A DNA stretch of 61,287 nucleotides, taken from positions 1 through 61,287 of the forward strand of contig CAINNX010000151.1 of the NCBI GenBank assembly GCA_903851305.1, given 5' to 3'. The notes beneath the pieces are model-generated. The model saw only the letters and a list, made by a program, of their open reading frames with translations. It ran no database searches and was not told the origin of the DNA. Made by a program: the position numbers and the translations under genes. Shown one piece after another: positions 1-61,287 of this stretch; the stretch's first letter is position 1, and every line of letters starts with the position of its first letter. Origin of the DNA: an uncultured Hyphomicrobiales bacterium (lineage in GTDB: Bacteria > Pseudomonadota > Alphaproteobacteria > Rhizobiales > Beijerinckiaceae).

Positions 1-665
1 ATCTTCTTGGTCTCGACCATCATCTTCCACTCTTCCTTGGTAAAGCCGTCTTCCATAAAGACGTCGATATGCGGAATGAGATTGAACGCGATGCGCTTGG
101 TGAATTTCTTCGTCTGCACGTCACCCAGCGAATAAAGCGCCTTGGTCTGACGATCGAGCTCGTCCATGCCTTCCTTGCCGGCACCCGACACGGATTGATA
201 GGTCGAGACCACCACACGCGTAATGTGGAACTTGTCATGCAAAGGCTTCAGCGCGACGACGAGCTGGGCGGTCGAGCAATTCGGATTGGCAATGATGTTC
301 TTCTTCTTGAAGCCATCAAGCGCGCCCGGGTTCACTTCCGGCACAACGAGCGGTACGTCCGGATCCATACGCCAAACGGAAGAATTGTCGATGACGACGC
401 AGCCCTGCTGGCCGATCTTGGGAGACCAGACCTTGGACACGTCACCACCTGCCGACATCAGCGCAATATCGGTGTCACTGAAATCATAATTGTCGAGGGC
501 CTTGCACTTGAGCACCTTGTCGCCAAAGCTGACTTCCGTGCCCACCGAACGCGACGAGGCAAGTGCCACGACATCGGACACCGGAAACTGGCGCTCCGCC
601 AGAATGGCGAGCATTTCGCGGCCCACATTGCCCGTGGCACCCACGACAGCGACTTTGAAACCCAT
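1..665 (-). CDS. asd: Aspartate-semialdehyde dehydrogenase, N-terminal part (cut by window edge)
   Basis: This gene makes aspartate-semialdehyde from aspartyl phosphate with NADPH, the branch-point step to lysine/diaminopimelate, threonine and methionine. About 221 residues are visible; the C-terminus lies beyond the left edge. The N-terminus reads MGFKVAVVGATGNVGREML, a Rossmann GxTGxxG nucleotide site. The catalytic cysteine is in NPNCSTAQL near residue 130. The ATG at 663-665 has a GAGGG about 7 nt upstream. leuB lies upstream on the same strand with an 80-nt gap, which holds a short GGGGC/GCCCC hairpin (730-744) that could be a weak terminator. dapF, which uses this pathway, is also in the window. 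Confidence 0.95.
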   Translation of the reverse strand, partial: MGFKVAVVGATGNVGREMLAILAERQFPVSDVVALASSRSVGTEVSFGDKVLKCKALDNYDFSDTDIALMSAGGDVSKVWSPKIGQQGCVVIDNSSVWRMDPDVPLVVPEVNPGALDGFKKKNIIANPNCSTAQLVVALKPLHDKFHITRVVVSTYQSVSGAGKEGMDELDRQTKALYSLGDVQTKKFTKRIAFNLIPHIDVFMEDGFTKEEWKMMVETKK

Positions 666-745
666 GGTCGAACCCTCGATCTGAAACTCGGGCGGTGGAA
701 TGCGCCCGTGCGGCTAGCTTGTCAATGAAGGGGCTTTTCGCCCCG

Positions 746-1852
746 TCACTTGATCTTCTGAAGCTCGGCCAGAATGGCATCGCCCATCTGTGTGGTCGAG
801 ACCGTGGTCGCGGCCGTTCCCTTGATGTCAGCCGTGCGCAGGCCAGATGCCAACACATTGGCAATGGCCTTGTCGAGCATGTCAGCGGCCTCGCCCAAGT
901 TGAACGAATAGCGCAAAGCCATGCCAAATGACGCGATCATCGCAATCGGATTGGCGAGGCCCTGGCCGGCAATGTCGGGTGCCGAACCATGCACAGGCTC
1001 ATACATGGCCTTGCGCTTGCCGTTCTTGTCGGCTTCACCCAGCGAGGCCGATGGCAGCATGCCGAGGGAACCTGTGAGCATGGAAGCGACATCCGACAAC
1101 ATGTCGCCGAACAGATTGTCGGTGACGATGACGTCAAACTGCTTGGGCCAACGCACGAGCTGCATGCCGAGCGCGTCAGCCAGCATGTGATCGAGCTGGA
1201 CATCGGGATATTCGCGCTTGTGCAGGGCGTTGGTGACTTCATGCCACAACACGCCCGACTTCATGACGTTGCGCTTTTCAGACGAGGTCACTTTATTGCC
1301 ACGCTTGCGCGCCAGCTCGAAAGCCACGCGACCAATGCGCTCAATTTCATACGTGTCATAAACCTGCGTATCGATGCCGCGCTTCTGGCCATTGCCCAGA
1401 TCGATGATTTCCTTCGGCTCGCCGAAGTAAACACCGCCCGTCAATTCACGCACGATCATAATGTCGAGACCCTCGACAATCTCGCGCTTCAGCGACGACG
1501 CATCAGCCAATGCGGGATAGCAGATCGCGGGGCGCAGATTGGCGAAGAGGCCGAGATCCTTGCGCAGACGCAAGAGGCCCGCTTCAGGACGCACATCGTA
1601 GGGCACCGCATCCCACTTGGGTCCACCGACCGCGCCAAAGATGACAGCGTCGCATTCCATGGCGAGCTTCATGTCGCTCTCAGAGATCGCCTTGCCATGC
1701 GCATCATAGGCAGCACCACCAACGAGGCCGTTTTCTGACTCGAAAGAAGCGATGCCCGCCTTGGCCATCCAGTCAGCCACTTTCACGACTTCGGTCATGA
1801 CTTCGGGGCCAATGCCGTCGCCAGCCAGCAGGAGGAGTTTATACGTCGCCAT
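746..1852 (-). CDS. leuB: 3-isopropylmalate dehydrogenase
   Basis: LeuB oxidatively decarboxylates 3-isopropylmalate to 2-oxoisocaproate with NAD+ in leucine biosynthesis. The 368 residues match the usual length. The N-terminus [14 protein letters not shown] is the family start. [11 protein letters not shown] and [18 protein letters not shown] are the substrate and dimer segments, and [20 protein letters not shown] carries the metal-binding aspartates. The ATG at 1850-1852 follows GGGAG by 7 nt. It lies upstream of asd on the same strand, an arrangement I recall from other Rhizobiales. No leader peptide rich in leucine codons is visible upstream; that gap holds the palindrome at 1926-2010. 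Confidence 0.96.
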
Positions 1853-1925
1853 GAAAGGGCTCCCGGGACAGGGTGAGAAAAGAGGCCCGTTTGCTAGCCT
1901 CTGGCTGCCCGGTTGGCAAGGTCAC

Positions 1926-2010
1926 CGTCATTGCGAGCGAAGAGAAGCAACCCAGAAGGCCTCACGTGTGGCCTCTGGCTTGCCGCGTCGCTGCGCTCCT
2001 CGCAATGACG
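1926..2010. repeat. Dispersed-type palindromic repeat in the leuB-lctP gap
   Basis: The ends are perfect 12-bp inverted repeats, CGTCATTGCGAG (1926-1937) and CTCGCAATGACG (1999-2010). Inside lies a second palindrome, CCAGA-GGCC flanking a CACGTG centre, so the whole 85 bp can fold into a long hairpin. The outer arms resemble interspersed palindromic elements I know from many proteobacterial genomes. There is no open frame. Only one copy was noticed in this window. Confidence 0.75.
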
Positions 2011-2039
2011 ACGGCGGGGCTTGCCCGCCGCCTTGATGC

Positions 2040-3701
2040 TTAATGGATGACCATGGCCGAAAAGGGCCAGACATAGGCCTGCAGCATCACATAGAGGCCG
2101 ACCAAGCAGGCCAGCGCAATCGAGTGCCAGAAGACGAAGCGCAGGATCGTGCCCTCATGCCCGAACCAATTGGTTGCGGTAGAGGCCACAACAATCGATT
2201 GCGCATCGATCATCTTGCCCATGACGCCGCCCGATGAATTGGCAGCCGACATGAGGATCGGCGACAGGCCCAATTGCTCGGCGGTGATCTTTTGCAGACC
2301 ACCAAAGAGCACGTTGGAGGCGGTATCCGACCCTGTCAGTGCCACGCCCAACCAACCCAGCAATGTGCCGAAGAAGGGATAGAGCACACCTGTGCCCGCA
2401 AAAGCGAGACCAAGCGTGGCATCAATGCCCGAGTAACGCGTCAATGTGCCGATGGCGAGCATGGCCGCAATGGTGATGAGCGAATAACGCGTGATCCACA
2501 AAGTCTCGGCGTAAGCTTTGACAATGCGCACCAGCGAAAACTTCATCACAATGGCCGAGATGATCGCTGCCAGCAAAATACCGGAACCCGTGTAGGACAA
2601 GAAGGTGAAGGCAAAGACAGCGCCTTCTTTCACGGGAGCGGCCACAACAGGCGGCACTTTCTCGATGAGATTATGCAGGCCTTCCACCGGGAAGGCTGGG
2701 GCATAAAGTCCATTTGCCAGTTTCTTGAACGCATCCGTGCCCCAGATCGCAACGATCACCGACAGAATAATCCACGGCGTCCACGACCAGGCGATTTCTG
2801 ATGCGGTGCCTTTGACCACTGGTGCCACTGGCGGGGGCGCTGTCAGATGTGAATCATCTTTCGTGCGCAACGCGGGTGACGTCCAGATTTGAGCTGGCTG
2901 CCAGACACGCAAGAACAAGGTGAGGGCAGCCATTGAGCAAAGTGCTGCACCAATATCGACAATCCACGGATTGACGAAATTGGAGATCAGGAATTGCGGA
3001 ACGGCAAAAGACACGCCGCACACAAGGATTGCCGGCCAGATCTGCATCATGCCGCGAAAGCCCGCAAAGGCCCAGATCAGCCAGAACGGCACGATCAACG
3101 AAAAGATCGGCAATTGACGACCAACCATCGCGCCCAAGAGATAAGGATCAAGGCCTGTCACAGATGCAAGGCCCTGGATCGGCGTGCCCAGCGCGCCGTA
3201 AGCAACAGGCGCCGTATTGGCAATCAGCGAGAGACCCGCAGCCGCCAATGGCGAAAAGCCAAGACCCATAAGGATCGCACCCGTCACCGCGACAGGTGTG
3301 CCAAAGCCTGATGCCCCTTCAAAGAAAGCGCCGAAGGAAAAAGCGATCAGCAGAAGCTGCAAGCGACGATCCGCCGTGACGCTGCCAATCGATTGCTGGA
3401 CAAGTCCAAACCAGCCTTTCTCCAAAGTGAGACGGTAGAGAAAGATGACGTTGACGATGATCCAGCCAATCGGAAAGAGGCCCGTGAGCGCACCTAGACC
3501 CGCCGCGCGCAAAGCAAGGCCTGCAGGCATGGTGAAAATATAGATCGCAACAAGAATGGAGACGACGAGCGCGAGAACGGCCGCAATATGCGCCTTCACC
3601 TTGCCGGTCGCGATCAGGAACAGAAGTGTGACAACGGGAATGGCAGCAGCAATCGTCGACAAGACGCTACTGCTCAATGGATTATAAACCTGTGACCACA
3701 T
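2040..3701 (-). CDS. lctP: L-lactate permease (LctP/LldP family)
   Basis: This is an inner-membrane carrier for L-lactate, and often D-lactate or glycolate, of the LctP family. The 553 residues from ATG 3701 form more than ten hydrophobic segments. Family signatures include AFFEGASGFGTPVAVTGAIL around residue 140 and ANTAPVAYGALGTPI after it; the second half repeats the pattern with ALTGSDTASNVLFGGLQ and SANSSGGVMGKMI. The frame can be opened at a TTG at 3728, but ATG 3701 has GAGGGG about 9 nt upstream and gives the usual MWSQVYNP start. No lactate dehydrogenase is adjacent, so the substrate is inferred from family only. Confidence 0.93.
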   Translation of the reverse strand: MWSQVYNPLSSSVLSTIAAAIPVVTLLFLIATGKVKAHIAAVLALVVSILVAIYIFTMPAGLALRAAGLGALTGLFPIGWIIVNVIFLYRLTLEKGWFGLVQQSIGSVTADRRLQLLLIAFSFGAFFEGASGFGTPVAVTGAILMGLGFSPLAAAGLSLIANTAPVAYGALGTPIQGLASVTGLDPYLLGAMVGRQLPIFSLIVPFWLIWAFAGFRGMMQIWPAILVCGVSFAVPQFLISNFVNPWIVDIGAALCSMAALTLFLRVWQPAQIWTSPALRTKDDSHLTAPPPVAPVVKGTASEIAWSWTPWIILSVIVAIWGTDAFKKLANGLYAPAFPVEGLHNLIEKVPPVVAAPVKEGAVFAFTFLSYTGSGILLAAIISAIVMKFSLVRIVKAYAETLWITRYSLITIAAMLAIGTLTRYSGIDATLGLAFAGTGVLYPFFGTLLGWLGVALTGSDTASNVLFGGLQKITAEQLGLSPILMSAANSSGGVMGKMIDAQSIVVASTATNWFGHEGTILRFVFWHSIALACLVGLYVMLQAYVWPFSAMVIH

Positions 3702-3834
3702 GGGCTGATTTCCCCTCGGTTCGGCCAAGCTAAAATCTTATGATTTTTTCCTAAGTGCGTGGCTGACCACAATTAATTGCTTCTTTTTGAATCGGGTCAA
3801 TTTGCTTTGCGCCAATTACGACCAAAGGACGAGA

Positions 3835-3876
3835 GCAAAAGAAAAGGCCGCCAAGGATCTCTCCCCGACGGCCTTT
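3835..3876 (-). terminator. Rho-independent terminator of acnA
   Basis: On the minus strand AAAGGCCG and CGGCCTTT form a stem with an 18-nt loop, followed by a T-rich run. A second small hairpin (ATCTGT/ACAGAT, 3877-3893) lies between it and the acnA stop codon. Confidence 0.75.
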
Positions 3877-3897
3877 ATCTGTTTCAGACAGATGAGA

Positions 3898-6627
3898 TCA
3901 GGCAGCAGCGAGCTGGCGGATCACGTACTGCAGAATGCCTCCGTGGCGGAAATAGGTGAGCTCGTCTTCGGTCGCGATACGGCCCAAGAGCGGGATCTTC
4001 TTCACCTTGCCATCGCCATAGACGATCTCGGCTTCCATCTTCTGGCGCGGCTTGAGCTCTTCACCCAGACCCAAGATCGTGACCTGTTCGTCACCCTTGA
4101 GGTTCAGCGAAGCCCATGATGTGCCAGGCTCGAAGGTGAGCGGCAGAATGCCCATGCCAACGAGGTTGGAACGATGGATGCGCTCGAAGCTCTGCGCAAT
4201 CACCGCGCGCACGCCGAGCAGGTAAGTGCCCTTCGCAGCCCAGTCACGCGACGAGCCATTGCCGTATTCTTCGCCCGCGAAGACGACGAGCGGTGTGCCC
4301 TCATCCTTGTACTTCATCGCAGCATCATAGATCGACAGGTTCTTGCCCGACGGATAGTGCACGGTGTTGCCACCTTCTGGCACATTTCCGCTGGCATCAC
4401 GCTGCATGAAGTTCTTGATGCGAATGTTGGCGAATGTGCCACGCATCATGACTTCGTGATTGCCGCGACGTGTGCCGTACTGGTTGAAGTCTTCCACGCG
4501 GACCTGACGCTCAGACAGCCACTTGCCTGCAGGCGAGGCCACCTTAATCGAACCCGCCGGCGAAATGTGGTCGGTGGTGATCTTGTCACCAAACATGGCC
4601 AGAATACGGGCCTTTTTGATGTCCTCAATCGGGGCCGGTGTCATCGTCATGCCTTCGAAGTAAGGCGGGTTCTGCACATAGGTGGATCCCATTTCCCACT
4701 TGTAGGTTTCCGACGTCGGCACCTTGACCTTGCGCCAGTTGACGTCGCCCTTGAACACGTCAGCGTAACGCACCTTGTAGGCCTTCTTCGTCACGTTGCG
4801 ACGAATGAAGAGATCGATTTCTTTCGAGGTCGGCCAGATGTCGCGCAGGAAAACTGGGTTGCCCTTCTTGTCCTTGCCGAGCGGCTCTTTGGTCAGATCC
4901 TTGGTCACTGATCCAGCGAGTGCGTAAGCAACAACGAGCGGGGGTGAGGCGAGATAATTCGCCTGTACGTCAGCCGAGACGCGGCCTTCAAAATTGCGGT
5001 TACCTGACAAAACAGCGGAAGCGACAATGCCGTTTTCATTGATCGACTTGGAAATGGCTTCCGGCAGCGGGCCGGAATTGCCGATGCAGGTCGTGCAGCC
5101 AAAGCCGACGAGGTTGAAGCCGACCTTATCGAGATATTTCTGCAGGCCAGCGGTTTCCAGATATTCAGCCACAACCTGCGAGCCAGGCGCCAGCGAGGTC
5201 TTCACCCACGGCTTAGAGGTCAGGCCCTTTTCAGCGGCGTTGCGAGCAAGCAAGCCTGCGGCAATCAGCACTGAGGGGTTGGACGTATTGGTGCAAGAGG
5301 TGATGGCCGCGATCACGACATCGCCGTGGCCGAGATCAAAATTGGCACCCTTGACCGCAAAGCGCTTGGCTTCTTCGCCGGGCTTCTTGTATTCGCCAGC
5401 CAAAGCGGTTGCGAAATTGTCGCCAACGGCTTCGAGATTGACGCGGCCTTCCGGACGCTTCGGGCCAGCCATAGACGGAACAACATCGGCGAGGTTGAGT
5501 TCCATCACTTCCGTAAACACCGGATCAGGCGTCTTGTTGGTGCGGAAGAAGCCCTGTGTCTTGGCGTATTTTTCAACGAGAGCTACGCGCGACGGCGCAC
5601 GGTTTGTTGTCTTCATATAGTCGATGGTTTCGCCATCAACCGGGAAGAAGCCGCAAGTTGCGCCATATTCCGGCGCCATATTGGCGATTGTTGCGCGATC
5701 AGCGAGCGAGAGGTTTTCGACGCCGGGGCCGAAGAACTCAACGAACTTGCCCACAACACCCTTCTTGCGCAGCATCTGCGTGACGGTGAGCGCGAAGTCG
5801 GTGGCGGTGACGCCTTCCTTGAGCTTGCCGAGCAGCTTGAAGCCGATGACTTCCGGCAGCAGCATGGAGAGCGGCTGGCCGAGCATGCAGGCTTCGGCTT
5901 CAATGCCGCCCACGCCCCAACCCAGAACGGACATGCCGTTGACCATGGGTGTGTGCGAGTCGGTGCCCACGAGTGAATCGGGATAAGCGACTTCAACAGT
6001 CGAAGCTGCACCGCGTGCGGGCTTGTACTTTTCTTTCTTGGTCCAAACGGTCTGCGACAGATATTCCAGATTGACCTGATGGCAGATGCCGGTGCCGGGC
6101 GGCACGACAGAGAAGTTCGAGAAGGCCTGCTGGCCCCACTTCAAGAAGCGGTAACGCTCGGCATTGCGCGCATATTCGAGATCGACATTTTTCTTGAAGG
6201 CTTTGGCATTGCCGAATTCGTCGACGATGACGGAATGGTCGATGACGAGATCAACCGGCACCAGCGGGTTGATCTTCTGCGCATCGCCACCCAGCTTCGT
6301 CATGGCATCGCGCATGGCAGCCAGATCGACGACGGCAGGAACACCGGTGAAATCCTGCATCAGAACGCGTGACGGACGGAACGCGATTTCGCGCTCCTTC
6401 CTGCCCTTGTTGGTGAGCCATTCGGCAACACCCTTGATGTCGTCCTTGGTGACGGTGCGGCCATCTTCGAAGCGCAGGAGGTTTTCAAGCAAAACCTTCA
6501 TCGACACCGGCAGATTGGAAATGCCTTTCAGGCCGTTCTTTTCGGCGGCCTTCAGCGAAAAGTAATGATAGGTCTTAGCGCCTACCGTGAGCTTCTTGCG
6601 GCATTTAAAACTGTCGAGCGAGGCCAT
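3898..6627 (-). CDS. acnA: Aconitate hydratase A
   Basis: AcnA interconverts citrate and isocitrate in the TCA cycle using a [4Fe-4S] cluster. The 909 residues match the AcnA/IRP1 type. Cluster ligands are visible in AITSCTNTSNPSV (about residue 442) and GFGCTTCIGNSGP (about 505). The N-terminal DFTGVPAVVDLAAMR and the C-terminal swivel domain with GEEYGNGSSRDWAAKG are complete. ATG 6627 is the only sensible start. The gene runs divergently from the ccm operon, with about 180 bp between them, a neighbourhood I recall as conserved in Rhizobiales. Confidence 0.97.
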   Translation of the reverse strand: MASLDSFKCRKKLTVGAKTYHYFSLKAAEKNGLKGISNLPVSMKVLLENLLRFEDGRTVTKDDIKGVAEWLTNKGRKEREIAFRPSRVLMQDFTGVPAVVDLAAMRDAMTKLGGDAQKINPLVPVDLVIDHSVIVDEFGNAKAFKKNVDLEYARNAERYRFLKWGQQAFSNFSVVPPGTGICHQVNLEYLSQTVWTKKEKYKPARGAASTVEVAYPDSLVGTDSHTPMVNGMSVLGWGVGGIEAEACMLGQPLSMLLPEVIGFKLLGKLKEGVTATDFALTVTQMLRKKGVVGKFVEFFGPGVENLSLADRATIANMAPEYGATCGFFPVDGETIDYMKTTNRAPSRVALVEKYAKTQGFFRTNKTPDPVFTEVMELNLADVVPSMAGPKRPEGRVNLEAVGDNFATALAGEYKKPGEEAKRFAVKGANFDLGHGDVVIAAITSCTNTSNPSVLIAAGLLARNAAEKGLTSKPWVKTSLAPGSQVVAEYLETAGLQKYLDKVGFNLVGFGCTTCIGNSGPLPEAISKSINENGIVASAVLSGNRNFEGRVSADVQANYLASPPLVVAYALAGSVTKDLTKEPLGKDKKGNPVFLRDIWPTSKEIDLFIRRNVTKKAYKVRYADVFKGDVNWRKVKVPTSETYKWEMGSTYVQNPPYFEGMTMTPAPIEDIKKARILAMFGDKITTDHISPAGSIKVASPAGKWLSERQVRVEDFNQYGTRRGNHEVMMRGTFANIRIKNFMQRDASGNVPEGGNTVHYPSGKNLSIYDAAMKYKDEGTPLVVFAGEEYGNGSSRDWAAKGTYLLGVRAVIAQSFERIHRSNLVGMGILPLTFEPGTSWASLNLKGDEQVTILGLGEELKPRQKMEAEIVYGDGKVKKIPLLGRIATEDELTYFRHGGILQYVIRQLAAA

Positions 6628-6811
6628 CAGATTCCGTCCCAGATGAGAAGTGAATGGGGTGTAGCGAGGGGCTTATAGATAATTTATGTCGTCCGCGCTA
6701 CACGGACAAAAGTAAGGCTTGGAAAAATGTGCCGGGCCTTGAACAAATCCAATCTTAGATTTCGGCAAGCCTCATTCAAAATTGATGCTTTGTCCCACCA
6801 GCCGAGGATGC

Positions 6812-7459
6812 GTGACCGAGAGCCTTTTTTCCTTCCCGACCTTCCGGCTTGAGGCGCAAGGGCTCGCATTCGCTCGCGGCGGTCGGACTTTGGTCGAAGA
6901 CCTGTCATTCGAGCTGACCAATGGTAATGCACTTGTGGTGACCGGTGCCAATGGCGCGGGCAAATCGACCCTGCTGCGTGGGCTGGCTGGCTTTTTAAGC
7001 GCCCACGCGGGCACAGCCCTGCTCATGGATGAGGCAGGGGCGCACGAGACCATTGCCTCGCAGGCCCATTATGTGGGCCATCAGGAAGGCTCGAAGCCCG
7101 CCCTCACCGCCCGCGAAAATCTGGCCTTCTGGCAGGCCATGCTGGCCCTGCCGGGCTTGAAGAGCGATCTGACGCCGGATGCCGCACTGGCGCTGCTGGG
7201 CGTGCCACAGGTGGCTGATCTGCCGGTGGCCTATCTCTCTGCGGGCCAGAAGCGGCGTGTGGGCCTTGCCCGCCTGCTGCTCGCCCCGCGCCCCGTCTGG
7301 ATTCTCGACGAGCCCCTGACCGCGCTGGATGCCGCCGGACAGGCCTTGCTCACTGAGCTGATGAAAGACCATCTGGCCCAAGGCGGCACCCTGATTGCGG
7401 CCACCCATGCCCCGTTGGGGATTGAAAGCCTCCACCTTGAACTGGGAGGCACGCCATGA
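6812..7459 (+). CDS. ccmA: Haem exporter ATP-binding protein CcmA
   Basis: CcmA is the ATPase of the CcmABCD complex, which releases haem-loaded CcmE during cytochrome c maturation. Walker A is GANGAGKST, the ABC signature LSAGQKRR, and Walker B WILDEP. The frame opens at TTG 6782, but GTG 6812 has CCGAGG about 5-8 nt upstream and gives a normal 215-residue protein (VTESLFSFPTF...). The stop overlaps the ccmB start as ATGA. This is the first gene of ccmABCDG. Confidence 0.94.
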   Translation: MTESLFSFPTFRLEAQGLAFARGGRTLVEDLSFELTNGNALVVTGANGAGKSTLLRGLAGFLSAHAGTALLMDEAGAHETIASQAHYVGHQEGSKPALTARENLAFWQAMLALPGLKSDLTPDAALALLGVPQVADLPVAYLSAGQKRRVGLARLLLAPRPVWILDEPLTALDAAGQALLTELMKDHLAQGGTLIAATHAPLGIESLHLELGGTP

Positions 7460-8130
7460 GCCCCTCCCCGCTGGCCGCCCTGTTTTCACGTGAAATCCGC
7501 GTCGCCCGCCGCTTGGGCGGGGGTGGCACCATGGGGGTCATTTTCTTTCTGATCCTCGTCACCATCGTGCCTTTTGCCATTGGCCCCGACCTCAACCTGT
7601 TGTCGCGGATTGGCCCGGCGATCCTCTGGATTGCCGCCCTGCTCGCCACTTTGCTTGGCCTCGACCGGCTGTTTCAGGCCGATCACGAGGATGGCTCGCT
7701 CGACCTCATGCTGACCAGCGACACGCCGCTGGAATTGGTCGTTCTGGTCAAATGCCTCGCCCATTGGGTTGTCACGGGCCTGCCCCTTGTGATCGCCGCC
7801 CCCCTGTTTGGCCTGATGCTGGCGCTCGACCCGCAAGCCCTGTGGACGGTCACCCTGTCGCTGCTGGCGGGCACGCCCGCTCTCGCCCTGCTGGGTGCGA
7901 TTGGTGCCGCACTGACCGTCACCTTGCGCCGCGGTGGCCTGCTGATGGCCATCCTGATTCTGCCGCTGGCCATTCCGGTGCTGATCTTCGGTGTGTCGGC
8001 CGCCAGCGCCTCGACATCGGCGACCACGCCCTTCTGGCCACCCTTCCTGATCCTGTGTGCATTGACGCTGGCCACACTGGCCGCTGCCCCTTTCGCGGTG
8101 GCGGCGGCGCTGCGTCACATGTCCGAATGA
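7456..8130 (+). CDS. ccmB: Haem exporter membrane protein CcmB
   Basis: CcmB is the membrane partner of CcmA. The protein has 224 residues with about six hydrophobic segments and the family N-terminus LAALFSREIRVARRLGGGG, followed by GVIFFLILVTIVPFAIGP. The ATG overlaps the ccmA stop, indicating translational coupling. Length and order fit the family. A 210-residue frame on the opposite strand is a composition shadow. Confidence 0.94.
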   Translation: MSPSPLAALFSREIRVARRLGGGGTMGVIFFLILVTIVPFAIGPDLNLLSRIGPAILWIAALLATLLGLDRLFQADHEDGSLDLMLTSDTPLELVVLVKCLAHWVVTGLPLVIAAPLFGLMLALDPQALWTVTLSLLAGTPALALLGAIGAALTVTLRRGGLLMAILILPLAIPVLIFGVSAASASTSATTPFWPPFLILCALTLATLAAAPFAVAAALRHMSE

Positions 8131-8176
8131 TCCCCTTCAATTGCCATCAGGCGCTGAGGTCTCTAGAAATTTCGCC

Positions 8177-8947
8177 ATGTTGAAATATGCCAACCCGACT
8201 TTCTTTCTGCCACTCGTCGCCAAGCTCCTGCCCTGGCTGGCGGGCGCCACTGTCGCTGCCTTCGCGATTGGTATCTGGGGCGCCTTTTTCTCCGCGCCTG
8301 CCGATTACCAGCAAGGCGAGACGGTGCGCATCATGTACATCCATGTGCCCGCCGCCTGGCTCAGCATGTTCTGCTACGCGACCATGACCGCCTCCGCACT
8401 GGGCACGCTCGTCTGGCGCCATCCGCTCGCAGATGCCGCGCAAAAAGCAGCCGCACCCATTGGCGCTGCTTTCACCTTTGTGTGTCTGGTCACCGGCTCG
8501 CTGTGGGGCAAGCCGATGTGGGGCACGTGGTGGGTGTGGGATGCGCGCCTCACCTCCGTGCTGGTGCTGTTTGTGATCTATCTCGGATTGATCGCGCTGT
8601 GGCAGACGATTGAAGATCCGGGTCGCGCGGCGCGCGGTGCAGCCATTCTCACACTGGTGGGTGTGGTCAATCTGCCGATCATCAAATTCTCGGTCGACTG
8701 GTGGAACACATTGCATCAGCCAGCCTCTGTCTTTCGCATGGGCGGACCAACGATTGCGCCCTCCATGCTTTGGCCTTTGCTGGTGATGGGCATTGCCTTC
8801 ACGCTGCTGTTCACAACGCTGCATCTCATGGCCACACGCAATGAAATCCTGCGCCGCCGCTTGCGTCGCCTCGCCATTCAAACCGCAACAGGCGAGACGA
8901 ATGCGCAGCCCACCCATCGCCTGACGATGACAGGGGGTGCCGAATGA
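8177..8947 (+). CDS. ccmC: Haem-handling protein CcmC
   Basis: CcmC presents haem to CcmE in the periplasm. The tryptophan-rich WWD segment is WGTWWVWDARLT near residue 115, and the histidines in IMYIHVPAAW and WWNTLHQP are the usual haem ligands. Six membrane spans are visible. The frame runs back to a TTG at 8141, but ATG 8177 gives MLKYANPTFFLPL, aligned to the family start (256 residues). Its stop overlaps the ccmD start. Confidence 0.95.
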   Translation: MLKYANPTFFLPLVAKLLPWLAGATVAAFAIGIWGAFFSAPADYQQGETVRIMYIHVPAAWLSMFCYATMTASALGTLVWRHPLADAAQKAAAPIGAAFTFVCLVTGSLWGKPMWGTWWVWDARLTSVLVLFVIYLGLIALWQTIEDPGRAARGAAILTLVGVVNLPIIKFSVDWWNTLHQPASVFRMGGPTIAPSMLWPLLVMGIAFTLLFTTLHLMATRNEILRRRLRRLAIQTATGETNAQPTHRLTMTGGAE

Positions 8948-9096
8948 ACGCGACCCATGCAGGCTTTATCCTTGCCGCTTATCTCATCTGCATCGGCGTG
9001 GTGGGCGGTTTGATTGTGGTGACCTGGCTCGACCATCGCCGCCTGAAGCGCGCGCTCGCGCAATTTGAAGGACGGCGCGGGAGCGACGCGCCATGA
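8944..9096 (+). CDS. ccmD: Haem exporter protein CcmD
   Basis: This is a small protein of 50 residues, MNATHAGFILAAYLICIGVV at the N-terminus, with one membrane span followed by a basic HRRLKRAL tail. It overlaps ccmC upstream and ccmG downstream by ATGA junctions. CcmD is typically 45-70 residues with exactly this build and stabilises CcmC-CcmE for release of holo-CcmE. Position, size and topology together make the call safe although there is little sequence signature. Confidence 0.92.
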   Translation: MNATHAGFILAAYLICIGVVGGLIVVTWLDHRRLKRALAQFEGRRGSDAP

Positions 9097-9674
9097 GCGA
9101 GACAGTGCAGCGCCGTATTCCATGGCTTGCTCTGCTACCGCTCCTTTTCTTCTGCGCGCTGGCTGGGCTTTTCCTCGTGCGGCTCTACAGCGGTGATCCG
9201 CAAAAATTGCCCTCGGCGCTGATCGGCAAACCTGTGCCGCAATTTGCTCTACCCGCCGTTGAAGGTTCAAACAACACCCCCGGCTTTTCACAAGCCGAAT
9301 TGACCAGCGGCCACGTCACGCTTGTCAATATTTTCGCCTCCTGGTGCGTACCCTGCCGCGATGAACATCCCGTGCTGATGCAAATGGCCAAGGATGAAAA
9401 GCTCCGTGCCATGGACGTGAAGATTTTCGGGCTGAATTACAAAGATGATCCCGCCAATGCGCGCGGTTTCATCACCCAATATGGCAATCCCTATGAGCGC
9501 ATCGGCGCTGATCGTTCAGGGCGCACGGGCATTGAATGGGGCGTCTATGGCGTGCCGGAGACTTTTGTCGTGCGCGGCAATGGCACGATTGCCTACAAGC
9601 ACATCGGCCCACTGACACCCGAGAGCCTGCGCGACAAGCTCATGCCTGAGATTGAAAAAGCAGCACAGAATTAA
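9093..9674 (+). CDS. ccmG: Thiol:disulfide interchange protein CcmG/DsbE
   Basis: This is a membrane-anchored periplasmic thioredoxin-like protein that reduces apocytochrome c cysteines before haem attachment. It has 193 residues: an N-terminal anchor (about residues 9-30), then a thioredoxin fold with FASWCVPCRDEHP (CVPC active site, about residue 87) and the cis-proline region YGVPETFVV. The ATG overlaps the ccmD stop. Its own stop overlaps the convergent gdx/sugE gene. ccmE, ccmF and ccmH are not in this window. Confidence 0.95.
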   Translation: MSETVQRRIPWLALLPLLFFCALAGLFLVRLYSGDPQKLPSALIGKPVPQFALPAVEGSNNTPGFSQAELTSGHVTLVNIFASWCVPCRDEHPVLMQMAKDEKLRAMDVKIFGLNYKDDPANARGFITQYGNPYERIGADRSGRTGIEWGVYGVPETFVVRGNGTIAYKHIGPLTPESLRDKLMPEIEKAAQN

Positions 9675-10018
9675 TCGACCAGTTTCAGGCCAATGATGCC
9701 AAGGACAATGGCCATCATGCTGGCGATGCGCAGCCATGTGGCCGGCTCATCGAACAACCAGATACCCAGAGCTGCCACACCAATCGTGCCGATGCCGCCC
9801 CAGACCGCATAAGCGGTGCCCAGCGGAATGGCTTTCAGCGATAGGCCCAATAACAAAACACTCCCGCCCATGGCTGACAACGTCAAAACACTCGGCCAGA
9901 GTTTTGTGAACCCATCGGCATAGCGCAACGAAATCGCCCAGATAATTTCAAGAGCGCCCGCGCTCAGAAGGCACAGCCATGCCAAAGTCGGTGTGATCGC
10001 GAAGGGCAGGTTCATCAT
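9671..10018 (-). CDS. gdx: Small multidrug resistance family exporter, SugE/Gdx type
   Basis: This four-helix inner-membrane protein of 115 residues belongs to the SMR family. AGALEIIWAISLRYADGFTK carries the conserved glutamate and the W-x(4)-LRY pattern of SugE/Gdx proteins, which export guanidinium or quaternary ammonium ions in exchange for protons. No guanidine riboswitch is visible upstream, so the substrate is uncertain. The gene is convergent with ccmG and the stops overlap. It starts about 2 nt past the yciB stop on the same strand, so it is probably co-transcribed with yciB and ftsY. Confidence 0.85.
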   Translation of the reverse strand: MMNLPFAITPTLAWLCLLSAGALEIIWAISLRYADGFTKLWPSVLTLSAMGGSVLLLGLSLKAIPLGTAYAVWGGIGTIGVAALGIWLFDEPATWLRIASMMAIVLGIIGLKLVD

Positions 10019-10019
10019 C

Positions 10020-10637
10020 TCACCAATGCGGCTTGTCAGCCTCGCCCTCTTTCAGTTCAAACTTCATGATAAGAGGCACTTGCGCCAAGGCAAAGACAAT
10101 CGTGATCGGCATGGTGCCGAAGGCCTTGAACAAAGCCCAGACATCTTCGGTCTGCGTGCGCCAAACAATTTCATTCAGCGCGGCCAGCACAAAAAAGAAA
10201 ATCCCCCAGCGAAAGGTCAGCTTGCGCCAGCCCTCATCCTTCAGATGCAGCGCTGAATCGAGCACGATCGGCAACAGCAATTTGTTGAAGAACAAAGCGC
10301 CCAAAAGCGCCGAGCCAAAGATCACATTCACAATCGTCGGCTTCATTTTTATGAAGGTCGAATCCTGAAAATACAAAGTCAGCGCGCCAAAGAAGAGCAC
10401 GGCGACCGCTGTCACCATTGGCATCACCGGCAGATGGCGTGTCAAAAACCAAGAGGCAATCAGCGAGACCACGACACCCACCATCAGGACGGCGGTCGCA
10501 GTCATGATGCCGAATTTGAAATTGGTGACAAGAAACAGAACCAGCGGCCCCATTTCCAGCACGAGTTTCAAGAGCGGATTTTGCGCACGACGACGCGCCA
10601 TGGTCGGGATGGGTGCAGCTTGCGAATGATCGTTCAT
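10020..10637 (-). CDS. yciB: Inner membrane septation protein A (YciB/IspZ)
   Basis: This integral membrane protein of 205 residues belongs to the YciB/IspZ family, implicated in septation and envelope synthesis. Signatures are LLKLVLEMGPLVLFLVTNFK near the N-terminus and the later LNEIVWRTQTEDVWALFKAF. There are five or six hydrophobic segments. The charged head MNDHSQAAPIPTMARRR is a little longer than usual, and an internal ATG at the second Met is possible. It lies 12 nt downstream of ftsY. Confidence 0.92.
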   Translation of the reverse strand: MNDHSQAAPIPTMARRRAQNPLLKLVLEMGPLVLFLVTNFKFGIMTATAVLMVGVVVSLIASWFLTRHLPVMPMVTAVAVLFFGALTLYFQDSTFIKMKPTIVNVIFGSALLGALFFNKLLLPIVLDSALHLKDEGWRKLTFRWGIFFFVLAALNEIVWRTQTEDVWALFKAFGTMPITIVFALAQVPLIMKFELKEGEADKPHW

Positions 10638-10649
10638 GTGTTGATCCGC

Positions 10650-11678
10650 TCAGGCCTCAAGGCCAGCAATAGCGCGTGCAAAGTCACGCGCGGTAAAGGG
10701 TTCCAGATCGTCAGCGCCTTCGCCAACACCGATATAATGCACGGGTAGCGCAAATTTTTCAGCCAATGCGACAAGAATGCCGCCACGCGCTGTGCCATCA
10801 AGCTTGGTCATCACAAGCCCGGTGACGCCCGCCACCTTGCCGAAAATCTCGACTTGCGAGAGCGCGTTCTGGCCGACTGTGGCATCGAGCACGAGAAGCA
10901 CAGCGTGCGGTGCATCCGCATCAACCTTCTTCATCACACGCACAATTTTTTCGAGCTCATCCATCAGCTCGGTGCGGTTTTGCAGGCGCCCGGCCGTGTC
11001 CATCAGCAGCACATCGGCTTGCGCGGCGCGTGCCTGATGGATCGCGTCAAAGGCCAGACCCGCCGCATCCGCACCCTGCTCGCGCACGACCACATCAGCG
11101 CCCGTCCGCTCACCCCAGATCTGCAATTGCGCGACAGCCGCCGCGCGGAATGTGTCACCCGCCGCCAGCAAAACCTTTTTGCCATCGTTTGCAAAATAGG
11201 TGGCGAGTTTGCCGATTGTTGTTGTCTTGCCGGAGCCGTTGACGCCGACCACCAGAATGACGAAAGGCTTTTTGGTCCCATCAATCTCAATGGGGCGCGC
11301 CACGGGCGCCAGAACGCTTTCGATCTCGTCGGCCAAAATCTGCTTCACTTCGGCGGGCTCGATATCTTTGTCGAAGCGGCCTTTGCCGACCGCCTCGCGA
11401 ATACGGGTCGCCATCGTCACGCCGAGATCAGCCTGAATGAGGATGTCTTCCAGATCATCCAGCATGTCCCGATCAAGCTTGCGCTTGGTGAAAATATCCG
11501 TGATGCCCTGCGAGATCGCTGAAGAAGAGCGCGACAGGCCTGTGCTCAGGCGCTCCCACCAGCTCTTCTTGGGTGCGGGCTCTTCAACGGCCGGCGCTGA
11601 CGTCTCGCCACGGCCAAACAGCCGCCCGAGGAAACCGGGCTTTTGCGCCTTGCCGCTATCGTTCTGGTCGCTCGCCAT
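10650..11678 (-). CDS. ftsY: Signal recognition particle receptor FtsY
   Basis: FtsY is the SRP receptor GTPase that docks ribosome-nascent chains at the membrane. The 342 residues comprise a short acidic/basic A domain (1-40), a helical N domain (about 40-125) and the G domain: VVGVNGSGKTTT (G1), DTFRAAAVAQLQ, DTAGRLQN (G3) and TKLDGTARGG (G4). ATG 11678 is preceded by GGGGCGAG. It heads an ftsY-yciB-gdx run. In related genomes I recall mtaB-dapF directly upstream; here two other genes intervene. Confidence 0.97.
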   Translation of the reverse strand: MASDQNDSGKAQKPGFLGRLFGRGETSAPAVEEPAPKKSWWERLSTGLSRSSSAISQGITDIFTKRKLDRDMLDDLEDILIQADLGVTMATRIREAVGKGRFDKDIEPAEVKQILADEIESVLAPVARPIEIDGTKKPFVILVVGVNGSGKTTTIGKLATYFANDGKKVLLAAGDTFRAAAVAQLQIWGERTGADVVVREQGADAAGLAFDAIHQARAAQADVLLMDTAGRLQNRTELMDELEKIVRVMKKVDADAPHAVLLVLDATVGQNALSQVEIFGKVAGVTGLVMTKLDGTARGGILVALAEKFALPVHYIGVGEGADDLEPFTARDFARAIAGLEA

Positions 11679-11776
11679 CTCGCCCCAAATATGCCAGTGA
11701 AGCGCGGCGCGAGGCGCGGCGCTGAAATGTCAGCGACCGGAATAGCCTTTTCACGCGCTGACCGGAAGAGAGAACG

Positions 11777-12511
11777 GTGACCCCTGACGAGATCCTGTCC
11801 CGCCTCATCTATCGTGATGGCCTGATTCTGATCCTCGACAAGCCTGCGGGGATTGCCGTCCATCGCGGCCCCAGGGGTGGCGAGAACCTCGAAGATTATT
11901 TCGACGTGCTGCGCTTTGGCCTGCCGCGCGTGCCAGCCTTGGCGCATCGGCTCGACCGTGACACCTCCGGCTGTCTGGTGCTGGGCCGCCACCGCAAGGC
12001 ACTCGAAAAGCTGGGCGGACTGTTCAAAAACGGCAAAGCTGACAAGACCTATTGGGCGGTCGTGGAAGACGGCCCCGCTGAGGAAGAAGGCCTGATCGAT
12101 CTGCCGCTGGGCCGGCTCGATGCCGGGCGTGGCTGGTGGATGAAGGTCGACCCGCTCTCCGGCCAGCCCTCGCAAACACGCTGGCGCGTGATGGGGCGCG
12201 GCACGTTTGCCGACAAGCCCATTGCCTGGATTGAATTCAAGCCGCTGACCGGGCGCACGCATCAATTGCGCGTGCATTCATCCGCCACCGGCTGGCCGAT
12301 TGTCGGCGACCCGATTTATGGAAGTGCGGGACGCGACAGCGCGCTGCCTCTGCATCTGCACGCCCGCCATATCAGCCTGCCCATGTCGAACAACAAGCCA
12401 CCCGTGGAAGCCACTGCGCCTGTGCCCGCGCATATGAAGGACTTGCTGAGCGCATGTGGCTGGCACCCTCTCCCGGAGGGAGAGGGTGGCGCAGACCTCA
12501 CTGCGCCTTGA
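11777..12511 (+). CDS. RluA-family pseudouridine synthase
   Basis: This enzyme isomerises uridine to pseudouridine in tRNA or rRNA. Its 244 residues have no N-terminal S4 domain. The catalytic motif HRLDRDTSGCLVLGR is near residue 57, and IEFKPLTGRTHQLRVH and GDPIYG follow in family order. The size fits RluA/TruC-like short members, but the exact target cannot be read from sequence. GTG 11777 has a GAAGAGAGAA purine run upstream. The last 15 or so residues (PLPEGEGG...) are encoded by a palindrome, probably an inserted repeat that gave a new tail. Confidence 0.88.
   Translation: MTPDEILSRLIYRDGLILILDKPAGIAVHRGPRGGENLEDYFDVLRFGLPRVPALAHRLDRDTSGCLVLGRHRKALEKLGGLFKNGKADKTYWAVVEDGPAEEEGLIDLPLGRLDAGRGWWMKVDPLSGQPSQTRWRVMGRGTFADKPIAWIEFKPLTGRTHQLRVHSSATGWPIVGDPIYGSAGRDSALPLHLHARHISLPMSNNKPPVEATAPVPAHMKDLLSACGWHPLPEGEGGADLTAP
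12464..12488. repeat. Small GC-rich palindrome inside the RluA-type gene
   Basis: CACCCTCTCCC (12464-12474) and GGGAGAGGGTG (12478-12488) are perfect 11-bp inverted repeats around a 3-nt loop. It encodes HPLPEGEG at the end of the pseudouridine synthase. No T run follows on either strand, so it is a poor rho-independent terminator, although it sits between two convergent genes. Confidence 0.7.
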
Positions 12512-13472
12512 TGTTCCCCTTGCGGATCGCATCGGTCCAGCGTGACGCTTCTTTCTGGGTAAATGCTCCCAAAGCCTCCGGCGTGTTCTGACCAGCACCC
12601 GGCATTTCGGATGCCAGATCCTCAATGCGCTTGCGCAGATCTGCATCCTTGTAGGCTGCGGCCATCGCGTTCACGAGTTTCGTGCGCACCGCTGGCGGCA
12701 GACCGGCTGGCGCATACATGGCGGTGGCGGCTGTCACTTCAAAACCAGGTAGCCCCGCCTCAGCCGAAGTCGGGATTTCAGGCAGGCCGGTGAAGCGCGA
12801 GGCCTGCGCCACAGCGAGAACCTTCACGGTCCCGCCTTGATATTGGCCCATCATGTTGAGCCCCTGATCGCACATGAAATCGAGCGTGCCGGCCACCAGA
12901 TCATTCAGGGCCGGGCCCGTGCCGCGATAGGGCACGTGGACAATATCTGTGCCCGTCTGCTGGCCAAACAAAACGCAAGCCAGATGTGTGGCAGAGCCCG
13001 CACCCGCAGACCCGTAATTCAGCTTGCCAGGATTGGCTTTGGCATAAGTCATAAATTCTTTCAGATCTTTGGCCGGAAAGTCCTTGCGCGTGACAATGTA
13101 ATGCGCAGCGAAAGCCAACGTGCCAATCGGCTCGAAATTCTTCACCGGATCATATTGGGTAGAGGGATAAAGCGCGGGGCCCGCGACATGGGGCGCCACA
13201 TTATGGACGAACAAAGTATAGCCATCGGGGTTCGAGCGCGCGGCACGCACCGCACCCGTAGTGCCACCTGCGCCCGCAACATTTTCAATCACAAACTGCT
13301 GGCCCAGCTTGCGCGAAAAATATTCGCTGTAAATACGCGCGGCGACATCCGTCGGGCCGCCTGCCGCAAAAGGCACAATGACGGTAACAGGCTTGGTCGG
13401 ATAATCCTGTGCGAGAACGGGTGCTGCGGCCAACACACCGCAGGCGAGCGCCAGAAGGCTGCGAAATTTCAT
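12498..13472 (-). CDS. Orphan tripartite tricarboxylate transporter substrate-binding protein (Bug/TctC family)
   Basis: This is a periplasmic solute-binding protein of 324 residues. The signal peptide MKFRSLLALACGVLAAAPVL ends at AQ before DYPTKPVTVIVPFAAGGPTD, the typical TctC opening. Other family landmarks are VENVAGAGGTTG-like text near residue 63, DIVHVPYRGTGPALNDL and LPEIPTSAEAGLPGFEV. The ATG at 13472 follows GGAGGA by 6 nt; a longer frame from TTG 13484 is less likely. No TctA or TctB membrane gene is near, as is common for Bug proteins, so the ligand (usually an organic acid) is unknown. Confidence 0.9.
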   Translation of the reverse strand: MKFRSLLALACGVLAAAPVLAQDYPTKPVTVIVPFAAGGPTDVAARIYSEYFSRKLGQQFVIENVAGAGGTTGAVRAARSNPDGYTLFVHNVAPHVAGPALYPSTQYDPVKNFEPIGTLAFAAHYIVTRKDFPAKDLKEFMTYAKANPGKLNYGSAGAGSATHLACVLFGQQTGTDIVHVPYRGTGPALNDLVAGTLDFMCDQGLNMMGQYQGGTVKVLAVAQASRFTGLPEIPTSAEAGLPGFEVTAATAMYAPAGLPPAVRTKLVNAMAAAYKDADLRKRIEDLASEMPGAGQNTPEALGAFTQKEASRWTDAIRKGNIKAQ

Positions 13473-13579
13473 CCATTCCTCCAAATATTTTGGCTTTAGC
13501 CCAAGCCTTCTGGCTCAAGTTCTGGAGGAGATGCTAGCCCCTCAAATCAAGGCTGCAAGCACGACATCTGGCTTAGAGG

Positions 13580-14836
13580 TCACTTTGCCGAGAGGATAAG
13601 TCTGGTGCCGTCATGGGCCGCCACCCGCGCCTCGATCAACGTGCCTGCTGCCAGATCGGGCGTCGCCACGAGGGTAAAGTCTTCCGCGCGGCCATGGCCG
13701 CCACGCTCCGCTAAAATACGGACCTGGCGCCCGATCTGGCTGGCGAGATGGGCCTCATGCGCTGCCTCGCCCTTGTCACGCAATCGCTTCGCGCGGTCCT
13801 TGATTGCGGCTGCCGCCACCTGCGGCATGCGCGCTGCAGGCGTGCCCGGCCGCGGCGAATAGGGGAAGACATGCAAATGCGTCAGCCCGCAATCCTCAAC
13901 CATGGCCAGCGTCTGGGCAAACATATCCTCCGTCTCGGTCGGAAACCCCGCGATGAAATCCGCGCCAAACACGATATCGGGACGCAAGCCGCGCACCTGC
14001 TGGCAAAAGGCCACAGCATCGGCGCGCGCATGGCGGCGCTTCATGCGCTTCAGGGTCATGTCGTCGCCCGCCTGCAAAGACAGATGCAGATGCGGCATGA
14101 AGCGGGGTTCGGCTCCGATCACATCAAACAGATGTTCGTCCGCTTCAATGCAATCGATAGAGGAAACGCGCAAACGCTCGAGCTCCGGCACGGCTTTCAA
14201 AATCTGTTTGACCAGCCAACCGAAAGACGGCGCGCCGGGCAGATCATGCCCCCAGGAGGTAATATCTACCCCCGTCAGCACGGCCTCACGATAGCCATTG
14301 GCGCAAAGCTTTCGGATTTGCGCAACAACATCACCCGCCGGCGCCGAGCGCGAATTGCCGCGCCCGAATGGAATGATGCAGAAGGTGCAGCGATGGTCGC
14401 AGCCATTCTGCACTTCGACAAACGCGCGTGTGTGACCCTCAATCGAATCCACCGCGCCTGCCACAAAGTGATGGGCCGTTTCATCCAGCGCGAAAATATC
14501 ATTGACGCGGGCCACGCCCGTCTCTTCCAGCGCGCGCCAGATTTCGGGTTTGGCCTTGTCGCCATTGCCAATGACGGCAGCCACTTCTGGCATCTCGGCA
14601 AAGGCCTGCGGATCGATCTGCGCGGCGCAGCCCGTCACGACAAGCCGCGCATCGGGGTTTTCACGCCGCGCACGGCGGATCGATTGCCGCGCTTGACGGA
14701 CTGCTTCTTGTGTCACCGCACAGGTGTTGAAGATGATCGTCTGTGTCTGGCTGGTGCTCTCGGCTGCACGGCGCACCGCCTCTGATTCCACCGCATTGAG
14801 GCGGCAACCAAAGGTGATGATCTCGACCTTGCTCAC
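13580..14836 (-). CDS. mtaB: tRNA ms2t6A37 methylthiotransferase MtaB
   Basis: MtaB is a radical-SAM enzyme that adds a methylthio group to t6A at position 37 of ANN-decoding tRNAs. The N-terminal MTTase domain starts VSKVEIITFGCRLNAVES, the radical-SAM cluster is CDHRCTFCIIPFGRG (CxxxCxxC), and a C-terminal TRAM-like domain follows from about residue 365. The frame extends back to 14887, but GTG 14836 has AAGGAG about 9 nt upstream and gives a normal 418 residues. It starts just inside the 3' side of the dapF stop, so dapF-mtaB form an operon. Confidence 0.94.
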   Translation of the reverse strand: MSKVEIITFGCRLNAVESEAVRRAAESTSQTQTIIFNTCAVTQEAVRQARQSIRRARRENPDARLVVTGCAAQIDPQAFAEMPEVAAVIGNGDKAKPEIWRALEETGVARVNDIFALDETAHHFVAGAVDSIEGHTRAFVEVQNGCDHRCTFCIIPFGRGNSRSAPAGDVVAQIRKLCANGYREAVLTGVDITSWGHDLPGAPSFGWLVKQILKAVPELERLRVSSIDCIEADEHLFDVIGAEPRFMPHLHLSLQAGDDMTLKRMKRRHARADAVAFCQQVRGLRPDIVFGADFIAGFPTETEDMFAQTLAMVEDCGLTHLHVFPYSPRPGTPAARMPQVAAAAIKDRAKRLRDKGEAAHEAHLASQIGRQVRILAERGGHGRAEDFTLVATPDLAAGTLIEARVAAHDGTRLILSAK

Positions 14837-14849
14837 GCGCCCGCGCTCC

Positions 14850-15698
14850 TTAGAAGATCGATGCTGCGAAGCGATCCTGAAACTCAAGTTCCACAGGCCC
14901 GCTCATCAGCACATGATCATCGGCTTCGCGCCAATTGATCTGCAAATCACCGCCCGGCAAGGTGATACGCAGTTGACGATCGGCGAGATCACGCCGCACC
15001 GCTGCGACCGCTGTTGCGCAAGCCGCCGAGCCGCAGGCCTGTGTGAGGCCGACACCGCGCTCCCACACCTTCAGGCGGATATGGTGGCGCGAGATGACGT
15101 GCGCGAGCGAAATATTGGCGCGCTCAGGAAACATCGGGTGATGCTCAAGCCGCACGCCGTTGCTGGCCAGCTGATAGCCCTCGACATCATCGACAAAAAA
15201 CACGGCGTGCGGATTGCCCATGCTGACAGCGGCAAAGTCACGCAAGGCAGGCACATCAAAATCAATCGCCACGCGGCGCGTGTCGACATTGGTCACAGAC
15301 AAGGGAATATCAGCAGGCGCCAGCAAAGGCGCACCCATGTCGACGGTAAAAGCCCACTCACCTTCGCGGCGACATTCGAGCTTTCCGCGAATGGTCTCGA
15401 CAAAAATCACATGACGGGAATCATTTTGCAGGAGCACCCAGGCCACGCAGCGCGTGCCATTGCCACAGGCACCTGATTCACTACCGTCATTGTTCAAAAT
15501 GCGGACGAAGGCTTCCGTTCCGGCACTGATGGGATCGTGCAGCACCATCAGCTGATCATAGGCGAGCTTGGGCGCGCGATGAATGGCGCGTGCCTCTTGC
15601 GGCGTCACGACCAGCGCCGTGCCGCGCAAATCCAGAACAATGATTTCATTGCCAAGCCCATTCATCTTGAAGAAGGGACGGCCAACGAGCGCGCTCAT
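14850..15698 (-). CDS. dapF: Diaminopimelate epimerase
   Basis: DapF converts LL- to meso-diaminopimelate for lysine and peptidoglycan. The 282 residues hold both catalytic cysteines: SGACGNGTRCVAW (about residue 80) and TQACGSAACATAVA (about 225). The opening FFKMNGLGNEIIVLDLR is the family start. ATG 15698 is used. It is upstream of and coupled to mtaB. Asd, earlier in this pathway, is encoded at the left end of the window. Confidence 0.96.
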   Translation of the reverse strand: MSALVGRPFFKMNGLGNEIIVLDLRGTALVVTPQEARAIHRAPKLAYDQLMVLHDPISAGTEAFVRILNNDGSESGACGNGTRCVAWVLLQNDSRHVIFVETIRGKLECRREGEWAFTVDMGAPLLAPADIPLSVTNVDTRRVAIDFDVPALRDFAAVSMGNPHAVFFVDDVEGYQLASNGVRLEHHPMFPERANISLAHVISRHHIRLKVWERGVGLTQACGSAACATAVAAVRRDLADRQLRITLPGGDLQINWREADDHVLMSGPVELEFQDRFAASIF

Positions 15699-15918
15699 AT
15701 TGCCTCGAAACTAGTCAGAACACCGCGCTTATAGGCGCAAAATCCACATTCGACCAGAGATACACCTAAGCGGATGAACCAGACAGCACGCCCAAACGTG
15801 ACTGAAGTGCCGCAGACAGCATGCGAAATAAGGTAGTGTCTGTTTATCTTCTTGGCACAGAGGGGCAGTTCGCTTCATATGGTTGCTAGAGTGATTTACC
15901 GGATTCGGAGCCGGACCA

Positions 15919-16494
15919 ATGTCCAATTTATCTTTCACACGTTTCGCCCGCGTCGCCTTCACCGGCTTGATGCTGACGTTCGCCTTTCCGGCGCTGGCCC
16001 AAAGCGATGGCCGCTCCGTTGGCGATGCGTCGGGCGGGCAGGCCGTTGAGCTGACCGCGCGCCCGGCCCTTGTGCTGGCAGGCTCGGCTGATTGGGAAGA
16101 AGGCTTTGCCAAGCTCAACAAGGCTTTTGCGGATCTGCGCACGGCCATGGACCGCGCCAATCTGAAGCCGGCAGGCCGCCCGATGGCCGTCTTTGTCGAC
16201 ACCGACGATCAGGGCTTCAAATTCCAAGCCATGCTGCCGCTCGAAGCAGCGCCTCCCGCCACGCCCTCCTTTCCTGCTCCGATCAAGCTTGGCGAAACAC
16301 CCGCTGGCAAAACGATGAAATTCGAACATCGCAGTGCCTATGACGATATTGATTCGACCTACGAGGCGATCACCGCCTATCTCGATGAAAAAGGTATTGA
16401 GGCCAAACCGGTGTTCGTTGAGCAATATTTGAATGATGTCACGACAGCCGATGATACTGCGCTGCAGGTCGATATTTTCGTTTTCGTGAAATAA
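15919..16494 (+). CDS. Secreted GyrI-like (effector-binding domain) protein
   Basis: This 191-residue protein has a Sec signal peptide (about residues 1-27, ending FAFPALAQ). The mature part resembles the GyrI/AraC-type effector-binding (SOUL-like) fold: PAGRPMAVFVDTDDQGFKFQ, a LGETPAGKTMKFEHRSAYDD strand pair, then DSTYEAITAYLDEKGIEAK and QYLNDVTTADD. Such domains normally bind hydrophobic effectors in the cytoplasm; the signal peptide places this one in the periplasm. ATG 15919 has GGAG about 8 nt upstream. It is divergent from dapF and upstream of the Nudix gene; the 220 bp before it show no obvious motif. Confidence 0.75.
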   Translation: MSNLSFTRFARVAFTGLMLTFAFPALAQSDGRSVGDASGGQAVELTARPALVLAGSADWEEGFAKLNKAFADLRTAMDRANLKPAGRPMAVFVDTDDQGFKFQAMLPLEAAPPATPSFPAPIKLGETPAGKTMKFEHRSAYDDIDSTYEAITAYLDEKGIEAKPVFVEQYLNDVTTADDTALQVDIFVFVK

Positions 16495-16513
16495 TCAGGA
16501 GCGATCACAGGAA

Positions 16514-16987
16514 TTGCAGCCGCTCAGCGAATCGCCACCGGTCCATACGGCCGACCCCCACAACCAACTGGCCGCGCTCCCATGGCGGCTTGGCAAGAAG
16601 GGTTTGGAAATTTTGCTGATCACTTCGCGTGAAACAAAACGCTGGGTGATCCCCAAAGGCTGGCCGATGAAAGACCAGAAGCCCCATATTGCCGCCGCCC
16701 AGGAAGCGCGCGAAGAAGCGGGGCTTGTTGGCAAGATTACGAAAGCTTCCATCGGCTGCTTTCATTATGTGAAAAATATGCCGAATGGCGCTGCCATCCT
16801 TTGCCGGGTGGATGTCTATCCGATGCAAGTCGAAAAACAGCGCAAATCCTGGCCCGAGCGCGACCAGCGCATCACGCGCTGGTTCCCTGCCGAGGAAGCT
16901 GCCACACTTGTGCGCGAGCCTGAATTGTCAGCCCTCATCCGCGACTTCCAACCTGCAAAAATTGCGGCGAAATCAACGGCTGCTTAA
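16514..16987 (+). CDS. Nudix hydrolase, DIPP-like
   Basis: This 157-residue Nudix protein resembles diphosphoinositol-polyphosphate/diadenosine-polyphosphate hydrolases: WVIPKGWPMKDQKP followed by AAAQEAREEAGLVG. The metal-binding EExG part of the Nudix box is intact, but the first glutamate and the arginine of GX5EX7RE are both glutamine here. The apparent start is TTG 16514, with AGGAG about 14 nt upstream; a later start is possible. It lies 19 nt after the GyrI-like gene. Its 3' end overlaps the convergent carbonic anhydrase by 4 nt. Confidence 0.82.
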   Translation: MQPLSESPPVHTADPHNQLAALPWRLGKKGLEILLITSRETKRWVIPKGWPMKDQKPHIAAAQEAREEAGLVGKITKASIGCFHYVKNMPNGAAILCRVDVYPMQVEKQRKSWPERDQRITRWFPAEEAATLVREPELSALIRDFQPAKIAAKSTAA

Positions 16988-17694
16988 AAACGCGGTTGGG
17001 CCAAAGCAGTCGCGTGCAGATCTTCCGCAATCGGCACGAATGAATCCATGTTGGCGTCATAGACCAGCAAACGGCCATCCATCACACCAAAATAAGCGCC
17101 GTGCAATTTCAACTTTCCACGCTCTTCCAGTGTGCGCACGCAAGGGAAGCTGCGCAAGTTGAGCAAACTATGCTTGATCGATTCGAGCGCCAATTGTTCC
17201 AGATATTCAGGTCCTGCAGGCACGGGCGGTGTCCCGAGCTTTTGCGCGCCCGGCGCCATCAGGCGAATCCAGCTGCCAATGAAATCACCCGGTGACAAAG
17301 GCGCATGAAACGGATCGGCTTGAAATTCGGCAAAGGCGCGCACACCACCACATTGTGCATGGCCCATGACCACAATGTGTTCCACACGCAAAGCCATGAC
17401 ACCGAATTCGAGCGCAGCTGATGTGCCATGGTAATCATCGTCGGGCGCATAAGGCGGCACCAGATTGGCCACATTGCGCACGACAAAAATCTCGCCCGGA
17501 CCCACATCGAAAATCACTTCCGGTGCGACACGTGAATCGCAACACCCGATCATCATGACGCGCGGCTTCTGACCTTTTTCGGCCAGTTCACGATAACGCA
17601 TGTGCTCGTCTGAAAAGCGCCCCGAGACAAAGGCTTCATAGCCTTTGACCAATTGGGCCGGGAAAGCATGGGCTTTGGCATTGCTGGCTGTCAT
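16984..17694 (-). CDS. Beta-class carbonic anhydrase
   Basis: This enzyme interconverts CO2 and bicarbonate. The zinc ligands are visible in MMIGCCDSRVAPE (Cys with the Asp-Arg dyad) and VMGHAQCGGVRAF (His and Cys). The protein is 236 residues from ATG 17694, which has GGGGGAG about 10 nt upstream. The same frame stays open to 18327, but that upstream part is the reverse of the CitE-like gene and is not a real extension. Confidence 0.93.
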   Translation of the reverse strand: MTASNAKAHAFPAQLVKGYEAFVSGRFSDEHMRYRELAEKGQKPRVMMIGCCDSRVAPEVIFDVGPGEIFVVRNVANLVPPYAPDDDYHGTSAALEFGVMALRVEHIVVMGHAQCGGVRAFAEFQADPFHAPLSPGDFIGSWIRLMAPGAQKLGTPPVPAGPEYLEQLALESIKHSLLNLRSFPCVRTLEERGKLKLHGAYFGVMDGRLLVYDANMDSFVPIAEDLHATALAQPRF

Positions 17695-17851
17695 GACTGG
17701 ACTTTCTCCCCCGGCGGTAGAAATCGGGGCTTCTGTTCTCCTAAACCTCCGGGGCTGCCCCCTCAAGGCGTCTGCTGGACAAAGGGAGCATGGCCAAGAC
17801 AGGGGGTCCCCGTTTATGTTGCGCTGCAATGATCCCTTTGGAGGCCTGCCG

Positions 17852-18730
17852 ATGATCCGCCCCCGCCGCAGCGCGCTGTATATGCCGGGCTCAAATGCCC
17901 GGGCTCTGGAGAAGGCCCGCAGCCTGCCAGCCGACGCCATTTTGCTCGATCTGGAAGATTCGGTTGCCCCCGAGCAGAAGGAGCTCGCCCGCGCCCAGGT
18001 CTGTGGTGCGGTGAAGGAAGGCGGATTCGGCAGTCGTGAGGTCGTCATCCGCAGCAATGGGCTCGACACGGAATGGGGCCGCGCTGACCTGATCGCCGCC
18101 GCAGCCGTGGGGCCAGACGCGGTGCTGCTGCCCAAAGTCTCGACGCCGGGCGACATTACACGCGCTGCCCATGCGCTGAATGAGGCTGGCGCGCCCGCCC
18201 AGACCCGCATCTGGGCCATGATCGAGACCCCAGCCGGCATTTTGAACGTCGACGCCATTGCCCGCACCGCCGCCGACCCCGCCTCGCGGCTGGCCGTCTT
18301 TGTCCTGGGCACAAATGACATTGCCAAAGAAACCCGCGCCCGGATGGTGCCGGGCCGCGCGCCAATGTTGGCCTGGCTTTCCCAATGCGTGCTGGCGGCA
18401 CGCGCTTATGGCATTGATGTGCTGGATGGCGTCTATAACCAGCTCGCCGATATGGACGGTCTGCGGGCTGAATGCGAACAGGGCCGCGATCTGGGCATGG
18501 ATGGCAAAACGGTCATCCACCCCAACCAGATTGCTGTCGCCAACGAGATTTTTGCGCCCCCGCCCGCAGAGGTCGATTGGGCAACCAAAATCATCGCCGC
18601 TTTCGAGCAGCCGGAGAACAAGGGCAAAGGTGCCATTTCACTGGATGGCAAAATGGTCGAATTGCTGCACGCCGATATGGCCAAGCGCACGCTGGCCCTG
18701 GCGCAGGCCATCAAGGCCCGTGGCGAATAA
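17852..18730 (+). CDS. HpcH/HpaI aldolase / CitE-like CoA lyase
   Basis: This TIM-barrel protein of 292 residues belongs to the citrate lyase beta / malyl-CoA lyase group. RPRRSALYMPGSNARALEKA, LLDLEDSVAP (metal-site acid) and IETPAGILN are family motifs, and GMDGKTVIHPNQIAVANEIF closes the barrel. No citD, citF or citX is near, so a true citrate lyase is unlikely; CitE-like stand-alone lyases act on malyl-CoA, citramalyl-CoA or similar esters. ATG 17852 is preceded by GGAGG; the longer frame from 17645 overlaps the carbonic anhydrase start and is rejected. Confidence 0.88.
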   Translation: MIRPRRSALYMPGSNARALEKARSLPADAILLDLEDSVAPEQKELARAQVCGAVKEGGFGSREVVIRSNGLDTEWGRADLIAAAAVGPDAVLLPKVSTPGDITRAAHALNEAGAPAQTRIWAMIETPAGILNVDAIARTAADPASRLAVFVLGTNDIAKETRARMVPGRAPMLAWLSQCVLAARAYGIDVLDGVYNQLADMDGLRAECEQGRDLGMDGKTVIHPNQIAVANEIFAPPPAEVDWATKIIAAFEQPENKGKGAISLDGKMVELLHADMAKRTLALAQAIKARGE

Positions 18731-18817
18731 GCAACGAGTCTATCAGCGTAACGATTCCCAAAGCGGGGTCTGATCGCCTAGACTAAGCGCGGTGCGTCAC
18801 GGACTTTGGGAGTCGGC

Positions 18818-19867
18818 ATGAGCGAAGACAGCGAAAGGGCAGCCCCTGACGAGGCAATGCCCAACCGCGGCCGCCGCCGCGACCCGCCCATCATTGATGC
18901 GCAAGCCAATGAGACACCTGAACCAACGCCCACACCTGTGGGTGCGAGCGGCTCGCGTCTGGTTGTCTTGCTAGGACTGTTGGCCACAGGCTTGGGCGGC
19001 ACCAGCCTCTATCTGTCACTCAAGGGGCATGACACTTCGGTCAACACTGAATTTACCAGCGCGCTCGCTCAACGCCTTGACCGACTGGAACGGCGCGTTG
19101 GTGCGGTTGAAAACAAGCCGACACCTGTCGTGCCAGACACAGCGCCATTAGCCGCGCGCATCGGCTCTCTCGACACCAAAGCTGATCGCATTGCAGCCGA
19201 GGCTACGCGTGCTGCGCAATTGGCAGAAGAAGCCTTACGCAAACCAGCGGGCGACACGCGTAGCGAAGCAACAGCTGATCTGACAAACATCGAACAGCGA
19301 CTGGCGACGCTTGAACAGCGCCCGACAGCAGCGCCCGCAGACGAGCATACCCTCAAGGCCGCAACGATAGCCATGATTGCCGACAGTTTGCGCCAAAATC
19401 TTGAGCGCGGCCTGCCGTTCACACGTGACATGTCAGCGCTCGAAAAGCTGGGTGCTGATGCAAAAATTCTGGCGTTGCTGAAACCTCTCGCCGCAAGCGG
19501 CGCGCCGACCTCAGTCAAACTCGCGCAAGATTTTTCAAGCCTCGCGCCTGTCCTGATGCGCGTGGCACAACCTGCCCCCGCAGATGAAGACCTGATGGCG
19601 CGCATCAGCCGCTCAGCCGCCAGTCTGGTGCGCATTCGTCCCGCAGGTGAAAGCACGCAAGACACAGCACCGGCTCTGATCTCGCGGATCGAAGCAGCCT
19701 TGCAGCGCAAAGATATTGCGCAAGCCGTGACGCTCTTCGACACATTACCAGCCACCATGCAGGAGAGCGCACGCGAATGGGCGCAACGCGCCAAAGCCCG
19801 TACGCAAGCCGATGCCGCCGCCCGCAACCTGATCGCGCAAGCGATTGACTCAATCGCGGGGAAATAA
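18818..19867 (+). CDS. Alphaproteobacterial Mic60/mitofilin-like membrane protein
   Basis: This 349-residue protein has a proline-rich cytoplasmic head (1-45), one membrane span (about residues 46-68, SRLVVLLGLLATGLGG...), a long predicted coiled coil (about 75-175, QRLDRLERRVGAVEN and later heptads) and a C-terminal mitofilin-type domain from about 180. Alphaproteobacterial Mic60 homologues have this layout, sit next to hemY and shape intracytoplasmic membranes. ATG 18818 follows GGGAG. hemY starts 5 nt downstream. hemC and hemD, the usual upstream partners, are absent here. Confidence 0.8.
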   Translation: MSEDSERAAPDEAMPNRGRRRDPPIIDAQANETPEPTPTPVGASGSRLVVLLGLLATGLGGTSLYLSLKGHDTSVNTEFTSALAQRLDRLERRVGAVENKPTPVVPDTAPLAARIGSLDTKADRIAAEATRAAQLAEEALRKPAGDTRSEATADLTNIEQRLATLEQRPTAAPADEHTLKAATIAMIADSLRQNLERGLPFTRDMSALEKLGADAKILALLKPLAASGAPTSVKLAQDFSSLAPVLMRVAQPAPADEDLMARISRSAASLVRIRPAGESTQDTAPALISRIEAALQRKDIAQAVTLFDTLPATMQESAREWAQRAKARTQADAAARNLIAQAIDSIAGK

Positions 19868-19872
19868 GCGGC

Positions 19873-21345
19873 ATGATCCGCCTCATCCTTTTCCTTTGCT
19901 TTCTCGCGCTGGCGGCACTCGGCCTGTCTTGGCTGGCAGATCGCCCTGGTGAAATTGCCCTTACCTGGCAGGGCTACAAAATTGAGACCTCCATCTTTGT
20001 TGGCATGGCCGCAGTGCTGGCGACCTGCATTGCCTTTCTTGTTCTTTGGACCGCGATCCGTTTTGTGTTGCGGCTGCCCTCGTTCATCGCGCTGTCGGAG
20101 CGCGCGCGCAAACGCAACAAGGGCTATCAGGCGCTCACACGGGGCATGATTGCGGCGGCAGCTGGCGACATGCGCTATGCCGCGCGCGCCACACAGGATG
20201 CTGAAAAGCTTTTAGGTGCTGAGCCGCTAACACTGCTGTTGCGCGCCCAGACCGCACAGCTCGAAGGCAATCGTGCCTTGTCAGAAAAAACCTTTGCGCA
20301 AATGGTCGAAGACCCGCAAACACGCTTGCTTGGGTTACGTGGCCTACATGCCGAGGCACTGCGCCGTGGCGACCAAGAGAGCGCACATCTTTACGCAACC
20401 CAAGCACAAGCGATCACACCTTTGGGATGGGCCGGCGAAGCCTTGCTTGGTTGGCATGTGCGCCGCGCTGAATGGCCCGCTGCACTCGGCATTGTCGAAG
20501 CCAATCGCAAGCACAAAATCATTCCACGCGAGGGGGCAGATCGCCAACGCGCGGTCCTGCTCACTGCAATGGCGCGCGAGGCGGCAGACAGTCATCCAGA
20601 CGAGGCTTTGCGCGATGCGCGTGAGGCCACCAAACTTGCGCCCTCGCTCGTGCCGGCCCATGTGCTGACCGCCCAATTGCTCGCGCGGCGGGGTGACTTA
20701 CGCAAAGCCTCCAGACTTCTTGAGGGCGCGTGGCGCCTCTCCCCCCATCCTGAAATCGCAGATGCCTATGTGCATTTGCGTGCAGGCGATGCTGCACAAG
20801 AGCGCCAAGAGCGCGCGCAACGCCTGGCTGATCTCATGCCGCAAGATGCCGAAAGCACACTCATGCTGGGTCGCGCTTCACTCGAAGCACGGCAATTTGA
20901 AAAAGCGCGCGCCGCATTAGGACCGCTGCTGCTCAGCGAAGAGCGTCCCTCACGCCGCCTATGCCTGCTGATGGCCGATCTCGAACAGATGGAACATGGC
21001 GCGCAAAGCGGACCTGTACGGGAATGGCTGGCACGCGCCGCCCGTAGCCCGCGTGACCCGATCTGGATGGCCGATGGCGTCACTTCGGATCGCTGGGAAC
21101 CCGCTTCTCCCGTCACAGGCAAACTTGATGCGTTCCGCTGGGAGGTGCCGCAAGAACGCCTCTCTGCGCCACTGACAGATCTGGCACTCGACAACAGCTT
21201 GCCCGCTGTCGACACCCCGACTATGGCGCCACCACCACGCCCCAAAACCATGCCGGGACAAGCGCTCTACCCCATGCCAAGCGTGCCTGATGACCCAGGC
21301 CCAGCGCTGGATGAAAAAGACGACAGCGAGCCGCGTTTTTCCTGA
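19873..21345 (+). CDS. hemY: HemY-family TPR membrane protein
   Basis: This protein of the haem-biosynthesis-associated HemY family has 490 residues. Two N-terminal membrane spans (about 3-20 and 40-67) are followed by the HemY_N segment LPSFIALSERARKRNKGYQA and TPR-like repeats such as YAARATQDAEKLLGAEPLTL. The tail (about 430-490) is proline-rich and probably disordered. Its biochemical role is unknown; it is not the Bacillus protoporphyrinogen oxidase also called HemY. It is coupled to mic60 by a 5-nt gap. tRNA-Thr follows on the same strand. Confidence 0.88.
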   Translation: MIRLILFLCFLALAALGLSWLADRPGEIALTWQGYKIETSIFVGMAAVLATCIAFLVLWTAIRFVLRLPSFIALSERARKRNKGYQALTRGMIAAAAGDMRYAARATQDAEKLLGAEPLTLLLRAQTAQLEGNRALSEKTFAQMVEDPQTRLLGLRGLHAEALRRGDQESAHLYATQAQAITPLGWAGEALLGWHVRRAEWPAALGIVEANRKHKIIPREGADRQRAVLLTAMAREAADSHPDEALRDAREATKLAPSLVPAHVLTAQLLARRGDLRKASRLLEGAWRLSPHPEIADAYVHLRAGDAAQERQERAQRLADLMPQDAESTLMLGRASLEARQFEKARAALGPLLLSEERPSRRLCLLMADLEQMEHGAQSGPVREWLARAARSPRDPIWMADGVTSDRWEPASPVTGKLDAFRWEVPQERLSAPLTDLALDNSLPAVDTPTMAPPPRPKTMPGQALYPMPSVPDDPGPALDEKDDSEPRFS

Positions 21346-21429
21346 AAGACACCCCGCCCGCCTTGCCAAGGGAAATGCCCTTCGCTATGAGAACGGGGCT
21401 TCAACAGGGCAACCCGGAAGACACCAGAT

Positions 21430-21505
21430 GCCGATTTAGCTCAGCTGGTAGAGCACCTCATTCGTAATGAGGGGGTCGGGGGTTCGAATCCCTCAATCGG
21501 CACCA
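21430..21505 (+). tRNA. tRNA-Thr (anticodon CGU)
   Basis: A complete 76-nt cloverleaf with encoded CCA. The acceptor stem is GCCGATT/AATCGGC, the D arm AGCTCAGCTGGTAGAGC, the anticodon loop TTCGTAA on a CCTCA/TGAGG stem, and the T arm contains GGTTCGAATCC. Anticodon CGU reads ACG threonine codons. Confidence 0.97.
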
Positions 21506-21545
21506 TTTCTCTTGGTCTTGTGCGACATGCTTCTGAGCGGGCAAT

Positions 21546-21575
21546 GAAAAAAGACGGCTTTGCGAGCCGCCTTTG
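21546..21575 (-). terminator. Terminator after the btuB-linked membrane gene
   Basis: A CGGCT/AGCCG stem (21555-21559 and 21565-21569), extended by G-T pairs, is followed on the minus strand by six Ts. It lies 25 nt past the stop of the membrane gene at 21600. In the plus direction it could also end the tRNA-Thr transcript, with a poorer T run. Confidence 0.65.
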
Positions 21576-21599
21576 TTGATTGTTCAGACGTGTCAGCGA

Positions 21600-22112
21600 T
21601 CAATGCGCGGGCGACAGACCGGCTACCGCGCGGCGCAGCAGCTCGAAACCACCAAACAACGCGCCGGTGAAGAAGAGATCACCCAGCAGCCCGTTCTGGA
21701 AGAAGGGGATCGCCATCACATAGCATTCGACCAGACCCGCGAGGCTCTTTTCATAGAGACCATCGAACAGGAAGACGCCGAAATTGGTGACACCAAAAAA
21801 CAGCACCGAACCGGCTATGGATGCGCCAGCCAGCTTGATGATGGATGCACGATCACCAAGCCATTGACCAACCAGAACCATGGCAGCCACGCAGGCATAA
21901 ACAAACGCCATGCCCTGATGCAAACCCAGCACTAGGTCGGTCAGGAAGAGCGCGACGAGCGGCACCAGAAAGGCCAGACGACGATCCGCCAATTGCACGC
22001 CAGCAAAAAGCGCAATGGCGCCTACGGCCGTTGCATTGGGCGGATGCGGCAGCAATCGGGTCAAAGCCGCAAAGACGATCATGCCAATGATGGTTGTCAG
22101 CCTGATTTCCAC
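21600..22112 (-). CDS. Small membrane protein, DUF6580-like, downstream of btuB
   Basis: The 170 residues contain five or six hydrophobic segments. The opening TRLLPHPPNATAVGAIALFA, then VPLVALFLTDLVLGLHQGMA and a late NGLLGDLFFTGALFGGF, match a family of putative transport proteins that I recall as DUF6580, with a general resemblance to ECF-type substrate-capture subunits. It sits 131 nt behind btuB on the same strand with no clear terminator between, so it may be under the same cobalamin riboswitch. A role in corrinoid or cobalt uptake is inference from position. Confidence 0.6.
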   Translation of the reverse strand: MEIRLTTIIGMIVFAALTRLLPHPPNATAVGAIALFAGVQLADRRLAFLVPLVALFLTDLVLGLHQGMAFVYACVAAMVLVGQWLGDRASIIKLAGASIAGSVLFFGVTNFGVFLFDGLYEKSLAGLVECYVMAIPFFQNGLLGDLFFTGALFGGFELLRRAVAGLSPAH

Positions 22113-22243
22113 CGCGCAGTCCTTTCAAATCCAAAAGGCTGGAACATCTCGTCCCGGCCCGAAGCCTGTTTAACTCAAATCTAGCGAACAGGGGAAGCCC
22201 GGTCCATGCCAGACGTTAGGGGCAAAAGGGTCTAAAACCGCCC

Positions 22244-24166
22244 CTACCAGGTCACCTGAAGGCCGGCATAGCCGGAGCGCCCAGCCGTGCCATAATTATA
22301 GACATCCTCATAATTTGCATTGGTCAGGTTTTCACCACGGGCAAACAGGGAGATGCGGTCGCTCACTTTGTAATCCACCGCAATATCAAAGCGGCTATAG
22401 GCTTTGAGCACGACAGGCGCGCCAGAAACCGCAAGAGATGTATATTTATCGCTACGTTCACCCACATAGCGCAAGATCGGCTCAATCGTCAGCTCTTTGG
22501 TCGGCGTCACCGCCACTGACAGGCGCGCTGCGTGACGCGGCCGGCGCAAGAGCCGCAGACCTGTATCTTCATCGCGCGTCTCAAGCAGCGTATAGGCGCT
22601 CTTCAACTTCGCCCAACCAGGCACAAGATTATAAGTGAGACCTGTTTCAACACCAGATGTCGTCGCTCTGGCAACATTATATGGCACCCACGTGATGGCA
22701 TCGCTAACAATCAGATTCTCGATTCTGTTCTTGAAATAAGTCAGGCTCGCACGCCCATCACCATCAAGAAACGATTGTTCAAGACCCAAATCATAGCCTT
22801 GCGATTTCTCTGACTTGAGATCGGGATTATTATAGGGGGGAGCAAAATAGAGCTGGTAAAGCGAGGGCGCTTTCGCACCTGTGCCGTAAGAGGCACGTGC
22901 GCGTGTTGTTGACGTCACATCATAAGCTGCCGTCAGACGATAGGTGGCAAAGGTTCCTGAGCCCGACACATCATCAATACGACCACCCGTCGACAGATGC
23001 AGTTTTTCGAACAGATCGATTTGATGCAGCACATAAGCCGAGCGCGTGGTTTGTCGCTTCTCATATTCAGTTCCATATTCTTCACCGCTCGCGCGTTCGG
23101 TCTCATAGCGCAAGCCGCCGGTGATCGTTCCATATTGGCCGAGTTTCACATCTTGCTGCAGCTCGCTGCCCAAGCGGCGTCCGCTATAGGTGAAATGATC
23201 ATTTGTGTCGCCAAACGGCGTACTCTTTGTGGCCAGCCAGAAATCACGATCGATCTTGGTCTCGAAAGTGGTGAGCGTAGTGCGAAACGGGCCGTTTTCA
23301 GCTATGGCTTTTTGATAGGCGCTGGCCAGCGTGCCCTTTTGTGGATTGGGCGCCAATGGGTCTTCGCTGAGCGGACCTGAATCATATTGGAGGCGCTCGC
23401 GCGTGATGTTGAACCCAGTTTCAAATGTCAGCCAATCATTGACCTTTTTTGAAATTTTGCCCGAGCCACCCAAGCGGCTCATGGGATCCGCGCCATTGGG
23501 ATTGAGATCGGCCAGTCGCGCGACGCGATAACCGAAACGCTGAAACCCATCCGTGTGAAACTGATGCAGGGAGAGATTATAGCTGGTGTCTTGTGTCGCA
23601 CCATCGACCGACAATTTATTCGAATAGGTCCCGTAGCTGCCGCCCTCAACGCGATAGGTCCAGCGCGGTGGGCCTTTCTCGCCTTTTTTGGTGATGATGT
23701 TGATCACACCACCAATCGCATCCGATCCATACAGCGCTGATTGAGGACCGCGCACAATCTCGATGCGCTCAATGGTCTGCACCGGCACCATAGATAAATC
23801 GAGATCACCACTCACAGACGTGGGATCATTGACGCGCACACCGTCGACAAGAACCGCTGTATGATTGGTGTTGGTGCCGCGCATATTGACGGAGACAGCA
23901 CCACCCGGCCCACCATTTTCCGTCACGGTCACACCGGGCTGGCCATCAAGAATGTCGCGCAGAGACTTGTTGCCCTGCTTTTCGATCTCGTCTTGCGTGA
24001 TCACGCTGACCGAAGAGCCGATCTGCTGGATAGACATCGGCACACGATTGGGCGTGATGACCAGATCTTGAAATTTTTCGTTTTGAGACTGTTCCTGCGC
24101 TACAGAGGGCAGAACATAAAAAGCGACACCAGCCAGAAAGGCGGCGCGCAGGGCAAGCTGCGACAT
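22244..24166 (-). CDS. btuB: TonB-dependent vitamin B12 receptor BtuB
   Basis: This outer-membrane receptor moves cobalamin into the periplasm using TonB energy. The 640 residues comprise a signal peptide (to about residue 24), a TonB-box-like DLVITPNR (about 34), a plug domain with VLVDGVRVNDP and IERIEIVRGPQSALYGSDAI, and a beta-barrel ending in the aromatic YAGLQVTW. ATG 24166 follows GGAGG by 6 nt; a TTG 12 nt earlier is unlikely. A cobalamin riboswitch directly upstream confirms the ligand. No btuC, btuD or btuF is in this window. Confidence 0.95.
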   Translation of the reverse strand: MSQLALRAAFLAGVAFYVLPSVAQEQSQNEKFQDLVITPNRVPMSIQQIGSSVSVITQDEIEKQGNKSLRDILDGQPGVTVTENGGPGGAVSVNMRGTNTNHTAVLVDGVRVNDPTSVSGDLDLSMVPVQTIERIEIVRGPQSALYGSDAIGGVINIITKKGEKGPPRWTYRVEGGSYGTYSNKLSVDGATQDTSYNLSLHQFHTDGFQRFGYRVARLADLNPNGADPMSRLGGSGKISKKVNDWLTFETGFNITRERLQYDSGPLSEDPLAPNPQKGTLASAYQKAIAENGPFRTTLTTFETKIDRDFWLATKSTPFGDTNDHFTYSGRRLGSELQQDVKLGQYGTITGGLRYETERASGEEYGTEYEKRQTTRSAYVLHQIDLFEKLHLSTGGRIDDVSGSGTFATYRLTAAYDVTSTTRARASYGTGAKAPSLYQLYFAPPYNNPDLKSEKSQGYDLGLEQSFLDGDGRASLTYFKNRIENLIVSDAITWVPYNVARATTSGVETGLTYNLVPGWAKLKSAYTLLETRDEDTGLRLLRRPRHAARLSVAVTPTKELTIEPILRYVGERSDKYTSLAVSGAPVVLKAYSRFDIAVDYKVSDRISLFARGENLTNANYEDVYNYGTAGRSGYAGLQVTW

Positions 24167-24210
24167 CAGATCCTCCAACCGACCCGCCGTCGGTATGTGG
24201 GTTTCAACAA

Positions 24211-24361
24211 GGATCTGGCCGGTATCCTGACTTCGGCGGCATAAAGATCGGGCCTTCCCAGCTTATCGCCAGTGACCAGATCCAACCGCTTCACAGTTGC
24301 GGGGGCAGTGCGGCGCTAACCGACTTCCCGTTTAACCCCGGCTTCATCCGGGGCACCCTAT
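24211..24361 (-). promoter_or_regulatory. Cobalamin (adenosylcobalamin-type) riboswitch of btuB
   Basis: Reading the minus strand in order: GGTGCCCC, GATGAAGCCGGGG, AAACGGGAAGTCGG, CTGCCCCCGCAACTGTGA, GTCACTGG, CTGGGAAGGC, and the B12 box GAAGTCAGGATACCGGCC (about 24217-24235). These are the conserved blocks of the aptamer. The 3' edge lies 45 nt before the btuB start. CAGATCC at the end (24211-24217) is complementary to GGATCTG (24167-24173), which overlaps the btuB ribosome site, suggesting translational control. When the cofactor is bound, expression of btuB should fall. Confidence 0.93.
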
Positions 24362-24450
24362 CCAGAAATGACTTTAGTGCACTCGCCCTCCAAGCCGGAA
24401 GCAGAAAACAAGACGCGCACATGATTCTTTGTGCTGAGATCAACAAATGT

Positions 24451-24476
24451 CGGGGCCGGTGAGGATGCCGGCCCCG
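24451..24476. repeat. GC-rich inverted repeat upstream of the riboswitch
   Basis: CGGGGCCGG (24451-24459) and CCGGCCCCG (24468-24476) form a perfect 9-bp stem with an 8-nt loop. There is no T run on either side. It lies between the divergent btuB leader and the TctC-like gene at 24627. The rest of 24362-24626 shows no gene. Confidence 0.55.
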
Positions 24477-24626
24477 TGTTTGACGCTCAGCCAAGCTTGG
24501 TTTTCTGAACCCGCCCACGGGCCTCGACAAACAAGCGCTCGCTGTCCAGGGGCTTGCCTGTAGCCTCCCGCGCTGGTCAAATTGGCTCATATCAGCGGCA
24601 AAAAGACCGCGATGGGGAGGACGACA

Positions 24627-25652
24627 ATGGCACGGCAGCAAAGCCTCGCTTCAGGCATGGCGGCATTTTCACTCGCACTTTTGGCCAGCGCTAGTGCCTT
24701 TGCCCAAACGGTCGAGGATTTTTACAAATCAAAACCCCTGACCATTATCGTGGGTGTGCCGACCGGTGGTGGCTATGATCTGATCGCGCGACTTCTCTCT
24801 CGTCATATGCCACGCCATATTCCGGGTAATCCGGCACCCATTGTGCAGAATATGCCGGGCTCCGGCAGCGTGGTGGCGTCTGGCTATCTCTATTCCGTCG
24901 CACCCAAAGATGGCTCGATGATCGGCACATTGGCGCGCATTGCGCTTATTGAGCCTTTGTTCACAGCGCAAAAATATGACAGCACCAAACTTACCGCCAT
25001 TGGCAGCGTGTCGAAAGACATCAGCACCTGCATTTCATGGAAAACGGCAAAGGTAAAAAACTGGGACGATATGATGAAGAAGGAATTCATCGCATCGGGC
25101 CAGGCAACTGGCGCTGATCCCGATGCTTTCGCCAATATGATCCGCCATCTGTTCAATGCCCCGATCAAACTCGTCACAGGCTATCCGGGCACCAATGAAC
25201 AGGCGCTTTCCATGGAACGTGGCGAGACGGAAGGTTATTGCGGTGTCTCCTATTCGACCATCAAGACGCGCTACACGAAATGGCTTGATGAAGGCTCGAT
25301 CAACATCATCGTGCAAAATGCTGTTGAAAAACACCCTGATCTCCCCAATGTGCCACTCATTACCGAGATGGCCAAAGACCCCGAGCAATTGCAGATCATC
25401 CGCCTGATCGTTGCCACGCAAAATATGGCGCGGCCGTTCTTTGCGCCGCCCGGCATTCCGGCTGATCGTGCAGCCGCGCTACGCAAAGCCTTTGATGCAA
25501 CGATGACCGACCCTGAATTTGTTGCAGAGGCTGACAAGATGAAAGTCGAAGTCACGCCAATGACGGGCGATGAGGTCAACGGCCTGCTCAAAGAGCTCTA
25601 TGCCACGCCCAAGCCTGCGGTTGAAAAAGCTGCCAAAGCCATGGCGCCGTAA
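24627..25652 (+). CDS. Orphan TctC/Bug-type periplasmic binding protein (copy A)
   Basis: This 341-residue protein has a signal peptide (about 1-26, ending ASASAFA) and then VEDFYKSKPLTIIVGVPTGG GYDLIARLLSRHMPRHIPG, a variant of the TctC opening. PIVQNMPGSGS, LYSVAPKDGSMIGT and FFAPPGIPADRAAALRKAFD are shared with the copy at 28850. ATG 24627 has GGAGG about 6 nt upstream; the longer frame from 24582 is unlikely. No TctA/TctB genes are near. The ligand is unknown. It is closer to copy B than to the classical TctC at 12498. Confidence 0.85.
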   Translation: MARQQSLASGMAAFSLALLASASAFAQTVEDFYKSKPLTIIVGVPTGGGYDLIARLLSRHMPRHIPGNPAPIVQNMPGSGSVVASGYLYSVAPKDGSMIGTLARIALIEPLFTAQKYDSTKLTAIGSVSKDISTCISWKTAKVKNWDDMMKKEFIASGQATGADPDAFANMIRHLFNAPIKLVTGYPGTNEQALSMERGETEGYCGVSYSTIKTRYTKWLDEGSINIIVQNAVEKHPDLPNVPLITEMAKDPEQLQIIRLIVATQNMARPFFAPPGIPADRAAALRKAFDATMTDPEFVAEADKMKVEVTPMTGDEVNGLLKELYATPKPAVEKAAKAMAP

Positions 25653-25660
25653 GTGTGATC

Positions 25661-26635
25661 TTAGGGCCACGTCCAGAGAAAAAGCGGATCCATCCATACG
25701 GGCAGATCCATCAAGTCGCGCACATTGTCGATCGACATGGACAAAAAGACCGCACCCAGCAATGACACGATGGTGCCTGCAATCATGCGCGTGTCAAAAA
25801 TCTCATAGCGCCGATTCATCATGTAACTGAAGAACAGACGAAAGACGAGCGACAGACGCTGGATCGGCGACACCACCGAGACGGGCGCAAAAGACAGCGC
25901 AACATAGCGTAGCAATTGCGACACGCCGACAAAAAATCCTGCCCAACAAAACCATTTGGCGGCCTCGCCTGACATTTCACTGACATGTTTCACTTTGCCC
26001 AGCAGCGGAATGAGCAAAAGCACGACAACAGTTGCTGCAATATAGGAGACAAGCCCGCCCGCAATGCTCGCCTGCCAGCTTGCATGTTCCAGCGCCATGC
26101 GCACAAGAATGGGGCTGGTGCCATAGGCAAAGGCGGCCAGAAGTGAAAACACATAACCTTCAACATATTGGGGTGTAAAAGCCAATTCGCCGCCACCTGC
26201 CGCTTTGGCTTTTCCCTTTTTTTCAACCGTCAGCAAAGGGCCTGCCAGAATGAGCGCAATGCCCAGCACTTTCATGATCGTCAGCTTTTCGCCCAGCAGC
26301 GTGACCGCCAACACCAAGGCGAAAAGCACAGATGTTTCCATCAAGGGCCCGGAGAGATTGGCGCCAATCGCTTTCACCGCGCGGTAATTGCAGTAGCGAC
26401 CAAACACAAAATGCGCGATGCCGGCTGCAGCAAACGACGCATGAGTCGCCCATGTAAATTCATGTAGTGCTGGCAATGCCCCGAAATACAAAGCCGGAAT
26501 CAGCATCAAAGGCACGCCAAAGGGCACCGTGATCGCCATCGCCTGCAAGACGGATCCTGAGAGCACACCGCGCCGCGCCAGAGTATTATTCATGGCAAAA
26601 GTCGCCGCTGCGCAAAGCGCGAGAAGTCCCCCCAA
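25661..26635 (-). CDS. DMT-superfamily (EamA) transporter
   Basis: This inner-membrane exporter-like protein of 324 residues has about ten hydrophobic segments in two EamA halves. The first half ends with EKLTIMKVLGIALILAGPLL; the second carries PILVRMALEHASW and LSFAPVSVVSPIQRLSLVF. The start is TTG 26635, well supported by AAGGAGG 5-6 nt upstream. A lysine-rich loop (EKKGKAKAAGGG) joins the halves. The gene converges on the TctC-like gene at 24627 with 8 nt between stops. The substrate is unknown; DMT members export amino acids, nucleotides or metabolites. Confidence 0.85.
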   Translation of the reverse strand: MGGLLALCAAATFAMNNTLARRGVLSGSVLQAMAITVPFGVPLMLIPALYFGALPALHEFTWATHASFAAAGIAHFVFGRYCNYRAVKAIGANLSGPLMETSVLFALVLAVTLLGEKLTIMKVLGIALILAGPLLTVEKKGKAKAAGGGELAFTPQYVEGYVFSLLAAFAYGTSPILVRMALEHASWQASIAGGLVSYIAATVVVLLLIPLLGKVKHVSEMSGEAAKWFCWAGFFVGVSQLLRYVALSFAPVSVVSPIQRLSLVFRLFFSYMMNRRYEIFDTRMIAGTIVSLLGAVFLSMSIDNVRDLMDLPVWMDPLFLWTWP

Positions 26636-26714
26636 ATCAGCCTCCTTGCCGGTTTCTTGCTTAGTCGTGGTCCGGTTGGAAATAGATTAGGCTGAGAACC
26701 CCGCCTTTGCAATC

Positions 26715-27581
26715 TTAGCGCGCAGGCGTTGCGCCACGCCGATCACCACTGCGGCGCAAGAAAATATTGGCAACCATGGCTTGCGCGATATGTTCGGCCA
26801 TGCAGGGGAAGCCCAGATCGTTCAGACTGAATTCGTCATCAGCCGAGACTTCAGAGGCGGCTTTTGTCTGCGCCAGAAATTCCATGGCCTTATCACGACG
26901 CACATAGAGAAGGTTCTCTTCCAGAGCAATGCGATCCAGCGCGCCACGAATTTCAAACCAATGCTCGTCTCGTGCATATTTAGGCGTGTATTGCAGTCCG
27001 ACCAGCACCACATCGATTTTGTTTTTGTTGAGCATGCGCACGGTTGCGCGCACGGTTGTTTCAAACTCCACCACCGGCACACGCGCAACGGCATCATTGG
27101 TGCCCAACTGCCAAAGAACCAAAGATGGCTTGAGGATCGCCGCTTCATTGATCAGACGACGTGCGCTGACTGAGGCAATCTCGCCCGACACACCGCGATT
27201 GACCACTTCCACATCAATGCCCTTCCAGACATTTTCGAGAAGCTTTTCCAGGCGTGAAGGATAATTACCTGATTTATTGCCTGACCATGTGGCCGAAGAA
27301 CCAATGGCGAGCACGCGCATTTTCTTGCTGGCTTCAATCCGCGCGGCCGTATGAGACAAAGGTGCATCACGCGCCACTTCTGATTGCGGCACGGAACATT
27401 GCAGAGCAAGAGCTGCTGCATGAAGCGGTGGCGTAGGATATTGCGTCTCAGCCTGGATCTGAGGCACGTCCGTGATTGCGGAATCGCTTTGCTGCGCCGC
27501 AGCATCTTGTGCTGTGGCGGGCGCGCCTGCTGTGAAAAGCAGGATCAGACCTATGATCAGCGCGGCCAATTGATGCGCCAT
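26715..27581 (-). CDS. Secreted SGNH/GDSL-type hydrolase
   Basis: The 288-residue protein has a signal peptide (about residues 1-24, ending APATAQ). The SGNH blocks are visible: VLAIGSSATWSG (block I serine), VVNRGVSGEIA (block II glycine) and LWQLGTNDAVARV (block III asparagine); a late NDLGFPCMAEHIAQAM probably supplies the D/H pair. It should act on acyl esters of a periplasmic or surface polymer. Its start overlaps the end of the OpgC gene by 25 nt, so the two are co-translated and probably act on the same polymer. Confidence 0.85.
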   Translation of the reverse strand: MAHQLAALIIGLILLFTAGAPATAQDAAAQQSDSAITDVPQIQAETQYPTPPLHAAALALQCSVPQSEVARDAPLSHTAARIEASKKMRVLAIGSSATWSGNKSGNYPSRLEKLLENVWKGIDVEVVNRGVSGEIASVSARRLINEAAILKPSLVLWQLGTNDAVARVPVVEFETTVRATVRMLNKNKIDVVLVGLQYTPKYARDEHWFEIRGALDRIALEENLLYVRRDKAMEFLAQTKAASEVSADDEFSLNDLGFPCMAEHIAQAMVANIFLRRSGDRRGATPAR

Positions 27582-28744
27582 TCATTTCCCCAAGCAATGG
27601 CGAGCATTGCAGCCACGCCAATCAACAGCACAAGCGTGTCTGTGACAAGACCCGCCGGATTTGCAAACCGCACAATCTGCCCTGCCAAAGAGAGCAGAGA
27701 TCCTGCACAAAAGACATGCAGCGAATTTCTACCGAGCAAACACAAAGGCACGCTCAGAAAGCGGAACGGGCCCCAGCGGGTGGCCTTGTCGAACAGCCCC
27801 CCCAACAACATGACAAGGCCAAGCATATGCACAATGCGCATCGGCGAGAGCGATGTCTTGTCGTTCATGAAAAAGAGACGCGGCTCAGGCAACTCGAACG
27901 GGTTGGGACTCCAATTGATCATGGCCAGCCAAAGACCGATGCCAACAATCACCAAGCCCAAAATGCGCAGCTCCATGCGCTTGTCTTCAATAAAGCCTGC
28001 CACCTGTTTGGGGCGGGCCAGCACATAGCCCAGCACAAACTGCAATTGCCAGGCAAAAGGATTGAAGAACCAGACACCTTCCACCGGCCAGGTAGGCAGA
28101 TTGAGCTCAGACAACAATGTCAGTGCCCAGACTGTAACAGAATAGAACAGGAGAATACGCAACGAGATGCGGCCCAGCACAACCACCAAAGGTGCAAAGA
28201 CCATCATCACGATATAAAGCGGGAGCACATCGAAATAACCCATTTGATGGGCCAGCATCACAATGCCGATTTGCGTTTGCACAGGGCTTTCAAAAAAAGC
28301 GCTCGCATTGTTCCATTGCAGAATGAGCGGCGTATCCAGAGAGATGGCCGCACCTGCCATCATCGCCAGAGCCAATGAGACAATAACGAGCTGTGCCGCA
28401 TAAATTGTAAAAGCACGCGCCTCGAGCCGCATGAACAGACGCATGCCGACCAGATTCTCGTTGCGACTTTCCGATAGATAGCGCAACGAAAACCCAGCCA
28501 GAAAGACGAAGAGCTCAGCCGAATCTGACAAGCCAAAGGCGCGATGCGTGAATTGCTCGAAGTAAATGCCTGGAATGTGATTGATGAAAATCGCAATCAG
28601 CGCATAGCCGCGCCAGAAATCGACCTGATTGAGAGCGCGCGCAGCCACCCGGCGCGGTTGCGCCAAGTGTTTGGGGTCGGGGCTCTCAGCCAGGGTCGAA
28701 TCGCGCTGCATGTGAGGGCAACATACGCTGCCTGATGCTGGCAT
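27557..28744 (-). CDS. opgC: OpgC-family membrane acyltransferase
   Basis: This integral membrane protein belongs to the OpgC group, which transfers succinyl groups to periplasmic glucans. The head RALNQVDFWRGYALIAIFIN is diagnostic, followed by SDSAELFVFLAGFSLRYL and about ten membrane spans; the C-terminal LGRNSLHVFCAGSLL is also typical. Starts at ATG 28744 (395 residues, GAGGCGC upstream) or ATG 28711 (384) are possible. The frame stays open to 29428 but that region is antisense to the TctC-like gene. It overlaps the SGNH gene downstream by 25 nt. No opgG or opgH is near. Confidence 0.87.
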   Translation of the reverse strand: MPASGSVCCPHMQRDSTLAESPDPKHLAQPRRVAARALNQVDFWRGYALIAIFINHIPGIYFEQFTHRAFGLSDSAELFVFLAGFSLRYLSESRNENLVGMRLFMRLEARAFTIYAAQLVIVSLALAMMAGAAISLDTPLILQWNNASAFFESPVQTQIGIVMLAHQMGYFDVLPLYIVMMVFAPLVVVLGRISLRILLFYSVTVWALTLLSELNLPTWPVEGVWFFNPFAWQLQFVLGYVLARPKQVAGFIEDKRMELRILGLVIVGIGLWLAMINWSPNPFELPEPRLFFMNDKTSLSPMRIVHMLGLVMLLGGLFDKATRWGPFRFLSVPLCLLGRNSLHVFCAGSLLSLAGQIVRFANPAGLVTDTLVLLIGVAAMLAIAWGNEWRINWPR

Positions 28745-28849
28745 AGGAAGCGCCTCTGGTCTGCGAAAGACTTGCCCACACACCGCCCCCTGTGCGAACA
28801 TTGGGATAAAGCAAAAACCCGCGGAATAGCGGGACAGGAGGAAAAAAGA

Positions 28850-29881
28850 ATGCTGACAGGCCTCACACGTCGCCTCGCCATGACGGCCAGCCTCGGCCTC
28901 GCCCTCGGCGGATCTCCAGCTCATGCCCAGACGCCTGACGTCTTCTACAAGGGTCGGCAGATGATCATGGTTGTCTATTCGCCCCCTGGCTCGACCTATG
29001 ATCTCTATGCCCGCGCACTTGTGCGCCATATGCCGCGCCATATTCCCGGCGAGCCCAATTTCATCGTCCAGAACATGCCTGGCGCCGGCGGCCTGAAAGC
29101 CATGGATTATCTCTATAACATCGCCCCCAAGGATGGGTCGGTGATTGGCACCGTTGGCCGCGGCCTCGCTTTCGAGCCCATGCTGGGCCATAAAGAGTTT
29201 AAATTCGACCCGCTGCGGTTCACTTGGATCGGCAGCATGAGCCGCGACGTAAGCTTGGCCATTTCCTGGCACACCTCGAAGGTGAAGACGCTGGCTGATT
29301 TGCAGAAGAATGAAGTGATGACACCCGGCACGGGGGCCGGCGCTGATTCGGAAATCATGCCGCTCGCCTATAACGCGCTGGCAGGCACCAAGTTTAAAGT
29401 CATCAATGGCTATCCGAACACTGTGCAAGCTGCGCTAGCGCTCGAAAATGGCGAGCTTGATGGTATTGCCTATTGGGCTTGGGGTTCGATCAACTCCAGC
29501 AAGCCAGACTGGCTTCGCGACAAGAAAGTGAATGTGCTCTTCCACACGGGCGGCAAACCGCTGCCCCAATTGCCAGGTGTTCCCTCGATCCGCGACGCCG
29601 CGCAAAATGATCTTGATCGCAAGGCGCTCGATTTCTTGTTGGCGCGCGAAGTTTTAAGCCGGCCTTTCCTCGCGCCGCCTGATATCCCGGCGGATCGCGT
29701 CAAAGTGCTGCGCGCGGCATTCAATGCGACCATGAAAGATCCTGCTTTCTTGCAGGAAGCCGAACGCGCAGCTCTTGAAATCGAACTCGTGACAAGCGAA
29801 GAAACAGAAAAGGTTTTACGCAGCGCAGCCAATTCCCCCCCTGACGTGATTAACCGCGTAAAATCACTGCTGGGGCGCTGA
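28850..29881 (+). CDS. Orphan TctC/Bug-type periplasmic binding protein (copy B)
   Basis: This 343-residue paralogue of the protein at 24627 shares RHMPRHIPGEPNFIVQNMPG, YNIAPKDGSVIGT, AISWHTSKVK and FLAPPDIPADRVKVLRAAF. The signal peptide spans about residues 1-27 (GGSPAHAQ). ATG 28850 follows AGGAGG; the longer frame from 28772 runs into the divergent opgC leader. It is followed 82 nt later by the flavin-dependent monooxygenase on the same strand, which may hint at uptake and oxidation of one substrate. The ligand is not readable from sequence. Confidence 0.85.
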   Translation: MLTGLTRRLAMTASLGLALGGSPAHAQTPDVFYKGRQMIMVVYSPPGSTYDLYARALVRHMPRHIPGEPNFIVQNMPGAGGLKAMDYLYNIAPKDGSVIGTVGRGLAFEPMLGHKEFKFDPLRFTWIGSMSRDVSLAISWHTSKVKTLADLQKNEVMTPGTGAGADSEIMPLAYNALAGTKFKVINGYPNTVQAALALENGELDGIAYWAWGSINSSKPDWLRDKKVNVLFHTGGKPLPQLPGVPSIRDAAQNDLDRKALDFLLAREVLSRPFLAPPDIPADRVKVLRAAFNATMKDPAFLQEAERAALEIELVTSEETEKVLRSAANSPPDVINRVKSLLGR

Positions 29882-29963
29882 GCTCTTCCAACCAACGGAC
29901 GCACCGCCTTGAACGGGACGCCCAACGGCCGGCTAAAAGACCGGCGAACAAGGACCCTGTATC

Positions 29964-30986
29964 ATGGCACTTGAATTTGGCCTTTATGCCCCAATCCCAA
30001 TGGTCTCCGTTGGATCACCAGAAATTGCGCAAGCTGTTTCACAAGCGTTGCATCCGCTGCCCGACAATCAACGTGATGCGCAATATGAACTGGCGCTTTC
30101 TGTTTTGCTGGCGGCCGACCGTTGCGGTTTTGATCTGACACTTTTTGCCGAGCGTCATCTGGGACATGATATGCATGGCTGGATCATGGCCTCAGCCATT
30201 GCCTCGCGGTTCGAGCATATGCGTGCGTTGGTTGCTGTCCATCCGGGCCTTTGGGATCCGGTGATGGTTGCGAAAATGGCGGCATCTCTTGACCGTATTG
30301 TGAAAGGCCGCATGGCGATCAATATCGTCAATGGCTGGTTCGATGAAGAGTTTGAAATGTTTGGCGGCACCGTCCTGCAAGGCGAAGACCGCTACCAGCG
30401 CACCATCGAATTCATGGATATTATGCGCGGACTATGGACGCAGGAAAGCTATACCAAGCACGGCAAATTCTACAACGTCGAGAATGCGCGTCTCATGCTC
30501 AAGCCACGCACAGAAAAGGGGCCAGAGATTTTCTCTGTCTCAACGAGCGATCGAGGGCGTGACTTCATTGCTGAGCAATGTGACTGGTGGTTTGTCGAAT
30601 TCCCTAAAGAGGCCGAGACAACGCCTGACATTATGAAAGCTTTGAAAACCTCCATTGCCGACATGAATCAACGCACAGCACGCACAGGACGCAAGGTGCG
30701 CTACGCGCTCAATCCCTTTGTGGCGATTGGTACAGACACGCAAGAAGCGGTCGATTCCACCATCCAGCAAATGTTCAAATATGACCCCGACAAGGACACG
30801 CGCAAACTGGAACGGCGCATGATTCCCAATACGCGCGCCGGCTGCATGGGCAAGCCCGAAGATGTGCGCAAACAGTTGCAGCGCTTCAACGATCTGGGCA
30901 TTGAATTCATTCTCATGAAACTCTTGCCCAATGTCGCAAATGTCGAGCGGATTGGTGCCGAAATCATCCAGCCCCTGAAGGGTTGA
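29964..30986 (+). CDS. LLM-class (luciferase-like) flavin-dependent monooxygenase
   Basis: This TIM-barrel flavin oxidoreductase of 340 residues shows the bacterial luciferase-like layout: AADRCGFDLTLFAERHLG near residue 50, LVAVHPGLWDPVMVAKMAAS, DRIVKGRMAINIVNGWFDEE, and the SVSTSDRGRDFIAEQCD segment. The overall pattern recalls alkanesulfonate and dimethylsulfone-type monooxygenases (SsuD/SfnG-like), which need a partner flavin reductase; none is adjacent. ATG 29964 has AAGGA upstream. A strong terminator follows. Confidence 0.87.
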   Translation: MALEFGLYAPIPMVSVGSPEIAQAVSQALHPLPDNQRDAQYELALSVLLAADRCGFDLTLFAERHLGHDMHGWIMASAIASRFEHMRALVAVHPGLWDPVMVAKMAASLDRIVKGRMAINIVNGWFDEEFEMFGGTVLQGEDRYQRTIEFMDIMRGLWTQESYTKHGKFYNVENARLMLKPRTEKGPEIFSVSTSDRGRDFIAEQCDWWFVEFPKEAETTPDIMKALKTSIADMNQRTARTGRKVRYALNPFVAIGTDTQEAVDSTIQQMFKYDPDKDTRKLERRMIPNTRAGCMGKPEDVRKQLQRFNDLGIEFILMKLLPNVANVERIGAEIIQPLKG

Positions 30987-30993
30987 ACCAAAC

Positions 30994-31024
30994 AAAAAAG
31001 GCGGCCCGCAAGGCCGCCTTTTTT
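30994..31024. terminator. Bidirectional rho-independent terminator
   Basis: GGCGGCC/GGCCGCC stem with a 5-nt loop, six As before and six Ts after. It ends the monooxygenase gene on plus and msrB on minus; the msrB stop codon overlaps its last T. Confidence 0.92.
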
Positions 31025-31425
31025 CATTCCGGTTTGAACGTCAGCGCCACACCATTGATGCAATAGCGCAGACCAGTGGGCGGTGGCCCGTCTGGAAAGA
31101 CATGGCCCAGATGAGAGCCGCATTGGCTGCAATGCGCTTCGGTTCGCACCATGCCATGGCTGCGATCTGTATGCGTCTCGACAGAGCCCGGGATCGGATC
31201 ATTGAAGCTTGGCCAGCCTGTGCCGCTTTCAAACTTCAGCTTTGATGGAAACAAATCCTGCTCGCAGCCCGCGCAAGCAAAAACGCCAGTGCGCTTTTCA
31301 TGCAGCAAAGCACATGAGCCGGGACGCTCAGTGCCATGCTGGCGCATGACCTGATATTGCTCAGGTGTGAGGCGCTGGCGCCATTGGTCATCACTCAGGG
31401 TGAAGGGAAATTCGCTCATTGTCAT
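31024..31425 (-). CDS. msrB: Peptide methionine (R)-S-oxide reductase MsrB
   Basis: MsrB repairs methionine-R-sulfoxide in proteins. The 133 residues from ATG 31425 include zinc cysteines CAGC and CSQC, SGTGWPSFNDPIPGS, and the catalytic RYCINGVALTF cysteine near the C-terminus. The open frame extends upstream to 31548, but that part overlaps the esterase gene on the same strand. An alternative ATG lies two codons in. It begins 10 nt after the esterase stop, so the two are likely co-transcribed. Confidence 0.94.
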   Translation of the reverse strand: MTMSEFPFTLSDDQWRQRLTPEQYQVMRQHGTERPGSCALLHEKRTGVFACAGCEQDLFPSKLKFESGTGWPSFNDPIPGSVETHTDRSHGMVRTEAHCSQCGSHLGHVFPDGPPPTGLRYCINGVALTFKPE

Positions 31426-31435
31426 GGTGCGCTCA

Positions 31436-32458
31436 TCATGGCTTATGGGTTTGGTTTGGCAACAGACTACGGATATCGGGTAGCTGTTTGATTTTTTCCA
31501 GAACCTGCCCCACCAAACCTGTCGGCACCAAGCCAAAAAAGCGCGCAATGGTCATCGTTGATTGTGGCGAGAGCATATGGCCAAGCCCCGCGACCATGTC
31601 ATGCTCAATGGCATCGCGCCCCTCGGCATCTTGCCAGATGCATTGATGGTGCCCTTCCTTCAGCCATTGGTCAGATGTTGGATCTGCGGGCAGATCCTGC
31701 GCATGACGCCATTGACGCACCAAGCCACCCGCATTGGCGGGCACCACAACATCATCACTCAGACCATGCCAAACCAGCAGGCGTGGCCATTGCGCTGTTT
31801 TTGGAGCGCAGGCACGCAAACTGTCGGCTGCTTCGGAAGCGGTGCGCTTATCACCTTGCGACATGGCCTCGATGGCCTGCGGCAGGCTATCGGCAATACC
31901 AACCGGCAAGCCAGAGACCACAGCGCCTGCTGCAAAAACATCTGGATAGGCAGCCAATATGGCTGCCGCCATCGCGCCTCCAGCTGAGAAGCCGGTGATG
32001 AAAATACGTGCCGGATCAACCTCATATTGCCGCTGAACATGCGCGATCATCGCACGGATGGACGCCGCTTCACCCTGATCGCGCGCGCGGCTGCGCGGGC
32101 TGAACCAGTTGAAACAACTCTGACCATTGTTGGCGTCACGCTGCAGGGGATAGCAAACCAGAAATCCTTCTTTGGCTGCCAGACCACACCAATCAGCAGA
32201 ACGCTCATATTGCTCGGGGGTTTGCGCACAGCCATGCAAGACAACCACAACAGCCGGATGTTTTGGCCGCGTGTCGGGAACATAAAGCTGCAACCGCAGA
32301 TTGCCCGGATTGGCGCCAAACTCTGCAATTTCGGTTAAACGCGGTGCGCTGTCCGGAGGCGCCGGTGGCGTGGATGGCGTGAAATCAAACAGGCGCAGCC
32401 ATTGCTGGCGCGCCCGGTTGAGCTCCTCGATAGTCTGGCCAATCCGATGCACAGGCAC
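31436..32458 (-). CDS. PHB-depolymerase-family esterase (short-chain, type 1)
   Basis: This alpha/beta hydrolase of the esterase PHB family has 340 residues. It shows LVVLHGCAQTPEQYERS-like oxyanion text (VVVVLHGCAQTPEQY), the lipase box FITGFSAGGAMA with the catalytic serine, the WHGLSDDVVVPANAGG aspartate and the GLGHMLSPQ histidine. No signal peptide is evident, so an intracellular role on hydroxybutyrate oligomers or other esters is likely. GTG 32458 has AAGGGGA upstream. It is upstream of msrB. Confidence 0.85.
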   Translation of the reverse strand: MPVHRIGQTIEELNRARQQWLRLFDFTPSTPPAPPDSAPRLTEIAEFGANPGNLRLQLYVPDTRPKHPAVVVVLHGCAQTPEQYERSADWCGLAAKEGFLVCYPLQRDANNGQSCFNWFSPRSRARDQGEAASIRAMIAHVQRQYEVDPARIFITGFSAGGAMAAAILAAYPDVFAAGAVVSGLPVGIADSLPQAIEAMSQGDKRTASEAADSLRACAPKTAQWPRLLVWHGLSDDVVVPANAGGLVRQWRHAQDLPADPTSDQWLKEGHHQCIWQDAEGRDAIEHDMVAGLGHMLSPQSTMTIARFFGLVPTGLVGQVLEKIKQLPDIRSLLPNQTHKP

Positions 32459-32614
32459 TCCCCTTCATTGCTGCGATGCAGCATACCGCAGAGTGACCTA
32501 AAATCATAGAGAGTTCAGTACCTTGGGCTGGGGAACGATACTCCGCTGCGGCGGCCTTGCAACTGGTCAAGCAGGTTTAGAGCCGCACATCGTGACTTAT
32601 CATCACCGAACTGA

Positions 32615-33130
32615 TCAATCTGTCAGGATCAGTGCCCAATAGACCTTGTATTTCGACTGTTCGACATAGGCTGTTGCTATGCCCATGCGGCGCATGGCGG
32701 CGTTGAGCATATTCTTGTTGTGGGGAGGCGATTCCCGCCAGCCAGAGAAAGCTTCCGCCAATGTATGATAACCCGCCCCGACATTTTCAGTGGCTGTTTT
32801 ATGGTCCAGCCTGCCCGACAGACGCGCTTGCAGCGTGCCGCCAATCTCATGGCTCATATGATCGGCACGCGCCATAGCGAGCGCCTGCTCTTGCGCAGCC
32901 TGCATCAAAGCGGGATCGAGCGAGAGCGCCGAAGCCCCATTATTGGTGCGATAGATCGAGATCATGTCGCGCGCCGCCACGGCATCAACTTGCGCGGCTG
33001 TGGCATTGAGCTTTTTGTAAAAGCCCGGGCCATCCGACAAAGTGAAACCGACGGGTGACGAAGAGCAGGCTGCCAAAGGCAGACCTGCAGCGGCCAGAAG
33101 AAACATGCGGCGCGACGCAACAAAAGTCAT
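32615..33130 (-). CDS. CAP/SCP-domain lipoprotein
   Basis: This 171-residue protein starts with a lipoprotein signal (MTFVASRRMFLLAAAGLPLAAC-like, with the lipobox LAAC at about residues 18-21). The CAP (PR-1/SCP-like) domain shows LDPALMQAAQEQALAMARAD, the HMSHE metal-site histidines, TENVGAGYHTLAEAFSGWRE and SPPHNKNMLN. The function of bacterial CAP proteins is poorly defined. The start is ATG 33130 (AGGA about 11 nt upstream) or TTG 33142, which would overlap the mscS stop. It is probably co-transcribed with the MscS channel. Confidence 0.85.
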   Translation of the reverse strand: MTFVASRRMFLLAAAGLPLAACSSSPVGFTLSDGPGFYKKLNATAAQVDAVAARDMISIYRTNNGASALSLDPALMQAAQEQALAMARADHMSHEIGGTLQARLSGRLDHKTATENVGAGYHTLAEAFSGWRESPPHNKNMLNAAMRRMGIATAYVEQSKYKVYWALILTD

Positions 33131-33138
33131 GGGTTTGT

Positions 33139-35550
33139 TCAATCCTGTTTTTTCATGGTGAGCGACTCGAGCCCGCCAATGTGAATGACCGGCGCTGGTG
33201 CGACCGGCGGTGAGATACTGATATTTTCAACTTTGAATCGTGCGTGAATAGCAAAATGCAAATCGCTTTTCACGCGCCCAGCCTTTTCAACATCCCCGAC
33301 AAAACAGACCAGCTCGAATTTGAGCAAAGTCTCGGTCATCGCGATAAACAAAACTGCGGGTGTTGGGAGCTTTTCAACCAGATCATGACCCTTGGCCACA
33401 TCCATCAACACGCTGCGCACATGTTCGGGATCAGCTTCAAGATTTACCGCGACCGGAATTTTGATGCGACCCACACGATCACCGCGCACCCAGTTTTTTA
33501 CCACACCCGTGACGAGGTTCGAATTGGGTACGATCATTGTCACGCGATCAAAAGTTTCGATCTCGGTCGAGCGCACATTGATGCGCCGGATATAGCCTTG
33601 CTCTTCGCCCACCACGACGAGATCACCCACGCGCACAGCCCGTTCCCAGAGCAGGATAAGGCCAGAGACAAAATTGTTGACGATGGATTGCAGACCAAAA
33701 CCGATACCGACCGACAAGGCGCCGGCCACAATCGCCAGCTTTTCAAAGGAAAAGCCGAGGTAACCAAGACCGACCGATGTGGCGACCACAAAGCCCACAT
33801 AGCCAATGCTGGTGCGGATGGAATTGCGCAGACCTGTATCAAGTTGCGTGTGCGGCAACAGGCGCTTTTCGAGCCAGCGCTGCACCGTGCGTGTGGCAAA
33901 CAAAACCAGGCCAAAGAAAAACAAAGCCAGCGCAATGCTCGCCAATGAAATGGTGACATCACCAATCTTGAAGCCGAAAAAGGCGGAGCGCAGATTGGCC
34001 AGCATATCGTCTGACTCAATGCCCCATGGGGCCAGCACAAGCAGAATAGCCGCAGCACTCAGACAAACCGTAGAGGCGCCAGCCAGCAAGACCGCAAGCT
34101 GTTCCAGCGATTCACGGCGCAGACCCAGGCTCGACATGACAGCGCGTGCAATAGGCGCCGGCGGGCGCAGCGCATGTTCAAAACCTTCGTTGGCCAAGAG
34201 CACAAGCAGATAAGTGACACAACCCACAAAGGTCACCCAGACAAGCTGATCAGTCACGAAAGCGCCAAAAGCCACATAGCCAATCAGCACCGAGGCCAGC
34301 ACAGCAACAATGGCGATCCATGCCAGAAAGCGCAGCGGGCCGGACCAATCTTGCTCCGGCTCGACCACAGGCCCCAGACAATCATCCTCGCTCTCGGGCG
34401 GACCAACAATCCTGTTGAGCGAAACCGCCATGAGCAAAGCCACAGCCATAGCGCCCACAGCACGCACGGCAACAGCAACAGGCAGTGACACGGCGATCAA
34501 TTCATTCATCGCTTCGATGACTTTCATCACCGAGACGATCAAGACCACCCCCATCACCAGATTGGCCAAACGCAGCGCCGCTAAATCTGTAAAATCAAGC
34601 AACCGCCAGTTTGGCCGCATGGGCGCCAACAGACCACGGACAATGCCGGCTGCCAATGCGATGCGCCGTACACTTTCAACAAAAGCTTGCAGCACAGGGT
34701 CAAGCCGCGCATTGACGAGATCAAACGCATAGAGAACCTGCGCCACAGCCAGCGCTGCCAAAATCGGCACAATGGCTGTCACAGCACCAACCCACAAAGC
34801 TGCCACGACTTTTTGCAAACGTGTCGGCTCAATCACCTGCGGCGCACGTCGCAAAACACGATGGGCGAGACGGTCAGCCAAGACGTAAAGAAAAGCGATC
34901 AGCGCCAGAAGGCCGGCAAAGGCAACAGCCCGCCAATCCGCAAGTCTTTTGATCGCGCCCGACACCCAATCGCGCCCGATCACCGCAGCGGCTTTCAAGT
35001 CACGCGGAATTTCAACCGCCACCGACATCCAAAGATCGGGGCTTAATACCGAGAAGGAGCGTTGAAACAAAGCGTGGTTGAACAAAGCGCGGCGCTTGGC
35101 AACAATCTGTGCCTTGACCTGATCAATCTCGACACCCAAAGCGCGTGCACGCTTCAACTGGCCATCAAGATCATTGAAGCTCTTTTGCAACTCGATACGC
35201 TCAGCATCAGGGGCTGCGTCATTATCTTTATCTTTGTCATTGACCGGACCAAGCTGCTCGAGACGCGCCTTCAGCGCATCAAATTGCGGCGCGACCTGTT
35301 CGATCAAAGCATCAACCGAACCATCGAGCTGCTCAAGATCACCACGGCGCGAAGCGAGATCGGCATCGCTCACCTGTTCACGGCGCAACACCGAGGCAAT
35401 CTGGTCAAGCTCCGCGCGCGCCAGATCGAGCCGATGCTGGATGCTTTGGCGTGGCTGCTCGGCCTGCGCCAAGACGGCATCCGGACTGGCCAAAAGCCAG
35501 ATTGAAAGAAGCGCGCCTAACAGCGCGAGGGGGGAGATACGTCTGATCAT
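33139..35550 (-). CDS. MscS-family mechanosensitive channel with DUF3772 domain
   Basis: This large (803 residues) MscS-type channel opens on membrane tension during osmotic downshift. A signal peptide (about 1-28) is followed by a coiled-coil periplasmic region with KDKDND (about 30-145), the DUF3772 segment (LFNHALFQRSFSVLSPDLW), about ten membrane spans, and the MscS pore/beta domain: SVGIGFGLQSIVNNFVSGLI, RAVRVGDLVVVGEEQGYIRR and VPNSNLVTGVVKNW. The architecture matches MscS proteins described in Rhizobiales. The CAP lipoprotein gene abuts or overlaps the stop. Confidence 0.92.
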   Translation of the reverse strand: MIRRISPLALLGALLSIWLLASPDAVLAQAEQPRQSIQHRLDLARAELDQIASVLRREQVSDADLASRRGDLEQLDGSVDALIEQVAPQFDALKARLEQLGPVNDKDKDNDAAPDAERIELQKSFNDLDGQLKRARALGVEIDQVKAQIVAKRRALFNHALFQRSFSVLSPDLWMSVAVEIPRDLKAAAVIGRDWVSGAIKRLADWRAVAFAGLLALIAFLYVLADRLAHRVLRRAPQVIEPTRLQKVVAALWVGAVTAIVPILAALAVAQVLYAFDLVNARLDPVLQAFVESVRRIALAAGIVRGLLAPMRPNWRLLDFTDLAALRLANLVMGVVLIVSVMKVIEAMNELIAVSLPVAVAVRAVGAMAVALLMAVSLNRIVGPPESEDDCLGPVVEPEQDWSGPLRFLAWIAIVAVLASVLIGYVAFGAFVTDQLVWVTFVGCVTYLLVLLANEGFEHALRPPAPIARAVMSSLGLRRESLEQLAVLLAGASTVCLSAAAILLVLAPWGIESDDMLANLRSAFFGFKIGDVTISLASIALALFFFGLVLFATRTVQRWLEKRLLPHTQLDTGLRNSIRTSIGYVGFVVATSVGLGYLGFSFEKLAIVAGALSVGIGFGLQSIVNNFVSGLILLWERAVRVGDLVVVGEEQGYIRRINVRSTEIETFDRVTMIVPNSNLVTGVVKNWVRGDRVGRIKIPVAVNLEADPEHVRSVLMDVAKGHDLVEKLPTPAVLFIAMTETLLKFELVCFVGDVEKAGRVKSDLHFAIHARFKVENISISPPVAPAPVIHIGGLESLTMKKQD

Positions 35551-35601
35551 GGCCCAACAAGAGATGATTCGGGTAAACGGGCCCTTGCGAGCCAGCCCCT
35601 T

Positions 35602-36657
35602 TCAGCCTCGAAAATCAGGTTTTCCCGTGGCGGGGGCCGGATATTCATGGGGGCGCCCCTTGTGATCGAGCACATGGGCGCCTGCAAGATGGTCTGGGGC
35701 GATAGACACCTTGCCATGACCGCCTGGAATATCGAGCACAAAGGCGGGCTGGCACAGGCCCGAGACTGTGCCCCGCAACTGCGAAACGAGCGCACGGGCG
35801 ACATCAAGATCAACCCGGAAATGCGATGTGCCCGGCGCCAGATCGGCCTGATGCAGGTAATAGGGTTTGACCCGCAATTCGACGAAACGCCGCATCAAAG
35901 CGGTAAGGGTTGCAACATCATCATTCACGCCCTTGAGCAGCACGGTCTGACTGACAAGCACAATACCTGCACGCAACAAGCGCGCCAGTGCATGGGCCGC
36001 AGCTTCTCCCAATTCGCGCGGATGATTGGCGTGAAGCGCGACATAGAGCGTTTTTTTGGTCGCAGCCAGCACATCCATCATGGCGTCGTTGATGCGTGCA
36101 GGGTCAACCGCTGGCACGCGCGTGTGAATACGCACGATTTTGACGTGATCAATCGCATCCAATTGTTGCAAAACATCAGCAAGACGACGCGGTGACAAAG
36201 CCAGTGGATCGCCGCCCGTCAGAATGACTTCCCAAATCTCAGAGTGGTTGCGAATGTAATCAAGTGCACCGTCCAGCGCGCTTGCTGATAAAACCTGCTC
36301 GGCTCCCGGCCCCACCATTTCACGCCGGAAACAAAAGCGGCAATAAACCGGACACACATGCAAGAGTTTGAGCAGCACGCGATCTTGATAGCGATGCACA
36401 ATGCCTTCAATCGGCGAATGGGCGCCGTCGCCAATCGGATCGTCCAGCTCTTCGGGCTTGGTGTCGGCCTCTCGAAGATCTGGCACAAATTGACGCGCAA
36501 TCGGATCTTGCGGATCATCGGGGTCGATCAAATCCGCCATTGCTGGTGTAATGGCCAGCGCATAGCGCGCAACAAGTTCATCCAGGCTTGCAACAGAGGC
36601 ACTTTTGACAAGTCCACGCGCGACAAGATCGCTCACCCGATGCACGGCCCCACTCAC
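35602..36657 (-). CDS. epmB: EF-P lysine 2,3-aminomutase EpmB
   Basis: EpmB converts alpha-lysine to (R)-beta-lysine for modification of EF-P. It is a radical-SAM and PLP enzyme of 351 residues; the cluster is CPVYCRFCF (C102, C106, C109). TGGDPLALSPRRL and RIHTRVPAVDPARI are lysine-aminomutase-family text. The GTG start overlaps the epmA stop (GTGA), so translation is coupled. Together with epmA and the divergent efp, the substrate protein is clear. No epmC hydroxylase is visible. Confidence 0.93.
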   Translation of the reverse strand: MSGAVHRVSDLVARGLVKSASVASLDELVARYALAITPAMADLIDPDDPQDPIARQFVPDLREADTKPEELDDPIGDGAHSPIEGIVHRYQDRVLLKLLHVCPVYCRFCFRREMVGPGAEQVLSASALDGALDYIRNHSEIWEVILTGGDPLALSPRRLADVLQQLDAIDHVKIVRIHTRVPAVDPARINDAMMDVLAATKKTLYVALHANHPRELGEAAAHALARLLRAGIVLVSQTVLLKGVNDDVATLTALMRRFVELRVKPYYLHQADLAPGTSHFRVDLDVARALVSQLRGTVSGLCQPAFVLDIPGGHGKVSIAPDHLAGAHVLDHKGRPHEYPAPATGKPDFRG

Positions 36658-37706
36658 GTGCGCGCTCCTGCCAAAGGTGTCCAGATCACATCTTCAATGT
36701 GATGCGCGCCTGTGGCGAGCATCACCAGACGATCAAAGCCCAAAGCAATTCCGCTGGCCTCTGGCATATGCGCCAATGCGTCGAGAAAATCCTCATCAAT
36801 CGGATAGGTCTCTCCATAAATGCGCTGGCGCTCAGCCATGGCCTGTTCAAACCGCTGCCGCTGTTCTTGCGCATCCGTCAGCTCGCCAAAAGCATTGGCG
36901 AGCTCAACACCGCACGCATAAAGCTCAAAGCGTTCAGCAAAGCGCGGATCCGCTGGTGAGCGACGCGCGAGCGCCGCTTCCGATGCTGGATATAAATCCA
37001 GCACAGTGGGCCGCCCCATACCAAGTTTGGGCTCAATGCGGTCTGACACAACTTTCGAAAACAAATCCGACCACGTGTCGTCTTCTGCCACGCGCAGACC
37101 AAGACGTGACACGTTGCTTGCAAGCTTTGCGCGATCTTCAAGACAGTCCGCCAAATCAATCTGCGCATATCTGGCAAAGGCCTCACACAAAGTCAGGCGC
37201 TCGGGCTCGGCAAAGGGATCACAGCTTTGCCCATGAAAAGAAAAAAGCTTCACGCCTGCCGTGCGCGCGGCAAGTCTCAGAAGGGCGCGGCAATCCTCAA
37301 CCAGCGCGCCATAAGGTGCGTCTGCGCGATACCATTCGAGCATGGTGAATTCGGGATGGTGCAGCGGTCCGCGCTCGCCATTGCGCCAGACGGGTCCGAA
37401 GGCATAGAGGCGAGGCTCGCCAGCGGCCAGCAACTTCTTGCAGGCAAATTCGGGGGACGAGTGCAGGTAAAACCGCTGTCCGCGACCGTCAGAGGTTACA
37501 AAATCCGTGGCAAACCCACCGATATGGGCCTCATTGCCAGGGCTCAGCTGGAGAGCCGCCGGCTCCACCTCCACAAAGCCCTGCGCCTCGAAAAACCCTC
37601 GCAGAGCCACTCGGATCCGCGCCCGCACCAACAGGCGGGGGCGGCGGTCCTGATGGACGCCACGATCCCACCAAGGGGAGGCTTTGGCCGAAGCTGGCTT
37701 GGTCAT
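36654..37706 (-). CDS. epmA: EF-P lysine ligase EpmA (PoxA/GenX)
   Basis: EpmA is a paralogue of the class II lysyl-tRNA synthetase catalytic core that ligates beta-lysine to EF-P. The 350 residues carry motif 2 (GPVWRNGERGPLHHPEFTMLEW) split here as VWRNGERG and HHPEFTMLEW, and motif 3 (SGIALGFDRLVMLATG). There is no N-terminal OB anticodon-binding domain, which separates it from LysS. ATG 37706 is used. It is divergent from efp with 127 bp between, and upstream of epmB. Confidence 0.95.
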   Translation of the reverse strand: MTKPASAKASPWWDRGVHQDRRPRLLVRARIRVALRGFFEAQGFVEVEPAALQLSPGNEAHIGGFATDFVTSDGRGQRFYLHSSPEFACKKLLAAGEPRLYAFGPVWRNGERGPLHHPEFTMLEWYRADAPYGALVEDCRALLRLAARTAGVKLFSFHGQSCDPFAEPERLTLCEAFARYAQIDLADCLEDRAKLASNVSRLGLRVAEDDTWSDLFSKVVSDRIEPKLGMGRPTVLDLYPASEAALARRSPADPRFAERFELYACGVELANAFGELTDAQEQRQRFEQAMAERQRIYGETYPIDEDFLDALAHMPEASGIALGFDRLVMLATGAHHIEDVIWTPLAGART

Positions 37707-37833
37707 GGACAGAAATCGATCCTCTCAAGGGGCTAGCGCTGGCTGGCAGGATCGCTATACATGCCCCGCAACAGCCCCGGCAGATGCATATGCTGCCGCA
37801 GCTCGCCCATCAACTTTTTGAGGAAGCCTTCCC

Positions 37834-38403
37834 GTGAAAGTCATCGCCAGTTCGATCCGCAAGGGCAATATCATCGAGCGCGAGGACGGACAGCTCTATG
37901 TCGTTCTCACCGCTGAAAGCTTCCATCCCGGCAAGGGAACACCCACGACCCAGATCGACATGCGCCGTCTGTCGGACGGCGTGAAGACCACGGATCGCTA
38001 CAAGACGACCGAACAGGTCGAGCGTGCCTTCGTCGAAGATCGTGACTTCTCCTTCCTGTATCAGGACGGCGAGGGCTTCCATTTCATGAACGACGAAAGC
38101 TTTGAACAGCTGCAAGTCTCTGATGATATTCTCGGCGATCAGGCTCAATGGCTGCAAGAAGGCATGAAAGTCATCCTGTCGATGTTCAATGGCGTTCCGG
38201 TCGGAATCCAGCTGCCAGCGCGCGTCACGGTCGAAATCACCGAGACCGAGCCGGTTGTGAAAGGCCAGACAGCCTCCTCATCCTACAAGCCCGCCAAGCT
38301 CGCCACCGGCGCGCGCGTCATGGTGCCTCCACATGTGGCGGCTGGCACACGCATCGTCGTGCTGACGGAAGACGGCACTTATGTGGAACGCGCAAAAGAT
38401 TAA
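37834..38403 (+). CDS. efp: Translation elongation factor P
   Basis: EF-P rescues ribosomes stalled at polyproline stretches. The 189 residues have the three beta-barrel domains; the modification site is Lys34 in [10 protein letters not shown], the same number as in E. coli. GTG 37834 has GAGGAAG about 8 nt upstream. The modifying enzymes epmA and epmB are divergently adjacent, so the whole module is together. A terminator follows 27 nt after the stop. Confidence 0.96.
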
Positions 38404-38430
38404 GACCGGCGCCACATCTGTTGATTTTGA

Positions 38431-38460
38431 AACGCCGCCTTTTTGGCGGCGTTTTCTTTT
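38431..38460 (+). terminator. Rho-independent terminator of efp
   Basis: AACGCCGCC/GGCGGCGTT stem with a TTTTT loop, followed by TTCTTTT. Confidence 0.92.
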
Positions 38461-38528
38461 GTGCGGATTTGCTTGCGCCAAAGGGTCGAGCGTAAACTTG
38501 CGCCCATGAAAAGGTTTTCTGGAAAGAC

Positions 38529-38605
<77 letters not shown>

Positions 38606-38613
38606 GCAGCGCG

Positions 38614-39426
38614 TTGCACTATTCGCGCAAAGCCCTTTCCCGTTCAAGAGCGATCTGCCTGTTGGCGTTGCTGATGTGGGCAAATCCCGTCACCGCACAA
38701 AGCCCGACGCCGGCATGCGCTGAAGCCAGCACACCCGCAGGAGGAGCAGCGCTCATCCGTGACCGCCTTGAAATCGAGCTGACTGATGGGCGCCTCCTCA
38801 AGCTCGCCCATCTTGCCCCCTTTGAAGCGAGCCCACGCGGTGTCGCGCGCCGGCAAAATGCCAAAGCCGCCCTGGAGAGCTGGCTTGGCAGCGGCGATAT
38901 CCTGCTGCCCCCTCGCCTGCCTCTGGCCGACCGTTGGGGTCGCATCGAAACCGCGGCCGCGACCAACCGGGGTGAGAACATCGGCCTCAAACTGGTCACA
39001 CTGGGCCTTGCCCGCGTTGGCCCCACGCAATCCGATGCGTGCTTAAGCGCGCTTCTGGAAGCAGAAGACAGGGCCCGCAAGGCAAAGCTTGGTCTGTGGG
39101 CTGATTCCTATTATTCCGTCCTCACAGCTGACCAGCTTGCGGCATTGTCAGCCCATTCGGGGGAATATGTGATCGCCGAAGGGCGGGTGCAGCGGATCGG
39201 ACAAACCGCTGCGCGCTTTTATCTCGACCTTGGGCCAGGCCGCAGTGGTAACCTGAGTGTCACTTTTTCACGGCACGATGCCAAAACTTTTGCTGCGGGC
39301 GGAATCGTGGCTGAAAAGCTCACTGGCCAGATGATCCGTGTACGAGGCGTCATCGAACACAGACCGGGACCACTGATCGAGCTTTTTACGCCTGCTGCCA
39401 TTGAAATGATCGGACTGAAATTGTGA
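38614..39426 (+). CDS. Thermonuclease-fold (SNase-like) secreted protein
   Basis: About 270 residues with an N-terminal signal peptide (RAICLLALLMWANPVTAQ). The next part (about 45-165) has the staphylococcal-nuclease-like pattern: LEIELTDGRLLKLAHLAPFE, WGRIETAAATNRGENIGLKL, LGLARVGP and EAEDRARKAKLGLWAD. The usual catalytic Arg/Glu/Arg set is not clearly complete, so activity is uncertain. The frame is open back to 38443, but that region is antisense to tRNA-Arg. TTG 38614 is the first start beyond the tRNA that keeps the signal peptide, and it has no good ribosome site. Its stop overlaps the next gene (GTGA). Confidence 0.7.
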   Translation: MHYSRKALSRSRAICLLALLMWANPVTAQSPTPACAEASTPAGGAALIRDRLEIELTDGRLLKLAHLAPFEASPRGVARRQNAKAALESWLGSGDILLPPRLPLADRWGRIETAAATNRGENIGLKLVTLGLARVGPTQSDACLSALLEAEDRARKAKLGLWADSYYSVLTADQLAALSAHSGEYVIAEGRVQRIGQTAARFYLDLGPGRSGNLSVTFSRHDAKTFAAGGIVAEKLTGQMIRVRGVIEHRPGPLIELFTPAAIEMIGLKL

Positions 39427-40907
39427 GTGTGGTGACAAAGAGAAAGGGAATGCTGCGCAACACGCCATTTGGTGTCAGTTTTGCGCTCGCCCTTTTTCTG
39501 TCAGGCTGCGCCGCTCTTGATCCGGGTGGTCGCCGTGCGGATTTGCCTGCTGTTCCTACCGCTGCACCACGCACGACCGGCATCGACACGCCACAAGCCT
39601 CCGAACACAAAAGGCTCGTCGCTTTGTTTGGCGGCGAATATCGTTTTCCGGCGGCTGAAATTTATCTCAATGGCATTTTGGTGCGCCTTGCCCAGACGAG
39701 CGAGACACCTTCAGAAGCCTATCGTGTGACCATTCTCAACACACCCATGGTCAATGCCTTCGCCCTGCCCTCCGGCAATCTCTATATGACACGTGGCTTG
39801 CTGGCGCTGGCCAATGATTCCTCCGAGATTGCCGCCGTGATGGCGCATGAGATTTCGCATGTGACCGCACGCCATGCGAGCGCGCGTGCGGAATTGGAAA
39901 AAAATGCACAAGTCATTTCCAAAGCAGCCTCACTGATTCAGGGCCGTCAGAAGAGCGATGAAGTCAAAGCCTCGGGCCGCCTGTCGCTGGCCAGCTTCTC
40001 GCGCCAGCAAGAATTGGAAGCCGACCAGATTGGCGTGCGCGCCATTGCGCGTGCGGGCTATGATCCTTATGGCGCTGCGCGTTTCCTCACGTCACTGGGT
40101 CGCGCCTCCAGCCTGCGCGCCTCGCTGTTTGGGCAGCGAAGCGGTGAAGAACAACCCGATATTCTAGCGACACACCCCTCGACGCCCGAGCGTATTCGCC
40201 AAGCCGTCAATGTCGCTCGCCAATTGGGGGCGCCAGGCCTTGGCCTTGGTGCGCGAGATGAATATTTCAACGCAATTGACGGTATGGATTTTGGCGATGA
40301 TCCGAGCGAAGGTTTTGTGCGCGGACGCCGCTTCCTGCATCCCAAGTTTGGCTTCATCTTCACAGCACCCGAAGGCTTTGCGCTGGAAAATTCGGCGCAA
40401 GCGCTTCTGGGTCTAGCGGGCGGCGGCTCACAAGCTTTGCGCCTTGATAGTGTGAACGTCTCATCCTCACAGGATCTGGGGACGTATCTGGCTTCCGGCT
40501 GGATGGAGGGTCTTGATGCAGCCTCTGTGCGCAACGTGTCACTAAATGGCATACCGGCAGCGATTGGTATGGCACGCGGTGGGGACTGGCAATTTCGTGT
40601 CGCTGTCATCCGCTTCAATGGCGAGGTCTACCGTCTGATCTTCGCCACGCGCAATTTATCCGCCAATATGGATGCGCGCTTCATGGAATCGATTGAAAGC
40701 TTCCGCAAACTGGAAGGCGATGAAGCCCTGCGCACGCGCCCCTTGCGGTTAAAAATTGTCTCTGCCACTCAAGGCGAAAGTGCGGCAAGCCTGTCTCGTC
40801 GCATGGCGGTGGGTGAACAGCAGCTTGAGCAATTTTTGTTGCTCAACGGGCTTGAGAGTGGCGCAGCACTGCGGCCCGATGAGCGTTACAAAGTCGTCGT
40901 TGAATGA
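39423..40907 (+). CDS. M48-family zinc metalloprotease lipoprotein (BepA/YfgC-like)
   Basis: This 494-residue envelope protease has a lipoprotein signal with lipobox LSGC (about residue 26-29). The zinc motif is MAHEISHVTARH (HExxH), and SRQQELEADQIGVRAIARAG carries the third ligand. A family tail after residue 290 ends in a LysM-like segment (SLSRRMAVGEQQLEQFLLLN). Relatives act in outer-membrane protein quality control. The start is GTG 39423, coupled to the upstream gene, or ATG 39450 with AAAGGGA. The stop abuts the convergent hydrolase gene with no gap. Confidence 0.9.
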   Translation: MSVVTKRKGMLRNTPFGVSFALALFLSGCAALDPGGRRADLPAVPTAAPRTTGIDTPQASEHKRLVALFGGEYRFPAAEIYLNGILVRLAQTSETPSEAYRVTILNTPMVNAFALPSGNLYMTRGLLALANDSSEIAAVMAHEISHVTARHASARAELEKNAQVISKAASLIQGRQKSDEVKASGRLSLASFSRQQELEADQIGVRAIARAGYDPYGAARFLTSLGRASSLRASLFGQRSGEEQPDILATHPSTPERIRQAVNVARQLGAPGLGLGARDEYFNAIDGMDFGDDPSEGFVRGRRFLHPKFGFIFTAPEGFALENSAQALLGLAGGGSQALRLDSVNVSSSQDLGTYLASGWMEGLDAASVRNVSLNGIPAAIGMARGGDWQFRVAVIRFNGEVYRLIFATRNLSANMDARFMESIESFRKLEGDEALRTRPLRLKIVSATQGESAASLSRRMAVGEQQLEQFLLLNGLESGAALRPDERYKVVVE

Positions 40908-41774
40908 TCAGGCCAACTTCTGCTTGAACAAATCCATGCTACGTTGCCAAGCAAGCTTGGCGGCTGCCTCCACGTAACGCTCTGGAGACGTATCATTGTG
41001 GAAGGCGTGATTGGCGCCTTCATATATAAAGCTCTGGTAGGTCACGCCCGCCGCCTTCATCGCATTTTCAAAGGGCTCTTTGGTGGCGTTCACACGCGTA
41101 TCAAGCGAACCATAATGCAACATCATCGACGCTTTGATCTTGGGCACATCCTCAAGCTTGGGCGCGACACCATAGAAAGCAACGCCTGCATCCAGACCAG
41201 GTGCTGCAGTGGCAATGGAATTGACGGATCCACCACCCCAGCAAAACCCAACGGCACCGATCTTCATGTGCGGGTTTTTCTGCTTGAATGCTGCAATCAC
41301 GTCAGCTGCTGAGCGCACCACACGCGCCATATCAATTTTGGCGAACATGTCTCGTGCCAGATCTTCATCCTTGGGCGTACCACCATCGGGGGTCAGAAAA
41401 TCGGGCGCGAAAGCGTGAAAGCCCTCCAGCGCCGCGCGCCGCGCGACATCCTCAATATGCGGATTGAGGCCCCGATTTTCGTGGATCACAATCACGAGAT
41501 TGTCTTTGATCTCCGGACCTTTGGCTTTGGGATAGACCAGCGTGCCCTTCAACTCGGGTGAAGCTGTATAGGGCGTGCTGCCCAGACGCGGATCATCGGG
41601 TGCCACCACAGCCGCGCGCGCATAATTGGGTTCGATCACCGCCAGAAAGGCCTGCGCTGCAGCTGTGGAACCAGCCATCGCCACAAGGCGTTCCAGAAAA
41701 ACACGGCGGTCCAGCGGGCAGTGCGTATATTCGTCATAGAGCTCGATCAAAGGCTGATTCAGGGACTGATTCAT
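40908..41774 (-). CDS. Dienelactone hydrolase family protein
   Basis: This alpha/beta hydrolase of 288 residues has the cysteine nucleophile in AVGFCWGGGSVN, aspartate in HYGSLDTRVNAT and histidine in YEGANHAFHNDT, as in dienelactone hydrolases. IVIHENRGLNPHIEDVARR is the family oxyanion segment. Near the N-terminus LDRRVFLERLVAMAGSTAAA looks like a twin-arginine signal. ATG 41774 has AGGAAGGA upstream; the longer frame is rejected. No aromatic-degradation genes are near, so the substrate is unknown. Confidence 0.86.
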   Translation of the reverse strand: MNQSLNQPLIELYDEYTHCPLDRRVFLERLVAMAGSTAAAQAFLAVIEPNYARAAVVAPDDPRLGSTPYTASPELKGTLVYPKAKGPEIKDNLVIVIHENRGLNPHIEDVARRAALEGFHAFAPDFLTPDGGTPKDEDLARDMFAKIDMARVVRSAADVIAAFKQKNPHMKIGAVGFCWGGGSVNSIATAAPGLDAGVAFYGVAPKLEDVPKIKASMMLHYGSLDTRVNATKEPFENAMKAAGVTYQSFIYEGANHAFHNDTSPERYVEAAAKLAWQRSMDLFKQKLA

Positions 41775-41876
41775 GGTCACATCCTTCCTGACAGGCACGT
41801 GTTGAAGAGCGATCGGCCCCGCTGATCCGGGTCGCGGTCTATCCCGTAACTGCTGTGACGTTAGCAGGAGTTGACG

Positions 41877-42746
41877 ATGGCGCAATTAGAGGGTGTCCGG
41901 CGGCACTTCGTGAAGGTAGCCATGGCGGCGCCTTATCTTGAACGCGACCAGGAACACGAGCTCGCTGTGCGCTGGAAAGACCAGCGCGATGAACAGGCTA
42001 TGCACCAGCTGGCGCATGCTCACATGCGCCTGGTGATCGCGCTGGCGTCACGCTTTCGTCATTATGGCTTGCCGGCTGCCGATCTCGTCCAGGAGGGACA
42101 TATCGGCCTACTCGAAGCCGCTGCCCGCTTTGACCCCGCGCGTGAAGTGCGCTTCTCGACCTATGCGACCTGGTGGATTCGCGCCTCCATGCAAGATTAC
42201 ATTCTGCGCAATTGGTCGATTGTGCGTGGCGGCACGTCCTCGGCGCAAAAAGCGCTGTTTTTCAATCTGCGTCGGCTGCGTGCGAAATTGTCGAGCGACA
42301 ATCGCGCGGGCGATCAGACCCGTATTTTCGCCACCATCGCACAAGCCATTGGCGTGTCGCAGTCAGATGTCGAGACGATGAATGCGCGCCTATCGGGGGC
42401 CGACATGTCGCTCAATGCGCCGATGGGCCAAAGCGACAATGGCTCCGTGTCAGAGCAAATGGACTTTCTCGTTGATGATCGTCCCCTGCCCGATGAAACT
42501 GTGACCGAGAGCATCGATGCCCATCGCCGTAGCGATTGGTTGCATGAGGCCATGGGTGTTCTGTCGGAACGTGAATTGCGCATTTTGCGCGAGCGCCGCC
42601 TAGCTGATGAGAGCGCAACACTTGAAGCGCTTGGCGCGCGGCTTGGTATCTCAAAAGAACGTGTGCGCCAGATTGAAAACCGCGCGCTTGAAAAATTACG
42701 CCGCGTGATGATTGAGCGCCACCCTGAAGAAGTGGTCAATGGCTGA
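41877..42746 (+). CDS. rpoH: RNA polymerase sigma-32 factor RpoH (RpoH2-like)
   Basis: This alternative sigma factor directs heat-shock or singlet-oxygen-type stress genes. In its 289 residues, region 2 shows DLVQEGHIGLLEAAARFDPA and FSTYATWWIRASMQDYILRN, the RpoH box is QKALFFNLRRLR, and region 4 ends GISKERVRQIENRALEKLRR. ATG 41877 has AGGAG 6-7 nt upstream; a TTG two codons earlier is unlikely. The position beside carD and fdxA fits RpoH2-type neighbourhoods of Rhizobiales as I recall them. A terminator follows. Confidence 0.93.
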   Translation: MAQLEGVRRHFVKVAMAAPYLERDQEHELAVRWKDQRDEQAMHQLAHAHMRLVIALASRFRHYGLPAADLVQEGHIGLLEAAARFDPAREVRFSTYATWWIRASMQDYILRNWSIVRGGTSSAQKALFFNLRRLRAKLSSDNRAGDQTRIFATIAQAIGVSQSDVETMNARLSGADMSLNAPMGQSDNGSVSEQMDFLVDDRPLPDETVTESIDAHRRSDWLHEAMGVLSERELRILRERRLADESATLEALGARLGISKERVRQIENRALEKLRRVMIERHPEEVVNG

Positions 42747-42765
42747 GCGGCCTTTATTCAACCCA

Positions 42766-42797
42766 TAAAAAAGCCCGGCACTGCCGGGCTTTCTTGT
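42766..42797. terminator. Bidirectional terminator between rpoH and carD
   Basis: GCCCGGCA/TGCCGGGC stem, preceded by six As and followed by TTTCTT. It serves rpoH on plus and carD on minus. Confidence 0.9.
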
Positions 42798-42800
42798 TTC

Positions 42801-44312
42801 TCAGGCAGCTTCTTCAACACCGCCGTTGCCATCCGTATCATCAGGGTCAAGATCACCTTCATCCGCCGCATCGACTTCAACATCGACCTTGGCGCCACGA
42901 CGCGGACCCTTTTGCAATTGAGAATCGATCAGCTTGAGCGATTCCATATCCGTCAGTTTCTGCACAGCTGCGATTTCGCGCGCCATCCGATCAAGCGCTG
43001 CTTCATAAAGCTGGCGCTCGGAATAGGATTGCTCGGGCTGTGCGTCAGAGCGATAAAGATCACGCACGACTTCTGCAATGGCCTGCAGATCACCAGAATT
43101 GATCTTGGCTTCATATTCCTGCGCGCGACGCGACCACATGGTGCGCTTGATACGTGCGCGACCTGTCAGTGTATCGAGCGCCTTCTGCACGGTCTGCGCA
43201 TCGGCGAGCTTGCGGATCGCGCCAGCCAAAACCTTGGGCAGCGGAACCTTCAGCGTCATCTTGTCCTTCATGAAATTAATGACGAACAATTCGAGCTTGA
43301 AGCCAGCCACTTCCTGCTCTTCGATCGCGACGATCTGGCCAACGCCATGTGCCGGATAGACGATGAACTCGCTCTGCTTGAAGCCGGACCGGTTGGAACC
43401 GGGCTTGGCAACAGGCCTTTCTGCCGCTTTTGCCATAGCCGCGGCCGACGCAGGCCGGCCATAGGCGGAGCGCACCACTTCTTCTTTCACGTAAGGCGGA
43501 ATGACTGAGGGGCCAGCCGATGAACCAACGGCAAGCCGCAAAGGCGACAAACGGGCAACCGGTTCAGGCGCGGCTTTGGCAGCAGCCTTCGACTTGGACG
43601 CAGCCTTGGCTTTGGGTGCAGCCTTGGCTTTTGGAACGGCCTTGCTTTCTTCTTTTGACGCAACTTCAGGAGCTGGTGCGTCTGTTTTCTTTTTCGAAGA
43701 GGCTTTTTCAGCGCTCTTCGTTGGGGATTCCATCTTGGCCTTATCTTCCGTTTTTACAGGCTTGGCCGGTGCGGCTGCCTTGGTCGCATTCTTGACCTCG
43801 GGCTTGGCTGCTTTGGCAGGCGCCTTCTCAGGTGTTTTTGTAGATGTCGCGGTAGCCGCCTTAGCCTTTTCAGGCGCCTTGGCAGCGGGCTTATCTGTAG
43901 GTTTGGCCGGGGCCTTCGCAGCCGCTTTCGCAACGGGCTTGGCAATAGGCTTGGCAATGGGCTTGGCAACGACCTTCGCTGGCGCTTTGGCCGCGGGCTT
44001 TGCGCTGGCTTTGGCGGCAGGCTTGGAAGCAACTTTGGTAGCAACCTTGGCTACAGGCTTGGCTACAGGCTTGGCGGGTGCTTTTGCAGGGGCCTTGGCA
44101 GGCGCTTTGGCTGGGGCTTTCGCAGCAGCCTTGGCAGGCGCTTTGGCGGTAGCCTTAGCCGCAGGCTTGGTGGTTTTTGTCACAGCGGGTGCTTTGCCTT
44201 TGGCTGCTGGGGCTTTGGTCTCGGCCTTGCCTTTAGAGGCGGCTGAGCTGGATTTGTCGCTGGATTTGGCGCTCTTGGATTTCGATGCGGTGACGGACTT
44301 CTTCGACGCCAT
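42801..44312 (-). CDS. carD: CarD/CdnL-type transcription factor with histone-H1-like N-terminal extension
   Basis: The last ~197 residues are a CarD/CdnL RNA-polymerase-binding protein: FKQSEFIVYPAHGVGQIVAI (Tudor-like N-lobe), ELFVINFMKDKMTLKVPL, and a helical DNA-binding part with RIKRTMWSRRAQEYEAKINS, then an acidic tail. Residues 1-250 are almost only Lys, Ala and Pro in PAKA/PVAK-type repeats, like eukaryotic H1 tails or AlgP. ATG 44312 (MASKKSVTAS) is preferred to 44333. Rhizobial CarD proteins are usually under 200 residues as I recall, so the 306-residue extension is unusual. It lies downstream of fdxA, convergent with rpoH. Confidence 0.9.
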   Translation of the reverse strand: MASKKSVTASKSKSAKSSDKSSSAASKGKAETKAPAAKGKAPAVTKTTKPAAKATAKAPAKAAAKAPAKAPAKAPAKAPAKPVAKPVAKVATKVASKPAAKASAKPAAKAPAKVVAKPIAKPIAKPVAKAAAKAPAKPTDKPAAKAPEKAKAATATSTKTPEKAPAKAAKPEVKNATKAAAPAKPVKTEDKAKMESPTKSAEKASSKKKTDAPAPEVASKEESKAVPKAKAAPKAKAASKSKAAAKAAPEPVARLSPLRLAVGSSAGPSVIPPYVKEEVVRSAYGRPASAAAMAKAAERPVAKPGSNRSGFKQSEFIVYPAHGVGQIVAIEEQEVAGFKLELFVINFMKDKMTLKVPLPKVLAGAIRKLADAQTVQKALDTLTGRARIKRTMWSRRAQEYEAKINSGDLQAIAEVVRDLYRSDAQPEQSYSERQLYEAALDRMAREIAAVQKLTDMESLKLIDSQLQKGPRRGAKVDVEVDAADEGDLDPDDTDGNGGVEEAA

Positions 44313-44712
44313 GACGTGGGCACTCCATTTCATGCCCCGGGTTGGAAACCGAGACGGGGGCTGGGAGCGATACGCATCTCCCGGGTCAGAGCCGAGCGCA
44401 GTTTGCCTTCACGGACCCCCAACCCATCGGGCGGCGATCAGGCGCATGCGCGACTCCTCAGTCGCCTTCGCGATGTGTTCGGATGTCAAACTCCGCCGCT
44501 GGCCGAAGCCGTGGCAAAGTCCCTGTTTGACGCTGAGCCACGCTAAAGCTTGGCCGAAACCGACACGAAAACAAAAACCTCGACTGTTAAGACTTTGCCT
44601 ATCACAAAAATCGATCGAAATCAAAGGATTCCAGCCCGCCAAGCGCTGCGTGCGCCGGGCTGGTTAACTTTTCGATCAACAAAGCCGAACTGTCTGGGCT
44701 TTACTTGGGATA
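44313..44712. other. 400-bp gene-free stretch between fdxA and carD
   Basis: No convincing coding frame is seen. It holds a perfect 8-bp inverted repeat, CCAGCCCG (44631-44638) and CGGGCTGG (44656-44663), behind fdxA; there is no T run. The remainder should contain the carD promoter and leader. Confidence 0.5.
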
Positions 44713-45051
44713 TCAGTCGCCTTGACCTGGATTGGTCGAGAAATGCGCTTCGAGCTTGCCGGGCTTGCCGTCCCATTCCTTGGCGTCGGCAGGCGGGTCA
44801 CGCTTGATTGTGATATTGGGCCAGGTCTTGGCCATATCAGCGTTCAGGGTCAGCCACTTTTCCAGCCCCGGCTCGGTGTCGGGCTTGATGGCTTCCGCCG
44901 GGCATTCAGGTTCGCAGACGCCGCAATCGATACATTCGTCCGGGTGGATGACGAGCATATTCTCGCCCTCGTAGAAGCAATCCACGGGGCACACTTCCAC
45001 GCAATCCATATATTTGCACTTGATGCAATTTTCGCCGACGACGTAGGTCAT
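44713..45051 (-). CDS. fdxA: 7Fe ferredoxin FdxA
   Basis: This low-potential electron carrier with [3Fe-4S] and [4Fe-4S] clusters is 112 residues long. The cysteines lie in [20 protein letters not shown] and [17 protein letters not shown], the FdxA pattern, followed by the characteristic [20 protein letters not shown] tail. ATG 45051 has GGAG about 8 nt upstream; the frame extends a few codons more. It lies 103 nt after the S4-protein gene on the same strand. Confidence 0.95.
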
Positions 45052-45154
45052 GCCAGTCTCCACATGCGGCACAAGAGAGTCCGCTACTGTCTATTTTGCG
45101 CTTGCTACCGCCTTCGGCGAGGGGACGCAAGAAGCGCGAGCAAAAGAGAAGATT

Positions 45155-45520
45155 TCACTCCCGCCCCAACCATGCGGCCAGATGCCGCCGATCCCGCTTG
45201 GTCGGCCGCCCCGCCCCCGCATCGCGCGCGGGTGCCTGATCGGGCTCAGCCTCGGGCGGCGGCGTCATATCCTCATAAAGGAGTTTGGCTTCTTCATAGG
45301 GGCCGCGGCGCTCGCCTGCCCCCAGCACTTTGAGCACCCGCACCTGACGCTCAAGTGAAATGGTGAGCACATCACCTACGCCCACCTGTTTGGCGGGCGC
45401 ATCCACTTTTTGCGCATTGAGGCGCACATGACCCTCGCTGACCAGCTTGCCCGCCAGCGTGCGGGTTTTCACCACACGGGCGAACCAGAGCCATTTATCG
45501 AGGCGCTGGCGCAAGCTCAC
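45155..45520 (-). CDS. S4-domain RNA-binding protein (HslR/Hsp15-like)
   Basis: This small protein of 121 residues has an N-terminal S4 domain: RLDKWLWFARVVKTRTLAGK, then LVSEGHVRLNAQKVDAPAKQ, as in Hsp15, which recognises stalled 50S subunits with attached tRNA. The C-terminus is basic and proline-rich. The start is GTG 45520. It lies 8 nt behind the helicase gene, so the two form an operon related to RNA or ribosome handling. Confidence 0.88.
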   Translation of the reverse strand: MSLRQRLDKWLWFARVVKTRTLAGKLVSEGHVRLNAQKVDAPAKQVGVGDVLTISLERQVRVLKVLGAGERRGPYEEAKLLYEDMTPPPEAEPDQAPARDAGAGRPTKRDRRHLAAWLGRE

Positions 45521-45528
45521 GGGCGCGA

Positions 45529-48500
45529 TCAGTCCTTTTTCTTGGCCTCAAGCTCGCCCTTGAGGGCCAGAAGCTTGGCAAAAGGCGAATTGGGGTCTGG
45601 CTGGCGCTCGCGGGGAGCGGGCTTTTCAGTCGAGGCAAAGGTGCGATCCCCACGGCGCTGATCATTGCGATCAGGGCGACCCTTGCCACCCTTGTGGGGC
45701 GGGCGACCGCCGCGATTGTCTGGACGATTGTCGCGACCCTCGTCTCCTTCACGACGGAAATTGGCAAATTTGGCGCGACGATCTTCGCGCTTTTGTCCTT
45801 CTGCACCATCGGCTGCGGGTCGGCCTTCAGCGGGCTTGCTGTCAGCGCGCGCAGGCGCAGGGCGACCTTTGCCACGCTCCTGACGCGGACCGCGACTGAC
45901 GCGATGCGGACGCCAGACTTCGATAAGTTCCGGTTCTGGCGCGACACTCGCATCAGCTTCGACAGCAGGTGCTTCAGCATTTATTTCGACAGCCGCCGCA
46001 GCAACAACCGGCTCGGTCTGCACAACTGGCGCCGCTTCAACCGGCGCTTCTTCGCTGGTTGCCTCGGGTGCAACTTCGCTCACAGGTTTGATCGGTTCGC
46101 GTGCGGCTTCCGCCACCAACGGCACTGTGATGGCAGGGCCAACGCGCTTGTCGCTCTGATAGCCAAGCGAACGAAGAATAGTTGAGAAGGCTTCGCCCGA
46201 ACAACCCGCCAGCGATGTCATCGCAACCGTGACAACAAAACCTTCTTGATCAGCCGCACCGGCTGGCGGTTCGCCCGCCGTCACACCCGGACGATAGGCA
46301 ATCGCTGGGCGAATGAGATCAGCAAGACGTTCCAAAATATCAACGCGCACGCAACGCTCGCCGCACACGCGGAAACCGGCAGCGCGATAAAAGCCCTTTG
46401 GCACAGTCTTGTCTGCAGCAAAGGAGGTGCGACCGGACGATGCCAGGTGCGGCACTTCTTCCGCACCCGAGACGCCTTCGACGCCGCCATGTTTCAGCGC
46501 CCAGAGTTGAGCCGCCATCGCACGCGGTGCGGGCTTCAGCAAAGCGGGCAGATAAATGTGGTAGGCGCCAAAGCGAATGCCGACTTTGCGCAAAGCTGCG
46601 CGACCATCCTGATCGAGGCCCTTCACTTCGTCAGCAACCTTGCCGCGCTCGAGCACGCCAAGTGATTCAGCCACCTGGAAAGCGATACCGCGACCGATGC
46701 CTTCAAGGCCTTCGCCAATTTCGAGATCCTGCAAAGGCCCAAGTAATTTTTTCACATGAGCCGAGAGCCACAGATCAAGCCGCGCTTGCACCATCTCGAG
46801 TGCAGGACCCGTGAGCTGTTCGTCGGCCAGAATGCGCACACGCGGTGAAAGCACATGATCGCCAGCGACCATTTTGCCAACTGCTTCACCAAGCCAGCGG
46901 ATCACGCCGTCATTGGCCAACACAAAGGCTTCGTCGACAGCTTCGTGGATGCGCTGGGCGCGCCCCTCGATTTCGCTGGCCAAAGCTTTTTGGGCGGCAG
47001 CATTGAGCGTGCGCGCCGCATCGCCATCAGCCTGCGGATCCGCGGTAAAACGGAAACCATGAAGTTGTCCGATATGCTGACCTTCGACCAGCACATCCCC
47101 ATTTGCGGTGATTTCCGCTTCCAGCATTGCATTCTCTCTCAAGCGGCGCATCAGAACGCTCGTTCTCCGGTCCACGAACCGTTGGGCGAGGCGCTCATGC
47201 AAAGCGTCCGAAAGACTGTCCTCTACCTGACGCGTGACGCCCTGCCAATGCTCTGGATCGCCTAACCAGTCCGGACGGTTGGAAATGTAGTTGAAGGTTC
47301 GCACCTGAGCGATCCTGGCGGAGAGGGCATCAATGTCCCCGTCCGTGCGGTTGAATGCCTGCAAATGCCGCGAAAACCAGTCATCGGGCACCCGCCCTGC
47401 CCGAACCACATAGCCAAACAGGGTCAAGACCAGCTCGGCATGGGCGGCAGGAGACAATTTTCGATAATCGGGGACCTGACAGGCCTCCCAGAGCCGCTGA
47501 ATATCGGCCCGGGTCTTGGTTTGCCGGCGCACATCGGCATCCCGCGACACCAGATCAAGGACCACCACATCATCGGCCAGAGGCGCGCGGGTGAGGCCAC
47601 GCTCATCCGGCAGGCGCTCCAGTGAGGCCTGTAAAGACTCGATGCTCGCAAAATCGAGCTGCGCATTGCGCCATTGAAACATCGTCAATGGATCAAAACG
47701 ATGCTGTTCCAGCAATCCGACCAGCTCTTCATCAAAAGGCGGGCAGCGGCCTGTCGTGCCAAAGGTGCCATCGCGAATGTGGCGGCCTGCGCGCCCCGCA
47801 ATCTGGGCCATTTCGGAGGGCGTCAGACGGCGATATTGCCAACCATCAAATTTGCGGTCGCCCGCAAAGGCGACATGATCGACATCGAGATTGAGCCCCA
47901 TGCCAATCGCATCTGTTGCGATGATGTAATCAACTTCGCCAGATTGATAGAGCGCGACTTGCGCATTGCGTGTGCGCGGGCTCAGCGCGCCCAGCACAAC
48001 CGCTGCCCCGCCACGCGTGCGGCGAATGAGTTCGGCAATGGCGTAAACCTCTTCGGCCGAAAAGGCGACAATGGCTGAGCGCGGCGGAAGGCGGCCCAAT
48101 TTACGCTGCCCTGAAAATGTCAATTGCGACAGGCGCGGACGCGTCACAATCGCCACACCGGGCAACAGGCGCTCCAGCAGGCCGCGTGCCGTTTCTGCGC
48201 CTAGCAGAAGCGTCTCTTCACGCCCGCGCCGATTGAGCAGACGGTCTGTGAAGACATGACCACGATCAAGATCCGCGCCCATTTGTACTTCATCAATCGC
48301 GACAAAGGCCACATCGAGATCGCGCGGCATGGCCTCAACGGTTGAAATCCAATAGCGCGGATTTTTGGGCTTGATCTTTTCTTCGCCCGTAATCAGCGCG
48401 ACATGTTCCGCTCCGATTTTCTCGACCACGCGATTATAAACTTCGCGCGCGAGCAGGCGCAGCGGCAGGCCGATGATGCCAGAAGAATATTGCAGCATCC

Positions 48501-48624
48501 GCTCAATGGAGAGATGCGTCTTGCCAGTATTGGTGGGGCCAAGCACAGCGGTGACGCGCGCCGCGCGTTCTGATGGCTTCAGCGCGGGGGCAAATTGCGG
48601 CTTCTGCGCGAAGGGAATGTTCAT
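45529..48624 (-). CDS. SUV3-like ATP-dependent RNA helicase with low-complexity tail
   Basis: This superfamily-2 helicase is related to mitochondrial SUV3. It has 1031 residues. Walker A is AVLGPTNTGKTH, motif II is AIDEVQMGADLDRG, and motif VI-like text is SEMAQIAGRAGRH; IIATDAIGMGLNLDVDHVAF lies between. The SUV3 C-terminal segment is LEQHRFDPLTMFQWRNAQLD. The last ~170 residues are Glu/Val/Ala-rich, then Arg/Gly/Asp-rich and probably disordered (RPDNRGGRPPHKGGKGR). ATG 48624 (MNIPFAQKP) is chosen; a GTG 33 nt earlier is possible. The S4 gene follows after 8 nt. Confidence 0.9.
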   Translation of the reverse strand: MNIPFAQKPQFAPALKPSERAARVTAVLGPTNTGKTHLSIERMLQYSSGIIGLPLRLLAREVYNRVVEKIGAEHVALITGEEKIKPKNPRYWISTVEAMPRDLDVAFVAIDEVQMGADLDRGHVFTDRLLNRRGREETLLLGAETARGLLERLLPGVAIVTRPRLSQLTFSGQRKLGRLPPRSAIVAFSAEEVYAIAELIRRTRGGAAVVLGALSPRTRNAQVALYQSGEVDYIIATDAIGMGLNLDVDHVAFAGDRKFDGWQYRRLTPSEMAQIAGRAGRHIRDGTFGTTGRCPPFDEELVGLLEQHRFDPLTMFQWRNAQLDFASIESLQASLERLPDERGLTRAPLADDVVVLDLVSRDADVRRQTKTRADIQRLWEACQVPDYRKLSPAAHAELVLTLFGYVVRAGRVPDDWFSRHLQAFNRTDGDIDALSARIAQVRTFNYISNRPDWLGDPEHWQGVTRQVEDSLSDALHERLAQRFVDRRTSVLMRRLRENAMLEAEITANGDVLVEGQHIGQLHGFRFTADPQADGDAARTLNAAAQKALASEIEGRAQRIHEAVDEAFVLANDGVIRWLGEAVGKMVAGDHVLSPRVRILADEQLTGPALEMVQARLDLWLSAHVKKLLGPLQDLEIGEGLEGIGRGIAFQVAESLGVLERGKVADEVKGLDQDGRAALRKVGIRFGAYHIYLPALLKPAPRAMAAQLWALKHGGVEGVSGAEEVPHLASSGRTSFAADKTVPKGFYRAAGFRVCGERCVRVDILERLADLIRPAIAYRPGVTAGEPPAGAADQEGFVVTVAMTSLAGCSGEAFSTILRSLGYQSDKRVGPAITVPLVAEAAREPIKPVSEVAPEATSEEAPVEAAPVVQTEPVVAAAAVEINAEAPAVEADASVAPEPELIEVWRPHRVSRGPRQERGKGRPAPARADSKPAEGRPAADGAEGQKREDRRAKFANFRREGDEGRDNRPDNRGGRPPHKGGKGRPDRNDQRRGDRTFASTEKPAPRERQPDPNSPFAKLLALKGELEAKKKD

Positions 48625-48850
48625 GTCAGTCAAGAAGCCTTGCAAAACCTGCTGCACGAACGAGACGCGAACGAAACGGGCCCGAATCGCTGACTCGTGA
48701 CGAGTCCTGATTTGTTCACCACCATATCTGGAAGTGTTGCGCGTGCGGCCACCAGATCTTGCAAAAACCGTTGAAAAGGCGGCCTTTCAACAACGCGCTT
48801 GCACAACGCCCTGCGGGACTCCTTTTATCAAGTCTGTCAAGTCATTGTCG

Positions 48851-48881
48851 GGGAGCTGTTTTGGTCAGGGAGCTGTTTTGG
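48851..48881. repeat. 17-bp tandem duplication at the DUF3108 gene stop
   Basis: GGGAGCTGTTTTGG occurs at 48851-48864 and 48868-48881, separated by TCA. That TCA is the reverse of the TGA stop of the DUF3108 gene, so the duplication itself created the present stop. Confidence 0.8.
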
Positions 48882-49686
48882 CAGCGGCTGAAAATTCTTC
48901 AGCTTCAATGGTGAGCGGACCGATCATGGTCGCCATGGCAATCTTGAAAGGCACCACAACCCGATTGGTGCCCACTGGTGCCAACCAGACCTCAATATCC
49001 TTATTCTGCGCCATGAATTGCACGGGCTTGCGATTGCGATGGCCGGCAATGGGCGTGTAGCGCACCGCACAAACGACCACCGGCCCGGCATAGCCCTTGG
49101 CCTTCACATTTTGAAGACCGGAATAGGTGAGCGAAACGTCAAAGCGGGTAAATCCGTCATAGACGGGGATGGTGCGGTTGCAGGCGGCCGGCCCCAGAAC
49201 CGGCTCGGAGCCGGTCACCGGCATGATCATGGCCGACAGCGGATCGACGATGTTGCGGGTATGGGCGTCGGTCAGCGGCACGCGCTCGGGCGAAGGATCT
49301 ATGGGGGGTGAAACATCCACCCCCTTCACGCTGCCCCCCGACATGGCAACCCGCACGGTGCGGGTCTCGCGACTATTGGCCGACGTATTGGCATAGGCGG
49401 AAGGAATGATCAGGCCACGCAGATATGCCCCACTGGCCACCGCCGCCCCCCGGGAGCTCGAGACCAGCGAGGCAATGCCCGTCAATTTGGCGTTGATGGA
49501 AATCTTATAGGTCTGACCTGCCACGTCCCCATCCAGGCTGGCCTGGCCCAGCGGCAGGCCGAGCAGCGTCACGCCATAGCGGCCATGGAAGGGCTCGGCC
49601 CGGGCAGGCAGGCTCGAGAGGGTCCCCAAACCCACGGCGAGGGGGAAGAGCAGGGGCAGGCGATATCTAGGCGTCATCATGTTCAC
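48865..49686 (-). CDS. DUF3108-domain exported protein
   Basis: This 273-residue protein has a signal peptide (about residues 1-30, ending LPARAEP). The mature part is beta-rich: FHGRYGVTLLGLPLGQASLD, YKISINAKLTGIASLVSSSR and CNRTIPVYDGFTRFDVSLTY are typical of DUF3108, a periplasmic family of unknown function. It is divergent from rpmB and upstream of the helicase by 240 bp. The C-terminus is altered by the 17-bp duplication: a single copy would read on through Arg-Gln to the next stop. ATG 49686 or the next Met-Met codons could start it. Confidence 0.85.
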   Translation of the reverse strand: MNMMTPRYRLPLLFPLAVGLGTLSSLPARAEPFHGRYGVTLLGLPLGQASLDGDVAGQTYKISINAKLTGIASLVSSSRGAAVASGAYLRGLIIPSAYANTSANSRETRTVRVAMSGGSVKGVDVSPPIDPSPERVPLTDAHTRNIVDPLSAMIMPVTGSEPVLGPAACNRTIPVYDGFTRFDVSLTYSGLQNVKAKGYAGPVVVCAVRYTPIAGHRNRKPVQFMAQNKDIEVWLAPVGTNRVVVPFKIAMATMIGPLTIEAEEFSAAAKTAP

Positions 49687-50024
49687 AGCGCGGGAGACCT
49701 GTTCGGGAGGCTTTGGATAACATTGATGAGCTGAAAATCCGACCCTTTCATGGCCTCAGCCCCCCTCTTCTCGCCTTGACGCCTTGGACCCATCCGACTA
49801 TACACCCCCGTCTGAATACACCGAGCGTTAGACCCCGGCTGAAGCCCTCAGGGCCTCCTGCCGCGCGTTCCCGGAAAGTTTAGCTCCTCTGCACACGGAG
49901 CCTTTTCGACGAAACGAGGTCTGAACTCACCTTGAGAAGCGGTCATTCGCGCAGGGCCTTAGGCTCTGACATGTCTGCGTAGCGTTTTGAAGCGGCTTGG
50001 AGCCGCGACAGGAAGGATATTGTT
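49687..50024. promoter_or_regulatory. Divergent intergenic region upstream of rpmB
   Basis: These 338 bp carry no credible gene. A hairpin, GCTCC (49883-49887) with GGAGC (49897-49901) followed by CTTTT, lies in the presumed rpmB leader. The rpmB ribosome site AGGAAGGA ends about 10 nt before the ATG. I cannot place promoter boxes with confidence. Confidence 0.45.
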
Positions 50025-50321
50025 ATGGCACGCCGTTGCGAGCTGAGCGGGAAAGCCGTTCTTTCAGGGAACCTGGTCAGCCACTCGAACCACAAGACCC
50101 GCACGCGTTTCTTGCCCAACCTGTGCAATGTCACGCTCATCTCCGATGCACTGAAGCGTTCAGTGCGCCTGCGCATCACAGCTGCAGCGCTGCGTTCGGT
50201 TGAACACCGTGGCGGTCTGGACGCTTTCCTCCTCAAGGCAAGCGACGACGAATTGTCGACAAACGCCCGCGCCCTGAAGCGCGAAATCCTCAAGAAGGCT
50301 GCAGCAGGCGCTGCCGCTTAA
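50025..50321 (+). CDS. rpmB: 50S ribosomal protein L28
   Basis: L28 is a component of the large ribosomal subunit. It has 98 residues, the length usual in alphaproteobacteria: [33 protein letters not shown] and [23 protein letters not shown] 50025 is preceded by AGGAAGGA. It stands alone, without rpmG next to it, and is closed by a terminator 21 nt later. Confidence 0.97.
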
Positions 50322-50342
50322 TCTTCTTCTGGAAGAGACAAT

Positions 50343-50373
50343 AAAAAGCCCGGCAGTGATGCCGGGCTTTTTT
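50343..50373. terminator. Bidirectional terminator between rpmB and cobT
   Basis: GCCCGGCA/TGCCGGGC stem with a short GTGA loop, five As before and six Ts after. It serves rpmB on plus and cobT on minus. Confidence 0.92.
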
Positions 50374-50401
50374 GCTTGGGGCTCCCCACAATGGCAGCGC
50401 G

Positions 50402-52339
50402 TTATCGCGCCATTACTTTTTGTCGCTGCGGCGCAGCAGCTTTCATCATTTTCGGGGGCGCTACAGGTTCTGCATTTTCGGCAAAAAGCTCGGCGAGCTT
50501 TTCAGTCATTGCGCCGCCTAATTCTTCCGCATCCACAATCGTGACCGCGCGGCGATAATAGCGCGTCACATCATGACCAATACCAATGGCGATCAATTCG
50601 ACGGGTGAGCGCGTTTCGATCTCTTCGATGATCGAGCGCAAATGCTTTTCGAGATAATTGCCGTTGTTCACCGACAAAGTGGAATCATCCACCGGCGCAC
50701 CGTCCGAAATCATCATGAGAATACGGCGCTGTTCGCTGCGTGCGAGCAGGCGCTTATGCGCCCAGTCGAGTGCCTCGCCATCGATATTCTCTTTCAACAG
50801 ACCTTCGCGCATCATCAAGCCAAGATTGCGCCGCGCACGACGCCATGGCGCATCTGCCGCCTTGTAGACGATGTGGCGCAGATCGTTCAGGCGCCCGGGA
50901 GTGGCGGGCTTACCAGCCTGCAACCAAGCTTCGCGTGATTGTCCGCCCTTCCAGGCGCGTGTGGTGAAGCCGAGAATCTCGACCTTCACACCGCAACGCT
51001 CAAGCGTGCGCGCCAGAATATCCGCGCAGGTGGCCGCCACCGTGATCGGGCGTCCGCGCATGGAGCCAGAATTGTCGAGCAGCAATGTGACCACAGTGTC
51101 GCGGAAGTTCGTATCCTTCTCGCGCTTGAAGGAGAGCGGCTGCTGTGGATCCATAATAATACGCGACAGGCGCGCAGGATCGAGCGTGCCTTCTTCGAGG
51201 TCGAATTCCCACGAGCGGTTTTGTTGCGCCATCAAGCGGCGCTGCAGGCGATTGGCGAGGCGCGCAACAATTGGCGACATATGTTGCAATTGCTTATCGA
51301 GATAGGCGCGAAGGCGCTCCAGCTCTTCAGCATCGCACAGCTCTTCGGCGAGTATCATCTCGTCGAATTTATGGGTAAAGGCTTTGTACTCCAGCGCGCG
51401 CGCTGGCCCATCCCCATGCGTGGGTGGGCGACGGCTTTCGCGAGAATCGTCATCCTCGCCTTCACCATCTTCATCAATCATGTCACCGCTGGGCGATTCC
51501 GAGGCGTCCATTTCGCCTTCTTCGAGATCATCGGTCGACTCGTCGGTCTTTTCGACCTGCATCGACTCGCCTGATCCTTCCAGATCATCGCCTTCTGCGT
51601 CCTCCTGATCCTGTTTGTCTTCGTTCTCGTCGGCAGCGCCGTCCTGCTCAGCCTCTTCATTCTCATTCAGCGTCGACTCATCAATCATGTCGAGATTGGC
51701 GAGCAACTTTTGAATGGCACGGCCGAAGGCGAACTGGTTTTCAATCGAGGCATCAAGTTTGGCGAGCTCTTCGCCCGCCCGATCCTCAATAATAGGTCGC
51801 CAGAGATCAACAAGCTTTTGTGCGGATTTGGGCGGTGCCAAACCCGTCAGGCGCTCGCGCACCATCAAGGCCACAGCATCTTCCATCGGCGCGTCAGCGC
51901 GGTCCGTCACCTCTGCATAAGTGCCGCGATGATAACGGTCATCCAGCATGGCGGTGAGATTGGAGGCCACGCCCTGCATGCGACGCGATCCAATCGATTC
52001 CACACGCGCCTGCTCGACCGCCTCAAATACAGCACGCGCATTTTGCTGCTGCGGCAGAAGCTTCTTGTGCATGCGCTCGTCATGACAGGCGAGGCGCAAA
52101 GCCATAGCATCCGCGTGCCCGCGCACAATGGCCACTTCGCGCGCTGACAATTTGCGGGCGGGTTCCGGCAGGCGCGCTTTTGCACCATCGCCAGTGCCAA
52201 TCAACGAGGGGCGATCAGCCGCAAAAGTGACTTCAAGTTCCTGCGTGCCAGACATAGCGCGCATGCAGCCCGCCACCGCTCGCTTGAACGGTTCCTGCGG
52301 CGCATCGGCCTTGGTGGCGGGCTTGCGGTTGGATGTCAT
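50402..52339 (-). CDS. cobT: Cobaltochelatase subunit CobT
   Basis: CobT is one of two chaperone-like subunits of the aerobic CobN-CobS-CobT complex that inserts cobalt into hydrogenobyrinate a,c-diamide. It has 645 residues: a helical N-terminal region, a strongly acidic linker (about 225-310, rich in Asp/Glu), and a C-terminal VWA domain with the MIDAS motif DNSGSMRG at residue 422. cobS is directly upstream with a 27-nt gap. cobN is not in the window. In some Rhizobiales genomes CobS/CobT are present beside bolA as here. Confidence 0.95.
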
Positions 52340-52366
52340 TCTTTCACTCGTGCTCGCAAGCTCTCG

Positions 52367-53353
52367 TCAGCTCATCACCACATTCACAGCGCTTTCGGGC
52401 AATTCCTGACCGAAGCAGCGCTGATAGAATTCCGCTACAAGTGTGCGCTCAAGCTCGTCACATTTGTTGAGGAAGGTGAGACGGAAGGCAAAGCCGACAT
52501 CCTTGAAGATATCCGCATTTTCCGACCAGGTGATCACGGTGCGCGGGCTCATGACGGTCGACAGATCGCCAGCCATGAACGCGTTGCGGGTGAGATCGGC
52601 CACACGCACCATCTTGTTGACGATGTCGCGGCCTTCCTTGCCCTTTTTGTAATGCGGCGACTTGGCGAGGACGATGTCCACTTCCTTGTCATGGGGCAGA
52701 TAGTTCAGCGTCGTGACAATGGACCAGCGATCCATCTGCGCCTGATTGATCTGCTGCGTGCCATGGTAGAGGCCAGACGTATCACCCAGGCCCACCGTGT
52801 TGGCGGTAGCAAACAGGCGGAAAGCTGCATGGGGGCGAATGACGCGGCTCTGATCAAGAAGCGTCAGGCGGCCAGAGGCTTCCAGAATACGCTGAATGAC
52901 AAACATCACATCCGGACGGCCGGCGTCATATTCGTCGAAGACAAGCGCGATGTTGCGCTGATAGGCCCAAGGCAAAATGCCGTCGCGGAACTCCGTCACC
53001 TGCTTGCCATCTTGCAGCACGATTGCATCTTTGCCGATGAGATCGATACGCGAAACATGGCTGTCGAGATTGATACGCACAGACGGCCAGTTGAGGCGCG
53101 CAGCGACCTGTTCGATATGGGTCGACTTGCCGGTGCCGTGATAGCCAGTGACGATGACGCGGCGATTATGCGCAAAGCCTGCGAGAATGGCCAAGGTCGT
53201 GTCGCGATCGAAGAGATATTCCTTGTCGAGTTCAGGAACATGCTCGCTGGTCGCGGAGAAGGCTGGCACCTCCATGTCGGAATCGATTCCGAAGAGCTCG
53301 CGCACCTTAACCTTGGTGTCGGGCATGGCGAGGGACGTATCTGTCGTTTGCAT
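52367..53353 (-). CDS. cobS: Cobaltochelatase subunit CobS (AAA+ ATPase)
   Basis: CobS is the AAA+ motor of cobaltochelatase. In its 328 residues Walker A is [15 protein letters not shown], Walker [14 protein letters not shown], and sensor text [18 protein letters not shown]. The frame extends back to 53449, but GGAGG immediately before the tandem ATG codons at 53356 and 53353 shows the true start; 53353 has the better spacing. It lies between the J-domain protein and cobT on one strand. Confidence 0.95.
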
Positions 53354-53453
53354 CATACCTCCGTGCCCGCGAGCCACCGGGCGCGCGGGGTAAGCTTGGG
53401 CCAAAGGGCCAGGCGCCACAGGACCGATCAGGTCTGCGGCCGTGACCAAGCTC

Positions 53454-54044
53454 TCAGGCGAGCTTGGTCGATTTCAAAAAATTATAGGCCTGGATGATCT
53501 CACGCAGGCGGTCTTCCAGCGACCGGTCGCCGCCATTAGCGTCGGGGTGCAGCCTTTTGACCAACTCCTTGTAGCGCGCCTTGATTGATTCCGCATCAGC
53601 CGTTTCATCGAGTCCCAACGTATTCAGGGCCTTCATAGCGGCCAGCCCATAGCGGGGGCGCTTGGGCGCTTCCTGCCCCTTGCGGTAGCGAAACATACCC
53701 AAGGGGTCAGAAAAGCCCTCCGGATCGAGCCCCTCCTCGCGGTGGCCCTTACCCGCCCGATTGACGCCCATGGACCAGGTCGGGCGGTGCCCGACGATGT
53801 CATCCTTCTGATATTTGGCGACATCATCGTCGCTCATGCCCCGGAAGTAATTGTAGGTGGCATTGTATTCGCGCACATGGGTCAGGCAAAAACAGAAATA
53901 TTGTCCCTCCCATAGCCGGCCTTTGGGGGCACGGTGTTCGCCCGGCAAGTCACAGCCCGGATGGTCGCAGCTCCGCTCAGCGGGGCCGGGCTGCGGCTCC
54001 TTCTTCATGCGGATGCGTTTGAAAATTGGCGAATTCAGATCCAT
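53454..54044 (-). CDS. J-domain (DnaJ-like) protein upstream of cobS
   Basis: This 196-residue protein has its J domain at the C-terminus (about 133-196: [20 protein letters not shown], then [12 protein letters not shown] with the HPD motif). The N-terminal part has a [20 protein letters not shown] segment and [20 protein letters not shown], possibly a metal site. This J-protein type precedes cobS in many alphaproteobacteria, as I recall, and may serve cobaltochelatase assembly through DnaK; that is inference. The frame is open to 54446 but the extra part is antisense to bolA. ATG 54044 is the chosen start. Confidence 0.86.
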
Positions 54045-54188
54045 TTGGCAGACATTATGGGGGCGACGCGCCTCCGGCAAGGCGGCGCGGCCTGTTGACG
54101 CTGGCCAGAGCCACAATGCCCTGGCCGTGATGTGGTAGGAACACACGACACCAGCCTTCGGCCGGACCTGTGAAGAGTGATAAACACC

Positions 54189-54485
54189 ATGAACCAGAAT
54201 CAGCCCAGCGTTAAGGACACAATCGCCAGCAAGCTCGAAAAGGCGCTGTCCCCCCTCCTGCTGGAGGTGATCGACGAATCGGCCCAGCACGCTGGGCATA
54301 TGATGCATCCGGGCGGGGTTGAGCCACGCGGTGAAACCCATTTCCGCATCAAAGTGGTCTCGGCAGCCTTTGCTGGCAAAAGTCGCCTTGAGCGCCATCG
54401 CATCCTCAATGCTCTGGCTGATGCGGAGCTGAAGGCGGGCGTCCATGCGCTGGCCATCGAAGCCAAAGCGCCGGGTGAAGTCTGA
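54189..54485 (+). CDS. bolA: BolA-family protein
   Basis: This 98-residue BolA/IbaG-like protein has the class II KH-like fold: SPLLLEVIDESAQHAGHM, ETHFRIKVVSAAFAGKSRLE and RHRILNALADAELKAGVHAL. BolA proteins pair with monothiol glutaredoxins in Fe-S and iron homeostasis. ATG 54189 is preferred to the GTG at 54177. It is divergent from the J-protein/cobS/cobT genes; an adjacent bolA is common in relatives. Confidence 0.93.
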   Translation: MNQNQPSVKDTIASKLEKALSPLLLEVIDESAQHAGHMMHPGGVEPRGETHFRIKVVSAAFAGKSRLERHRILNALADAELKAGVHALAIEAKAPGEV

Positions 54486-54583
54486 GCGGGCTCAAGAAAG
54501 CCTGTTCGCAGCACTGGATATCGGCGCGCGTTTGTCGCAATTTGTGAATCGTGAACCGCACGTAAAACTGCATACGGAACCGG

Positions 54584-55858
54584 ATGCCCTTTGAAATGAA
54601 ATCGGTCCTGTCAAAAAGTTTGCTGGCAACTTTGCTACTCACCGGTGTGGCAGCACCCGCACACGCTGCCCCATCACTGGTTGCCGATCTGATCACGGGC
54701 GAAGTGATTGCGCAGGAAGAAGCCACACGCGCTTGGTATCCGGCGTCCCTCACAAAACTGATGACTGCCTATGTCGCGCTCAATGCCGTGCGCGAAGGCC
54801 GCGTCACACTCGAAACACCATTTGTGATGTCGATGCGGGCTGCGCGCGCTGCACCGTCTAAAATGGGCTTTAATCCGAGCACCGAAGTCACACTCGAAAA
54901 TGCGCTGAAAATGCTGATGGTGAAATCAGCCAACGACATTGCCGTGATGATTGCCGAAGGTATTTCAGGCTCAGTCGAAGATTTCGCGCTGGAGATGAAC
55001 AACACTGCCCGCAAGCTTGGCATGACAAAATCCGTCTTCGTCAATCCCAATGGGTTGCATGACCCCCGCCATGTCAGCTCGGCGCGTGATCTTGCTGTGC
55101 TGGCACGCGCGCTTTACAAAGATTTTCCGGAAGTCGCAGACTTTTATGGCATTGGCGCACTCAAGCTCGATGACAAGATCATCCCCACACATAATGGATT
55201 GCTCGGCCGCTATCCCGGCGCGGATGGCATGAAGACGGGGTTTGTCTGCGCCTCTGGTTTCAATGTTGTCGCCAGCGCTTTGCGCGATCGTCGCCATCTC
55301 GTGGTCGTGGTATTGGGCTCCCCCAATGCAAAATTGCGCACGCTGAAGGCGGCCGATCTGTTCGACAAAGGTTTTGAGGCTGGGCACGGACAGCGTGCCA
55401 ATCTCAACAATCTGCCTGAGATAGCTGGCCCCGCACCCAACATCCGCGACCAGATTTGCGGCAAGGGCCGCGCCAATATTCAGGAAGACGATCTCGCTGT
55501 GTTGGCGCCGCAAGGCTCTGACAAACGCGCGTTGATTTCTGGTCCGCGCCCCTTGTTTGAACCTGTTGATGTTTTTGTTGGACGCAAAGACGGCTGGACC
55601 GGCCCGGTCGCACAACCGCGTGCTGCGCCTTCTGCTGCAGCGCTCGCTGCCATTTCAGCCGCTGGTGCGATTGCCTATGCCAATCCCTCCAGCATTGGCG
55701 CAGCAGCCTCGCAAGCCATCACCATTAAAAAGCTGCCGCCGAAAAAGGTGATCGCAAAAAAGAAAATTGTGGCGAAAAAAATGCTGATCAAAAAACCTGC
55801 TGCTGGCCCGCTGACGGCAACGCCCATTGCCAGCCACAAGAAGGCGAGCACGCAATGA
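54584..55858 (+). CDS. D-alanyl-D-alanine carboxypeptidase (DacA/DacC type)
   Basis: This penicillin-binding carboxypeptidase trims the terminal D-Ala of peptidoglycan stem peptides. In its 424 residues a signal peptide (to about 28, PAHAA) is followed by the active-site triad motifs WYPASLTKLMTAY (SxxK), VKSANDIAVM (SxN) and DGMKTGFVCASG (KTG). After residue ~370 the tail is Lys/Ala/Pro-rich (KKLPPKKVIAKKKIVAKK), which could bind wall or membrane. ATG 54584 or the Met four codons later could start it. The stop overlaps the next gene (ATGA). Confidence 0.93.
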   Translation: MPFEMKSVLSKSLLATLLLTGVAAPAHAAPSLVADLITGEVIAQEEATRAWYPASLTKLMTAYVALNAVREGRVTLETPFVMSMRAARAAPSKMGFNPSTEVTLENALKMLMVKSANDIAVMIAEGISGSVEDFALEMNNTARKLGMTKSVFVNPNGLHDPRHVSSARDLAVLARALYKDFPEVADFYGIGALKLDDKIIPTHNGLLGRYPGADGMKTGFVCASGFNVVASALRDRRHLVVVVLGSPNAKLRTLKAADLFDKGFEAGHGQRANLNNLPEIAGPAPNIRDQICGKGRANIQEDDLAVLAPQGSDKRALISGPRPLFEPVDVFVGRKDGWTGPVAQPRAAPSAAALAAISAAGAIAYANPSSIGAAASQAITIKKLPPKKVIAKKKIVAKKMLIKKPAAGPLTATPIASHKKASTQ

Positions 55859-57012
55859 GCGAAGCTGATCCCCTCGCTCGCCGCCCCGGTCCACCGATCC
55901 CTGTTTCCGTGCTGACGGGCTTTCTGGGTGCTGGAAAAACCACGCTGCTCAATCACCTGTTGCGTGATCGCTCCATGGCCGACACACTCGTGCTGATCAA
56001 TGAGTTTGGTGAGGTCGGGATTGATCACCTTTTGGTCGAGCGCGCCGAAGGCGACATGATACTCATGGCGTCAGGTTGCCTGTGCTGCACCATTCGCGGC
56101 GATCTCGTCTCGACTTTGGCAGACTTGCTGAAGCGACGCGACAATGGTCGCATCACCCCTTTCAAACGCGTGCTGATCGAAACTACAGGCCTCGCTGATC
56201 CTGCGCCCGTGCTGCACACGATCATGTATCACCCCTATCTGATGCTGCGCTATCGGCTGGAGGGCGTGATCACTTTGGTTGATGCGGTCAATGGTTCTGC
56301 CACGCTGGATGCACATGAAGAATCCGTCAAACAGGCAGCCGTTGCAGATCGTTTGGTGATTTCGAAAATCGATCTGCTGAAAGATGGTGGCGCCTCATTG
56401 GCGGCCTTGGAAACTCGCCTTAAAGCGCTTAATCCGGCAGCCCACATGCTGGATGCAGAGGATGCAACTCCTGCAAACCTGTTTGATACAGGGCTCTATG
56501 ATCCTTCAGGCAAAACACCTGATGTGGCACGCTGGCTGAATGCCGAGGCGGTTGAAAAGGCTGAACACAAGCAACACGAACACCATGGTCATCACCATCA
56601 TGATCACGCGCATGACGTGAATCGTCATGATTCACGCATCCGTGCGCATTGCTTGCGATCTGACAAGCCACTTGATCCGCGCGGCGTCGATCTGTTTTTG
56701 AACATGCTGCGTGAGTTTCACGGGCCCAATCTATTGCGTGTCAAAGGCATTGTAGCGCTGTCAGATGACATCACGCGCCCGCTTGTCGTTCATGGCGTGC
56801 AGCATGTCTTTCATCCGCCTGTGCGGCTGGACGCCTGGCCCGATAAGGATCATTCGACGCGCATTGTCTTCATTCTGAAAGATCTGCGTCCCGAATTTGT
56901 CGATAAGCTTTGGGCGGCTTTCGCCAATATTGCGCGCACAGATACGCCTGACCGTGCTGCACTGGAAAACAATCCACTTGTACCTTCGCACAAAGGCGGC
57001 CTGTTTTCTTAA
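55855..57012 (+). CDS. COG0523 (CobW/YjiA-like) metallochaperone GTPase
   Basis: This is a G3E-family GTPase of 385 residues. Walker A is TGFLGAGKTTLLNH, the metal motif is SGCLCCTIRGD (CxCC), G3 is ETTGLADP and G4-like text is VISKIDLL. A histidine-rich stretch (HHGHHHHDHAHD, about residue 243) suggests zinc or cobalt binding. The C-terminal CobW_C domain is present. The ATG overlaps the carboxypeptidase stop, so they are co-translated. Its distance from the cob genes and the His loop make a zinc-type role more likely than cobalamin synthesis. Its stop overlaps the convergent acyl-CoA synthetase. Confidence 0.9.
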   Translation: MSEADPLARRPGPPIPVSVLTGFLGAGKTTLLNHLLRDRSMADTLVLINEFGEVGIDHLLVERAEGDMILMASGCLCCTIRGDLVSTLADLLKRRDNGRITPFKRVLIETTGLADPAPVLHTIMYHPYLMLRYRLEGVITLVDAVNGSATLDAHEESVKQAAVADRLVISKIDLLKDGGASLAALETRLKALNPAAHMLDAEDATPANLFDTGLYDPSGKTPDVARWLNAEAVEKAEHKQHEHHGHHHHDHAHDVNRHDSRIRAHCLRSDKPLDPRGVDLFLNMLREFHGPNLLRVKGIVALSDDITRPLVVHGVQHVFHPPVRLDAWPDKDHSTRIVFILKDLRPEFVDKLWAAFANIARTDTPDRAALENNPLVPSHKGGLFS

Positions 57013-58661
57013 GTCTGATCACGCAGCAGACGACGAATGACTTTGCCGCTCGTGGTGAGCGGCAATTCACCCACAAAAGCCACTTCGCGCGGATATTCAT
57101 GCGCCGACAGGCGGGCGCGCACAAAGTCGCGTATGTCATCAGCCAGCTCAGGCGAGGGCGCAAAGCCGTCTTTGAGCACGACAAAAGCCTTCACGATTTC
57201 TGTGCGCAATGGATTGGGCTTGCCTACGGCTGCACCAATTTGCACCGCCGGATGGCGCAACAAACAATCTTCGATTTCACCTGGACCAATTCGATAGCCT
57301 GATGAGGTGATGACATCATCATCACGTCCGACAAAATGCACATAACCATCGACGTCTTGACGCGCGAGATCACCAGTTATCATCCAGTCGCCAATAAATT
57401 TGTCTCGTGTTGCATCTGGGCGTTTCCAATATTCAAGAAACATCACGGGATTGGGGCGCCGGACCGCCACTTGTCCCATCTCATCGATCTCGCATATCGT
57501 GCCATCATCTCGAATGACGGCCACCTCATGCCCCGGCACGGCCTTACCTATGGCACCCGCGCGCGAAACGCCTGCTGCATGACAAGAGGCGAGCACAAGA
57601 TTGCATTCTGTCTGTCCGTAAAATTCATTGATCGTCAGACCAAAAGCTTTGCGGCCCCATTCATACACTTCTGCGCCCAAGGATTCTCCGCCTGAAGCGA
57701 GTGTGCGTAGATTGAGTTTGTATTTTTTGCGCGGATCATCAATAGCGCGCAGCATGCGCAGAGCTGTTGGCGGGATGAAAGCATTGCGGATCCCGGCCTG
57801 ATCAATCAGAGCCAAAGCGGCATCAGGATCAAAACCTTCAAAGCGACGACAGACCACTGCAACACCAAGATATAACGATGGAAGAAGGACATTCAGCAAT
57901 CCACCAGCCCATGCCCAATCAGCTGGCGTCCACATGCGGTCACCCGATTGGGGCAAGAACTCATGTGGAAATTGCACACCTGGAATATGGCCGAGCAGCA
58001 CGCGGTGGCCATGCAACGCGCCTTTGGCGAGGCCAGTTGTCCCTGATGTATAGATCATCAAAGCTGGATCATCTGCTCCCGTATCGAGCGCTGCAAAATC
58101 AGGGCTTTCGACAGCCATGTCGGCACACAAATCGCGTGCGCTGCCATCAGCACCATCTTTTGACCAGATGAGGCGCAGATCGGGCAGCTTTTCAAACCCG
58201 ATCTCGCGCAATTTGCTCAGTCCACGCGCATCCGTCACCACAGCCGCCGCACCCGAATTGATGAGGCGATATTCGAGCGCATCTCGCCCAAACAAAGCTG
58301 CCAGCGGCAAGGCAATGGCACCGATTTTGTAAATCGCCAGATGTGCAATCAGGGTCTCAGGGGATTGTGGGAGCAGCAATGCCACGCGCTCACCCGCGCG
58401 TAGACCTTGGCGGGCAAGCGCATGCGCCAAGCGATTAGAGGCCTGGCGCAAATCTTCGTAACTGTGGATAACAAGACCAGACGGCGTCCATTCGATCAGC
58501 GCTGGACGATCAGGCTCACGCCGCGCCCACAGATCACAAATCGCTACGCCGATATTGAAACGTGCCGGGATGAGCCAGCGGAAATCCCGCCTGAGAGTCT
58601 CGTAATCGGCGGGCTGGCGCAACATGGGCGCGTGATCCTTCGGCTCAATAATACCAGACAT
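57009..58661 (-). CDS. Acyl-CoA synthetase (AMP-forming, medium-chain-like)
   Basis: This ANL-superfamily enzyme activates a carboxylate to its CoA thioester through an acyl-adenylate. In its 550 residues the P-loop-like A3 motif is MIYTSGTTGLAKGALHGH, followed by NEFYGQTECNL (A5), ITGDLARQDVDGYVHFVGR (A7/A8) and TTSGKVIRRLLRD with the catalytic lysine (A10). Similarity to the ACSM/acetyl-CoA synthetase-like branch suggests short- or medium-chain acids. ATG 58661 is chosen, with GGGGG upstream; the frame extends to 58730. Confidence 0.9.
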   Translation of the reverse strand: MSGIIEPKDHAPMLRQPADYETLRRDFRWLIPARFNIGVAICDLWARREPDRPALIEWTPSGLVIHSYEDLRQASNRLAHALARQGLRAGERVALLLPQSPETLIAHLAIYKIGAIALPLAALFGRDALEYRLINSGAAAVVTDARGLSKLREIGFEKLPDLRLIWSKDGADGSARDLCADMAVESPDFAALDTGADDPALMIYTSGTTGLAKGALHGHRVLLGHIPGVQFPHEFLPQSGDRMWTPADWAWAGGLLNVLLPSLYLGVAVVCRRFEGFDPDAALALIDQAGIRNAFIPPTALRMLRAIDDPRKKYKLNLRTLASGGESLGAEVYEWGRKAFGLTINEFYGQTECNLVLASCHAAGVSRAGAIGKAVPGHEVAVIRDDGTICEIDEMGQVAVRRPNPVMFLEYWKRPDATRDKFIGDWMITGDLARQDVDGYVHFVGRDDDVITSSGYRIGPGEIEDCLLRHPAVQIGAAVGKPNPLRTEIVKAFVVLKDGFAPSPELADDIRDFVRARLSAHEYPREVAFVGELPLTTSGKVIRRLLRDQT

Positions 58662-58802
58662 TACGGACCCCCTGGGGTGCACGCAAGCGGACCTGAGACA
58701 TAGGGGGACAAGAGGTTTCCGTGACGGCAATCTTTGTTGCGTCCAGAGAGATTCAAGCTAAGCTTGTCCCATTGCTGACGATTTATTTTTTGGAGTTTTC
58801 GA

Positions 58803-59519
58803 ATGAAGCCTGCGATCATTTTGGTCGGCGCTGAGAAGGGCGGTGTTGGCAAGACCACCATTTCCCGCGCCATGCTCGACTATCTGACAACCAAGTCGAT
58901 CAATGCCCGCGCCTTTGATACCGAATCCCCGCGCGGTGCTTTGCATCGGTTTCACCCGCACGAAACCTCCATCGTCGACATCACTGAAACGGCCGACCAG
59001 ATGAAGATTCTGGATACGCTGAATGATACGGCGGCCAAAGCGTCCGTCATTGATGTCCGCGCTGGGCAGATGACCGAGACGTTGAAAGTGCTGCGCGATG
59101 TCGGCTTTCTGGATGCCGTGAAAGACGGGCAGATCACCTTCGTCATTATTCACGTTCTGGGGCCATCGGTCGCCTCGTTGGGTGAAATCACCGATATCGC
59201 GCCCTTCGTGAAGGATGCACATTATTTCCTCGCCAAGAACCACATCAACGATACGACTTTTTTCGAATGGGATCCCAAGACCTACGCCTCATACTTTGGC
59301 GATGTTCAATGCGCGGGCGAGATCACCATCCCCAAGCTTGATGAAATGGCTTACGAGCAGGTCGAGTTGAATGGTGTGTCTTTCGCTGATTTTGTGTCCG
59401 GCAAGCAGGGATCATTCGTCTTGCGGGGCTATGTGCGCACGTGGCTGCGCAATGTTTGCGAGGAGCTCGACGCGATCGGGTTGCACACACTGATCGCGCC
59501 CGAGCTGCGCCGTCAGTGA
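58803..59519 (+). CDS. ParA/MinD-like P-loop ATPase (first of a tandem pair)
   Basis: This 238-residue SIMIBI-class protein has a deviant Walker A, VGAEKGGVGKTTISR, with signature Lys12 and Walker Lys17, then RAFDTESPRGALHRFHP (switch I region) and ASVIDVRAGQ (Walker B-like). It looks like single-domain ParA relatives often annotated as nucleotide-binding or mobilisation proteins, but no parB, conjugation or flagellar gene is near. ATG 58803 follows GGAG. Its stop overlaps the start of a paralogue (GTGA). The partner and cargo are unknown. Confidence 0.75.
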   Translation: MKPAIILVGAEKGGVGKTTISRAMLDYLTTKSINARAFDTESPRGALHRFHPHETSIVDITETADQMKILDTLNDTAAKASVIDVRAGQMTETLKVLRDVGFLDAVKDGQITFVIIHVLGPSVASLGEITDIAPFVKDAHYFLAKNHINDTTFFEWDPKTYASYFGDVQCAGEITIPKLDEMAYEQVELNGVSFADFVSGKQGSFVLRGYVRTWLRNVCEELDAIGLHTLIAPELRRQ

Positions 59520-60232
59520 GACAGCAAGCACCTGTCTGGGTGGTTTGCGCGCCGTTTCCCAAAAGCGGCGCGACCACTTTTACGCGTCTGTTGGTCGATT
59601 ATTACCTTTTCACCGGTCGACCTGTAACCTTGTTTGAAACCGATCTGCACAATCGTTCACTCAAAGCTCGCTTTCCTGACATCACGCAACTTGTTGATCT
59701 TGCCACCACGCCAGGGCAAATCGCCCTGTTTGACCAGCTGGTCCAAGATGGCCACGTCCCGCGCATTGTGGAAGTGAGTGCGCAAGCCCATCCGCTCTTT
59801 ATCTCACAGGCCCGCAACAACGGATTTTTTGAAGAGACCAAAAATCACGGGCTGGACCCATCCATCCTGTTCATCAGCAATGGCACACGAAAATCCATTG
59901 AAGCAGGGATGATGGTGCAGTCATTATGGCGGCAGGTTCCGGTGATGCCCGTTGTGAATGAAGGCTTTGTTCGGTTGGGCAGCAAACTCAACGATCATCT
60001 GGACTCGTTTCCAACGCGGCGTTCGTTTCAAGTGCCGCTGATGGAGCCGATGCTGCGCGACATTGCTGACAAACCGCGTTTCTCTTTTGCTGATTTCATG
60101 CGTGCTCCACCGGGAACAGACACAATGTCCCTCGTCTTACGTGCGGACTTGCGCCACTGGACCCAGCGCGTGTTCACGCAATTCCGCGCACACGAAATGC
60201 GCAGAGCGTTCGACATGTCAGAATTTATTTGA
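59516..60232 (+). CDS. Degenerate ParA-like paralogue (second of a tandem pair)
   Basis: This protein, also 238 residues from GTG 59516, aligns with its upstream neighbour: LFETDLHNRSLKARFPD against AFDTESPRGALHRFHP, LVDLATTPGQIALFDQL against IVDITETADQMKILDTL. Where the P-loop should be it has APFPKSGATTFTR: two residues shorter and with Ala in place of the Walker lysine; the Walker B aspartate is Glu (IVEVSAQ). It is probably unable to hydrolyse ATP. The start overlaps the first gene's stop, so the two are made together. The frame is open back to 59441, which is rejected. Confidence 0.7.
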   Translation: MRQQAPVWVVCAPFPKSGATTFTRLLVDYYLFTGRPVTLFETDLHNRSLKARFPDITQLVDLATTPGQIALFDQLVQDGHVPRIVEVSAQAHPLFISQARNNGFFEETKNHGLDPSILFISNGTRKSIEAGMMVQSLWRQVPVMPVVNEGFVRLGSKLNDHLDSFPTRRSFQVPLMEPMLRDIADKPRFSFADFMRAPPGTDTMSLVLRADLRHWTQRVFTQFRAHEMRRAFDMSEFI

Positions 60233-60237
60233 TGAGG

Positions 60238-60639
60238 TCAGAGGCTGAGGGCTGAACGCAATTCACGCAGCTGATCACGACGCAATTGCGCGATCGCACG
60301 TGCTTCATCCGTTCCGGCATCCTCAACATCTTCTTCTGCAGCCTTTAGCTGTGCATCGAGCGCAGCTGCATCAAGTTCGGCCAGCGGCAGAGCTTGTTCA
60401 GCAAGAATGGTGAGGCCTTTGCCCGAAACATCGGCGAAGCCACCGCGCACGAACATCTTGCTGGAGCGATCCAGCGTCTCGAAAATCTCGATCACGCCGG
60501 GGCGGATCGTCGACATCATTGGCGCATGGCCATCGAGGACAGTGAAGGCACCCTCTGATCCGGGCACGACAACCTGTGCGACCTCACCTGAGAAGATGAG
60601 ACGTTCGGGCGACACGAGCTCGAAATGAAAAGCGGCCAT
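60238..60639 (-). CDS. atpC: ATP synthase epsilon subunit
   Basis: This F1 central-stalk subunit has 133 residues: [40 protein letters not shown] and [18 protein letters not shown] are family text, and the C-terminal helical pair regulates the enzyme. ATG 60639 has GGAG about 9 nt upstream; earlier Met codons are too close to it. It is the last gene of the atp operon, 67 nt after atpD. It is convergent with the ParA-like pair, with only 5 nt between stops. Confidence 0.95.
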
Positions 60640-60667
60640 TACCATAATCTCCAACCAGGGCCTTCAG

Positions 60668-60702
60668 CCGGAGCGCGATCAGGCCGCGCTCCGGAATTTT
60701 TT
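60668..60702 (+). terminator. Plus-strand rho-independent terminator in the atpD-atpC gap
   Basis: CCGGAGCGCG (60668-60677) and CGCGCTCCGG (60685-60694) form a perfect 10-bp stem with a 7-nt loop, followed on the plus strand by AATTTTTT. On the minus strand no T run follows, so in the atp direction it is only an intercistronic hairpin. It would end plus-strand transcripts coming from the ParA-like pair through atpC. Confidence 0.75.
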
Positions 60703-60706
60703 AAAA

Positions 60707-61287
<581 letters not shown>

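Follow-up and report, generated by a model that had tools for sequence, protein, structure and literature searches.

The window, by which we mean the whole 61,287-nt stretch of DNA analysed here, carries two adjacent genes, A and B, which encode paralogous proteins predicted to take ParA/MinD folds, and several bacterial families retain the A-B couple as a module. Protein A has an intact nucleotide site and protein B a degenerate one. The general feature of B is the absence of the signature lysine; the Walker lysine was lost later, in one clade and probably in a single event. The reading that we prefer, and hold at a little less than even confidence, is that the two genes form one chromosomal module within the ParA/MinD superfamily, with the MobD-type proteins of plasmids as distant relatives, and that B would be the degenerate dimer partner or regulator of A.

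Gene organization and genomic neighbourhood

Table 1. Position of the A-B pair, its motifs and its flanking genes in the window
Feature	Position	Strand	Description
Gene A	58803-59519	+	238 aa, ParA/MinD-fold ATPase (predicted); ATG start, GGAG 7 nt upstream
Deviant Walker A KGGVGKTT	58836-58859	+	A residues 12-19
Gene B	59516-60232	+	238-aa paralogue of A, degenerate nucleotide site, GTG start
Degenerate P-loop CAPFPKSGATT	59546-59578	+	B residues 11-21
GTGA overlap, A stop / B start	59516-59519	+	
AMP-binding enzyme gene	57009-58730	-	upstream flank of A-B pair
ATP synthase epsilon gene	60238-60654	-	downstream flank of B; beta subunit gene beyond, also on the minus strand

An earlier note on this DNA had described two plus-strand ORFs of equal length sharing a GTGA, and the ORF coordinates bear this out (Table 1). 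The ORF finder placed the start of B at another GTG, at 59441, but we preferred 59516 because it fits the aligned relatives L062-L064. The GTGA overlap is present in the window and yet does not hold as a general trait, since a 4-nt overlap of A and B was found in only four of the 45 named loci with both genes (L062, L063, L064 and L089); the other 41 have a gap of 10 to 145 nt by the inferred starts. The overlap is a local feature, unusual among relatives.

Ten neighbours of the pair in the window, which ends 1.1 kb after B, were scanned with Pfam: CobT, CobS, DnaJ, BolA, Peptidase_S11, CobW, AMP-binding, two ATP synthase subunits and DUF3108. The statement of the earlier note that no ParB, flagellar or conjugation gene lies nearby is correct for these ten, and no relaxase, MobC, cellulose or phage domain was found among them. 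An ATP synthase epsilon homologue follows B in convergent orientation within 650 nt in 16 of the 45 two-gene loci, and 15 of the 50 loci with A have a homologue of the window's AMP-binding gene upstream of A in divergent orientation. Because they are on the opposite strand or divergent, we read these genes as inherited position and not as partners; and with the same place beside the epsilon gene occupied in 16 of 45 loci, part of the A-B linkage may be plain inherited synteny. In our reading, the pair was inherited at one chromosomal site and has also moved, and no co-transcribed partner is universal.

The site between the AMP-binding and ATP synthase epsilon genes recurs in L062-L069, L089 and L105, and looks ancestral for the pair. 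In 15 loci a member of one ORF cluster, which is an aldo-keto reductase in L091, lies within 600 nt of the end of B. We considered a third partner gene shared by all lineages and rejected it: none was found in 20 of the 50 locus maps, among ten neighbours in five named loci (Pfam) or in six further stretches. As regards ParABS partition, there is no ParB among the ten window neighbours and no lineage-wide third gene in those 20 maps.

Paralogy, fold and family assignment

The paralogy of A and B, claimed earlier by eye, is supported both by BLASTP (22% identity over 233 alignment positions, E 8e-12, as a single comparison) and by profile-profile alignment (probability 99.5, E 4e-23, 230 columns, with profiles built from 44 sequences of A and 42 of B). 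The alignment is full-length, and the C-terminal part of B still aligns with that of A in the profile-profile comparison. The AlphaFold monomer models of A and B had a pLDDT of 84.8 and 94.1, respectively. In VIA-align, the top match of the A model was ParF 4e03_A (Z 15.9, rmsd 3.0, 191 aligned) with several others tied, and that of the B model was ParF 5u1g_B (Z 17.0, rmsd 2.9, 193 aligned); the MipZ structure was matched with Z 15.5 by the A model and 14.5 by the B model. In Foldseek and VIA-align many ParA, MipZ, FlhG, MinD and nitrogenase Fe protein rows were tied within Z 1-2, so the predicted fold places A and B in the ParA/MinD superfamily and in no nearer family.

Protein A stayed below every curated cut-off in Pfam and NCBIfam, the nearest being CbiA (20.5 vs 25.4 bits). 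MipZ shares its fold with A and B, but A is below the gathering cut-off of PF09140 (15.8 vs 20.7 bits). That cut-off is exceeded at two other sites of the genome; PF09140 also matches in all 14 control genomes and so marks the superfamily rather than MipZ. At E up to 1, B matched nothing in Pfam, NCBIfam, PHROGs or PADLOC. The earlier note had put the pair forward as its best candidate for an undescribed system, and no curated family of these four collections covers B; when the 42 sequences of the B alignment were scanned with Pfam, four families came up, each for a single sequence at E 0.05-0.1. We found no description of the A-B pair in the titles and abstract openings of the open-access literature, where gene names that are ordinary words (para, mind) blunted the searching.

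The nucleotide sites of A and B

The ParA/MinD superfamily motif KGGxGK[TS], which holds the signature and Walker lysines, is present in A and absent from B. A deviant Walker motif with a signature lysine is described in the available part of PMC9178275. The EKGGVGKTT of A, which the earlier note had read as a full deviant Walker A, is kept across relatives: K12 to T19 are invariant in the 44-row A alignment, and all 80 distinct sequences scored as A, among them two phage relatives and one plasmid relative, have KGGVGK[TS]. Motif counts refer to distinct sequences in which 180 aa or more were matched.

In B, the PKSGATT with Ala at the Walker-lysine position was confirmed in the sequence. The P-loop of the window B has Phe in place of the signature Lys and Ala in place of the Walker Lys, and it retains Lys16, Gly18 and Thr20. 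The loop had also been described as two residues shorter than that of A, which was mistaken, as GAEKGGVGKTT and CAPFPKSGATT align gap-free; a shortened P-loop in B was thus ruled out. The replacement of the Walker B Asp by Glu, also reported before, is true of the window but belongs to one subclade of B (7/79): Glu was found in seven of the 44 B sequences without the Walker lysine and in none of the 35 with it, and Asp in 72 of the 79 overall.

The signature lysine was found in 0 of 79 distinct B sequences. The Walker lysine is replaced in 44 of the 79 and kept in 35; the earlier note had said that homologues keeping it would count against its claim. The keepers comprise a Bradyrhizobium group, identified through named Bradyrhizobium loci within it, members of three more families (f21, f23 and f29) and strain L094; the motif ARNGKT is found in some B that retain the lysine. 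The lysine-less B form one clade with support 100 in a tree thinned at 90% identity (37 rows, with the window B twice), a point in favour of the Walker lysine having been lost only once.

Gly18 and Ser/Thr20 of the B P-loop are kept in 79 of 79 sequences, and Lys or Arg stands at position 16 in all 44 B without the Walker lysine. Residues 16 and 20 speak for an alternative, improbable in our view, that B is a nucleotide-binding switch of its own, with Lys/Arg16 replacing the lost lysine and with A and B acting in series. The precedent is BcsQ, like B a ParA/MinD relative with a decayed P-loop, which is listed as RGGVGTT, with T replacing the catalytic lysine, in the accessible part of PMC9178275; according to an excerpt of PMC11470070, it forms an ATP-bound sandwich dimer and works in an essential complex. 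A lost lysine therefore need not mean lost binding, and B could still bind nucleotide and act on its own. Arg16, however, occurs also in 15 of the 35 B that retain the Walker lysine, so that residue 16 may be ancestral and not compensatory, and the Glu at the Walker B position in the window's subclade also counts against such a switch. BcsQ pairs with BcsR and has no intact paralogue as partner, unlike the proposed A-B, and the BcsQ model TIGR03371 gave 13.5 bits for A (cut-off 157.85) and no match for B.

Conservation and co-occurrence of the pair

A pattern scan of genome contigs found 50 named loci with A, in Beijerinckiaceae, Methylocystis, Methylosinus, Rhodoblastus, Bradyrhizobium and others, and in 45 of the 50 B is adjacent, downstream and on the same strand. 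These loci were found through the A search, which a B without A in the same genomes would escape; two further surveys, of 61 and 347 genomes, were searched with B itself as well as A. Among the 61 genomes (own and relatives), the independent A and B searches matched the same 17. Among 347 genomes sampled from the order, which we take to be Hyphomicrobiales, the profile searches found 31 with A, 34 with B and 30 with both. These 30 genomes, together with the 45 loci in which B adjoins A, show the co-occurrence that the earlier note had said would support its claim; a co-occurrence p value that ignores relatedness was set aside. Short or weak A matches (ten genomes, E 1e-6 or worse), weak or short B matches (G081, G344, G388 and G393) and places where one profile matched the other gene were dropped before the count of the 347, and some counted genes are contig-edge fragments (A in G367, B in G301). 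In 387 genomes of the class, apart from G000 and G080, which the counts above include, only weak A or B matches were found, with E 4e-11 or worse.

The couple is not without exceptions, and these weigh against the reading that we prefer. The 347 genomes include one with A only (G096) and four with B only (G111, G170, G236 and G326, all of one genus), so that B does occur alone, which the earlier note had set against its own claim. Locus L070 stops shortly past A, and another contig of the same genome has a B at its start. A and B of G058 are on different contigs, well inside each; linkage is therefore not obligatory. In the Methylocystis-type loci L076-L078, A is open and no B was found in the genomes, whose completeness is not given; A is therefore able to persist without B. 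In L110, A is truncated and a stump of B remains. This small Methylocystis group (L076-L078 and L110) has lost B and is a natural deletion series.

Two side observations concern copy number and solitary B genes. Some large Bradyrhizobium-group genomes (G067, G069 and G080) have two A-B pairs each. The B-type genes without any A in the four genomes of one genus (L250, L251, G236 and G326) include two that were read, L152 and L156, and both retain GKT.

Selection and phylogeny

Both genes are under purifying selection. The dN/dS of B was 0.04-0.23 in 16 of 17 pairs (one had saturated dS, and the pairs share members), and that of A was 0-0.13 in the same pair set. Being far below 1, the values for B ruled out a decaying pseudogene.

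The dN/dS of B was above that of A in 14 of the 16 pairs, equal in one and lower in one, which counts to some degree against our preferred reading. Effectors often diverge fast, and the faster divergence of B is in favour of a reading that we consider rather unlikely, in which B is a separate adaptor or effector with the role of ParB, MinE or McdB, built on a reused ParA fold, and would recognise the cargo or stimulate A while forming no sandwich dimer. No other lineage-wide partner gene fills the effector slot, and B is sometimes alone (four genomes) or unlinked (G058), both of which would suit an effector. A pure adaptor, however, would not need the P-loop Gly and Ser/Thr that all 79 B sequences retain, and the alignment of the C-terminal part of B with that of A also goes against it.

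B was placed outside A in the tree (98/100), a value to be weighed against the AU tests. In these tests, B and the host A as one clade were not rejected (p 0.545), and B and p2, the second gene of a cyanobacterial plasmid tandem, as one clade were disfavoured but not rejected (p 0.066).

Plasmid relatives

Among known systems, the MobD, TraL and StbB proteins are small, deviant-Walker and ParA-like, as A is, and hhalign of A with a cyanobacterial MobD-like protein gave 96.3% (E 2e-9, 211 columns). On the side of difference, A had 17.3 bits with the TraL model against a cut-off of 360, and the relaxase or mobilisation region is absent from the ten scanned window neighbours. The stb operon has one such ATPase gene in the available part of PMC3098194, whereas A-B has two in tandem; the same part of that source divides StbB-like proteins into one group with KGGxxK and a second with SGxxGK in its place.

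Through tblastn of A on plasmids we found 27 records; the 20 listed were all cyanobacterial, at 18-26% identity, and some were annotated MobD-like. B had no match on plasmids at E 0.01. On the Chroococcidiopsis plasmid pA, a gene with DKGGVGKST is immediately followed by a paralogue with GDARVGKST, and at least 33 plasmid records have both genes 3-511 nt apart, among the matches listed (the best 60 of 75 and the best 60 of 303). In the eight pairs read, the first gene (p1) has KGGVGKS (8/8), the second (p2) has D[AS]RVGKS with the Walker lysine kept (8/8), and a DUF6753 gene comes next in 7/8. This tandem resembles A-B in that a KGG gene comes first and a paralogue lacking the signature lysine second (D[AS]RVGKS may be compared with the ARNGKT of some B). 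It is unlike A-B in being plasmid-borne, in the DUF6753 gene after p2 and in the Walker lysine of every p2 read. In the tree, p2 nests inside the p1 group, apart from B, and at an AU p of 0.066 separate origins of p2 and B are favoured.

The earlier note had also named a known plasmid or transfer module as a possible identity that would count against its claim. A look-alike tandem does exist on cyanobacterial plasmids, some of them typed conjugative, and this refines the claim without being fatal to it. The same is true of the B genes with a Walker lysine and of those that occur alone: each objection applies in part, so the claim of a pair is refined and not overturned.

The arrangement of a MobD-like ATPase, a paralogue without the signature lysine and DUF6753 (7/8) in L249 and L256-L262 is often near a response regulator gene. 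MobD-like genes were also found on plasmids of Methylocystis and Methylorubrum. One of these, L264 on plasmid p2METDI of Methylorubrum extorquens DM4, is a lone P-loop NTPase (MobD-like) near genes for a SAVED-domain protein and a DncV-like nucleotidyltransferase, and its surroundings look like a CBASS defence island.

Phage relatives of A

A-type genes were found in at least 35 viral contigs, with 35-53% identity over most of the length (61% for one short piece), and two Bradyrhizobium phage records each have one. All 36 phage A-type proteins of at least 190 aa have KGGVGKT. These homologues are like the host A in sequence and motif but, unlike the host pair, they are single genes: each viral stretch that was read shows one A-type gene, and in none was B found. 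The search for B in viral contigs used one peptide pattern, of whose 67 matches none was confirmed, and is a weak negative.

The phage A-type genes belong to late modules. Of the 36, 17 are within about 3 kb of a terminase large subunit gene, as judged from profile matches of representatives, clustering and the annotation of one record; of the others, some are near head, tail or lysis genes and some have neighbours without a match. The variable position within late modules suggests that the phage A-type gene is an accessory gene of late operons. In L187-L220, L112 and L113, lone A-type genes that are apparently unannotated often lie near the terminase large subunit and varied portal genes.

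These phage genes, and the MobD-like genes on Methylocystis and Methylorubrum plasmids, would give targets to a chromosomal interference factor, that is, a pair poisoning phage or plasmid ATPases through mixed dimers, and the orphan ParA ParI, which destabilises IncP-7 plasmids according to the available part of PMC9178275, is a precedent. We nevertheless judge this role very unlikely, since neither A nor B matched a PADLOC defence family at E up to 1, and inheritance across several families with a dN/dS of 0-0.13 for A is unlike an arms race. Still harder to credit is the view that the pair is left over from a phage or plasmid, domesticated but with no function in the host. The host A does lie among phage A sequences in trees, where node support is mixed and sometimes weak; against a remnant stand the purifying selection on both genes, their presence across several families and the ten window neighbours that were scanned, none of which has a phage domain.

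Proposed mechanism

Subunits of the ParA/MinD superfamily that have bound ATP pair as a sandwich, and each signature lysine reaches the ATP of the partner. In the reading that we prefer, A would be an ATP-dependent dimerising switch, and B a catalytically degenerate paralogue, most likely the dimer partner or regulator of A. ATP-bound A would pair either with itself, and hydrolyse, or with B. As B is without the signature lysine, the own site of A would be left incomplete in an A-B dimer. Where B keeps the Walker lysine, one composite site would be possible, with the signature lysine of A over the ATP of B. In the clade without that lysine, to which the window B belongs, no normal site would remain, and B may cap A or keep it ATP-bound for long. 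The ratio of A to B would then set the residence time of A on a surface or cargo.

From the signature lysine that B never has, and the Walker lysine that the window B lacks, we infer that the two proteins form a mixed dimer, where B would slow or cap the cycle of A. The data show sequence, predicted fold, paralogy, motifs, conservation and selection; the heterodimer, the capping and a positioning role are proposed from them. It is also conceivable, though we regard it as doubtful, that A and B form an asymmetric motor, an obligate heterodimer with at first one composite ATP site made of the signature lysine of A and the P-loop of B, and later none in one clade, that B thereby became a built-in timer or cap, and that the cyanobacterial tandem arose separately. 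If this were true, asymmetric pairing would be a recurring way to tune the ParA/MinD family.

Biological meaning

ATPases of the ParA/MinD superfamily position chromosomes, plasmids, division sites and organelles, and they are usually pictured as symmetric homodimers. The A-B couples offer a natural series, in which the Walker lysine is kept or lost and the signature lysine is always absent, for probing the role of each lysine. The pair is present in the cultured genera Methylocystis, Rhodoblastus and Bradyrhizobium, and the B-only genomes of one genus may show what B does alone. An unannotated host module is in this way linked to an unannotated phage late gene and to MobD-like pairs of plasmids.
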